The notes under the pieces: generated by a model | What the model was told of the DNA's origin: nothing | The model's database searches: none | The model's input: the letters and a program-made list of their open reading frames with translations, nothing else | Program-made: the position numbers and the translations under genes | Part shown: positions 1-38,420 of the stretch, piece after piece | Layout: each line of letters opens with the position of its first letter | Numbering within the stretch: the first letter of the stretch is position 1 | Source: an uncultured Actinomycetes bacterium | Lineage (GTDB): Bacteria > Actinomycetota > Actinomycetes > Nanopelagicales > Nanopelagicaceae | Length of the DNA: 38,420 bases | Direction: 5' to 3' | NCBI GenBank assembly: GCA_903953805.1 | Contig: CAJBLC010000007.1 | Coordinates: 1 to 38,420, forward strand

Positions 1-704
1 CGGATAATTGTCTCGGTGCTCTCGGGTTCAGTGAAGCAGGCTGAGTTCTTGATTGTTTCAGCCATCTCGGAAAGCTGAGTCGTTGTCGCGACATATGCCA
101 GAAGAACTCCGCCCGGCTCTAGAACTTCTTGTGCCATATCGACGCACTCCCACGGTGCCAACATATCGAGAACAATTCGATCGTACTTCTCTTGACGATT
201 GACCTCATCTTGAAGTGATCCGACCGTAAGGGACCAATTGGCAGGCTTGCCCCGGAAGTAATCTGTGACATTCTTTGTTGCAATATCGGCGAACTCAACG
301 CGTCGTTCAAAGGAATCAACTTTTCCATCGTTACCTACTGCGCGAAGCAGGGTGATAGTAAGTGCACCAGAGCCGACTCCTGCTTCAAGAACTCTTGACC
401 CGGGTGCGATATCAGCAACACCAACAATCATTGCGGCATCTTTTGGGTAGACAATCGTCGCGCCACGTGGCATTGATAGAACATAATCAGAGAGCAGTGG
501 GCGAAATGCGAGAAACTTCAGTCCCGCAGTCGTCTCTACAACGCTTCCTTCTGGGAGACCAACAATCTGGTCGTGAATTAACCAGCCACGGTGAGTGTGC
601 CACTCGCCCGCCTCTTTGAGGGTGATGGTGTGCAATTTACCCTTGGCATCCGTGAGTTGAACACGATCTCCATAGTGAAAGAGGGCTTTCTCGCTCGCGC
701 TCAT
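1..704 (-). CDS. trmI: tRNA (adenine-58-N1)-methyltransferase TrmI, C-terminus cut by window edge
   Basis: This gene is absent from the ORF track because it runs off the left edge; I translated it by hand. It methylates N1 of A58 in the T-loop of tRNAs using SAM. The N-terminal small domain reads MSASEKALFHYGDRV. The Rossmann motif I is LEAGVGSGALT at about residues 106-116, preceded by the family's YPKDA near residue 86, and the catalytic-pocket segment LDMLAPWE is near residue 179. About 234 residues are visible out of a usual 270-290. Its ATG overlaps the TGA of the upstream HAD gene (ATGA), so the two are probably translationally coupled. In many actinobacteria the proteasome genes arc-dop-pup follow trmI, but that region is outside the window. 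Confidence 0.93.
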   Translation of the reverse strand, partial: MSASEKALFHYGDRVQLTDAKGKLHTITLKEAGEWHTHRGWLIHDQIVGLPEGSVVETTAGLKFLAFRPLLSDYVLSMPRGATIVYPKDAAMIVGVADIAPGSRVLEAGVGSGALTITLLRAVGNDGKVDSFERRVEFADIATKNVTDYFRGKPANWSLTVGSLQDEVNRQEKYDRIVLDMLAPWECVDMAQEVLEPGGVLLAYVATTTQLSEMAETIKNSACFTEPESTETII

Positions 705-1375
705 GCATCCATCCGTTCAGTAAAGAGCGAAGAGATCTCCGCAAGGCTCAAGTCTACTAAAGAGTCCACCACTCGAGTCCGAGGGCCTGCTTCGACCTCA
801 ACAATGTGCGGAATAGCTAAGACCCAAGCACCGGAGGCTCGAGCGGAGGAAATTCCGGTGAGCGAATCCTCAAGGATCAATGATTTCGAGATATCAACGT
901 TAAGTTGTGTCGCTGCAGTGAGGTAAGACTCTGGATCCGGTTTGCTATTGCGGACATCATTTGAAGAGATACTCACGGAGAAAACATCCGATCCAATATT
1001 GGAGAGAGTTGCATCGACAAGAACTCGTGGACTTGCCGAGACTAAGCCCATTGGAACTCCAAGCGACTTGATCTCATTCAGTAACTCTCGAGCTCCTGGC
1101 ATGAAATTAAGTGAGTGTGAGAATTTTGAAGAAACGAGAGATACAAGTTCTTCAACGAAGAACTCCGGATCTTCAGCTTGGGCCAGTTCATGCATGTATC
1201 GCCCAACTCGTGGGAGTGGTCCCCCAAGACAATGACGTTGATCATCCGATGTCCAGGCGTATCCATAACGGGCCATGAGCTCTGTCTCAGATTCAAGCCA
1301 ATATGGTTCGGTGTCGACCAGGGTTCCATCCATATCGAAGAAGACTGCTTGAAAATTTTGTAAAGAGGTATCCAT
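701..1375 (-). CDS. HAD-superfamily hydrolase (beta-phosphoglucomutase/phosphatase-like)
   Basis: This is a 224-residue HAD hydrolase of subfamily IA type. Motif I is DMDGT with the nucleophile and acid Asp14/Asp16, motif II is Ser113 in VSASPR, the motif III lysine is Lys145 in SKPDPES, and motif IV is the EDS at 169-171. The helical cap domain lies between motifs I and II (roughly residues 20-90). The family removes phosphate from small metabolites or isomerises sugar phosphates; the substrate cannot be read from sequence. It starts one base inside the metH stop (TGATG junction) and its stop overlaps the trmI start, so metH-HAD-trmI looks like one transcription unit. Confidence 0.88.
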   Translation of the reverse strand: MDTSLQNFQAVFFDMDGTLVDTEPYWLESETELMARYGYAWTSDDQRHCLGGPLPRVGRYMHELAQAEDPEFFVEELVSLVSSKFSHSLNFMPGARELLNEIKSLGVPMGLVSASPRVLVDATLSNIGSDVFSVSISSNDVRNSKPDPESYLTAATQLNVDISKSLILEDSLTGISSARASGAWVLAIPHIVEVEAGPRTRVVDSLVDLSLAEISSLFTERMDA

Positions 1376-4300
1376 CAGTTTGCGTTGAAATATTTCGCCT
1401 CGGGATGATGAACGATAATGGCAGATGTAGATTGTTCAGGATGGAGTTGGAACTCATCCGAGAGTTCGACACCGATCCGTTCCGGATTGAGCAATTCACA
1501 GAGTTGAACTTGTTGTTCAAGATCTGGACAGGCCGGATAACCAAATGAATAACGGGAGCCTCGATACCCTTGATCGAGAATCTCAGGCAGATCCTTCGAA
1601 TCTTCGGAAGAGAAGCCAATCTCATCACGAATACGGGCGTGCCAATGTTCAGCAAGTGCCTCTGTTAATTGAACAGAGAGTCCGTGGAGTTCTAGGTATT
1701 CTCGATAATTGTTTGCCTCAAAGAGCTTCGCAGTTGCTTCGCTCACAGACTGCCCCATGGTGACAACGTGGAAAGAGACAACATCAATCTCCCCACTCTC
1801 CTTGCTTCTAAAGAAATCACTGAGACAGAGGCGGCGATCTCGACTCTGGCGAGGGAAGGAAAATCTCACTCGCTCTTTACCTTGGTCTGGACCTTCGTGG
1901 TGCAAGATGACGAGGTCATTGCCTTCGCTATAACAAGAGAAATATCCATAAACGACTGCGGCATTGAGCCAACCCTGGGATTGAACTTCGTTGAGCAATG
2001 CACGAAGTCGAGGCCTACCCTCATCCTCAACCATCCGCTCATATTCACCGCGGTTGCCCTTTAGCCCCCATTGGCCGACGAAGAGTGCGCGCTCATCGAG
2101 CATGCCGAGATACTCCTGAAGAGCTATACCTTTAACGATTCGCGAACCGAAGAATGGCGCCTTCGGAACGGGATTATTCGATGCCACATCAGAGCGAGTA
2201 GTATCGAGGTTCGGTTCCCGATTGAGTCGAGTGTTGGGAGTACGGCGCTCGCGAAGTGGCGGAAGGGAGACCGAGCTATCCCCGCGCTTCATTGCGATCA
2301 TCGCATCCATGAGACGCAGGCCTTCGAAGGCATCCTTCGCATATCGAACCGTCCCTGGGAAGGCATTTGCGAGATCATCTTCGACAAAACTACGAGTGAG
2401 GGCGGCGCCTCCAAGAATCACTGGCCACTTTTGATCCAGACCTCTGCTCGTCAGCTCTTCAAGATTCTCTTTCATGATCACTGTTGACTTCACGAGTAGG
2501 CCGGACATGCCAATGACATCTACGTTGTTCTGCTCAGCGGCATCGATAATTTGATTCACGGTCTGCTTAATTCCGATATTGACCGTCGTATAACCATTGT
2601 TACTTAAAATTATATCTACGAGATTCTTACCTATATCGTGGACGTCACCCTTTACGGTTGCAAGGAGAATTGAACCCCGGCCTTCGTCATCGGTCTTCTC
2701 CATATGAGGCTCAAGGATCGCGACCGCTGATTTCATGACTTCGGCGCTTTGTAGCACGAATGGAAGTTGCATCTCCCCTTTACCAAAGAGTTCGCCGACG
2801 ACCTTCATACCCGAGAGAAGATGATCATTGATGATTGCTAACGGCTTAATGCCTGTCTCCATCGCTTCGAAGAGATCAGCCTCGAGACCAACCTTCTCTC
2901 CGTCGATGATTCGTCGTTCCAATCGTTCGGCAAGAGGCAAGGCGGCAAGTTCTGCAGCTCTACTCAACTTACTTGAGCGCACTTCTACACCATCAAACAA
3001 TTCCAAGAATTTGGAGAGGGGATCGTATGAAAGATTTCCGTCGGTGTCATAGGCACGGCGATCGTAGATGAGATCAAGAGCCACTGACTTAACTTCTTCT
3101 TCGATTCTCGCCATCGGTGTGATCTTTGATGGATGGACGATCGCGGAATCTAATCCAGCCCGCACTGCTTCGGCGAGGAAGACTGAGTTGAGGACGATGC
3201 GGGCGGCCGGATTCAATCCAAATGAGACATTAGAAACACCAAGTGTTGTCTGAACGGATGGGTAAAGCTTCTTTAGTTCGGCGATCGCATTCAACGTCTC
3301 AATACCATCGCGACGAGTCTCTTCCTGGCCAGTGGCAATTGGGAATGTAAGACAGTCAATCAAAATATCCTCAACTGCCATTCCCCAGTTCTTCGTGAGA
3401 TCTTCAATGAGGCGCGTCGCAACTCGTACCTTCCACTCTGCAGTTCGTGCCTGGCCTTCCTCATCAATTGTGAGTGCCACGACCGCCGCACCATGTTCTC
3501 TCACAAGAGGCATTATTCGAGCGAAACGACTCGTTGGCCCATCACCATCTTCATAGTTAACAGAATTGATCAGGCTGCGTCCGCCTAAATGTTCTAATCC
3601 AGCCTTGAGAACCGCTGGTTCAGTTGAATCAAGCATGATTGGAAGAGTTGATGTTGTCGCCAAACGAGAGGCTAGCTCGGTCATATCTTTTACGCCATCG
3701 CGACCTACATAGTCAACGGAGAGATCCAGCATGTGCGCACCATCGCGAATCTGGTCACGAGCTATCTCAAGGCAGGTCTGCCAATCCTCAGAGATCAGAG
3801 CATCGCGGAAAGCTCGAGAACCGTTTGCATTCGTCTTCTCACCGATTGCTAAATACGCATTATCTTGTCGAAAGGCGACGAACTGATAGAGCGAGGAAGC
3901 ACCAATCTCTCGTTGCGGCGCTCTCGCTGGGGTTGAACGGGCTCCGACACGATCTACGACCGCTTTCAGATGATCTGGCGTAGTTCCACAACAGCCGCCG
4001 ATCAGCGAGATTCCAAACTCGTTCACAAAATTTGAAAGGTATTCCGCAAGTTCGCTTGGAGATAATGGGTAGATCGCTCCCGTCGCACCAAGGATTGGTA
4101 GGCCAGCATTTGGCATGACCGAAATCTTTGCAGTGGAGTTCTTACTGAGAACACGCAAATGTTCTGACATCTCCGCCGGCCCCGTCGCGCAATTGAGACC
4201 GATTAAATCAATGCCCAATGGTTCGAGTGCATTAAGCGCTGCCCCGATCTCAGAACCTAGGAGCATTGTTCCTGTCGTTTCGACCGTAACCTGAGCGATA

Positions 4301-4866
4301 AGAACGATATCTCGCCCGGATTTATCAATGGCGCGTCGTGCACCATTTACTGCCGCCTTCGCTTGGAGCAGATCTTGAGTGGTCTCGATTAAGAGTGCAT
4401 CAACTCCGCCATCGATGAGCCCCTGCGATGCGACTTCATAACTCTCTCGGAGCTTCTCATATTCAACATGCAGCAATGTAGGAAGTTTGGTGCCTGGACC
4501 TAATGAACCTAGGACCCATCGTGGCTTGTCGGGAGTTGAGAATCGATCGGCGCAGTCGCGTGCGATCTTGGCTCCTGCGATTGCCAATTCATAAATGCGA
4601 TCTTCAATTCCATACTCGGCGAGATTCGCCCAGTTTGCTCCAAAGGTATTTGTCTCGATGGCATCCACACCAACCGCCAAGTAAGCATCATGTACCTTGG
4701 AGACGATATCTGGACGTGAGACATTAAGAATCTCATTGCAACCTTCGTGGCTTTGGAAATCATCGAGAGTGGGATTCTCGGCCTGGAGCATCGTTCCCAT
4801 GGCGCCATCGGCGATCACAGTCCTCTGAGCAAGGGCAGTGCGCAGTGTCGAAGATTGGTTATTCAT
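1375..4866 (-). CDS. metH: cobalamin-dependent methionine synthase
   Basis: MetH transfers a methyl group from 5-methyltetrahydrofolate to homocysteine through B12, making methionine in the cytoplasm. All four modules are present in about 1163 residues. The homocysteine-binding barrel has zinc-ligand segments GLNCATGP and GGCCGT near residue 300. The pterin-binding barrel begins around GEKTNANGS and includes LGVSNVSFG. The cap and cobalamin domains carry the DVHDIGKN motif (the His ligand to cobalt). The C-terminal SAM-reactivation domain contains GYRGSRYSFGYPACPD. The ORF track starts at a TTG at 4875; I prefer the ATG at 4866, three codons in, which lies 8 nt after a TAACCT hexamer. I see no cobalamin riboswitch in the 32-bp gap after mshC. 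Confidence 0.97.
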   Translation of the reverse strand: MNNQSSTLRTALAQRTVIADGAMGTMLQAENPTLDDFQSHEGCNEILNVSRPDIVSKVHDAYLAVGVDAIETNTFGANWANLAEYGIEDRIYELAIAGAKIARDCADRFSTPDKPRWVLGSLGPGTKLPTLLHVEYEKLRESYEVASQGLIDGGVDALLIETTQDLLQAKAAVNGARRAIDKSGRDIVLIAQVTVETTGTMLLGSEIGAALNALEPLGIDLIGLNCATGPAEMSEHLRVLSKNSTAKISVMPNAGLPILGATGAIYPLSPSELAEYLSNFVNEFGISLIGGCCGTTPDHLKAVVDRVGARSTPARAPQREIGASSLYQFVAFRQDNAYLAIGEKTNANGSRAFRDALISEDWQTCLEIARDQIRDGAHMLDLSVDYVGRDGVKDMTELASRLATTSTLPIMLDSTEPAVLKAGLEHLGGRSLINSVNYEDGDGPTSRFARIMPLVREHGAAVVALTIDEEGQARTAEWKVRVATRLIEDLTKNWGMAVEDILIDCLTFPIATGQEETRRDGIETLNAIAELKKLYPSVQTTLGVSNVSFGLNPAARIVLNSVFLAEAVRAGLDSAIVHPSKITPMARIEEEVKSVALDLIYDRRAYDTDGNLSYDPLSKFLELFDGVEVRSSKLSRAAELAALPLAERLERRIIDGEKVGLEADLFEAMETGIKPLAIINDHLLSGMKVVGELFGKGEMQLPFVLQSAEVMKSAVAILEPHMEKTDDEGRGSILLATVKGDVHDIGKNLVDIILSNNGYTTVNIGIKQTVNQIIDAAEQNNVDVIGMSGLLVKSTVIMKENLEELTSRGLDQKWPVILGGAALTRSFVEDDLANAFPGTVRYAKDAFEGLRLMDAMIAMKRGDSSVSLPPLRERRTPNTRLNREPNLDTTRSDVASNNPVPKAPFFGSRIVKGIALQEYLGMLDERALFVGQWGLKGNRGEYERMVEDEGRPRLRALLNEVQSQGWLNAAVVYGYFSCYSEGNDLVILHHEGPDQGKERVRFSFPRQSRDRRLCLSDFFRSKESGEIDVVSFHVVTMGQSVSEATAKLFEANNYREYLELHGLSVQLTEALAEHWHARIRDEIGFSSEDSKDLPEILDQGYRGSRYSFGYPACPDLEQQVQLCELLNPERIGVELSDEFQLHPEQSTSAIIVHHPEAKYFNAN

Positions 4867-4874
4867 ATGAGGCA

Positions 4875-4880
4875 AGGTTA
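4875..4880 (-). promoter_or_regulatory. candidate -10 box (TAACCT) for metH
   Basis: TAACCT fits the actinobacterial TAnnnT -10 pattern and ends 8 nt before the metH ATG. No convincing -35 and no good Shine-Dalgarno are seen, so a nearly leaderless transcript is possible. The site lies in the short gap after mshC, and transcription from mshC upstream is also plausible. Confidence 0.3.
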
Positions 4881-4898
4881 TAGGAGTCAGGCCTCAAA

Positions 4899-6140
4899 CT
4901 ATAAAGCGAGACCAAGCAAGGCATCGATGAGTCGAGATAGCTCGCCTGCTCCCCCTGCAACGAGCGAGTTGCCATCGAGAGTCTCTTGGGCCCATGTCTC
5001 CAGCGCTTTGAGAGCCGCAGGAGTATCGAGATTATTGGCAACAGCATTAACTATGGCTTGAGATGTTGATTGAACTGCAACAACCTCTTCCCGAGCTAAA
5101 GCGGTACGGATCTTCGTTACGGCTTCCGTTGCGCGACTCAACTTATCGGCTGACCACATACGATCCGATTGGTAGTGATCTCTAAGCAGGGCATACCTAA
5201 TCAGAACCGGATCGACTCCATCACTTAAGAGAGTTGAGACAAAGACCAAATTCCCTTTGCTCTTGCTCATCTTTTCACCGTCAAGACCAACCATGCCGCT
5301 ATGAACATAATCTTTAGCAAAGGGGCGACCTAACAGGGCGGCGCCCTGAGCGGCACTCATGAAGTGATGTGGAAAGACTAGATCTGAACCTCCGCCTTGC
5401 AGATCGATAGATGGTCCAGTCCCTGTTGATTCAAGATAGTGCTCACCGAGCAGATATCGAAGAGCAATCACACAGCATTCAATATGCCAACCTGGTCGAC
5501 CAAAACCGTGGGAACTCTCCCATCCCGGTTCACCGTCGCGATGAGATAGCCAGAGAATGGGATCGAGTGGATGCTTCTTCCCTACACGCCCAGGGTCTCC
5601 GCCCTTCTCAGAAAATGCTGTGATTGCATCAGGCAGTGGGAGTGGTAGGTCAGAGAGAAAGGTGGTGATGTCGAAGTAGAGATCGCCATCTAATTGATAA
5701 ACAAATCCATTCCTATCCATGACCGTAATCGCATCATCAATCAGATCCATCACTGATGTAGCTGGAACAAAATCTTGAGGCGGTAAGACGTGGAGTGCAG
5801 TCATATCCGATCGGTAGAGATCAATCTGGTCAGAGGCCAAAGTTCGCCAATCAACGCTATCTCTGGTCGCTCGCTCCAAAAGTGGCTCATCAATGTCCGT
5901 AATATTTTCAACAAACGAAACGCTCGCACCTTGGATTTTCCGGTAACGATGAATCAAATCGAAGGCTAGATAAGTAGCCGCATGCCCTAGATGGGTAGCG
6001 TCATAGGGGGTGATCCCACATACATACATCGAGAAATCACTCTTCTTCTCCAGGCTTTGAACGCCAGAAGTCGTCTTCAGTGTCAGAGACGGGAGGTCGC
6101 TCTCAATCGGAGGAATATAAAAACTCGGCCACGAATTCAT
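4899..6140 (-). CDS. mshC: cysteine:1D-myo-inosityl 2-amino-2-deoxy-alpha-D-glucopyranoside ligase (mycothiol synthesis)
   Basis: MshC joins cysteine to glucosaminyl-inositol using ATP, forming the precursor of mycothiol, the main low-molecular-weight thiol of actinobacteria. The 413-residue protein resembles class I cysteinyl-tRNA synthetase. The zinc-ligand and HIGH-like segment CGITPYDATHLGHA starts at Cys41 and the KMSKSKGN loop lies near residue 290. It lacks the long C-terminal tRNA anticodon domain of CysS, and a MshC-type MNSWPS...YIPP N-terminus is present, so MshC is preferred over CysS. It sits in the known phosphatase-DUF3090-SCO1664-mshC cluster. Other mycothiol genes (mshA, B, D) are not in this window. 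Confidence 0.95.
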   Translation of the reverse strand: MNSWPSFYIPPIESDLPSLTLKTTSGVQSLEKKSDFSMYVCGITPYDATHLGHAATYLAFDLIHRYRKIQGASVSFVENITDIDEPLLERATRDSVDWRTLASDQIDLYRSDMTALHVLPPQDFVPATSVMDLIDDAITVMDRNGFVYQLDGDLYFDITTFLSDLPLPLPDAITAFSEKGGDPGRVGKKHPLDPILWLSHRDGEPGWESSHGFGRPGWHIECCVIALRYLLGEHYLESTGTGPSIDLQGGGSDLVFPHHFMSAAQGAALLGRPFAKDYVHSGMVGLDGEKMSKSKGNLVFVSTLLSDGVDPVLIRYALLRDHYQSDRMWSADKLSRATEAVTKIRTALAREEVVAVQSTSQAIVNAVANNLDTPAALKALETWAQETLDGNSLVAGGAGELSRLIDALLGLAL

Positions 6141-6148
6141 AGAGGTCG

Positions 6149-6154
6149 AGTCTA
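6149..6154 (-). promoter_or_regulatory. candidate -10 box (TAGACT) for mshC
   Basis: TAGACT (TAnnnT) ends 8 nt before the mshC ATG in the 46-bp gap after the SCO1664-family gene. No Shine-Dalgarno is obvious. It could give mshC (and metH) a promoter independent of the upstream cassette. This is pattern recognition only. Confidence 0.3.
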
Positions 6155-6186
6155 TACGGGTAAACGGCGTTGAGCCCGAGCAACTC

Positions 6187-6876
6187 CTAGAAGGGTGGCC
6201 AAGGAACCGCGGGCCAATCTTCTGAAGGCATTGGAAATAGTCCAGTACTTAATAGCCGCTCGGCCCTCATCAAAAAGGCAGCGAACTCCTCTTCCGAGAT
6301 CAATCCGATATATCTCTCTGGATCGAGGGTCTCTCCCAGCGTTCTCAGCGACTTCTCTTCCTGAGGGGTGATCGGCTCATTGGCGAATTGCCAGAGCACT
6401 GTCCTCAATTTATCTTCGGTATGAAAAGTTAGTCCATGGTCGCAACCGAGAATACGCCCATCTTCTAATGGAAGAAGATGGCCAAATTTACGATCAGTAT
6501 TATTTAACAGAATATCCAAAAAAGCGATATCTCTTATCTCTGGCGATGTTGATGATGCAAGAGTTGAGAGATCAATTGATTCATCAATCTCAATCCATCG
6601 TTGGACTGAGCCAATCCCGAATGGCCCCTCTCGTAGGACAGTCTCCGGAATAACGGATAGCCCTAAATCTTCTGAGAGTTGGAATGCCGCTACCTCTCGA
6701 CCGGCGAGATTACCTTCGGGGAAATCCCACAATGGTCTCTCTCCAGCGCCTGGTTTATAGATGACCTTGAAAGGTTGATCATCGCCGGTGGTCAATTCGC
6801 AGAGCAGCGTGGCATTGGATGCATCAACGAGTCGCCCAATAATCGAGAGTTCTCCGTTTATGAGTGAAGGGATCAA
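6187..6876 (-). CDS. SCO1664-family protein (PI3/PI4-kinase-like fold)
   Basis: This is a 229-residue member of the conserved actinobacterial SCO1664 family, often annotated as PI3K/PI4K-like. Visible features fit a kinase-like fold: a lysine in VIYKPGAGERPLWDFP, a loop reading LLNNTDRKFGHLL, and a metal-binding-like GCDHGLTF. No substrate is established. The ORF track starts at an ATG at 6936, but that adds 20 residues that overlap the DUF3090 gene and look unlike the family N-terminus. I prefer the TTG at 6876, which overlaps the DUF3090 TGA as TTGA, just before the conserved GELSIIGRL. The cassette context suggests co-expression with mshC. Confidence 0.85.
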   Translation of the reverse strand: MIPSLINGELSIIGRLVDASNATLLCELTTGDDQPFKVIYKPGAGERPLWDFPEGNLAGREVAAFQLSEDLGLSVIPETVLREGPFGIGSVQRWIEIDESIDLSTLASSTSPEIRDIAFLDILLNNTDRKFGHLLPLEDGRILGCDHGLTFHTEDKLRTVLWQFANEPITPQEEKSLRTLGETLDPERYIGLISEEEFAAFLMRAERLLSTGLFPMPSEDWPAVPWPPF

Positions 6877-7436
6877 CGACGGTAACCATTTGCTCTTGGG
6901 CAGAGATGGCCATCCATATTGATGGGCAGACCACAAAATGGGCAGACCTGTCTTCCTGCTGAGACCACAGCCTCGCTACGTTCTACAAAGGATTTTGCTT
7001 GATAGATGCGCAATGAGACGATGATGAGGTCTGGAGCATCCTCAATCTGGGCGGCCTCATCATCATCGAGTAAGTCGACTATCTCTTCATTCCCAATTGC
7101 TTGGATTTGAATCCCAATTCGTTGACTATCTTCATCCCAACTAATTCCGATGATTCCAACACGAAAATCTTCATCAATGGGAAATTCCAGTGGTTCGTTA
7201 TCGCGCTTAAACGGGACCGAAAGTTCATCAATGCTTGCCGAGCCAGATGCCTTCACTTCTCGGATCAAAGTCTTTAAGCGTTCAGCAAGCGCTTGGACTT
7301 GATTCTTCTCAACAACCACCGATGAGAGTCCAGAGGCGCTTCGTGCTTGGAGAAAGAAAGTTCGTTCCCCGGGAACGCCAACTGTTCCGGTTGTAAATCG
7401 ATCTACTGGGTCGTGAATAACGGTAATCCGACTCAT
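6873..7436 (-). CDS. DUF3090 family protein with C-terminal Cys-rich motif
   Basis: This 187-residue protein of unknown function is nearly restricted to actinobacteria. It starts MSRITVIHDPVDRFTTGTVGVPGERTF-like, the recognisable DUF3090 opening, and ends with CPFCGLPINMDGHLCPR, whose CxxC...HxC spacing looks like a small zinc-binding knuckle. Its ATG overlaps the stop of the upstream phosphatase gene by 4 bp and its stop overlaps the probable TTG of the SCO1664 gene, so the three are tightly coupled. In Mycobacterium and Streptomyces the same trio lies next to mshC. A functional link to mycothiol is inference from neighbourhood only. Confidence 0.9.
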   Translation of the reverse strand: MSRITVIHDPVDRFTTGTVGVPGERTFFLQARSASGLSSVVVEKNQVQALAERLKTLIREVKASGSASIDELSVPFKRDNEPLEFPIDEDFRVGIIGISWDEDSQRIGIQIQAIGNEEIVDLLDDDEAAQIEDAPDLIIVSLRIYQAKSFVERSEAVVSAGRQVCPFCGLPINMDGHLCPRANGYRR

Positions 7437-8143
7437 CTCTTGCGGTTTCCCTTAGTTGAAGTATTCGAGATAGCTCCGGCTCCCCCACCCAATGTGGAGT
7501 CAATGTGGGCTGCGAGTGAGCTGTTGAGATGAGATGTCGAATTCACAAAATTCACGACAGGTGATCCATCGTTAATAGAGATCTTAGTTATTGAAGCCGG
7601 CTCGATCGCAATACGTTGGAATTGATCGAGATGAAGTCCCAAATATCCCGCAACAATAGATTTAATAACATCGCCATGAGAGACAAAGATCGTGGTCTTT
7701 CCTGGGAGCGCCAGATCTGCGATGGATTCTGAACTTCTGGATGCCATCTCCAAGAAACTTTCGCCATCAGGGAATCTGACAGTAGAAGGTCGGCGTTGGA
7801 TCTCTCGCCAGAGTGGTCGTTTAGAGAGGCTACCGATTTTTTTGCCACTCCAACTTCCGTAATCCATCTCAATAATTCCGGAATCACGAATAAGTTCAAT
7901 CCCCTTATGCGAAGCAAGGAATGGCGCAATTGTTTGGCGGGCTCGTAACAACGGGCTCGTAACAACGCGATTGACCGCAAACCCATCTTGCTTGAGTGAA
8001 TCAAGGTATGTGGCGAGAAGTTGGGCTTCTCTAACTCCCCGTTCAGATAATCCAACTGTCTTGTCGCGACCAGCCAATATTGCTTTGAGATTGGCAGTGG
8101 AATGCGCATGTCGAATCAGGAGTATCTGGGTAGGACGCGTCAT
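7433..8143 (-). CDS. histidine phosphatase family protein (MSMEG_4193 type)
   Basis: This is a 236-residue histidine-phosphatase (phosphoglycerate-mutase-like) enzyme. The phospho-accepting histidine lies in LLIRHAHS near residue 12. The second catalytic histidine is in IFVSHGDVIKSI, and the acid segment EMDYGSWSGKK is present. RHAHS replaces the common RHGxT, as in the MSMEG_4193 subfamily. The natural substrate is unknown; members act on phosphorylated small molecules. It is the first gene of the cassette phosphatase-DUF3090-SCO1664-mshC. The start is the ATG at 8143, 6 nt downstream of a TAGCCT hexamer, with no ribosome binding site, suggesting a leaderless mRNA. Confidence 0.9.
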   Translation of the reverse strand: MTRPTQILLIRHAHSTANLKAILAGRDKTVGLSERGVREAQLLATYLDSLKQDGFAVNRVVTSPLLRARQTIAPFLASHKGIELIRDSGIIEMDYGSWSGKKIGSLSKRPLWREIQRRPSTVRFPDGESFLEMASRSSESIADLALPGKTTIFVSHGDVIKSIVAGYLGLHLDQFQRIAIEPASITKISINDGSPVVNFVNSTSHLNSSLAAHIDSTLGGGAGAISNTSTKGNRKR

Positions 8144-8149
8144 ATCTCT

Positions 8150-8155
8150 AGGCTA
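8150..8155 (-). promoter_or_regulatory. candidate leaderless -10 box (TAGCCT) for the phosphatase cassette
   Basis: TAGCCT ends 6 nt before the phosphatase ATG, the spacing expected if transcription begins at the start codon. A second TAGCCT faces the other way 25 bp away for the aldo/keto reductase. The whole divergent gap is only 49 bp, and no Shine-Dalgarno is seen for either gene. Confidence 0.5.
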
Positions 8156-8179
8156 CCGAGAAAACTGGGGTTGCGTTGG

Positions 8180-8185
8180 TAGCCT
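8180..8185 (+). promoter_or_regulatory. candidate leaderless -10 box (TAGCCT) for the aldo/keto reductase
   Basis: TAGCCT ends 7 nt before the ATG at 8193 and no ribosome binding site is present. It is the same hexamer at almost the same spacing as the ones before the divergent phosphatase and before bldD. Confidence 0.5.
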
Positions 8186-8192
8186 TCCAGCC

Positions 8193-9137
8193 ATGGAGAT
8201 GCGCCGGCTAGGTAATTCGGGTCTAGAAGTTTCACGACTTGGACTTGGCACGATGACCTGGGGTCGCGATACCGATGAGCACGAGGCGGCTGATCAACTT
8301 CGCACCTTTCGTGAGGCTGGTGGCAATTTCCTCGATACTGCAGCCTCATACGGCGATGGCGATAGCGAACGAGTTCTTGGTGGATTTCTTGGCACTCTGA
8401 TCGATCGCTCTGAGCTCGTCATTGCGACGAAGGCCGGTCTCTCATTTCGGGAGCCAGGGCGTCGATATAACAACTCGCGTTCAAATCTTCTCTCGGAACT
8501 CGATGGATCCCTCTCTCGACTCGGAGTGGATCACATTGATTTATGGCAGGTGCAAGGGTGGGATGAAGAGACTCCCTTAGAAGAGACTCTCTCAGCGATG
8601 GATCATGCAGTGGCATCTGGCAAGGTGAGATACGTTGGATTTTCCAATATCAACGGTTGGCAATTGGCACGGACCGCAACTCTTCAGAATCCGCTCTTTG
8701 GCAAGTCTCCAATAACATCTATTCAATCCGAGTATTCACTTCTCAATCGCTCGATCGAGGATGAAGTTCTTCCAGCGAGCTTTGAATTAGGAGTAGGAGT
8801 ACTTGCTTGGTCTCCATTAGGACGTGGCGTCCTGACTGGAAAGTATCGGAATGGAACACCTTCAGACTCTCGTGGCGCAAGCCCACACTTTGCCGAGTTC
8901 ATCTCCCCTTACCTCGATGATCGAAGTCGTTCGATTGTCGAAGCAGTTTCGGTTGCTGCAGAGGGGTTGGGTTACGCGCCCTTAGAGGTGGCGCTAGCGT
9001 GGGTTCGAGATGGTGGAAATATCGCTAGCTGCATTGTGGGCGCTAGAACTGGTGCTCAATTACGAGGCGCCCTCACAGCAGAAGAAATCTCACTCCCTGA
9101 TCCGGTGCGCCAAGCTTTGGATGAGATCTCAGCCTAA
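8193..9137 (+). CDS. aldo/keto reductase
   Basis: This is a 314-residue NADPH-dependent aldo/keto reductase with a TIM-barrel fold. The N-terminus MRRLGNSGLEVSRLGLGTMTWG is classic. The catalytic Asp and Tyr lie in FLDTAASYGDGDSE, Lys in VIATKAG, and the cofactor segment near the C-terminus is CIVGARTGAQL. The ORF track extends to 7971, but that extension is antisense to the phosphatase gene. The ATG at 8193 matches the family start, with a second in-frame ATG two codons later. The substrate is unknown; relatives of this oxidoreductase group reduce aldehydes or ketones. It diverges from the phosphatase/mshC cassette and ends 5 bp from the convergent peptidase. Confidence 0.92.
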   Translation: MEMRRLGNSGLEVSRLGLGTMTWGRDTDEHEAADQLRTFREAGGNFLDTAASYGDGDSERVLGGFLGTLIDRSELVIATKAGLSFREPGRRYNNSRSNLLSELDGSLSRLGVDHIDLWQVQGWDEETPLEETLSAMDHAVASGKVRYVGFSNINGWQLARTATLQNPLFGKSPITSIQSEYSLLNRSIEDEVLPASFELGVGVLAWSPLGRGVLTGKYRNGTPSDSRGASPHFAEFISPYLDDRSRSIVEAVSVAAEGLGYAPLEVALAWVRDGGNIASCIVGARTGAQLRGALTAEEISLPDPVRQALDEISA

Positions 9138-9142
9138 TTTTT

Positions 9143-10492
9143 TTATGAGTTCGATAGGAACCTGGCGAGAGTTCGCACGCCAAAGATCAAACCATCAATA
9201 GGAATACGTTCATCAACGCCATGAAAGAGCGCGAAGAAATCCAATTCTTGAGGGAGTCGAACTGGGCTATAGCCATAACCAATGATCCCAAGGTCTGAGA
9301 GCGCTTTATTATCTGTTCCACCACTCATCAAATATGGAACTGGTACTCCATCAGGATCTTCAGCGAGAATGGCAGCACACATCGCCTCAACGAGCGGACC
9401 TTCAAAGTCAACTTCGAGTGCCTTATCTCGAACCAATACTTCAATAGATGCATCGGTGCCGGTTAACTCCCGAAGCGTCTCTTCGAGCTCGTGCTCAAAA
9501 CCAGGTAGGAATCTTCCATCGATTACTGCCGATGCCGATCCTGGAATTACATTCGCCTTGTAGCCACCCTCCAGCATCGTTGGATTGGCAGTATTTTGAA
9601 CTGTGGCCCCCATCATGCGAGCGGCGCCACCAATGTGTTTGAGGAGCGGACGAGGATTTGCTGGATCGTATTTCTCTCCGACGAGTTCTGCGATTTTGGA
9701 GAAGAATTTTGAACCAGTCTTGGTTTCGCGCGCAGGCCATTGATACTCGCCGATACGAGAAACAGCGCGGGCAAGTTTGGTAATCGCATTTGCAGGATTG
9801 ATGAAGGATCCATGTCCCGCATCCCCCGTTGCAGTGAGTTGCATCCATTGGATGCCCTTCTCTGCTGTCTCAACAAAATAGAGACGATGTCCACCAGTTA
9901 TTGTTACGGAAAATCCGCCAACTTCAGAGATCGCCTCTGTATATCCCTCGAAGATCTCTGGTCGATTCTTTACTAACCAGCGGGAGCCGTAGACGCTTCC
10001 GGCCTCCTCGTCAGCGAAGAAGATTAAGAGAATATTGCGTGGTGGTGTGTAACCAGCCCTGGCCCACGCGCGGACGACAGCCAAGAACATAGCATCGCCA
10101 TCCTTCATATCTACAGCGCCGCGTCCCCAGATATATCCATCCTTGATGACCCCACCAAAAGGATCAACACTCCAGTCTGCGGCATTGGCAGGAACCACAT
10201 CGAGATGGCCGTGCACAACGAGCCCTCCGCGAGTTTGGTCTACACCAGGAATGCGAGCGACAACATTGAGACGATTAGGTGCCGTCTCGATGATCTCGGA
10301 TTCGATACCAACTTCAGCCAACTTAGCTGCAACATACTCAGCTACTGCTTTCTCATCGCCCTTGCCCTCGCCGTGGTTCACACTTGGAATCTGGATAAGT
10401 TCCTGCAGGAGGGTCACCACATCAGATTCCATCTCGGCCATCTGATCGGAAGTGAGGTTGTATTCATTCGCTGCTGATGGGGCTGTGCTCAT
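9143..10492 (-). CDS. M20/M25/M40-family metallo-dipeptidase or deacylase
   Basis: This 449-residue cytoplasmic zinc hydrolase shows the standard M20 metal sites: His and Asp in VVHGHLDVVPA, the bridging Asp in WGRGAVDMKDG, the catalytic Glu pair in FFADEEAGS, and the C-terminal His in ALFHGVDERIP. A dimerisation (lid) domain occupies about residues 195-320. The segment MSGGTDNKAL is typical of actinobacterial M20 'dipeptidase' annotations. Specificity (dipeptides versus N-acyl amino acids) cannot be settled by eye. It lies alone between two plus-strand genes and shares a 98-bp divergent region with tRNA-Leu. I saw no signal peptide. Confidence 0.9.
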   Translation of the reverse strand: MSTAPSAANEYNLTSDQMAEMESDVVTLLQELIQIPSVNHGEGKGDEKAVAEYVAAKLAEVGIESEIIETAPNRLNVVARIPGVDQTRGGLVVHGHLDVVPANAADWSVDPFGGVIKDGYIWGRGAVDMKDGDAMFLAVVRAWARAGYTPPRNILLIFFADEEAGSVYGSRWLVKNRPEIFEGYTEAISEVGGFSVTITGGHRLYFVETAEKGIQWMQLTATGDAGHGSFINPANAITKLARAVSRIGEYQWPARETKTGSKFFSKIAELVGEKYDPANPRPLLKHIGGAARMMGATVQNTANPTMLEGGYKANVIPGSASAVIDGRFLPGFEHELEETLRELTGTDASIEVLVRDKALEVDFEGPLVEAMCAAILAEDPDGVPVPYLMSGGTDNKALSDLGIIGYGYSPVRLPQELDFFALFHGVDERIPIDGLIFGVRTLARFLSNS

Positions 10493-10544
10493 GGCTCAAT
10501 CTTGCCTCAAAAGCTCTCCATTTCCCACGAATCAAAGAGATTGC

Positions 10545-10550
10545 TATATT
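10545..10550 (+). promoter_or_regulatory. weak candidate -10 box (TATATT) upstream of tRNA-Leu
   Basis: TATATT lies 40 bp before the tRNA in the 98-bp gap between the M20 peptidase and tRNA-Leu. The -35 region 17 bp upstream (TTTCCC) is poor. It is the only AT-rich hexamer of this kind in the gap, so it is listed as a weak candidate. Confidence 0.25.
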
Positions 10551-10590
10551 TCACCACTGGCCAGCGAAGTGATTCGCAGGAACCACACTC

Positions 10591-10674
10591 GTCCGGGTGG
10601 CGGAATTGGCAGACGCGCTAGCTTGAGGTGCTAGTTCTCGCAAGGGATTCGGGGTTCAAGTCCCCGTTCGGACA
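10591..10674 (+). tRNA. tRNA-Leu (anticodon GAG)
   Basis: This is an 84-nt class II tRNA. The acceptor arm GTCCGGG pairs with TTCGGAC using two G-U pairs, and the discriminator is A. The anticodon stem is CTAGC/GCTAG with loop TTGAGGT, giving anticodon GAG, which reads CUC and CUU leucine codons. A long variable arm follows, as expected for tRNA-Leu. The T arm is CGGGG-TTCAAGT-CCCCG. The CCA end is not encoded (ACAA follows), so it would be added by nucleotidyltransferase. It is probably co-oriented with, and possibly transcribed into, the thymidine kinase gene 32 bp downstream. Confidence 0.96.
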
Positions 10675-10706
10675 CAAGTACGTGAGCGATAGGGCAGGAT
10701 ACGGCC

Positions 10707-11351
10707 ATGGCTGAATTGACCTACTACTGCGGCACCATGGATAGCGGAAAGTCCACGCTTGCCCTCCAGACAGCCCACAATCACCAAAGTCGCGGTCGCA
10801 GCGGCGTCATCTTCACCAATAAGGATCGCGGCGGTCCAGGAATGATCACCAGCCGCCTAGGTCTCAAGAGTGAGGCAATAGAAGTCAGCCAAGGATTCGA
10901 TCTTCACAAATTTGTGGTCGATATGTTGAGCCGGGGCGAGCGTGTTGATTTCATTATCAGCGATGAGACTCAATTCTTTGAGGCAGAGCAGATTGAACAA
11001 TTGGCTCGAATTGTCGATGGCTTAGGGATCGATGTTTATGCCTTTGGCATCCTTACAGATTTTCGAACGAAGATGTTTCCTGGATCCGCACGACTTGTGG
11101 AATTAGCTGATCGAGTCCTCCCTCTTCAAGTGGAAGCGCTCTGTTGGTGTGGCGAACGAGCTACCCACAATGCCCGCGTTGCCTATGGGCAGATGATTAC
11201 TGAAGGCGAACAAGTTGTCGTTGGTGACACCGAGGATCCTGATGCGATCGGTTACGAAGTTCTTTGTCGTCGCCACCATATGCGTCAGGTTACGAGTCGA
11301 TCAGCCCGCGCAGCACGAGCCGAACCACTCCCCTTTCAGGGAATTGAGTAG
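10707..11351 (+). CDS. tdk: thymidine kinase (type II)
   Basis: It phosphorylates thymidine to dTMP in the salvage pathway. The 214 residues contain the P-loop GTMDSGKST (residues 9-17), the catalytic Glu87 in SDETQF, the DFRTKMFPGS segment near 118-127, and a zinc-binding lasso with CWC at 146-148 and CRRH at 187-190. Length and motifs match bacterial TK1-like enzymes. A plausible ribosome binding site GCAGGA sits 8 nt before the ATG. The gene follows tRNA-Leu and ends only 6 bp before the convergent DUF554 gene, with no visible terminator. Having Tdk suggests the cell can scavenge environmental thymidine. Confidence 0.95.
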   Translation: MAELTYYCGTMDSGKSTLALQTAHNHQSRGRSGVIFTNKDRGGPGMITSRLGLKSEAIEVSQGFDLHKFVVDMLSRGERVDFIISDETQFFEAEQIEQLARIVDGLGIDVYAFGILTDFRTKMFPGSARLVELADRVLPLQVEALCWCGERATHNARVAYGQMITEGEQVVVGDTEDPDAIGYEVLCRRHHMRQVTSRSARAARAEPLPFQGIE

Positions 11352-11357
11352 CTTTCT

Positions 11358-12092
11358 TTAAAACCAGTAATGGGCCGCTGTAGCGATTACTGGCGCAAAG
11401 AAGATGGCGGGCAAAAGATCCCCAACAGAGATCACTTTAATTTCCAACACTCGAAGACTGATTCCCACCAAGAGAACTCCGCCAACTGCCGTCATCGCTC
11501 CCACTTGATAGGCGTTCATGACATTTCCAAGGCCTAGCCCTGCGACAGTCCAGATTCCTTGATAGATGCCGACTGGAATGAAAGAGAAGGCCACGCCCCA
11601 GCCGAATGTTGCCCCAAAGGCGATGGAGGTTATGCAGTCGAGTGTGCTCTTGAGAATAAGTTGTTGATGGCCATTTCCCATGCCATCAGAGATAGAACCC
11701 AAAATCGCGAGAGGTCCAATGGCAAAGAGAAGTGAGGCTGCCATGAAACCATCTAAGAATGAACCTTGTTCACCTCGCGAGAATCGAGTTCGCAAGCGAA
11801 TTCCGAATCGCTCAAGGCGATCTTCAATCTGCAAGATGGAGCCGCATAGTGCTCCAAGAAGAAGTGAGGCGAGAACTGTAAGAATCGTCCAGCCCTTAGG
11901 TAGAGATGAGATGAAACTTGGATTCCAAATCTCTCTCAGAGCATCAACAGCGGCAAGCATCGTGACGCATCCCAATGCATCGGTGATTAAACGACGAGTT
12001 TTCTCAGGGATGCGATTTCCAAAGAGAACGCCGAGCGCACTGCCACCTGCGATTCCGAGAATATTGAGGAGCGTTCCAAAACCCACAAACAT
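11358..12092 (-). CDS. DUF554 domain-containing integral membrane protein
   Basis: This 244-residue hydrophobic protein has about seven predicted membrane spans. The N-terminal GTLLNILGIAGGSALGVLFG and the segment TDALGCVTMLAAVDALRE are typical of the DUF554 (YdfK/YqgA-like) family. A central hydrophilic loop near residues 90-105 carries several charged residues (EDRLERFGIRLRTRF). Function is unknown; the family is widespread and suspected to transport something, without proof. Its ATG overlaps the stop of the uppP-like gene by one base (TGATG), so it is read from the same mRNA and probably lies in the same ung/ABC transcription unit. Confidence 0.85.
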   Translation of the reverse strand: MFVGFGTLLNILGIAGGSALGVLFGNRIPEKTRRLITDALGCVTMLAAVDALREIWNPSFISSLPKGWTILTVLASLLLGALCGSILQIEDRLERFGIRLRTRFSRGEQGSFLDGFMAASLLFAIGPLAILGSISDGMGNGHQQLILKSTLDCITSIAFGATFGWGVAFSFIPVGIYQGIWTVAGLGLGNVMNAYQVGAMTAVGGVLLVGISLRVLEIKVISVGDLLPAIFFAPVIATAAHYWF

Positions 12093-12970
12093 CAGCCAAA
12101 GAGCCCAAATCTAATGATGGAGATCAGGCCAACTGCTAGGCAGTAGAGAGCAAAGGGGCGGAGTGAATTGCTCTTGAAGTATCGAACTAAGAATTTTACG
12201 GAGATGAATGTGGCGATAAAGGCAGCAAGAGTTCCCGCCAAAAGTGGTCCTTGCGATGCTGAGGCGATCGCTCCATGATGGAGAAGCTTGGGAAGCTTCA
12301 CAATGGAAGCACCGAGAATTGCTGGAAAGGCCAAAAGGAAGGCAAAGTCTGCAGCAATTGAACGTGACAATCCTCTGAGCATTCCAAAGCTGATAGATAC
12401 ACCGAACCGGGAAATACCAGCGAAGAGCGCAGTGCTCTCTCCTACTCCAACGACGAAAGCTTGACCTATGGAGACCCGCTCAACGATTGCCGCATCCGAG
12501 TCCTTGGCATGCACATGTGGGTGGCGGCGTTCGGTAAGGCGCTCAACACTGAAAAGTATGAGGCCGTTGACCGCAAGAAATATCGCGGCGAGAACCGGCT
12601 TTCCAAAATTTCGCTCAAATAACTTGTTGAGGAGGAGGCCAATGATGGCAACTGGAATTGTTCCAACAACAAGGCGGGTTAATAGTGGGAGCCCTGATCC
12701 TGGATTCGTAGATTTGCGGAGTCCTTGAATGGCTGATTGAAGGATAGTGATCCATCGACTTCCAAAGACAATAAAGAGAGCAATCGCACTTGCAAGGTGA
12801 AATGCCACCGCTACCAGCAAATATTGCGGATCCGCAGCAAAGGTCTTCCAGGAACCTCCTAGCCAGGCCGGTACGAGTACCGCATGACCCAGGCTGGAAA
12901 CGGGAAATAGTTCTGTAATCCCCTGAAGGAGGCCAATAACTATTGATTGCAGATATGTGAAATGGAACAT
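12092..12970 (-). CDS. uppP: undecaprenyl-diphosphatase-like (UppP/BacA family), divergent subgroup
   Basis: The family recycles the lipid carrier by dephosphorylating undecaprenyl diphosphate in the cytoplasmic membrane. The 292-residue protein has about eight membrane spans. Motif 1, QGITELFPVSSLGH (residues 16-29), keeps Glu20 and His29. Motif 2 reads ESTALFAGISRFG at 178-190: the catalytic arginine (Arg188) remains, but the usual second serine of SRSG is Phe189. The TELFPVSSLGH form marks a distinct actinobacterial subgroup rather than the Rv2136c type. A cytoplasmic His-rich loop (RRHPHVHAKDSD) lies near 148-159. If this is the only uppP, it is essential; otherwise it may be a paralogue with altered substrate. 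Confidence 0.82.
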   Translation of the reverse strand: MFHFTYLQSIVIGLLQGITELFPVSSLGHAVLVPAWLGGSWKTFAADPQYLLVAVAFHLASAIALFIVFGSRWITILQSAIQGLRKSTNPGSGLPLLTRLVVGTIPVAIIGLLLNKLFERNFGKPVLAAIFLAVNGLILFSVERLTERRHPHVHAKDSDAAIVERVSIGQAFVVGVGESTALFAGISRFGVSISFGMLRGLSRSIAADFAFLLAFPAILGASIVKLPKLLHHGAIASASQGPLLAGTLAAFIATFISVKFLVRYFKSNSLRPFALYCLAVGLISIIRFGLFG

Positions 12971-12979
12971 GCGCTGACT

Positions 12980-13624
12980 CTACAACCTCCAATTTATGGG
13001 CGAGATTCCCGCGCCGATCAGCCTTTCATTAGTGGTGGAGAAAGGTTTACTTCCGAAGAATCCTCGATAGGCGCTCAAGGGGCTTGGGTGTGGTGATGCA
13101 ACCGTCATCTCTTTACCAAAGAATTTTTGATAATCAAGCGCTTTCTTTCCCCAAAGTACCCCCACAATCTTCGGAGATGAGAGTGAAGCAAGGAGGTGAT
13201 GCGAAACTTCTTCCCAACCAATTCCCTGATGAGTGAGCGATACCCCACTTTTACATGTGAGGATTGGGTTAAGAAGGAGAACGCCTTCCTCCATCCATCG
13301 TGAAAGATCCCCTGATGGCGGTTCTGGAAACCCCAAATCGTCGACGTATTCTTTTAAGATATTTCTTAACGTAGGCGGTCTGACAGATATCTCTTGAGGA
13401 ATTGAGAAAGCTACACCGGTAGCGTGACGTGGATCTGGATAAGGATCTTGTCCAAGGATGACCACCTTCACTTTTTCGGGTGGAATATTGAGAGCCGCAA
13501 AGACATTTTCAATCTTCGGATTTATTGATTCCTTGTCCACGTGACGGGAGATCGTCGCAAGAGTCGGTTTTATCTCCCCTAATATCCCCTGCCATGGCTC
13601 GGGAACATAACTAAAGAGATCCAT
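12980..13624 (-). CDS. ung: uracil-DNA glycosylase, family 1
   Basis: Ung removes uracil from DNA as the first step of base-excision repair. The 214-residue protein contains the water-activating motif GQDPYPD (residues 58-64, Asp60), the uracil-binding LLLNPILTC segment (116-124) and the minor-groove loop SPHPSPLSAYRGF with catalytic His179. Family 1 enzymes are usually 210-230 residues, so it appears complete. The gene starts 8 bp after the ABC ATPase stop and ends 9 bp before the uppP-like start, consistent with one polycistronic message. The pairing with a membrane phosphatase seems incidental. Confidence 0.96.
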   Translation of the reverse strand: MDLFSYVPEPWQGILGEIKPTLATISRHVDKESINPKIENVFAALNIPPEKVKVVILGQDPYPDPRHATGVAFSIPQEISVRPPTLRNILKEYVDDLGFPEPPSGDLSRWMEEGVLLLNPILTCKSGVSLTHQGIGWEEVSHHLLASLSSPKIVGVLWGKKALDYQKFFGKEMTVASPHPSPLSAYRGFFGSKPFSTTNERLIGAGISPINWRL

Positions 13625-13632
13625 GCAATCAG

Positions 13633-14415
13633 TTACCTAGCGCGAGCGAAGTATCGACCATCTGCCTTATGTAGTGAGATCTCGACACCATATGCCAGCG
13701 TCAGATGTTCTTCTGTTATGACCGAGTCGATCGGTCCCATGGAAACAGGTAGACCATTTCGAAGCAAGAGAGCATGAGTTGTTCCATGAGGGATCTCTTC
13801 AAGATGGTGAGTAACGATCACTGTTGCTGGTGCTGCAGGGTCAAGAGCAAGGACATCGAGGCGTTTAAGGAGATCCTCGCGACCCGCAAGATCGAGTCCA
13901 GCCGCAGGTTCATCAAGAAGTAGCAACTCTGGATTAGACATCATCGAGCGCGCAATGAGGGCTCGCTTCTTCTCGCCTTCGCTGAGTGTTGAGAAAGTTC
14001 GATCTTTCAATTCTCGGATACCCAATGTCGTCAATAAGCCCATCGCTCTGGATTCGTCCCATAGATCGTAACTCTCTGTCCAACGACCGATGATTGCATA
14101 GGCTGAACTCATAACGAGATCCAACACCTTTTCATCGTCTGGGATCGAGGCCAAGAGACTATTTGTGGTGAGTCCTATTCGTGTACGAAGTTCGAATACA
14201 TCGACGTTACCGAGTTTCTCATCGAGAATAAAGACGTCACCATGAGATGGATGGATGTAAGTAGCCATGAGATTGAGAGAGGTGGTCTTGCCTGCTCCAT
14301 TAGGACCAACGATCACCCAACGTTCAGTTGGTTGGATGGAAAGCGAGATTGGACCCAGGATATTTTTGCCCTCGCGTATCACCGATACATCTTTGAATTC
14401 GATTACGGGGCTCAC
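13633..14415 (-). CDS. ABC transporter ATP-binding protein (orphan ATPase next to serB)
   Basis: This is a 260-residue ABC ATPase with Walker A GPNGAGKT (37-44), signature LSEGE (144-148), Walker B LLLLDEP (Asp168, Glu169) and switch His203 in VTHHLEE. There is no neighbouring permease gene. The same serB-adjacent orphan ATPase occurs in Mycobacterium (Rv3041c beside serB2) and other actinobacteria. It resembles ModF/YlmA-like cytoplasmic ATPases more than a defined importer, and substrate and partner are unknown. The start is GTG, in a 50-bp region divergent from serB; TATCTT lies 8 nt upstream as a weak -10 candidate. Confidence 0.9.
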   Translation of the reverse strand: MSPVIEFKDVSVIREGKNILGPISLSIQPTERWVIVGPNGAGKTTSLNLMATYIHPSHGDVFILDEKLGNVDVFELRTRIGLTTNSLLASIPDDEKVLDLVMSSAYAIIGRWTESYDLWDESRAMGLLTTLGIRELKDRTFSTLSEGEKKRALIARSMMSNPELLLLDEPAAGLDLAGREDLLKRLDVLALDPAAPATVIVTHHLEEIPHGTTHALLLRNGLPVSMGPIDSVITEEHLTLAYGVEISLHKADGRYFARAR

Positions 14416-14453
14416 AGAAGTGAAAGATACCGCCTAGCCCGCCTCAGAGGCGC

Positions 14454-14459
14454 TAACCT
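14454..14459 (+). promoter_or_regulatory. candidate leaderless -10 box (TAACCT) for serB
   Basis: TAACCT ends 6 nt before the serB GTG and no Shine-Dalgarno precedes it. This matches the TAnnnT-plus-6/7-nt pattern seen at several genes in the window and supports GTG at 14466 as both transcription and translation start. Confidence 0.45.
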
Positions 14460-14465
14460 CACCCA

Positions 14466-15608
14466 GTGAGCCTCGCTACAAAATACACTGGATTAATCCT
14501 CGCCTCAGGCGCTCTGGACGGAGATCCCACAGACTCTCTTCTTGAAGTGCTCTCCCCCTTCAAGATTCGCATTCTTGACTCCTCGCTCTTAACAATCCGC
14601 GACAGATTTATCTTCTCGCTTTTGATCGAGCTCAGCCCTGATCATCAGGAGGCCATAGCATCCGATCTTGACGCGCTCACCGCTCTAGGGAAGGTCGATG
14701 TCGCTTACGATTTCACCGCCTTCGCATTAACTCCAAGAATCGGAAGACCTTTCACTCTTGTGCTCGCCTCCTCGGAGATAAACCCGTCAACCCTCTTGCG
14801 CTTCACTAAAGAGATATCAAAGGTTGGTGTGATCTCTGAACTCAAGACAAATCATGAAGAGAATTTCATCGTTTCAAAGATCACATTCACATCGGAGGGC
14901 GCCGTAGAAATATTGCGGGAAGCCATCTCTCCCATAGCAAAAGAAGAGAAGATCTCTGCTTCGATCTTAGAGTCGGATGCGCTGACGGTTGGCAACGAAG
15001 CCTGTCTCTTTGATATGGATTCAACATTTATCAATGAGGAAGTAATCGATGTGCTCGCGAAGATTGCTGGTGTTGGCGATCAGGTTGCCGATATAACAGA
15101 GAGGGCGATGAAGGGTGAACTTGACTTCGAACAGTCCCTCAGAGCCCGAGTTGCTTTGTTAAAAGATCAACCGATTTCGATCATCGAGGAAGCTCGCTCC
15201 CAGATCTCCTTCACAACAGGCGCTGTTGAATTCGTAAATGCGCTCCATAAGCGAGGAGCAAAGGTCGGGATAGTTTCCGGTGGCTTCCATGATGTGATCG
15301 ATGAATTTCTTAAGCCCTTAGATCTTGAGCTCGTCCAAGCAAATCGGTTTGAGATTGTCGATGGCAAGCTCACAGGAGAAGTCCAAGGAGATGTTGTTGA
15401 TCGCGCTGCGAAGCGAATGGTCCTTCAATCTTTTGGAGCAGACGCGACCCGAACATTCGCAATCGGCGATGGTGCCAACGATATCGAGATGATTGAAAGC
15501 GCTGACTTTGGTATTGCCTTCATGGCTAAGCCAATGCTGATTGAAGCCGCAGATACAGCTCTCTTCGTGAGAGATTTACGGGCGATATTGCCTCTCCTGG
15601 GCTATTAA
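14466..15608 (+). CDS. serB: phosphoserine phosphatase with N-terminal ACT-type regulatory region
   Basis: SerB converts phosphoserine to serine, the last step of serine synthesis. The 380-residue protein is of the long actinobacterial SerB2 type. Residues 1 to about 170 form two ACT-like regions that in Mycobacterium bind serine for feedback control. The HAD catalytic domain follows: nucleophile motif DMDST with Asp183/Asp185, motif II SGGFHD at Ser271, and GDGANDIEM with Asp335/Asp339. The start codon is GTG. The gene diverges from the ABC ATPase and converges on hisG with a 6-bp gap. The ACT assignment rests on length and position more than on sharp motifs. Confidence 0.93.
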   Translation: MSLATKYTGLILASGALDGDPTDSLLEVLSPFKIRILDSSLLTIRDRFIFSLLIELSPDHQEAIASDLDALTALGKVDVAYDFTAFALTPRIGRPFTLVLASSEINPSTLLRFTKEISKVGVISELKTNHEENFIVSKITFTSEGAVEILREAISPIAKEEKISASILESDALTVGNEACLFDMDSTFINEEVIDVLAKIAGVGDQVADITERAMKGELDFEQSLRARVALLKDQPISIIEEARSQISFTTGAVEFVNALHKRGAKVGIVSGGFHDVIDEFLKPLDLELVQANRFEIVDGKLTGEVQGDVVDRAAKRMVLQSFGADATRTFAIGDGANDIEMIESADFGIAFMAKPMLIEAADTALFVRDLRAILPLLGY

Positions 15609-15614
15609 TTCCGA

Positions 15615-16460
15615 TTAAAGACGACAGGCGTGGATATCTGTCACGAGAATTCCCCGCGCACCGACTCGCCAAAGGTCATCCAAAATACGGTTTACATCCT
15701 TCTTCTTGACCATTGCGCGAACCGCCGACCAGCCACTCTTCTGAAGCGGGGATACTGTTGGAGATTCAATTCCAGGAGTCATTGCGCAAGCCGCTTCAAG
15801 GAATTCGTGAGAGACGTCGTAATCCACCAGCACATATTGGCTAGCGATAACCACACCATTGAGTCGTCTGATAAAAGTCTCTATGGCCTCGTTGCGGATT
15901 GTTTTTTGACCTTCGATAACGATGGCTTCACTCTGAAGTAGTGGATCACCGAAGACACTCAACCCAGCTTGGCGTAGCGTGCCACCTGTTGATACGACAT
16001 CTGCAATCGCATCCGCGACTCCGAGGCGAATAGCACTCTCAACTGCTCCATCCAATCGCACAACAGTTGCCGCGATTTTCTTGTCAGAGAGATACTTCTC
16101 TAAGAGTCCTGGATAGGCAGTCGCAATTCGAAGTCCACTGAGGTCAGTCTCGGTGAGATCCTTCCCCGATGGAGCAGCAAACCTAAAAGTAGAATGGCCA
16201 AAATCCAGGGCCAAAATCTCTTTGGCATTAACACCAGAATCGATCAGTAAATCTCTACCAGTGATTCCTAATTCGAGCTCGCCCGATCCGACATAAATTG
16301 CGATATCTCTCGGGCGCAGGTAATAGAACTCGATATCGTTCTGAGGATCGATGAGAACAAGGTCTCGTACGTCAGATCGCTGGCGATAGCCCGCCTCTTT
16401 TAGCATGAGCGTAGCGCTCTCAGAGAGTGAGCCCTTATTCGGTACGGCGATCTTTAACAC
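15615..16460 (-). CDS. hisG: ATP phosphoribosyltransferase, long form
   Basis: HisG catalyses the first committed step of histidine synthesis, joining ATP and PRPP. The 281-residue length indicates the long form with a C-terminal ACT-like domain for histidine feedback, so no HisZ is needed. Recognisable segments are LKIAVPNKGSLSE at the N-terminus, GITGRDLL near residue 87, and the PRPP-binding region ADAIADVVSTGGTLRQAGL near 150-168. The GTG start is preceded by GGGGGAG at 5 nt. It follows hisE by 15 bp, the usual actinobacterial hisE-hisG pair, here placed directly after rpe. Confidence 0.96.
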   Translation of the reverse strand: MLKIAVPNKGSLSESATLMLKEAGYRQRSDVRDLVLIDPQNDIEFYYLRPRDIAIYVGSGELELGITGRDLLIDSGVNAKEILALDFGHSTFRFAAPSGKDLTETDLSGLRIATAYPGLLEKYLSDKKIAATVVRLDGAVESAIRLGVADAIADVVSTGGTLRQAGLSVFGDPLLQSEAIVIEGQKTIRNEAIETFIRRLNGVVIASQYVLVDYDVSHEFLEAACAMTPGIESPTVSPLQKSGWSAVRAMVKKKDVNRILDDLWRVGARGILVTDIHACRL

Positions 16461-16475
16461 TTCTGCTCCCCCGTT

Positions 16476-16739
16476 TTAAAGAACTTTGTATACATCATCT
16501 GGAGTGATGCCGCGTGCGATCATCAATATTTGTAGACGGAAGAGCAATTGCGAAATTTCAAGCGATAGCGCCTCGTCATCTTCGTGCTCTCCAGCAAGCC
16601 AAACTTCTCCTGCTTCTTCGATGATCTTCTTACCCATGGAATGGATTCCACCATCAAGGGCCTCAACAGTTGCCGATCCTGCTGGTCGATCCTGAGATTT
16701 CTGCAGAAGTTCTTTGTAGAGCTGATCGAAGTTCTTCAC
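16476..16739 (-). CDS. hisE: phosphoribosyl-ATP pyrophosphatase
   Basis: HisE hydrolyses phosphoribosyl-ATP to phosphoribosyl-AMP, the second step of histidine synthesis. The small all-alpha protein (87 residues) shows the MazG-like metal-binding pattern in [15 protein letters not shown] and the following [18 protein letters not shown]. The ORF track begins at a TTG at 16745, but the GTG at 16739 gives [12 protein letters not shown], which fits the family start, so I use it. The ribosome binding site for either codon is poor; coupling with rpe, 9 bp upstream, is likely. HisI (the cyclohydrolase) is not fused and not in this window. Confidence 0.93.
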
Positions 16740-16748
16740 CCTCAAATT

Positions 16749-17432
16749 TTACTCGAGACCTGACGCGCTCACTGCCAATTTCTTCAGTTCTCTCAACATA
16801 TCTGCAGGTGATTGAGCCTTATAGACCGCACTGCCGGCGACGAAGGCATCCGCTCCAGCTTTGGCTGCGACCATGATGGTTTCGACACTGATGCCGCCGT
16901 CGACCTGAAGCCATATATCTTTGCCCATTGCATCGATACGAGTCCTAGCCTCTGAAACTTTAGGCATCATCTCTGACATGAAGCTCTGCCCACCGAAACC
17001 CGGTTCGACTGTCATAACGAGCACCATGTCGAGGTGTTCAAGGTAGGGCTCTAGGCGTTCAAAAGGAGTTGCTGGTTTCACAGCGATTGAGGCGCGAGCA
17101 CCATGATCCTTGATTGCGGAAATAGTTCGTAGCGGATTCTCGCTCGCCTCAAGATGGAAGGTCACGCTCTTTGCGCCAGCTTTCGCATATTGATACGCAT
17201 CATCATCGGGATTGATAATCATCAGATGGGCATCGACGGGAATTGGCGAACTCTCAATGATCGACCGAGACTCATTTAATGAGAATGTCAGATTGGGAAC
17301 AAAAATATTATCCATCACATCAAGATGCAGGAGATCTGATTCTGGTGCCACTCTCAAAATTTCATGTGAGAGATCGTCTCGATTCGCATTCAAAATACTA
17401 GGACAGAGTCGAATCCTTCTTGAAAGAGACAT
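16749..17432 (-). CDS. rpe: ribulose-phosphate 3-epimerase
   Basis: Rpe interconverts ribulose 5-phosphate and xylulose 5-phosphate in the pentose phosphate pathway. The 227-residue TIM barrel shows the N-terminal RLCPSILNA, metal-binding HLDVMDN and DAHLMI, the catalytic-loop VEPGFGGQSF near residue 141, and phosphate-binding VDGGIS. It begins 3 bp after the rsmB stop, as in the fmt-rsmB-rpe order of other actinobacteria. Having hisE-hisG immediately downstream links ribose-phosphate supply to histidine synthesis on one transcript, though this may be chance adjacency. Confidence 0.97.
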   Translation of the reverse strand: MSLSRRIRLCPSILNANRDDLSHEILRVAPESDLLHLDVMDNIFVPNLTFSLNESRSIIESSPIPVDAHLMIINPDDDAYQYAKAGAKSVTFHLEASENPLRTISAIKDHGARASIAVKPATPFERLEPYLEHLDMVLVMTVEPGFGGQSFMSEMMPKVSEARTRIDAMGKDIWLQVDGGISVETIMVAAKAGADAFVAGSAVYKAQSPADMLRELKKLAVSASGLE

Positions 17433-17435
17433 ACT

Positions 17436-18803
17436 TTAGAATACCGCTGGCTTCCGGGAAAAGAGCACCATGAACATGGAATCAGTGCCATGCAAGTCAG
17501 ACCACATTTGGATCGAACCGTCGTCTTGGAGAAAGTTCATCGATCGAGCACTCTCTGGAATGAATCGCTCTGTAGAGAGAACCTCAAAATCCTTATGACG
17601 ATAGAGAAAGTCGGCAACCTGAGCGCGCGTCTCACTTTTATGCGGCGAACACGTTACGTAGGCGAGGATGCCCTCCCTATTGAGGAGTTCCACTCCAGCG
17701 TCAAGCAACTTCCGTTGTAGAGATACTAAGTTTTTCAAGTCGGCGAGGCTCTTATTCCAACGTGATTCCGGGCGTCTACGAAGAGCACCTAATCCACTAC
17801 ATGGTGCATCGATAAGAATACGGTCGTATCTGGTGGGCAGAGCAGGAAGATCCTCCCCTTTATGTGAAATTACCTGGCTCCTTGGAACAACATGACTCAC
17901 CAGTTCGGCGCGGTGAGGTGTTGGTTCATTAGCAGTGAGGTTATCTTTCGGTCTGAATTCACTCAGAAGATTGTTAAGCATCGCGGCTTTTCCACCAGGG
18001 CCGGCGCACATATCGAGCCACCCGAGGTACTCTCGATCCCCAGCAGTATTGAAGAAGATCTCACTGATTAACTGTGAGCCCAGATCTTGAACGCCGGCCC
18101 GTCTCTCATGAACGGCCGTATAGGAACCAGGCATCTGGGAAGCGCGAACCGCGTAAGAATTTTCCGTAATGAGCTCCCCGCCTTGAGCGAGAAGTTCCTC
18201 TCTCGTTGACTTTCCTGGCCATGCAACCAGATGAGGAGCTACCGGTGAATTATGGGCTTGAAGTAGGTTTACGAGACGTTCTTCTGAACCGAGTTGATCA
18301 GAGAGAGCCGAGACAATCCACGAAGGATGCGAGAACCGGATGGAGAGATCCTCAACTTCATCGAAACGAGGTGGATCACGAAGAATAGATCTCAAAATTG
18401 CGTTGACATATGAAGCCTTACCTTCACCAGCAACTGCTCGCGCAACTTCCACCGTAGCATCGACAGCTGCATGATCAGGAACTCGCATCTCGAAGATCTG
18501 ATGGAGACCAATCCGGAGGAGATCTACGACCGCCGGATCAAGATCGCTAAATGGTCGATCAATCTTTGTGGAGATCGCGTAATCGTGTTTTCCTTGCATC
18601 CGCAGGGTTCCATATGAAAGTTCAGTCGCGAATGCTCGATCCCTCTCATCACAACGAGATTGTGAGAGAAGTTCGGGTAGGCGAATATTTGCGTAAGCCC
18701 CTTCTCGATTGACCTGACTTACCAGTTTGTAGGCGATAAGACGACTCTCCTCTGGTTGAGGTCGTTTAAATGTGCTCTTAGCCAAGGAGTTCGAACCGCT
18801 CAT
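17436..18803 (-). CDS. rsmB: 16S rRNA (cytosine-967-C5)-methyltransferase
   Basis: RsmB methylates C967 of 16S rRNA. It has an N-terminal NusB-like helical domain (about residues 15-140, with REGAYANIRLPELL and VDATVEVAR) followed by the SAM-dependent methyltransferase domain. Motif I is LDMCAGPGGKAAMLNNLL, and the two key cysteines are in DAPCSGLGALRRRPESRW and YVTCSPHKSETR. The start is ambiguous because the N-terminus overlaps the 3' end of fmt: GTG at 18821, ATG at 18803 (chosen) or TTG at 18785 are possible, and none has a good ribosome binding site, so coupling to fmt is likely. The full ORF is 461 residues. Confidence 0.93.
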   Translation of the reverse strand: MSGSNSLAKSTFKRPQPEESRLIAYKLVSQVNREGAYANIRLPELLSQSRCDERDRAFATELSYGTLRMQGKHDYAISTKIDRPFSDLDPAVVDLLRIGLHQIFEMRVPDHAAVDATVEVARAVAGEGKASYVNAILRSILRDPPRFDEVEDLSIRFSHPSWIVSALSDQLGSEERLVNLLQAHNSPVAPHLVAWPGKSTREELLAQGGELITENSYAVRASQMPGSYTAVHERRAGVQDLGSQLISEIFFNTAGDREYLGWLDMCAGPGGKAAMLNNLLSEFRPKDNLTANEPTPHRAELVSHVVPRSQVISHKGEDLPALPTRYDRILIDAPCSGLGALRRRPESRWNKSLADLKNLVSLQRKLLDAGVELLNREGILAYVTCSPHKSETRAQVADFLYRHKDFEVLSTERFIPESARSMNFLQDDGSIQMWSDLHGTDSMFMVLFSRKPAVF

Positions 18804-19707
18804 CAGCCGATAGGCGGGCACCTCTAGCGAAATCGGCCGATTTCATTCGCTTCTTACCTGCTGGTGTTACTTCCGATATTTCAAGGGTGCAATCATGAGC
18901 TTTGACGAGGAGACGATCGCCTTCGTTCCACAGCGCTCCACAGGAACGCTCTTCGCCATCGCTAGTGACGATCCTGACTCCGTGAATACTCAGCTTTGCA
19001 CCTCGGAAAAATGTATATGTTCCGGGACGATCACCGATTGCCCGGACTAAGCGTGAGATGGCTACTCCGGAATGGTTCCAATTTACGAGGCCCATCTCTT
19101 TCGAGATTTTGGGAGCCAAGGAAATATTCGATTGGCTCTGCGCCTTCGGTTTAATTCCTTTGGTAATCATCTCTACAACGTCAAGAATCCGATCTCCACC
19201 CAGAACGGAGAGCTGATCAAGCAACTCAGGAGTCGTAACTTCGTCGTTCAATTCAACTTCTTCTTGCAGGTAGACCGGTCCGGTATCCATTCCCTTATCG
19301 AGTTTGAAAATCGAGATACCCGTCTTCTCATCCCCCTCAAGGATTGACCATTGGACAGGAGCAGCCCCACGCCAACGCGGCAAGAGTGAAAAATGAAGAT
19401 TGAGCCAACCAAAACGAGGGCCGTGCAAAAGCTCTGGTGGAATCAATTTCCCGTAAGAGGCGGTAATTACCAGTTGAGGTTGAACCTCTAAAAGATGTTG
19501 ATTTATCTGAGAGATGTCTTGAGGTTTAGCAACGAGTATCCCCTGTTTAGAAGCCCAAGATGCGATCTCATTTTCAGTGAGATCTTGACCACGGCCAACC
19601 TTCCGATCTGGCAGAGTGATCAGAGAAGAGAGATGATGTTGAGATCTATTGATCGCCTCGATAATGGGAACACTTATAAGCGATGAAGACGCGACTGATA
19701 GTTGCAC
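18778..19707 (-). CDS. fmt: methionyl-tRNA formyltransferase
   Basis: Fmt formylates initiator Met-tRNA using 10-formyl-THF. The 309-residue protein carries the catalytic segment LNLHFSLLPRWRGAAPVQW (the family Asn and His are present) and DKGMDTGPV with the catalytic Asp, plus a C-terminal tRNA-binding domain from about residue 205. The N-terminal strand is unusual: the common FAGTPEFA is replaced by SVASSSLIS, so the first loop is less conserved than in most homologues. The GTG start follows the def stop directly (TAGGTG). def and fmt act on the two ends of the same formyl-methionine cycle. Confidence 0.95.
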   Translation of the reverse strand: MQLSVASSSLISVPIIEAINRSQHHLSSLITLPDRKVGRGQDLTENEIASWASKQGILVAKPQDISQINQHLLEVQPQLVITASYGKLIPPELLHGPRFGWLNLHFSLLPRWRGAAPVQWSILEGDEKTGISIFKLDKGMDTGPVYLQEEVELNDEVTTPELLDQLSVLGGDRILDVVEMITKGIKPKAQSQSNISLAPKISKEMGLVNWNHSGVAISRLVRAIGDRPGTYTFFRGAKLSIHGVRIVTSDGEERSCGALWNEGDRLLVKAHDCTLEISEVTPAGKKRMKSADFARGARLSADERFELLG

Positions 19708-20268
19708 CTAATTACCCAGTCCGCGCGTGAAATGCGGTGAGACCTTGATCGTAGGTGTCGTGCCACTCTCCTGAGCTAACGAGAACCATTCGCTCTCGCG
19801 AATCTCCTTCATCGCATCCTTGCGCAGATCTGTAGTCATGCGATCAACGAAGAGAATTCCGTTGAGATGATCGGTCTCATGCTGCAAGGCTCGTGCAAGA
19901 AATTCAGTTCCTTCGACGACAATTGGTTCTCCGTGCATGTTAAATCCTTTGGCCACTGCCCGAAGGGCGCGTGGCGTCTCGTAATAGACCCCAGGAAATG
20001 AGAGGCAACCTTCCTCGCCATCCTGCATTTCATCACTCAAATCAAGGGTTGGGTTTACGAGGTGCCCCACTTCGTCATCAACATCCCACACGAAGACGCG
20101 AAGGGAGACTCCAATTTGAGGAGCCGCCAAGCCCGCACCTGGAGCGTCATGCATCGTGTCGGTGAGGTCTTTGACCAAGGTTCGAAGCTCTTTATCAAAA
20201 TCAAGGACCTCGCTCGCCGGGGTGGTGAGAACTGGATCCCCGAAGAGTCGTATTGATTGAATGGCCAT
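19708..20268 (-). CDS. def: peptide deformylase
   Basis: Def removes the N-formyl group from nascent proteins. The 186-residue metalloenzyme has all three motifs: GAGLAAPQIG (44-53), EEGCLSFPG with metal ligand Cys88, and QHETDHLNG with His130, Glu131 and His134. It leads the def-fmt-rsmB-rpe-hisE-hisG run and lies 47 bp after priA. A TAGAAT hexamer 6 nt before the ATG, with no Shine-Dalgarno, suggests its own leaderless promoter. Confidence 0.97.
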   Translation of the reverse strand: MAIQSIRLFGDPVLTTPASEVLDFDKELRTLVKDLTDTMHDAPGAGLAAPQIGVSLRVFVWDVDDEVGHLVNPTLDLSDEMQDGEEGCLSFPGVYYETPRALRAVAKGFNMHGEPIVVEGTEFLARALQHETDHLNGILFVDRMTTDLRKDAMKEIRESEWFSLAQESGTTPTIKVSPHFTRGLGN

Positions 20269-20274
20269 AGTTCT

Positions 20275-20280
20275 ATTCTA
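20275..20280 (-). promoter_or_regulatory. candidate leaderless -10 box (TAGAAT) for def
   Basis: TAGAAT ends 6 nt before the def ATG, in the 47-bp gap after priA. There is no ribosome binding site. It is among the best TAnnnT matches in the window and would start a separate def-fmt-rsmB-rpe-his transcription unit. Confidence 0.5.
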
Positions 20281-20315
20281 ACCGTTCATCAGTGGGCTCG
20301 ATATCTCAATCTGGC

Positions 20316-22226
20316 CTAATCGATGGTGTAGGGATCAAATCGATACGAGAACGCTTCTTCCTTCTTCGCGATCTTAATTCGCGTGAGGGCTGCGAATAGC
20401 TCAACTATCTCTTGATTGCGTTCTACTGGTATTTTCACGAGAAGACGACCCTTGCCATCTCTACCAGCTTGAAGTCCGTACGCGCTCACCCCCCTCTCCT
20501 CAAGGAGGTCTCTCAAAAGAGTGAGCTCGGAGAAGGAGCCTCCTAATGAAAGTAGACGTGTGAATGGTGGAAGATTGACTCGATTTCGTTCATGCATCTC
20601 GCGAAGCGCGAGGTCATATGCGTTTGACCTCATCAGCCCCTGAGAGACCTCAAGTGAGGATGGCATGGCGAAGAAGATCTCTCCATCATTTTCAAGAAGT
20701 GTGAGCAAGGTAAACCAATGAGCACGGACTTCCTCTTGGCTGCGAAGTTCAATCTGACCATATGCTCGTTCTGCATCTAACACGACAATCGCGGAATAGT
20801 GAGCGATAGGTTCAGATCCAGGCGTCGCTACGACAAGTGTGGGAGACGTTCCAAGCTCGCGAATTTGCTGATCTGCAGATGAGGAAATAACCGTGTAACC
20901 AGGAAATGCTCTTCCAAATTCGGCAGCAGTGCGTTCTGCACCACGGGAGATCGCATACATTTCCTCTGAACTACACCACGCGCAACTCCACGATAGGAAA
21001 TCCTTTAAGCACAAGGCGCAGTGAGGCGCTTTACCTGCCTGAGGAATAACTAAGCGTCCGCCACATTCGCATTCTGCAATATTCCGACACTTTCGACAGA
21101 CGATGCCATTGATGTAACCGGCACGTCCGACAGAGACGAGAACGTGTCCCCTTTTTAACCCCTCGGAAATGATTCGATGTGATGCACTATTCTCCCCTTC
21201 GTTTGCGGAGAATTTCATGCGCTTAATTGATGATTGCGTGAAGTCAAATTGTGTGAACCAACCAAGTTCTACTTGGCGAACCATTTCTACCGAAGGCGAA
21301 CGAGAGATAAAGATTATTGACGAGTCTGCGCTGCGTGTGAGGGCGACATCGCGGGAGTTCCATGTTGGGCTGTGCACCTCATAATTGTGGCGTTCTACAT
21401 CATTGATAATCATCAAAGTATCGCTCTGCTCCAGATGGAGGAACACTCCCGACCGCAAGGTGAGAAAGATTCCAGATTGGGAGAAGTTGGCTGAAAGGTA
21501 CTTCGCAAAGCGTTCGCTCTTGGTCTGATGTGATGAGAGTACAGAGAAAGAAGCACCTGCTTCAGAGAGAGCAACACTCAATGCTTCCAAATCCTTGATA
21601 TCTGGCAGTGCGACTACCACTTTGCCAACACTCGATCGAGACATCGCAATAGCGGCGATTATTGAATAGCTCGGTTGCAGGGTAGGCAAAATCAGAAGAT
21701 CCCTGAGATGGTGCTTGCTCCGAAGGCGACGATTGAGTGCGTCAGGAAGTATCAATCCGAAAAGTGCTATGTCCTCTTCGCTGGGTCCGGCGACTGTTTC
21801 GGACTGTGAAAACCTTGAAAACTTTGTTAATCCGAGCTTTGAATAGGCAGGCGAAAAAGCGGAGAGAAATGACCAGGTGGAGGTCACATACCTCATAGCC
21901 AATTCCCGAGCTAGCGCGATTTGTTGATCAGAGAAGATTCGCATTTCGGAGATGAGTAATGAAATTGGCTTTATTGACCCGTGGTCGGGCCGATCCGAAT
22001 AACGACGAACGATGAGACCATCGGTCTGATGGCTACCAAAGGAGACGGCCACAAGGTGGCCAACATCGCTGCCTTCGCACCCTTGAGGAAGGAAGTAGGT
22101 ATATATCTCTTCCGAGGATAGGTACGGGAGATTAACGAGAACATCAACGTAAGGCCGATCCTCAATCATGACCGGCCGAGGAGAACTCTTCTCAGACTTC
22201 AATGTGAGTGGCTTTACCTTCGCCAC
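20316..22226 (-). CDS. priA: primosome protein PriA, actinobacterial form lacking helicase motifs
   Basis: PriA normally reloads the replicative helicase at stalled forks. The 636-residue protein keeps the N-terminal DNA-binding domain (PYVDVLVNLPYLSSEE...) and the zinc-binding cysteine cluster CRKCRNIAECECGG...CALC...CAWC. The ATPase core is degenerate: no Walker A GxTGSGKT is found where expected, and the DEEH position reads INDVERHNYEVH. This loss is known in actinobacterial PriA, annotated as a probable inactive helicase. It may keep a structural or loading role. The start is GTG, 6 bp after metK, matching the metK-priA order elsewhere. Confidence 0.92.
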   Translation of the reverse strand: MAKVKPLTLKSEKSSPRPVMIEDRPYVDVLVNLPYLSSEEIYTYFLPQGCEGSDVGHLVAVSFGSHQTDGLIVRRYSDRPDHGSIKPISLLISEMRIFSDQQIALARELAMRYVTSTWSFLSAFSPAYSKLGLTKFSRFSQSETVAGPSEEDIALFGLILPDALNRRLRSKHHLRDLLILPTLQPSYSIIAAIAMSRSSVGKVVVALPDIKDLEALSVALSEAGASFSVLSSHQTKSERFAKYLSANFSQSGIFLTLRSGVFLHLEQSDTLMIINDVERHNYEVHSPTWNSRDVALTRSADSSIIFISRSPSVEMVRQVELGWFTQFDFTQSSIKRMKFSANEGENSASHRIISEGLKRGHVLVSVGRAGYINGIVCRKCRNIAECECGGRLVIPQAGKAPHCALCLKDFLSWSCAWCSSEEMYAISRGAERTAAEFGRAFPGYTVISSSADQQIRELGTSPTLVVATPGSEPIAHYSAIVVLDAERAYGQIELRSQEEVRAHWFTLLTLLENDGEIFFAMPSSLEVSQGLMRSNAYDLALREMHERNRVNLPPFTRLLSLGGSFSELTLLRDLLEERGVSAYGLQAGRDGKGRLLVKIPVERNQEIVELFAALTRIKIAKKEEAFSYRFDPYTID

Positions 22227-22232
22227 TTTGGA

Positions 22233-23426
22233 CTATCCCTTTACTGCGTTATTTAATGCAGCGGCTCGATTGGTGCGTTCCCACGTGAAGTTAGGAAGCT
22301 CGCGACCGAAGTGGCCATAAGAGCTGGTCGCGGAATAGATTGGGCGAAGTAGTTCGAGATCGCGGATGATAGCCGCTGGACGAAGGTCAAATACGTGTTC
22401 AATGGCTGCTTCGATCTGAAGTACTGGAACTTTCTCAGTTCCGAAGCACTCGACAAAGAGTCCAACAGGTTGAGCTTTACCGATGGCATAAGCAACCTGA
22501 ACTTCACAACGGGTTGCAAGTCCAGCTGCAACTACATTCTTCGCTACCCAACGCATTGCATAAGCAGCGGATCGATCCACCTTCGATGGGTCCTTTCCGG
22601 AGAATGCTCCCCCACCGTGGCGAGCCATGCCGCCGTAGGTATCAACAATAATTTTGCGACCGGTTAGCCCGGCGTCACCCATTGGTCCACCGATAACAAA
22701 GCGACCAGTTGGGTTGATAAGAGAACGAACATTGGATGTGTCGATTGCCAGATCGGCTATTACCGGATCAATCACATATTTTTGTACCTCAGGGGCAAGC
22801 TGATCTTCTAAACTAACGGAAGCTGCATGTTGGGAGCTCACAACGATCGTGTTGAGTGCAACAGCCTTGTCGCCATCATATTCAATCGTAACCTGGGTTT
22901 TACCATCCGGACGAAGGTAAGCAAGTTCGCCTGACTTTCGAACCTGAGAAAGTTGGAGTGAAAGCTTGTGCGCCAGTGCGATTGGTAGTGGCATAAGTTC
23001 AGGCGTGTCTTCACAGGCATAACCGAACATCAAACCTTGATCGCCAGCACCTTGTAGATCGAGCGGATCTACTGAAGAGCTAACGCGCTTCTCGAAGGCA
23101 GAGTCAACACCTTGTGCAATATCTTGTGACTGTTGTCCGATGCTCAGTGAGACTCCGCAAGAATTTCCATCAAAGCCCTTGTCGGAAGAGTCATATCCAA
23201 TTGCAAGTACGGTATCTCGAACGATGCTCATGACATCGGCATAACCGTTTGTAGTCACCTCACCGGCTACGTGAACCTGTCCGGTGGTAATAAGCGTTTC
23301 AACAGCAACTCGAGATTTTGAATCTTGCCCTAGTAGTGAATCGAGGATTGCATCTGAGATCTGGTCAGCCATCTTATCTGGATGGCCTTCAGTCACGGAT
23401 TCAGAGGTAAATAAGCGCTTAGTCAT
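22233..23426 (-). CDS. metK: S-adenosylmethionine synthetase
   Basis: MetK makes SAM from methionine and ATP. The 397-residue protein has the N-terminal [20 protein letters not shown], the [12 protein letters not shown] motif near residue 125 and the P-loop-like [19 protein letters not shown] near 272-290. It is full length. The start overlaps the coaBC stop by 8 bp. Together with metH in the same window it supplies the activated-methyl cycle that feeds the methyltransferases TrmI and RsmB. Confidence 0.98.
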
Positions 23427-24618
23427 GGGCTAAACCTAACTTATGGGCAGCGAAATCTAGAAGTTTATCGGCGAGTGTCAGTTTTGAGACCCCGTGAAGT
23501 TCTTCAACGACCTCTCCGCTTCTCACAATCATCCCGCTCGTCTGATCAGAGCCGAAGATCGCTCCCCCGGTGACATCGTTGAGATAGATAAGGTCAAGAT
23601 TCTTCTGCGCATACTTCTCGATCGCCTTTGCCAGTCCATCTTCCCCAGTCTGGGCCGCGAAACCGATCAGGACGCGATCACCCTTTCTCTGGCCGATCTC
23701 TTTGAGGATATCTACTGTTGGAGTCAATTCAATTGAATGATACGAGTTCTTATCCAACTTCCCATCGTTCACCTGCAAGGGTTTCGCATCTGCAACCGCC
23801 GCGGTCATTATGACGACATTAGCCTCTTCAAAGTGATCCGTAACAGCGCGGTGCATCTGATCTGCGGTTGAAACTCGGAGCATTTCTACTCCTTCAATGT
23901 CTGGTTGGTCAGAGTTAGCCGCAATAAGAGTTACCTTCGCTCCACGTTTCGCTGCGGCAAAAGCGGTAGCAAACCCTTGTTTCCCTGATGAATGATTACC
24001 AATATAACGAACAGGATCGATCGCTTCTCGGGTTCCTCCGGCAGTTACAAGTACATTAAATCCTTTTAGGTCTGCCTTGATATCGAGCGTCTCAGAGAGA
24101 GTTTGAATAATCCGCGAACTCTCGGGATATCTTCCAACTCCTACATCAGACCCTGTCATGCGGCCCTCATCAGGTTCAACGACCACAACGCCACGTGAAC
24201 GAAGTAATCCAACGTTCGCCTGAACTGCCGCATTGAGCCACATCTCTGGGTGCATTGCAGGTACAAGAATGAGCGGCGCCGTTGAAGCAAGAATGATATT
24301 TGTGAGTAGATCATCGGCTCGTCCGGTGGCGATCCGCGAGAGAAGATCAGCGGTGGTTGGTGCAATGACTATTGCATCGCACTTTTTCGCTAAATCGATA
24401 TGGGGAACGCTATGGACGTTGCTCCATAAGTCGTCATGCACTTCTCGACCACTCAGTGCCGCCCACGTTGCATTTCCAACAAAATTTTGGGATGAACGAG
24501 TTGGAACGACGGTGACAAGAAAGCCATGATCCTGAAGGCGACGGATGAGATCGGCGCTCTTATAAGCAGAGATCCCGCCACCAACGCCAAGAATGATCTC
24601 GCGACCACGAAGAGTCAT
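23419..24618 (-). CDS. coaBC: bifunctional phosphopantothenoylcysteine decarboxylase/phosphopantothenate-cysteine ligase
   Basis: CoaBC performs two steps of coenzyme A synthesis. The N-terminal FMN-dependent decarboxylase (CoaC, residues 1 to about 185) shows [15 protein letters not shown] and the substrate-clamp PAMHPEMW. The C-terminal ligase (CoaB) begins near [29 protein letters not shown], with the typical dimer and nucleotide-binding sequence, and AAVADAKP follows. The 399-residue length is normal. It lies 12 bp after rpoZ and overlaps metK by 8 bp, in the standard gmk-rpoZ-coaBC-metK-priA order. Confidence 0.97.
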
Positions 24619-24630
24619 GAGAGTGAGTTT

Positions 24631-24912
24631 TTAAGCGGTAGCTTCTTGAGCTTTAGGCTCGAGGTTTTCAATGGTTAGGAGACCTTCATTGATCTCGCGC
24701 AACGCAATTGAGAGCGGCTTCTCATGAACATATGTCTCCACAAGTGGGCCAACATATTCAAGGAGTCCTTCGCCGAGCTGTGAGTAGTAGGCATTGATCT
24801 GACGGGCGCGCTTGGCTGCGTAGAGCACGAGGCTATATTTTGAACCTGCCTTGTCGAGAAGCTCATCGATCGGTGGATTTGTGATGCCATCCATGTTAGT
24901 CATTGAGCTCAT
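24631..24912 (-). CDS. rpoZ: DNA-directed RNA polymerase omega subunit
   Basis: Omega helps assemble and stabilise RNA polymerase. The protein contains [28 protein letters not shown], the recognisable omega N-terminal half. The longer actinobacterial-type middle region has [24 protein letters not shown] place the start at the ATG at 24912, which has AGAGG 5 nt upstream; the ORF-track start at 24927 lies upstream of that site. This gives 93 residues. It follows gmk by 54 bp, as in Mycobacterium (Rv1389-Rv1390). Confidence 0.96.
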
Positions 24913-24966
24913 AGTTGCCTCTTTCATCTTGATAAAACCTGAAAAATAAAGCTTCGGCCACGTGGG

Positions 24967-25836
24967 CTAAGTCGCTAAGGATACCAGTTCCTCAATTACC
25001 CGTTCGACGGAGTCATTGACCAGTACGTGGTCGAACTCGCCTGCCGCAGCCATCTCTTGCTCAGCCAGTGCCAATCGGGCTGCCTGGCGTTCAGGCGAAT
25101 CGGTCCCTCGCCCTGTGAGTCGAGCCTTCAATTCATCCCAGCTGGGAGGCGCGATAAAGACCAATAAGGCGTTGGGATCGCTCTTTCGAACCTGACGGGC
25201 TCCCTCAATTTCAATCTCTAGCAGAACATTCTTACCCAGGGCGAGCCAACTCTCGATAGGTGCGTGTGGGGTCCCATAGCGAGCCCCAGCAAACTCTGCC
25301 CACTCTAAGAAGGAGCCATCAGCGATCGATTGATCAAACTTCGAATCGTTATAAAAATAGTAATCAATCCCGTCTCGCTCCCCCTCACGAGGGTCGCGAG
25401 TTGTCGCTGAAACTGAGATCCAGAATCGGGGATCATTTCGAAGGGTTCGCGTAATCGTGCTCTTACCTACGCCACCAGGCCCAGACATCACAATGAGAGT
25501 TCCACGAGCCGGATCGATCTTCGACACTGATAACTCCCCTCTCAACGCTGACACTTGATTAGTACCTAGACCAGCAATCCGTCTCGTGGGAGAGATCTTC
25601 GCTCTCTCCATGATTGCTTCCGCTCGAAGTTTACCCACACCAGGTACGGACTCAAGCAATTCACGAACTCGCATCTTCCGTATCGCAGGATCTACGGAGT
25701 TGATGAGATCGAAAATGCTGATCTCCCCATTCCCCAGTGACTTCTTTGCTGCCGCTCGAACTTGCCGAGCTGCTATTGCCGCACTATTTGCTGCTGCTCG
25801 CTCTGCTGGTGAGAGTTTAGGCGGAAGTGGCGTCAT
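24967..25836 (-). CDS. gmk: mIHF-guanylate kinase fusion protein
   Basis: A single uninterrupted frame of about 289 residues encodes two complete proteins. Residues about 5-103 are the actinobacterial integration host factor mIHF, with an N-terminal alanine/arginine helix, the H2TH DNA-binding segment LLESVPGVGKLRAEAIM and the C-terminal SPTRRIAGLGTNQVSAL. Residues about 108-289 are guanylate kinase, with P-loop GPGGVGKST (119-127), SVSATTRDPREGE, YYFYNDSKF and GTPHAPIESW. Gmk makes GDP from GMP; mIHF is an essential nucleoid protein in mycobacteria. In relatives these are adjacent separate genes. I chose ATG at 25836 (GGGAG 7 nt upstream), overlapping pyrF by 20 bp. An internal GTG with a strong ribosome binding site lies at the junction, so free Gmk (186 residues) may also be made. 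Confidence 0.93.
   Translation of the reverse strand: MTPLPPKLSPAERAAANSAAIAARQVRAAAKKSLGNGEISIFDLINSVDPAIRKMRVRELLESVPGVGKLRAEAIMERAKISPTRRIAGLGTNQVSALRGELSVSKIDPARGTLIVMSGPGGVGKSTITRTLRNDPRFWISVSATTRDPREGERDGIDYYFYNDSKFDQSIADGSFLEWAEFAGARYGTPHAPIESWLALGKNVLLEIEIEGARQVRKSDPNALLVFIAPPSWDELKARLTGRGTDSPERQAARLALAEQEMAAAGEFDHVLVNDSVERVIEELVSLAT
25525..25540 (-). promoter_or_regulatory. internal ribosome binding site and GTG at the mIHF/Gmk junction
   Basis: Reading on the minus strand, AGGGGAG is followed by 6 nt (TTATCA) and an in-frame GTG (codon 104 of the fusion). This is one of the best Shine-Dalgarno/start pairs in the window and sits exactly between the two domains. It would start a 186-residue Gmk of normal length. 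The TTA codon just before is one base from TAA, so an ancestral mIHF stop may have been lost here. Confidence 0.6.
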
Positions 25837-26515
25837 CGAGAATCTCCCGAGCCTTTGCACTCATCGCACCGAGACCTTCGCTGTAAAGAGATGTTATTGG
25901 ACGACCTATCACGAGATAGGTTGAACCGGCATTGATTGCATCTCGAGGAGTCATGACTCGATTTTGATCACCGAGGGAACTTCCTGCAGGTCGAACTCCG
26001 GGAGTAATGATGGTTGTCTCTCTACCGATTCGCTCTCTTATCGATGAAACTTCTAAAGGTGAGCAAACGATCGCTCGCGCGCCAGAGTCAACAGCAAGTG
26101 AAGCAAGGTTGATGGCGGATTCGAGCGGAGGCTGAGAGTAACCAATCGCGCGGACATTCTCAGCGGTGAGCGAGGTGAGGATTGTTACCGCGGTGATATC
26201 AATCGAAGGAGCAGCGGTAGCCGCGGCAGCGATCATCTCCGATCCACCGGAGGCATGAACGGTAAGAAACTTTGGTTTGATATGCGAGATTGCTTTAGTC
26301 GCACTCGCCACTGTATTTGGAATATCGTGCAATTTGAGATCCAAAAAGAGATCGAATTCACCGGCACTTCGTAACCTCTCGATCCCCTTATCGCCAAAAG
26401 TTAAGAAGAATTCAAGTCCGGCTTTATACGTCTTAATGGATTCATTGGTCGCTTCAATCCATGAGCAAGCAGTATCGAGATTGTCGGTATCTAGGGCAAG
26501 GATCAGTGGATTCAT
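25817..26515 (-). CDS. pyrF: orotidine 5'-phosphate decarboxylase
   Basis: PyrF converts OMP to UMP, the last step of pyrimidine synthesis. The 232-residue TIM barrel shows LALDTDN at the N-terminus and the catalytic signature DLKLHDIPNT near residue 59. The phosphate-binding region GVRPAG...VIGRPIT is near the C-terminus. This is the E. coli-like class rather than the longer mycobacterial type. Its ATG overlaps the pyrD stop by 4 bp and its 3' end overlaps the mIHF-gmk start by 20 bp, tying pyrimidine and guanylate synthesis to one message. Confidence 0.97.
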   Translation of the reverse strand: MNPLILALDTDNLDTACSWIEATNESIKTYKAGLEFFLTFGDKGIERLRSAGEFDLFLDLKLHDIPNTVASATKAISHIKPKFLTVHASGGSEMIAAAATAAPSIDITAVTILTSLTAENVRAIGYSQPPLESAINLASLAVDSGARAIVCSPLEVSSIRERIGRETTIITPGVRPAGSSLGDQNRVMTPRDAINAGSTYLVIGRPITSLYSEGLGAMSAKAREILDDATSA

Positions 26516-27447
26516 GGAAGGACCTCTCTATGGGCGAAACCGATTGCTTCATTAAGGGAATTGAAACCCTTTTCGATGAGGATCTCTTCTAATTCCTGCT
26601 TTACCTTGATAACAGCCGTTGGATTTCCAAACGTGGCAGTACCAACTGATACAGCATGAGCTCCCGCCAAAATGAATTCGAAGGCATCGCGACCAGATGT
26701 AATGCCACCCATTCCCAAGATTGGTAAGTGTGGAAGGGCTGCGTGCACTTGATAGACCGCTCTCACTGCTACAGGCCGAATCGCAGGACCACTAAGTCCA
26801 CCGGTCTTCTGCGCCAATTTAGGGAGCATTGAATTCGTATCAATAACCATCCCAAGAAGAGTGTTGATCAGTGCGACGCCATCTGCACCGGCGTGTGACA
26901 CCTCTTTAGCGATCGACACGATATCTGTGACATCAGGAGAAAGTTTGGCAATGATTGGCAACTCTCCCCCGATATTTCTTCGGACCGCCTCAATAGCAGC
27001 ACGGGCTGTCTCTGGATGGCAAGAGAAGACCATTCCTCGATTTTCAACATTGGGACATGAAATATTTACTTCGATTCCCACTACGCCGGGAAGATTGCGC
27101 ATCTTTCTCGCAAGTACCGCGTAATCTTCGACGGTTTCACCCGCAATACTGACAAAGGTTCGTGCGCCTTGTGCAGCGAGCCATGGAATGTCATTCTCTA
27201 GGAAGTAATCCACTCCCGGTCCTTGAAGTCCGATCGAATTGAGCATTCCACTTGGAGTTTCGGCCATTCGTGGAGTGGCACGACCGCTTCGTGGCTTGAT
27301 CATGATCGACTTGGTGACGATCGCACCCAACTCGGTCAATGGGAAGAATTGAGAGAGTTCTTTACCAGAGCCCGCACAACCGCTGGCGGTTAATATCGGA
27401 TTTGGAAGTTGTGCGCTACCGAGTGATGCTGCAAATGAGAAGCTCAT
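26512..27447 (-). CDS. pyrD: dihydroorotate dehydrogenase, class 1B catalytic subunit
   Basis: PyrD oxidises dihydroorotate to orotate with FMN. The 311-residue barrel carries NPILTASGCAGSG, TKSIM, NSIGLQGPG and the FMN-binding VSIAGE region. The active-site cysteine of class 1 enzymes lies in the NISCPNVENRG segment. The directly upstream pyrK gene, overlapping by 4 bp, marks it as class 1B, which passes electrons to NAD+ through PyrK. Mycobacterium instead uses a membrane class 2 enzyme elsewhere on its chromosome. Confidence 0.96.
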   Translation of the reverse strand: MSFSFAASLGSAQLPNPILTASGCAGSGKELSQFFPLTELGAIVTKSIMIKPRSGRATPRMAETPSGMLNSIGLQGPGVDYFLENDIPWLAAQGARTFVSIAGETVEDYAVLARKMRNLPGVVGIEVNISCPNVENRGMVFSCHPETARAAIEAVRRNIGGELPIIAKLSPDVTDIVSIAKEVSHAGADGVALINTLLGMVIDTNSMLPKLAQKTGGLSGPAIRPVAVRAVYQVHAALPHLPILGMGGITSGRDAFEFILAGAHAVSVGTATFGNPTAVIKVKQELEEILIEKGFNSLNEAIGFAHREVLP

Positions 27448-28289
27448 GCGCCGAAAGTCCCTTCCGGAATACGTCGTTTGCTATCCCAAATAACGCGCGA
27501 CCCATCCATTACCGGTCCATCGATACAGGAGCGGAGCATACGGATAACGCCATCATCTCCCTTCACCGGAAGAACACAGGTCATGCAGACACCGATTCCA
27601 CAGGCCATTGATTCTTCGACAGCGCATTGATGCAAAATTCCATAATTATCGCTTATGGCAGTGATTGCCTGAAGCATGCCCATTGGACCACATGAGTAGA
27701 TGATCTCAATCTCATTCTCTTCGATGAGTTTAGGAAGAACATCGGTAATCTGTCCCTTGATGCCAGTGCTTCCGTCATCGGTTGTGAGAGTCAGACTCGA
27801 AACAGAACGTTTACCGTCGAGTGGAGCATAGATCTTTGCGGCGGTACTTGCGCCAAGGACCATATCTACTCGACAACCCCGACTCTTCAAGAGCTCTGCA
27901 AGACCAAAGAGTGGTGCGCTTCCATAACCGCCACCAACGAGGAGCGCTCGCACCGGTTCTGTAGGGATACCAAAATGCGTTCCAAGAGGTGCGACCATAT
28001 CGACAACCGCGTGAGGTTCGAGTGCGGTTAACCAACGACTTCCTTGGCCATGAGGTGCAACAACGAGTTCGATGAGACCTCCTTGGGGTCCCTTCTCCGT
28101 TGATCGGTAGATCGCAAAGGCCCTTCGGAGAACCATCGCTGAACTTTCACCACCTACAGCGATAGCGACAAAGTTTCCTGGTCGGGCTTGAGCCGCTAAA
28201 TCACCAACGGAGAAGACCATATGGTGATAGGCGCCAACCTTTTTATTGCTTATAAGTTCTGCGGAGATTTGAGCCGCTCTCGAGTTCAT
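27444..28289 (-). CDS. pyrK: dihydroorotate dehydrogenase electron-transfer subunit
   Basis: PyrK carries FAD and a 2Fe-2S cluster and transfers electrons from PyrD to NAD+. The ferredoxin-reductase-like fold shows an FAD-binding region FVAIAVGG...VLRRAFAIY, an NAD-binding [17 protein letters not shown] and the C-terminal cluster motif [20 protein letters not shown] with a further Cys in LRSCIDGP. I use the ATG at 28289, which overlaps the carB TGA as ATGA and has AGGAG 7 nt upstream. The ORF-track start at 28310 lies inside carB. This gives 281 residues. Confidence 0.94.
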
Positions 28290-31200
28290 CGCCCGGCTCC
28301 TGCCTGCCACTCTTGTAGCGATTCAATATCAAATTCTCTGCTTTGCATTTCGCGGATGCCCTCAACCGCCGCCTTAAATCCAGCGATCGTCGTGATGATG
28401 GGAATCGAACGCTGAACGGAAGCAGTTCGAATTAACCAACCATCTTGGCGTGATCCCCTGCCGAGTGGTGTATTAATCACCAGGTCAACCATTGATGTTG
28501 TGATGATATCTACAGCTGAAAGTCCATCAGATTGGGAATCGGAGTTCTTTCGGACTTGGCGGGATTGAACTCCATGTGAAGAGAGGTAATCGTGGGTTCC
28601 GGCTGTCGTAAAGAGCGTGAAGCCCAGATCTGAGAGCGCACGAGAAGGCTCAAGTGCATCAGCCTTATCTCTATCGGAGAGTGAGATAAAGACAGACCCA
28701 GACATCGGAAGAGGCCCGAAAGATGAGATCTGACTCTTGGCATAGGCCTGTCCAAAAGTGTTCGCGATGCCCATCACCTCACCTGTCGATCGCATCTCAG
28801 GTCCAAGAACTGAATCAACTCCAGTTCCATCGACTCTACGGAATCTATTCCATGGGAGGACCGCCTCTTTAACAGAGACGCCATTAGCAACACCGTCACC
28901 AGAGAGTGGAAGGACGCCTTGATCGCGAAGTTGCTGAATAGATACTCCGGTGGAGATGAGCGCCGCAGCCTTCGACAGCGGGTTTCCAGTCGCTTTACTG
29001 ACAAAGGGAACTGTTCGAGATGCTCGCGGATTTGCTTCGATAACGTACAACGTGCCATCTCTCGTGATCGCATACTGGATATTGATGAGGCCACGTACGC
29101 CGACATTGAGAGCAATCTTGTGGGTTGCTTCTCGAATCTCCGCAATCTTGGAAAGGTCAAGAGTAAAACTTGGAAGGACGCAGGCTGAGTCACCTGAGTG
29201 AATTCCTGCTTCTTCAATATGCTCCATGACTCCACCCAAGAAGAGTTCTGTCCCATCATAAAGCGCATCAACGTCAATCTCGATCGCATCATCGAGGAAT
29301 CTATCGATCAAAACAGGGTGATTTGGAGTAATCTCCGTCGCCTTTACGATGAACTCTTCGAGCGATTCATCGTCATAGACGATCTCCATACCGCGACCAC
29401 CGAGGACAAATGATGGGCGCACTAAGACTGGGTAGGTAATTTCTTTAGCAATCTTCTTCGCCTCTTCGAAGGTATTAGCCATTCCAAATTCGGGCGCCTT
29501 TAGATTACTGATTTCGAGAATCTTGCCGAATTCACCGCGATCTTCAGCTAAATCAATTGCATGCGGGGATGTACCGAGGATTGTCACTCCGGCGTCGAGA
29601 AGTCCGCGAGCAAGTCCAAGAGGAGTCTGGCCGCCAAGTTGGGCGATCACTCCAAGTACTGGACCAGCTTGGGTTTCAGCATGGATTACTTCAAGGACAT
29701 CCTCGAGCGTGAGCGGCTCAAAGTAGAGTCGATCAGATGTGTCGTAATCAGTGGAAACCGTCTCTGGATTGCAATTCACCATAATCGTTTCATACCCAGC
29801 CTCGCGAAGCGCGAAGGCAGCGTGGACGCAGGAGTAATCGAACTCCACTCCTTGGCCGATTCGATTGGGACCACTGCCGAGAATAAAGACGGCAGTTTTG
29901 GTGCGGGATCGTACTTCTGTTTCTTGGTCATATGACGAGTAGTGGTACGGCGTATGCGCTTCAAATTCTGCAGCACATGTATCTACCGTCTTGTAGACCG
30001 GTCGAATATTGAGTCGTTCTCTGGTCAATCTGATCTCAGACTCGGAGATATTGCGGAGTGAGGCAAGTTGTGCGTCCGAGAAGCCAAGGCGTTTTGCGCT
30101 GCGGATCAGCACTTCAGAAAGTTCAGCGGCACTCTTGATCGAATCGGCCATCTCATTGATGAGCTGAATTTGTGAGAGGAACCATGGGTCGATCTTTGTC
30201 TGAGCAAATACCTCATCGACGCTTGCACCCAGACTCATCACCTTTTGAACCTGTTGGAGGCGATATTCCGTTGGAATCTTAATCTGCTCCATGAGTTCAC
30301 CACGTAGAGCAGCATCTGTTCCCCACGAGAAACTCATCCCCTTCTTCTCAACCGAGCGAAGTGCCTTTTGAAGCGCTTCTGGGAAACTCCGACCGATCGC
30401 CATTGCTTCACCAACGGATTTCATCGTTGTTGTCAGGCGCTCATCAGCTTCCGGGAATTTTTCAAAGGCAAACCGAGGAACCTTAACAACCACATAATCG
30501 AGAGTCGGTTCGAAGGAAGCGGGTGTTGACTTCGTAATATCGTTCTGAATCTCATCAAGACTGTACCCGATTGCCAATTTCGTCGCGATTTTTGCGATTG
30601 GAAAACCCGTTGCCTTGGATGCGAGAGCAGAAGAGCGGGATACTCGTGGGTTCATCTCGATGACAATGATTCGGCCATCCTTGGGATTGACCGCAAATTG
30701 AATATTACATCCGCCAGTGGCCACTCCGACTTCACGAATAATCTCGATCGAGAGGTCGCGCAACTTCTGGTATTCGACATCTGTGAGAGTCATTGCTGGT
30801 GCTACCGTGATTGAGTCACCCGTATGGACGCCCATCGGATCGAAATTTTCGATGCTACATACGATGACGACGTTATCCTTATGATCCCGCATGACCTCGA
30901 GTTCGTACTCTTTCCACCCAATGATGGATTCCTCAAGGAGAACTTCAGTTGTCGGACTATGGCGAAGTCCAGCTCCAGCGATAAGTTCCAACTCGGCCTG
31001 GTCGTACGCGATTCCGGAACCTAATCCGCCCATTGTGAATGAAGGGCGAACAACAACCGGATATTTGAGCTCTTCTACACCGGCTAAACACTCTTGCATG
31101 GAATGCGCGATTATCGATTTAGCCGAGTCTCCCCCAACCTTCGCAACAATTCCCTTAAAAGTTTCGCGATCCTCACCACGGTTAATCGCATCGACATTTG

Positions 31201-31552
31201 CTCCGATCAGTTTGGTGCCATATTTTTCAAAGGAACCACGCTCATACAGTTGCATGGCAGCATTCAAAGCTGTCTGTCCGCCCAAGGTCGCAAGCACCGC
31301 ATCTGGGCGTTCCTTCTCGAGAATCTTCTCAATAATCTCTGGAGTAATTGGCTCGATATAGGTTGCATCGGCAAACTCAGGGTCGGTCATGATCGTTGCG
31401 GGATTTGAGTTGATCAAGATGACTCGAATTCCCTCTTCACGAAGAACTCGACACGCTTGAGTTCCAGAGTAATCGAATTCGCAGGCTTGGCCAATCACGA
31501 TTGGTCCGGAACCGATAACAAGAACACTCTTAATGGATAGATCTCTAGGCAT
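28286..31552 (-). CDS. carB: carbamoyl-phosphate synthase large subunit
   Basis: CarB makes carbamoyl phosphate from bicarbonate, ammonia (supplied by CarA) and two ATP. The 1088-residue protein shows duplicated ATP-grasp halves: [21 protein letters not shown] near the N-terminus and [20 protein letters not shown] near residue 560, with an allosteric domain at the C-terminus (about residue 935 on). The ATG at 31552 is preferred over the TTG at 31564 because it gives the usual [14 protein letters not shown] start. It overlaps carA by 8 bp. The product serves both pyrimidine and arginine synthesis. Confidence 0.98.
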
Positions 31553-32675
31553 TGTGTACCGCAACCTTCCTGGTCATGAGTTCAGCGAAGTGGTCAAAGA
31601 GATATGCAGCATCATGCGGACCAGCAGCAGATTCTGGGTGGTACTGGACACTGAAGGCCGGCCGTTCAAGTAATTCCAGACCTTCCACAACACCGTCATT
31701 GAGGCAGATATGGGAGACAAACCCTGCGCCAAAGACCGTTGTGAAGTTTGCGTCAACGGGTGCATTAACCGCGAATCCGTGATTGTGGGCGGTGATTTCA
31801 ACTGTTCCATCGCGCAGATTCTTTACTGGCTGATTGATGCCTCTATGGCCAAAGGGTAACTTGTAAGTAGTGAACCCAAGGGCGCGACCAAGAATCTGAT
31901 GACCAAAACAGATACCGAAAAGAGGTATTGATTCTGAGAGAAATTCTCTCACTAGGGTAACCATCTCATCCATAGTTGATGGATCTCCCGGACCATTCGA
32001 TAGGAAGATTCCGTCAGGGGAGATCGATTCAATCTCCTCCTTTGTTGCACTCAATGGAAAGACGTGAACTTCCATTCCTCTTTCAGACATGTGGCGAGGT
32101 GTTGCCGACTTGATACCTAAGTCAATTGCGGCAACGGTGAATTTTTTCTCAACATCGACTGGAGTAGGCACCACATATTTGACTGGAGTTGATACATCCG
32201 ATGCAAGGAATGCCCCCGCCATAGATGGCATTTCACGAACCTTCAAGACCATTTCCTCGCGTGGACGCTCTTCGCCGGAGAATATTCCGACTCTCATAGA
32301 ACCGCGATCTCGCAGATGACGGGTAATCGCGCGAGTATCAACGCCTTGAATTCCGACTATTCCTGCATCTATGAGGGCAGATTCCAGAGATTGATCAGAA
32401 CGCCAATTGGAAGTTCGTGGCGATGGATTCCGAGCGACAAAACCGGAAACCCAGATCTTCGTCGACTCCATATCCTCTGCATTAAAACCAGTGTTACCGA
32501 TATGCGGAGCGGTCATAATGACGATCTGCTTGTGATAACTAGGGTCTGTCAAAGTCTCTTGATACCCAGTCATTCCCGTTGAGAAGACAGCTTCACCAAA
32601 GGTTTCTCCGTGGCATGCCCATGACTCCCCCTCAAAGATTGCTCCATCATCGAGAACAAGGTATGCCTTACTCAT
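31545..32675 (-). CDS. carA: carbamoyl-phosphate synthase small (glutaminase) subunit
   Basis: CarA hydrolyses glutamine and channels ammonia to CarB. The 376-residue protein has the N-terminal CarA domain ([30 protein letters not shown]) and a class I glutamine amidotransferase domain with nucleophile Cys in [15 protein letters not shown] and catalytic His/Glu in [12 protein letters not shown]. It is full length. It overlaps both pyrC and carB by 8 bp, so all three are likely translated in a coupled way. Confidence 0.98.
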
Positions 32676-33963
32676 GTACAGCTCCGATCAGAATCTGGTT
32701 CTTCATTACTAGTCTGCCGTTGAAAATCGTATGTATGACATCACCGGTCAATTCAAAACCATGGAATGGGGTGTTTCTACTCTTTGAAAGGAGAAGTTCG
32801 CGATCAACAATCCATCTCTTTTCTGGATCTACGATTGCGATATTCGCAATCGATCCTTTCTTGAGATCCAAACCGTGGGCTGTATAACCACCGATTTTCG
32901 CAGGATTTTTGGACATAACCTCAATCAATCGAGTCCAACTCATAAGGCCAGTTTCGATCATTGTTGTGATCACGATTCCTAAAGCTGTCTCTAGGCCAAC
33001 CATTCCGAAGGCCGCAGCAGCCCACTCGCAATCCTTATCTTCCGCTGGGTGTGGTGCATGATCCGTTGCAACGATATCGATCGTTCCATCCGCCAGTGCG
33101 GCGCGGAGCGCTTTCACATCTTCATCTGTTCGTAGTGGAGGATTTACTTTGTAGATCGGATCATAGGTACGGGCAGTTTCATCGGTAAGGAGTAAGTGGT
33201 GAGGGGTTACCTCAGCTGTTACCTGCATGCCTTGAGCCTTTGCCCAGCGAATAATCTCTACCGAGCCCTTGGTTGAAAGGTGGCAGATGTGGAGACGACT
33301 TCCTAGCGAATGCGCAAGAAGGATATCTCTCGCAATAATCGCTTCTTCAGCGATCGCCGGCCAGCCAGCTAAGCCAAGCTGAGCTGATACAACGCCCTCG
33401 TTCATTTGTGCACCTTCGGTAAGGCGTGGATCTTGGGCATGCTGAGCGATAACTCCCCCGAAACCTTTTACATATTCGAGCGCTCTCCTCATAAGGAGAG
33501 AGTCGCTTACGCACTTACCATCGTCGCTGAAAATTCTGACCTTTGCCGCAGAGTCGGCCATCGCCTTCATTTCGGAGAGTTTCTTTCCCTCAAGTCCTTC
33601 ACTGACGGCTCCAATAGGAAAGACGTCGCAAAGACCAGCTTCACGACCGAGTCGCCATACTTGTTCCACGACTCCCGCAGAATCGGCCACCGGAGATGTG
33701 TTCGCCATCGGAGATATCGCAGTGAATCCTCCGCGAATAGCAGCTCTGGAGCCAGTCAGGACCGTTTCGGCATTCTCTCGTCCTGGCTCGCGCAGATGTG
33801 TATGAAGGTCAACAAATCCCGGAAGAATCCTGAGTCCTGCGCAATTGATCAGCTCTCCCGAAGACGACAACTCTTGGCCTATCTCAGTGATGATTTCACC
33901 AACGATGCGAATATCGGCAACTGACCCATCCGGAAGGAGGCCGCTTTTCAAAAGAATTTCCAT
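32668..33963 (-). CDS. pyrC: dihydroorotase
   Basis: PyrC cyclises carbamoyl aspartate to dihydroorotate. The 431-residue class I amidohydrolase shows the metal-binding HxH in VDLHTHLREPG near residue 54, GGFTAISPMANTSP, the HICHLSTKGSVE region and the metal ligand Asp in VATDHAPH near residue 305. It lies 4 bp after pyrB and overlaps carA by 8 bp, in the same pyrR-pyrB-pyrC-carA-carB order as Mycobacterium. Confidence 0.97.
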   Translation of the reverse strand: MEILLKSGLLPDGSVADIRIVGEIITEIGQELSSSGELINCAGLRILPGFVDLHTHLREPGRENAETVLTGSRAAIRGGFTAISPMANTSPVADSAGVVEQVWRLGREAGLCDVFPIGAVSEGLEGKKLSEMKAMADSAAKVRIFSDDGKCVSDSLLMRRALEYVKGFGGVIAQHAQDPRLTEGAQMNEGVVSAQLGLAGWPAIAEEAIIARDILLAHSLGSRLHICHLSTKGSVEIIRWAKAQGMQVTAEVTPHHLLLTDETARTYDPIYKVNPPLRTDEDVKALRAALADGTIDIVATDHAPHPAEDKDCEWAAAAFGMVGLETALGIVITTMIETGLMSWTRLIEVMSKNPAKIGGYTAHGLDLKKGSIANIAIVDPEKRWIVDRELLLSKSRNTPFHGFELTGDVIHTIFNGRLVMKNQILIGAVHE

Positions 33964-33967
33964 CGCT

Positions 33968-34927
33968 TTACGCCCCTAGCGTCTCGTGAGTGGAGGAAAT
34001 GTTCGGACCTCCTAGAAGTTGATAGAGGGCTGCCATTCGCACTACAACCCCATTTGATACTTGATCGATCACTACCGATCGAATGGAATCTGCACTTGCG
34101 GCACTGATCTCAAGGCCGCGATTCATTGGCCCTGGGTGCATAACGATGGCATTGCTCTTGAGTCTCTTCAGTCGATCTCCATCGAGACCATACCCCTTTG
34201 AGTACTCACGTCCATTTGGGAGGAAGGAATCATTCATGCGTTCAAGTTGAACTCTGAGCATCATGACAACATCTAACTCTTCGAGATTCTCATCGAAATC
34301 GTAAGAAGATCTCACTCCCCAAGAATCAATCGTTGACGGTAGCAAGGTTGGCGGAGCGATTAACGTAACATCCGCACCCATTTTTCTTAGTAGGAGAACA
34401 TTGCTTCGAGCAACTCGCGAATGGAGGATATCTCCAACGATGGCTATCTTTAATCCACTAAAAGTTGTTAACGTTGACCCAAAATGCTTACGAATCGTGA
34501 AAGCATCGAGAAGCGCCTGGGTAGGGTGTTCGTGGGTACCGTCACCTGCATTAATTACCGATGATTCAATCCAACCTGATTCAGCCAATCGTTTTGCCGC
34601 GCCAGATGCGGGGTGACGTATAACAATTAGATCTGCGCCCATAGCCTCAAGAGTTTGCGCTGTATCTTTTAGGCTCTCTCCCTTGCTGACGCTTGATCCC
34701 TTGGCCGAGAAGTTTGTGACATCAGCGGACAACCGCTTCGCAGCAGATTCAAAGGAGAGTCTTGTTCGGGTGGAATCTTCAAAGAAGAGGTTTACAACAG
34801 TCCTGCCGCGTAGCGTGGGTAGCTTCTTTACCGATCCAGAGGTCAACTTCTCTAGCTCTGATGCAGTATCGAGAATGCCCACAATCTCGAGTTCCGAGAG
34901 ATCGGCTATTGAAAGTAGGTGTTTCAC
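33968..34927 (-). CDS. pyrB: aspartate carbamoyltransferase catalytic subunit
   Basis: PyrB joins carbamoyl phosphate and aspartate, the committed step of pyrimidine synthesis. The 319-residue protein has the carbamoyl-phosphate loop [13 protein letters not shown] near residue 50, the [12 protein letters not shown] motif near 138, and MHPGPMNRG near the C-terminus. No regulatory PyrI is encoded nearby; control is more likely through PyrR. The GTG start overlaps the pyrR stop as GTGA. Confidence 0.97.
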
Positions 34928-35454
34928 TCTTCCACCTCAAAAATTTCCACAAGGTCCTCGCCATCAATCTCCGAGAGTTTGACCTTGACGATCTCCTTGA
35001 GAGAGGTAGGAATGTTCTTTCCCACGTAATCGGGCCTTATCGGCAATTGACGGTGACCTCTGTCGACGAGTACTGCCAATTGAACCGAACGCGGTCGACC
35101 TAACTCACCTAGCGCATCAAGAGCAGCGCGTATCGTTCGACCGGAGAAGAGCACGTCATCAATCAGTACGATGTCACGACCTTCAACACCGCCTTGGGGC
35201 ATGACTGTCTCAGCCAAGGGTCTTGGAGCTCGCAGCCGGTGGTCATCGCGATGCATCGTGATATCTAATGAGCCGACAGGTACCGGACCTTCGATGCTTT
35301 CAAGAATGCCTGCCAAGCGGGAGGCTAAATATCTCCCCCGCGTTGGGATACCCATGAGAGAGATCGAATCGATCCCGTGGTTTCGTTCGATGATTTCGTG
35401 AGAGATGCGCTTAAGAGCGCGGGCGATCTCCGCCTGATCCAAGATAAGACTCAT
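34924..35454 (-). CDS. pyrR: pyrimidine operon regulator / uracil phosphoribosyltransferase-like PyrR
   Basis: PyrR senses UMP/UTP versus PRPP, binds pyr mRNA and can have weak uracil phosphoribosyltransferase activity. The 176-residue protein has the PRPP-binding motif [20 protein letters not shown]. The ORF track extends to 35565, into the leader. The ATG at 35454 gives the family start [14 protein letters not shown] and has AAGGAG 4 nt upstream. It opens the pyrR-B-C-carA-B-pyrK-D-F operon. A PyrR-binding hairpin lies immediately before its own ribosome binding site, implying autoregulation of the operon at translation initiation. Confidence 0.96.
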
Positions 35455-35466
35455 ACAACTCCTTCG

Positions 35467-35482
35467 CCGCCTCTCTGGACGG
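35467..35482 (-). promoter_or_regulatory. PyrR-binding RNA hairpin in the pyr leader
   Basis: On the minus strand the leader reads CCGTCCAGAGAGGCGG. The core UCCAGAGAGGC matches the PyrR-binding consensus (UCCNGNGAGGY) known from Bacillus, and CCG/CGG closes the stem. The element ends 2 nt before the pyrR AAGGAG. No antiterminator/terminator pair fits in the short leader. PyrR bound to UMP would therefore most simply block ribosome access, as proposed for mycobacteria. Confidence 0.82.
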
Positions 35483-35504
35483 TTCGTTAAAGGATTACTG
35501 CGAG

Positions 35505-35510
35505 AGGGTA
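35505..35510 (-). promoter_or_regulatory. weak candidate -10 box (TACCCT) for the pyr operon
   Basis: TACCCT fits TAnnnT and would place the transcription start about 44 nt before the pyrR ATG, leaving room for the PyrR hairpin. The -35 region (TCGCTT at 17 bp) is poor. It abuts an imperfect inverted repeat in the pyrR/bldD divergent region. Confidence 0.35.
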
Positions 35511-35527
35511 TCACCTGTGGATAGTGA
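35509..35527. repeat. imperfect inverted repeat in the pyrR-bldD divergent region
   Basis: On the plus strand TATCAC-CT-GTGGATA forms an imperfect palindrome with one bulged base, and TCACC...AGTGA frames it. It lies directly upstream of the candidate pyr -10. The half-site words resemble those reported for BldD, but the arrangement does not fit the published palindrome cleanly, so an operator role is only a possibility. Confidence 0.3.
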
Positions 35528-35550
35528 AAGCGAGAATTCCGCCTTTCCCC

Positions 35551-35556
35551 TAGCCT
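35551..35556 (+). promoter_or_regulatory. candidate leaderless -10 box (TAGCCT) for bldD
   Basis: TAGCCT ends 7 nt before the bldD ATG, with no ribosome binding site in between. The hexamer and spacing are identical to those of the aldo/keto reductase gene. Confidence 0.5.
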
Positions 35557-35563
35557 GCCGGAC

Positions 35564-36082
35564 ATGGAAAATCCAGATCTTATGAGTGAAAAGGGTGAGC
35601 TCCTCGCGGGGAGTGAGCCAGAGTTGCTTGCCCTCGGTCAATCTCTCCGGAGTATCCGTAAGCAGAAGGGGCTCACCCTTCGAGATATCGAGAGTGATTC
35701 ACAGGGCCGCTGGAAAGCTGTGGTTATTGGCTCATATGAACGTGGTGACCGAGCCTTAACACTGAAGAAGGCGGTTGCGCTCGCCAGGTATTACAACGTT
35801 CCACTCGATCAACTTTTAGGCCTGTCTCAAGCCTCATCCAGCCAATCTGGAGCTCTTTCAATCAATCTGGTAGCCCTTCGAAGGAGCAGTACACAGTTAC
35901 CTGCGGCGCTTACCCGCTTCGCTCAGGAGATTTGTCGACGCCGTTCTGATTGGAACGGGGAAATGCTCTCGCTTCGAACAAGTGATCGAGCCTTCTTGGC
36001 GATTATTCTCGACATTAACGAAGAGAGCCTTGATCGCTGGCTGAATGAGAATGAACTACTACTGAGTGTTCCAACTACTTAG
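35564..36082 (+). CDS. bldD: BldD-like transcriptional regulator with cyclic-di-GMP-binding signature
   Basis: BldD is the master repressor of development in Streptomyces; cyclic di-GMP makes it dimerise on DNA. The 172-residue protein has an XRE-type helix-turn-helix at about 24-87, including the very BldD-like SQGRWKAVVIGSYERGDRA. After a short linker comes a C-terminal domain (about 95-168). That domain keeps the ligand signature as Arg127-Ser-Asp129, eight residues, then Arg138-Thr-Ser-Asp141 (RxD-X8-RxxD). It lies between pyrR and nusB, the Streptomyces position (SCO1488-1490). It diverges from the pyr operon and its stop overlaps that of convergent nusB by 4 bp. Confidence 0.93.
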   Translation: MENPDLMSEKGELLAGSEPELLALGQSLRSIRKQKGLTLRDIESDSQGRWKAVVIGSYERGDRALTLKKAVALARYYNVPLDQLLGLSQASSSQSGALSINLVALRRSSTQLPAALTRFAQEICRRRSDWNGEMLSLRTSDRAFLAIILDINEESLDRWLNENELLLSVPTT

Positions 36083-36483
36083 ATGAGAGTGCTTTTGATT
36101 GCGACGATACGCCCGAGGACGCCATTGATATAGCGGGACGAATCCTGAGTAGATAACTCTGCCGCTATTTCAACCGCTTCGTTGATAGCAACCTTCTCAT
36201 CAATATCATGAGCCCAGAGAATTTCATAAATACTGAGGCGAAGAAGATTGCGATCAATCGCTGGCATGCGATCCATATCCCATCCTTCAGAATATGTGAT
36301 GATCAATTCATCCAAGCGATCCCTATGTTCAGAAACGCCTTCCAGAAGACTTCGCACATAAGGTTCTTGAGAGAGCTCTTCTGATGGGCGCGAGCTATAG
36401 AGCTCGAGCGCTAACGCTCCACGCAGGTCAGCTTCGTAGAGGAAATCTAGTGCGCGCTTACGAGCTTTACGTCGAGCACTCAC
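36079..36483 (-). CDS. nusB: transcription antitermination factor NusB
   Basis: NusB works with NusE (S10) at boxA for rRNA antitermination and processing. The 134-residue all-helical protein shows [17 protein letters not shown] at the N-terminus, [14 protein letters not shown] in the middle and [27 protein letters not shown] near the C-terminus, all family hallmarks. The GTG start overlaps the efp stop as GTGA. The gene ends in a 4-bp convergent overlap with bldD, so there is no room for a terminator between them. Confidence 0.96.
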
Positions 36484-37043
36484 GAATTAGCGCGGCCGAG
36501 GTATCCCCCGGTACGAGTATCAACAAGGATCTTCTCATCCTGCTTGATGAAGAGTGGAACTTGGACAGTAATACCAGTTTCGACAGTTGCTGGCTTATTT
36601 CCGCCAGAGGAACGATCACCTTGTAAACCAGGCTCAGTGTAGGTAACGATGAGTTCCACTGATGCTGGAAGTTCGACGTAAAGTGGATTTCCTTCGTGGA
36701 CAGCAACGATCGCTTCGCAATTCTCCAACATGTAATCAACAGCGTCGCCTACAACAGCAGCCGAGATAGTCATCTGATCATAATTTTGGGTATCCATGAA
36801 GACGAAATCTTCGCCATCTTTGTAAAGGTACTGCATATCGCGCTTTTCAAGGATTGCGACCTCAACCTTGATTCCTGCGTTAAATGTCTTTTCAACGACT
36901 TTTCCAGTGAGTACTTGCTTCATCTTGGTGCGTACGAAGGCTGGGCCCTTGCCCGGCTTCACATGCTGGAACTCGATTACCGTCCAGAGCTGACCATCGA
37001 TATCAAGGGTCATACCATTCTTAAGATCATTCGTCGTTGCCAT
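36480..37043 (-). CDS. efp: translation elongation factor P
   Basis: EF-P rescues ribosomes stalled at polyproline. The 187-residue, three-domain protein has the tip loop [12 protein letters not shown] with Lys32 at the position that enters the peptidyl-transferase centre. The C-terminal signature is present as [19 protein letters not shown]. The PGKGPA loop is the actinobacterial type reported to work without modification. It lies 67 bp after aroQ, the longest gap in this cluster, and is followed by nusB with a 4-bp overlap. The ribosome binding site is weak (GGAA about 6 nt upstream). Confidence 0.97.
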
Positions 37044-37083
37044 CAGAGTTCCATTTCATCAATATGCCCCTAGGGTCTTAAGG

Positions 37084-37111
37084 GCGGATAAGAAGGTTGA
37101 AGAATACCCGC
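37084..37111 (-). other. possible RNA hairpin between aroQ and efp
   Basis: On the minus strand GCGGGTA and TATCCGC can form a 7-bp stem (one G-U pair) around a 14-nt loop, starting right at the aroQ stop. No U-tract follows, so it is not a standard intrinsic terminator. It may simply be an mRNA stabilising or attenuating structure before efp. Confidence 0.3.
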
Positions 37112-37539
37112 TAAATCATCGCCTTGAGCGCAATCAACGCTAACCGGTATGAATCCGGGCCAAATCCCCCGATAGTGCCGTTCACGACACCAGAAATTAC
37201 TGAGGTGTGGCGGAACTCCTCGCGAGCTAAGGGATTGCTCAGATGGACTTCGATCACCGGTGCGGTCAACATATCGACCGCATCTCGAATTGCGTAGGAG
37301 TAATGGGTGAATGCGGCCGGATTGAAGATCACTGGAGATTTCTCATCCGCGGCTGCATGGAGCCAGGTAATAAGTTCAGTCTCTGAATCCGATTGACGAA
37401 TATCAACGTCGAGCCCGAGCTTCTGTGCTTCATTCGAAATGAAAGCGCTCAGCGCAGGAAAATCCATCTGCCCATAAATTGCTGAGTTCCGCAGATCAAG
37501 TCGACCTAGATTCGGTCCATTGAGAACAAGGATCTTCAT
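37111..37539 (-). CDS. aroQ: 3-dehydroquinate dehydratase, type II
   Basis: AroQ dehydrates 3-dehydroquinate in the shikimate pathway. The 142-residue protein shows LVLNGPNLGRLDLRNSAIYG, with the catalytic Arg17 and Tyr22, a VIFNPAAFTHYS active-site segment, and EVHLSNPLAREEFRHTSV with the catalytic His. The first loop (LDLRNSA) deviates from the usual LGxREPx but keeps the key residues. It overlaps the aroB stop by 4 bp and therefore follows AroB, which makes its substrate. Confidence 0.96.
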   Translation of the reverse strand: MKILVLNGPNLGRLDLRNSAIYGQMDFPALSAFISNEAQKLGLDVDIRQSDSETELITWLHAAADEKSPVIFNPAAFTHYSYAIRDAVDMLTAPVIEVHLSNPLAREEFRHTSVISGVVNGTIGGFGPDSYRLALIALKAMI

Positions 37540-38420
37540 GAACGAATTCTCTCATAGACGCTCTGCGCTCGTTCGATGGCCACGCCCTCAAACCAGACAG
37601 GGTGGCCAATATCTTCGAGGCCAATAAATCGAAGTTGGGAGCCACGGGTCTTTTTGTCACCCAACATCAGTTGAAGTAATTCCTCAAATGAGAGTCCGGT
37701 TACCGTTATCGGTAGACCAAACTTTGTAAGGAGTGCCACAACTTTAGAGGTCTGATTTGCATCGAAACCAGCAAGGTCCTCAGATAGTGCGAGGGCATAT
37801 ACGAGACCGATCGCTACCGCTTCGCCATGTCTCAGTTCATAATTCATGGATTTCTCTACGGCATGTCCGAAGGTGTGGCCGAAGTTGAGAATCTCACGAA
37901 GTTTTCCCTCTTTGAAATCCTTACTCACGACATCGGCCTTTACTCGAGCCGACTTCTCAATGAGCTCGGCTGAATACTCACGAACTTCTGAAATTGTGTT
38001 GAGTCCCTCTAATCGATTCAGAATTGATGCATCTGCAATCAGCCCGGACTTAATCACTTCCGCTAAACCAGCCGCATAATCTCGGTCTGAAAGTGAATCA
38101 AGAAAGACGGTATCGATAATCACATGGCTTGGTGAGTAAAAAGCGCCAACCAGATTCTTCCCAGCAGATGTATTGATCCCAGTCTTTCCACCTATAGATG
38201 CATCAACCATCGCAGCAAGTGTCGTTGGAATCGCGAACCAATCAACACCACGCAACCAGGTGGCTGCAACAAAGCCGGCAAGATCCGTAGTTGCTCCCCC
38301 ACCAATACCAATAATTGCATCGGTACGACCGAGTTGCAGACGACCAAGCACATCCCAAACCTGAGAAACGATTGCAATATCCTTTTGAGATTCCCCTTCA
38401 GGTACGTAAAAGACGGTTTC
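37536..38420 (-). CDS. aroB: 3-dehydroquinate synthase, N-terminus cut by window edge
   Basis: AroB converts DAHP to 3-dehydroquinate with NAD+ and a metal. The ORF track begins at an internal ATG at 38351, but the frame stays open to the right edge (ETVFYVPEGESQKD...), so about 294 residues of roughly 350 are visible. The NAD-binding GIGGGATTDLAGFVAATWLRGV, TGINTSAGKNLVGAF and metal-binding NFGHTFGHAVEK and RHGEAVAIG segments are present. Upstream genes (probably aroK and aroC, as in relatives) lie outside the window. Confidence 0.96.
   Translation of the reverse strand, partial: ETVFYVPEGESQKDIAIVSQVWDVLGRLQLGRTDAIIGIGGGATTDLAGFVAATWLRGVDWFAIPTTLAAMVDASIGGKTGINTSAGKNLVGAFYSPSHVIIDTVFLDSLSDRDYAAGLAEVIKSGLIADASILNRLEGLNTISEVREYSAELIEKSARVKADVVSKDFKEGKLREILNFGHTFGHAVEKSMNYELRHGEAVAIGLVYALALSEDLAGFDANQTSKVVALLTKFGLPITVTGLSFEELLQLMLGDKKTRGSQLRFIGLEDIGHPVWFEGVAIERAQSVYERIRS

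What the first reader, a model, noticed from the sequence alone, without database searches (positions are those of the whole stretch)
24967..25836. Nucleoid protein mIHF fused in frame to guanylate kinase
One open frame encodes a complete actinobacterial IHF (H2TH segment and the C-terminal TRRIAGLG) followed by a complete guanylate kinase with P-loop GPGGVGKST. Only a few residues link them. In Streptomyces and Mycobacterium these are adjacent but separate genes. A DNA-architecture protein tethered to the enzyme that makes GDP could place a nucleotide-metabolism enzyme on the nucleoid, or couple (p)ppGpp/GTP status to chromosome structure. The consequence is inference; the continuous frame is seen directly.
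Basis: partly seen in the sequence, partly recalled or inferred. Interest (0 to 1): 0.82.

Follow-up and report, generated by a model that had tools for sequence, protein, structure and literature searches.

The report
Nucleoid protein fused to guanylate kinase
In a family of tiny-genome freshwater bacteria, the gene for an abundant DNA-packing protein (mIHF) has merged with the gene for the enzyme that makes GDP, and in this species a preserved start signal hidden inside the merged gene probably still lets the cell make the enzyme alone as well.

Summary
Confirmed and extended. The minus-strand ORF 25836..24967 encodes 289 aa: a complete actinobacterial IHF (residues 6-101) followed by a complete guanylate kinase (112-287), about ten residues apart. 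It is not an assembly error. All 21 sampled genomes of the genus and 10 of 16 genera of the family carry it; closed genomes hold exactly one mIHF and one gmk, in the same gene where fused. Six sister genera keep two adjacent genes, often overlapping, or in one frame with only a stop codon before the gmk start. The fused/split state changes at least four times on the tree, including fusions in two distant actinobacterial families.

Start codon and ribosome-binding site are kept above synonymous expectation in this genus and its relatives, but are gone in many Planktophila-like genomes, which must use the fusion. I infer two products here, mIHF-Gmk and free Gmk (~186 aa), and obligate fusion elsewhere. 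Nucleoid tethering of Gmk follows if mIHF still binds DNA; coupling to (p)ppGpp is untested. No paper describing this was found.

The parts
24967..25836 (-). mihF::gmk fusion ORF, 289 aa, ATG 25836, stop 24969-24967
   Evidence: SD-like GGGAG 7 nt before the ATG and 20-nt overlap with pyrF
25534..25821 (-). actinobacterial IHF domain (residues 6-101), with H2TH segment and TRRIAGLG
   Evidence: NF041260 100.1 bits, PF22525 72.1 bits; aligns to 4ITQ and 6TOB
25504..25533 (-). linker, residues 102-111
   Evidence: between the domain hits; lower AF2 confidence there
24976..25503 (-). guanylate kinase domain (residues 112-287); P-loop GPGGVGKST at 25482..25456
   Evidence: TIGR03263 214.9 bits; fold matches M. 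tuberculosis Gmk
25534..25543 (-). internal ribosome-binding site GAGAGGGGAG
   Evidence: conserved above synonymous expectation in the genus
25525..25527 (-). internal GTG (V104), predicted start of free Gmk of about 186 aa
   Evidence: start-codon excess at this column; J/J+1 alternation; position of the gmk start in split relatives
25817..26515 (-). pyrF, upstream neighbour, overlaps the fusion start by 20 nt
   Evidence: Pfam OMPdecase
24631..24927 (-). rpoZ, downstream neighbour
   Evidence: TIGR00690 79.4 bits, cut-off 23.6

Best explanation
A genuine bifunctional gene. Two tightly spaced operon neighbours, mihF and gmk, became one reading frame when the boundary stop was lost in lineages of genome-streamlined freshwater actinobacteria. 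In this genus and its relatives the old gmk ribosome-binding site and start codon are still kept inside the gene, so it most likely makes two proteins: the 289-aa mIHF-Gmk fusion from ATG 25836 and a free Gmk of about 186 aa from GTG 25527. In many Planktophila-like and g3 genomes the inner start is gone and Gmk exists only as the fusion. The fusion should bind DNA through mIHF and carry a working Gmk on the nucleoid; most likely each half does its ancestral job and co-location is tolerated rather than regulatory. Shown: continuous frame, single copy, conservation of both domains, sequence signals of internal initiation. Inferred: the two products, nucleoid location, absence of regulatory coupling.
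For: Both domains complete and over curated cut-offs. Fused in 21/21 genus genomes and ten genera. One mIHF and one gmk over cut-off in the own and 17 single-contig family genomes. Split sisters overlap or abut, some with TAG|ATG in one frame. Internal start codon excess z 4.7, 7.9, 4.0 in three clades and SD strength z -5.6, -3.4, -5.5 against synonymous recoding; V104 and the next codon alternate as start. dN/dS about 0.055 (IHF) and 0.042 (Gmk); key motifs kept. Both domains fold confidently.
Against: No expression or protein data. Three of 21 genus genomes lack a start codon at V104 or the next codon. Another column (residue 287) shows a similar start-codon bias with no known reason, so codon bias can have other causes. 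TTG, common as the inner start in g6 and g4, is a weak start. Relatedness of the sequences was not modelled in the tests.
Confidence: 0.68

Rival explanations
1. Fusion only: the inner ribosome-binding site and start are a decaying relic of the old gene boundary, and all Gmk is made as mIHF-Gmk in this genus too.
For: Many g2 and g3 genomes have no ATG/GTG/TTG in the linker and evidently live with fusion only; f31 and f29 likewise in 19 of 23.
Against: In g1, g4 and g6/g9/g14 wobble positions of the start codon and SD are kept although synonymous sites have diverged strongly, and the start shifts by one codon when lost.
Confidence: 0.2
2. Adaptive tether: the fusion was favoured because Gmk on the nucleoid couples guanylate or (p)ppGpp status to DNA packing.
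For: Recurrent fusion, at least four state changes on the tree, in at least three families; GMK is a (p)ppGpp target in several phyla (PMC6783271).
Against: Close adjacency alone makes repeated fusion easy; sister genera do without it; no effect of one half on the other has been shown; the domain arrangement is not consistently predicted (pTM 0.85 and 0.69).
Confidence: 0.15
3. The fusion is cut after translation into separate mIHF and Gmk.
For: The linker is the least confidently modelled inner segment, as expected of an exposed loop.
Against: No conserved cleavage motif is apparent; linker length and sequence vary freely.
Confidence: 0.07
4. Assembly or sequencing artefact that hides a stop or frameshift.
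For: The window's assembly is a draft (170 contigs, 89% complete, 6.45% contamination).
Against: The same fusion is in 21 of 21 genus genomes and in single-contig genomes of other genera.
Confidence: 0.01

Closest known systems
Actinobacterial integration host factor (Streptomyces sIHF SCO1480, PDB 4ITQ; M. tuberculosis mIHF Rv1388, PDB 6TOB)
   Same: Residues 4-101 align along the whole of sIHF, with H2TH, PGVGK and RR-x-x-GLG motifs
   Different: Normally a free protein of about 105 aa; here its C-terminus runs into Gmk
Bacterial guanylate kinase (M. tuberculosis Gmk Rv1389, PDB 1ZNW, 1S4Q)
   Same: Complete kinase, 48-49% identical in the fold alignment, P-loop and GMP-site residues kept
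   Different: Carries an N-terminal DNA-binding domain; predicted to exist in fused and free forms in this genus
mihF-gmk-rpoZ operon of Mycobacterium and other Actinobacteria
   Same: Same gene order; mihF deletion in M. tuberculosis needed gmk and rpoZ supplied because of polar effects (PMC6155035)
   Different: There the two genes are separate
Bacterial genes with an in-frame internal start that yields a short second protein (known from general knowledge)
   Same: Conserved internal ribosome-binding site plus start codon inside a longer frame
   Different: Here the inner start is the ancestral start of a separate gene captured by fusion; no product has been demonstrated

Membership tests
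Actinobacterial IHF (NF041260 / PF22525) | Profile match over curated cut-off | tested here: met
   100.1 bits vs 60; 72.1 vs 27
Actinobacterial IHF (NF041260 / PF22525) | RR and GxG DNA-binding region conserved | tested here: met
   R85 121/121, R86 115 R + 6 K, G89 and G91 121/121 in fused proteins
Actinobacterial IHF (NF041260 / PF22525) | Binds and bends DNA | not testable with these tools
   needs biochemistry
Guanylate kinase (TIGR03263) | Profile match over equivalog cut-off | tested here: met
   214.9 bits vs 160.45
Guanylate kinase (TIGR03263) | P-loop and GMP-binding residues intact | tested here: met
   fold match to M. tuberculosis Gmk
Guanylate kinase (TIGR03263) | GMP kinase activity | not testable with these tools
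   needs enzyme assay
Gene with in-frame internal translation start | Internal SD and start codon conserved beyond coding constraint | tested here: met
   relatedness not modelled
Gene with in-frame internal translation start | Short protein product observed | not testable with these tools
   needs proteomics or ribosome profiling

The most novel reading that the evidence does not exclude
Self-association of Gmk makes the normally monomeric DNA-bending mIHF into a two-headed nucleoid protein, so that guanylate metabolism and DNA packing are physically one complex; the ratio of fused to free Gmk, set by the internal start, tunes how many mIHF units are paired, and obligate-fusion lineages have locked this in.
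Probability: 0.12. Interest if true: 0.82.

Novelty: new variant of a known kind. Interest (0 to 1): 0.58.

Why it matters
[quoted passage not shown] tuberculosis (PMC6155035), and Gmk is an essential housekeeping enzyme. Merging them ties production of an architectural protein to that of a metabolic enzyme in what is very probably the most abundant group of freshwater Actinobacteria. The family holds split, just-before-fusion, fused-with-inner-start and obligately fused states, a clean natural series for studying how operon neighbours become one protein and whether a metabolic enzyme can sit on the nucleoid.

Tried and rejected
Assembly artefact: rejected by 21 of 21 genus genomes and by single-contig genomes. 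A second free gmk or mIHF elsewhere: none over cut-off in the own or single-contig genomes. Fusion replacing a lost nucleoid protein: one HU gene is present in all nine fused genomes tested and two in split G025; Lsr2 is absent from all ten, split G025 included, so neither simply tracks the fusion. Fixed inter-domain packing: AF2 pTM 0.85 for the window protein but 0.69 for a Planktophila-like one, so not claimed. Promoter or terminator at the junction: no consensus match on the minus strand. Literature: no paper in the held library names a gmk-mIHF fusion. The names of the two other fused families (f31, f29) could not be settled; f31 Gmk groups, with modest support, near Microbacteriaceae Gmk. 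A first attempt at the f31 linker table stopped with an error and was redone.

Full report
OBSERVATION. The frame lies on the minus strand, ATG 25836 to stop 24967, 289 aa. A ribosome-binding site (GGGAG, 7 nt before the ATG) and a 20-nt overlap with pyrF support this start. Residues 6-101 are a full actinobacterial IHF and residues 112-287 a full guanylate kinase, each over curated cut-offs. The surrounding minus-strand genes read, along the plus strand, def, priA-like, metK, coaBC, rpoZ, fusion, pyrF, pyrD, pyrK, carB, carA, pyrC, pyrB, pyrR (Pfam for the nine from priA-like to carB; the others named by eye from ORF translations). In M. [quoted passage not shown]

WHO CARRIES IT. From a search of 201 genomes of the order, 121 fused genes were read directly in ten genera: g1 (the window's own), g2, g3, g4, g6, g9, g10, g12, g14, g16. 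Six genera (g5, g7, g8, g11, g13, g15) have separate adjacent genes. Four single-contig genomes match the published sizes of acI strains in Table 1 of PMC5301498: G003, 1.354 Mb, IMCC25003 (acI-A1); G013, 1.457, IMCC26103 (A4); G015, 1.506, IMCC19121 (A7); G025, 1.552, IMCC26077 (acI-C1). So the order is very probably Nanopelagicales, with the acI-A strains fused and the acI-C strain split; this is an inference from length. The window's genome and 17 single-contig family genomes each hold exactly one H2TH_5 and one gmk over cut-off.

ELSEWHERE. In a search of 395 class genomes, 21 genomes of family f31 (2.8-4.3 Mb) and two of one genus of family f29 also carry a fused frame; both domains are over cut-off in the one example checked from each. 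In the other families read directly the genes are separate, in f4 often in the same frame with one stop between. On a tree of the two domains with the linker left out, the fused/split label needs at least 4 changes. f31 and f29 lie apart from the window's family; inside the family either two fusions, or one fusion and a reversal, fit. Several deep branches of that tree are weakly supported.

HOW IT AROSE. The split sister genera show the starting material. Many g7 and g11 genomes overlap by ATGA or TGATGA. Four g7 genomes have TAG|ATG or TAA|GTG with both genes already in one frame, so one change of the stop would fuse them.

THE INNER START. In the window the junction reads TTG AGA GGG GAG TTA TCA GTG TCG AAG: a ribosome-binding site six bases before a GTG (V104), at about the place of the gmk start in split relatives. 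I tested whether this is more than chance. At the V104 column, GTG or TTG among V/L codons was 9 of 11 (2.5 expected from the clade's codon use) in g1, 20 of 21 (4.8) in g6+g9+g14 and 9 of 14 (2.9) in g4, ranking first or second of 45-55 columns. Anti-SD pairing upstream was -10.99 kcal/mol in g1 against -7.06 +/- 0.70 for synonymous recoding (0 of 300 as low; strongest of 252 columns), with z -3.4 and -5.5 in the other two clades but -0.6 and -0.1 in g2 and g3. When V104 is not a start codon the next codon usually is: 10 of 14 cases, against 1 of 42 when it is (p = 2.8e-7, not corrected for relatedness). By contrast 23 of 44 g2, 10 of 15 g3 and the single g12 genome have no ATG, GTG or TTG in the linker, nor do 19 of 23 in f31/f29; there Gmk can only be made as the fusion, unless a rarer start or proteolysis is used.

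ARE BOTH HALVES WORKING? dN/dS is about 0.055 for IHF and 0.042 for Gmk over 13 close pairs. The arginine pair and GxG of mIHF and the P-loop and GMP-site residues are kept in essentially all 121 fused proteins. AF2 folds both domains confidently (pLDDT 93 and 94) with lower confidence at the linker; pTM is 0.85 for the window protein and 0.69 for a Planktophila-like one, so no common rigid arrangement is claimed.

MECHANISM. Most likely mIHF-Gmk binds DNA through mIHF and carries Gmk with it, while the inner start supplies free Gmk in this genus. Fluorescent and HaloTag fusions of M. smegmatis IHF are functional and sit on the nucleoid (PMC10028186), so a passenger on mIHF is tolerated. GMK is described as a dimer in which the partner subunit decides (p)ppGpp sensitivity (PMC6783271), so fusion could pair mIHF units; whether actinobacterial Gmk dimerises was not tested here.

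NOVELTY. Both domains are known families and fusion of operon neighbours is a known process. The specific architecture, its recurrence and the inner start were not found in the literature library, though NCBIfam already classes its IHF model as a domain model, which hints that curators have seen fusions.

Noticed in passing
L091, L092, L094 (TAG|ATG) and L093 (TAA|GTG): In four genomes of sister genus g7 the mIHF stop sits directly before the gmk start in the same frame: the state one substitution away from fusion.
   Followed up: yes
L145-L148, L150-L166 (f31); L144, L149 (f29): mIHF-Gmk fusions in two other actinobacterial families, with longer linkers and mostly no inner start. Family names not settled.
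   Followed up: partly
fusion alignment, residue 287 (window about 24978-24976): TTG is over-represented at this leucine near the C-terminus in several clades (z up to 7.1), although the window itself has TTA. Reason unknown.
   Followed up: no
20316-22226 (-): PriA-like ORF whose only Pfam match is the 3'-DNA-binding domain; no helicase domain was found.
   Followed up: no
35564-36082 (+): A helix-turn-helix protein resembling BldD by eye, the only plus-strand gene recognised among the nearby minus-strand pyr genes.
   Followed up: no
L057-L060, L063, L065, L066, L075: gmk loci of Microbacteriaceae such as Rhodoluna; the session's mIHF profile found no mIHF in those checked, and the first sequence search found none in L075 either.
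   Followed up: no
G000 and nine relatives: No Lsr2 match in ten genomes of the family, while HU is present in all.
   Followed up: no

Follow-up and report, generated by a model that had tools for sequence, protein, structure and literature searches.

How might a pyrimidine operon be controlled by PyrR if its leader is short and holds no terminator? The question is raised by the minus strand of a 38,420-nt stretch of DNA (assembly GCA_903953805.1, contig CAJBLC010000007.1; this whole stretch is called the window), in which a short leader precedes pyrR at the head of a pyr operon. In Mycobacterium smegmatis, the pyr operon reportedly carries a PyrR-binding sequence at its first ribosome-binding site and is repressed at the level of translation, as Fields and Switzer are said to have described. 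It is very likely that a PyrR-binding hairpin in the window leader likewise regulates translation of pyrR and, via coupling, of the genes that follow in the operon. This makes the leader a well-supported further case of a mechanism already published for mycobacteria.

The leader hairpin and its operon

The letters of the interval 35459-35482 (-) are CCGTCCAGAGAGGCGGCGAAGGAG. Within the leader, UCCAGAGAGGC occurs exactly at 35479-35469 (-), 15 nt 5' of the pyrR ATG (35454). This bears out an earlier sequence-only reading, according to which the loop matches the Bacillus PyrR target. The same reading had placed the end of the match 2 nt before AAGGAG, whereas UCCAGAGAGGC ends 4 nt (GGCG) before it and only the upper stem GGCGG ends at a distance of 2 nt. 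The hairpin is bipartite: UCCAGAGAGGC forms the top part, while the 3' arm of the lower stem consists of most of the Shine-Dalgarno (SD) sequence AAGGAG (Table 1).

The Bacillus PyrR target is ARUCCAGAGAGGYU, of which loop, upper stem and bulge are required, and the purine-rich bulge is a PyrR determinant (PMC7430163). The hexaloop of the window agrees with this target, and UCCAGAGAGG corresponds exactly to the loop and upper-stem consensus ARUCCNGNGAGGYU, with a flanking A-U pair changed to C-G and pairing kept. The internal loop is asymmetric, with AACGAA on the 5' side and a single C on the 3' side. Both this internal bulge and the lower stem are present in the predicted fold, and both align to RF00515, the Rfam PyrR family. 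The hairpin overlaps the first ribosome-binding site of the operon and no terminator is found, which corresponds to the structural part of an M. smegmatis-type site.

Table 1. Features of the pyr leader, the pyr operon and neighbouring genes in the window
Feature	Position	Strand	Basis and remarks
Candidate -10 box TACCCT	35505-35510	-	implies transcript start at ~35497-35499
Lower stem 5' arm UCCUUU	35489-35494	-	CCUU invariant in 69 distinct relatives; pairs with GAAGGA in predicted fold
Internal loop AACGAA	35483-35488	-	AA invariant; other letters and length vary in relatives
Upper stem 5' arm CCGUC	35478-35482	-	compensatory C-G to U-A and G-C to A-U in relatives
Hexaloop CAGAGA (consensus CNGNGA), predicted PyrR recognition loop	35472-35477	-	C, G, G, A invariant in 69 distinct relatives
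Upper stem 3' arm GGCGG	35467-35471	-	covariation and predicted fold
Lower stem 3' arm GAAGGA	35460-35465	-	predicted fold and alignment of relatives
pyrR Shine-Dalgarno AAGGAG	35459-35464	-	4 nt 5' of ATG; 5 of 6 bases within lower stem
pyrR, 176 aa, ATG start	34924-35454	-	NCBIfam NF003547 PyrR, 247 bits (cut-off 230)
pyrB, GTG start	33968-34927	-	NF002032; 4-nt overlap with pyrR stop
pyrC	32668-33963	-	NF006836
carA	31545-32675	-	TIGR01368
carB	28286-31564	-	NF003671
pyrK-like electron transfer subunit	27444-28310	-	NF000799, 1e-39, below curated cut-off
pyrD	26512-27447	-	NF005574
pyrF, final pyrimidine gene of the run	25817-26515	-	NF001273
BldD-like regulator	35564-36082	+	divergent from pyrR
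Apparent mIHF-Gmk fusion	24967-25860	-	one frame

Neighbouring genes of the operon overlap by 4-25 nt or stand 4 nt apart. Solved PyrR structures from Bacillus and Mycobacterium match the PyrR of the window with E values of 1e-51 to 1e-58; the protein keeps DRGHRxLPIRxDYVGKN of Bacillus PyrR, and in the ALTR of Bacillus PyrR the T is replaced by K.

The gene order at this end of the window is aroB-aroQ-efp-nusB (-), a divergent bldD-like gene (+) and then pyrR-pyrB-pyrC-carA-carB-pyrK-pyrD-pyrF (-), where the genes that we take to be aroB and aroQ were named from their sequences alone. The BldD-like regulator shares a 109-bp intergenic region with pyrR and scores 135 bits against NCBIfam TransRegBldD, for which the cut-off is 250. 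Another minus-strand frame joins an actinobacterial integration host factor (residues 14-109) to a guanylate kinase (residues 120-295). For this apparent fusion, a single match covers the two parts in almost every genome of the same genus, and other families mostly give separate matches.

Conservation, covariation and specificity

PyrR is present in 53 of 60 relatives and in 143 of 148 genomes of the class. For the leaders of the class we used a non-random sample of 97 (the best 57 by PyrR similarity and 40 picked across families, none dropped), and the hairpin was found 5' of pyrR in every one of them, in 71 distinct versions. A covariance model of 37 positions (R1) was built from 69 distinct sequences, comprising relatives and the window itself. 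Of 80 named loci, 78 have a match to R1 5' of pyrR, among them Planktophila, Streptomyces, Actinomadura and Brevibacterium; a 79th locus gives a weak match on the opposite strand. Loss of the loop in relatives, which the sequence-only reading had named as grounds for giving up its proposal, is thus not what these loci present. Among named relatives, those closest to the window are uncultured freshwater actinobacteria, Candidatus Nanopelagicaceae and Planktophila.

The covarying stems that had been suggested as a further check were found in the upper stem and not in the lower one. One upper-stem pair changes from C-G to U-A in leaders of three different families (L011, L048 and L089), G-C becomes A-U in two leaders, and U-G becomes U-A in three and U-A or C-G in four; the basal pair varies between C-G, G-C and U-A. 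RNAalifold recovered only four upper-stem pairs from the large alignment, therefore covariation was counted on the named full structure. Doubly changed cells of the upper stem numbered 31 compared to 12 in shuffles, a comparison that ignores kinship and in which 0 of 500 shuffles were as high. In the trimmed alignment there were 17 double changes versus 7 in shuffles, and the upper-stem double changes exceeded all shuffles and all slid controls. The lower stem shows no double change in the trimmed alignment; since it is nearly invariant, covariation is silent on this part. Its 5' arm CCUU is invariant, while the sequence just upstream varies, and this invariance fits pairing with the SD or contact with PyrR alike.

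Some additional structures were seen among the relatives. A second loop-like match in L037 at -124 failed the stricter hairpin-plus-AAGG pattern and was rejected. Many relatives of the same genus have an additional short hairpin immediately 5' of the PyrR hairpin; in ten leaders (L002-L005, L007, L008, L011, L012, L014 and L017) its stability was beaten by only 0-3 of 200 shuffles. Its sequence differs among these relatives (e.g. GCAAGGGAAACCTTGC in L007), and it is absent from the window. A metagenome-assembled acidobacterial genome (L197) carries a variant hairpin, GCGGACCGAGAGUCCGC with the arms CUUCUUU/AAAGAGG, shortly 5' of pyrR, to which R1 gives no match.

The exact 11-mer has a chance expectation of ~0.02 in the window (2 x 38420 / 4^11). 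With up to 2 mismatches, 15 sites were counted in the window compared to 15.3 expected, and TCCNGNGAGR occurs 86 times in the whole assembly versus 57 times for the reversed control. Because the bare motif with mismatches lies at chance level, the case rests on context: the motif by itself is weak evidence, and the full hairpin in its position is the exceptional part. A chance match of a short motif could appeal to the mismatch counts, but the element is kept in all sampled relatives of the class, with covariation, and because of this conservation we regard chance as refuted, with a probability that is practically nil.

R1 gave a single strong match in the same assembly (1.31 Mb, listed as 89% complete, with a single pyrR), directly 5' of pyrR with 56.3 bits and E = 2.5e-13. 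No further PyrR targets were detected by this search of the assembly, the next-best match having E = 0.76. The Rfam model RF00515 scored 27.5 bits, below its threshold of 54 bits, although loop and both stems were aligned. It spans 115 positions and includes an attenuator region with the terminator, which the window leader does not have; due to this, the gathering score is not a defining feature of the binding hairpin itself. R1 finds the element where the Rfam model scores under threshold.

Probable translational repression and alternative readings

With its 5' end placed from the candidate -10 box, the leader would measure about 45 nt. In 45 of 97 leaders, TANNNT lies 9-16 nt 5' of the lower stem, compared to 7 expected in shuffled sequence, and many of the remaining leaders have it 17-26 nt 5' of this stem. 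In folds of transcripts of 70-85 nt, the first five letters of the SD have pairing probabilities of 0.7-0.98. With 105 nt, an alternative fold appears in which the loop region pairs with early pyrR codons and the pairing of the SD is 0.3-0.65. The 91-nt fold is no stabler than shuffled sequence (z = 0.36), and the 43-nt hairpin is modestly stabler (z = -1.18). Among loci of the class, a start codon stands 7-19 nt 3' of AAGG in 58 of 58 that have PyrR mapped and in 37 of 40 shorter ones. A long open reading frame (34924-35565) would make the hairpin part of a coding region; we rejected it, since the ATG behind the SD is retained in relatives and conservation is lacking 5' of the hairpin.

The window leader has the anatomy that the M. 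smegmatis translational model needs. Our observations comprise a conserved hairpin placed over the SD, covariation in its upper stem, the absence of a terminator and the adjacent pyrR. By analogy to mycobacteria and Bacillus, from which PyrR binding, nucleotide dependence, repression and polarity are taken, an abundance of pyrimidines would probably allow PyrR to switch translation off. In the presence of plentiful uridine nucleotides, nucleotide-dependent binding of PyrR to the hairpin would stabilise the lower stem, which would then hold the SD and leave the 30S subunit unable to start on pyrR. Since pyrB and the later genes overlap or nearly abut, they would fall along with pyrR through lost coupling and polarity. 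If uridine nucleotides become scarce, PyrR would leave and ribosomes would open the stem. For the window itself, this amounts to ordinary feedback control. A block of translation initiation with polarity was already the model of the sequence-only reading, and it gains support from the start codon right after the SD, the lack of a terminator and the overlapping operon genes. That reading was largely right; what it missed are the lower stem with the SD and the published mycobacterial precedent.

Transcription attenuation as in Bacillus, in which bound PyrR favours a terminator between hairpin and pyrR, has in its favour that the hairpin is the Bacillus anti-antiterminator and that 20 of 58 loci from other classes of the phylum show a terminator-like hairpin behind it, with pyrR starting at a distance. 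However, no antiterminator or terminator lies between hairpin and gene in the window, where no terminator-like hairpin was detected in 35380-35620, and the pyrR start 15 nt past the loop motif leaves no room for one. The sequence-only reading had also judged the leader too short for an obvious switch of this type. With a terminator in 0 of 58 class loci, attenuation is highly improbable here and close to refuted. About equally improbable is a hairpin that acts independently of PyrR, either by stabilising the mRNA or by damping translation constitutively. Pairing of the SD is indeed predicted without any protein, but the letters of CNGNGA are kept more strictly than a plain stem needs and agree with the known target of PyrR, and all 97 class leaders have the element 5' of pyrR.

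A steric block by PyrR on the upper stem-loop alone, with the lower stem serving PyrR contact and the SD overlap being incidental, is unlikely but deserves more weight than attenuation or PyrR independence. The conservation of the lower stem counts against our model in so far as it could reflect contact with PyrR instead of control of the SD, because the Rfam consensus of the Bacillus-type attenuator has the same CCUU/AAGG arms. Attenuator-type leaders, in which these arms do not serve as the SD of pyrR, keep them as well, and the lower stem lacks double changes. Judging by the Rfam consensus, the SD-like arm seems to have belonged to the PyrR site from early on and not to have been added for the SD. 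On the other hand, a protein that needs the internal loop would keep the lower stem closed regardless, and the SD is paired in the predicted fold. Steric block and SD sequestration are thus hard to separate from sequence.

Possible output modes of the PyrR hairpin across the phylum

PyrR-dependent translational repression in M. smegmatis is attributed to Fields and Switzer (2007, J Bacteriol 189:6236), as cited in PMC13328217 and PMC10672894. The window resembles this case in its PyrR-binding sequence at the first ribosome-binding site of the operon and in the short leader lacking an antiterminator and terminator. It differs in belonging to a Nanopelagicaceae-like freshwater lineage that is known here from sequence, and the comparison was made to the published description rather than to the leader sequence of M. 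smegmatis. With the Bacillus pyr attenuators and RF00515, the window shares the loop CNGNGA, the upper stem with a U-G pair, the internal loop and the lower stem CCUU/AAGG. Unlike these attenuators, it has one site instead of three and no antiterminator or terminator, and the 3' arm of its lower stem is the SD. The mycobacterial mechanism is thereby extended to a Nanopelagicaceae-like freshwater lineage and, as judged by sequence, to practically all of the class.

Across the phylum, R1 has matches in 193 of 297 genomes. Leaders of other actinobacterial classes share this hairpin 5' of pyrR (e.g. L237, L241 and L245), but in many of these leaders, unlike in the window, a terminator-like hairpin comes next and pyrR starts 60-130 nt downstream. 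Among 58 leaders of other classes with PyrR mapped, pyrR starts right after AAGG in 19, a terminator-like hairpin with a distant start is present in 20, and 19 were assigned to neither; these counts are approximate, as terminators were detected by a custom script with a few weak matches and several loci were read by eye. In the class of the window, all 58 leaders are SD-coupled. One may tentatively suppose, at somewhat less than even chances, that a single PyrR hairpin has two outputs: it would act through a terminator in several other classes and through SD sequestration in the whole class of the window. The window would then be one of many translational examples. A switch of mode would be easy under this supposition, since AAGG, the lower-stem arm in the attenuator form, already resembles an SD. 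The phylum-wide comparison allows a direct test of a switch from one type of control to the other. Six leaders of other classes (L237, L241, L242, L244, L245 and L246) keep the AAGGAG-like arm with no pyrR start behind it, and a terminator-like hairpin follows.
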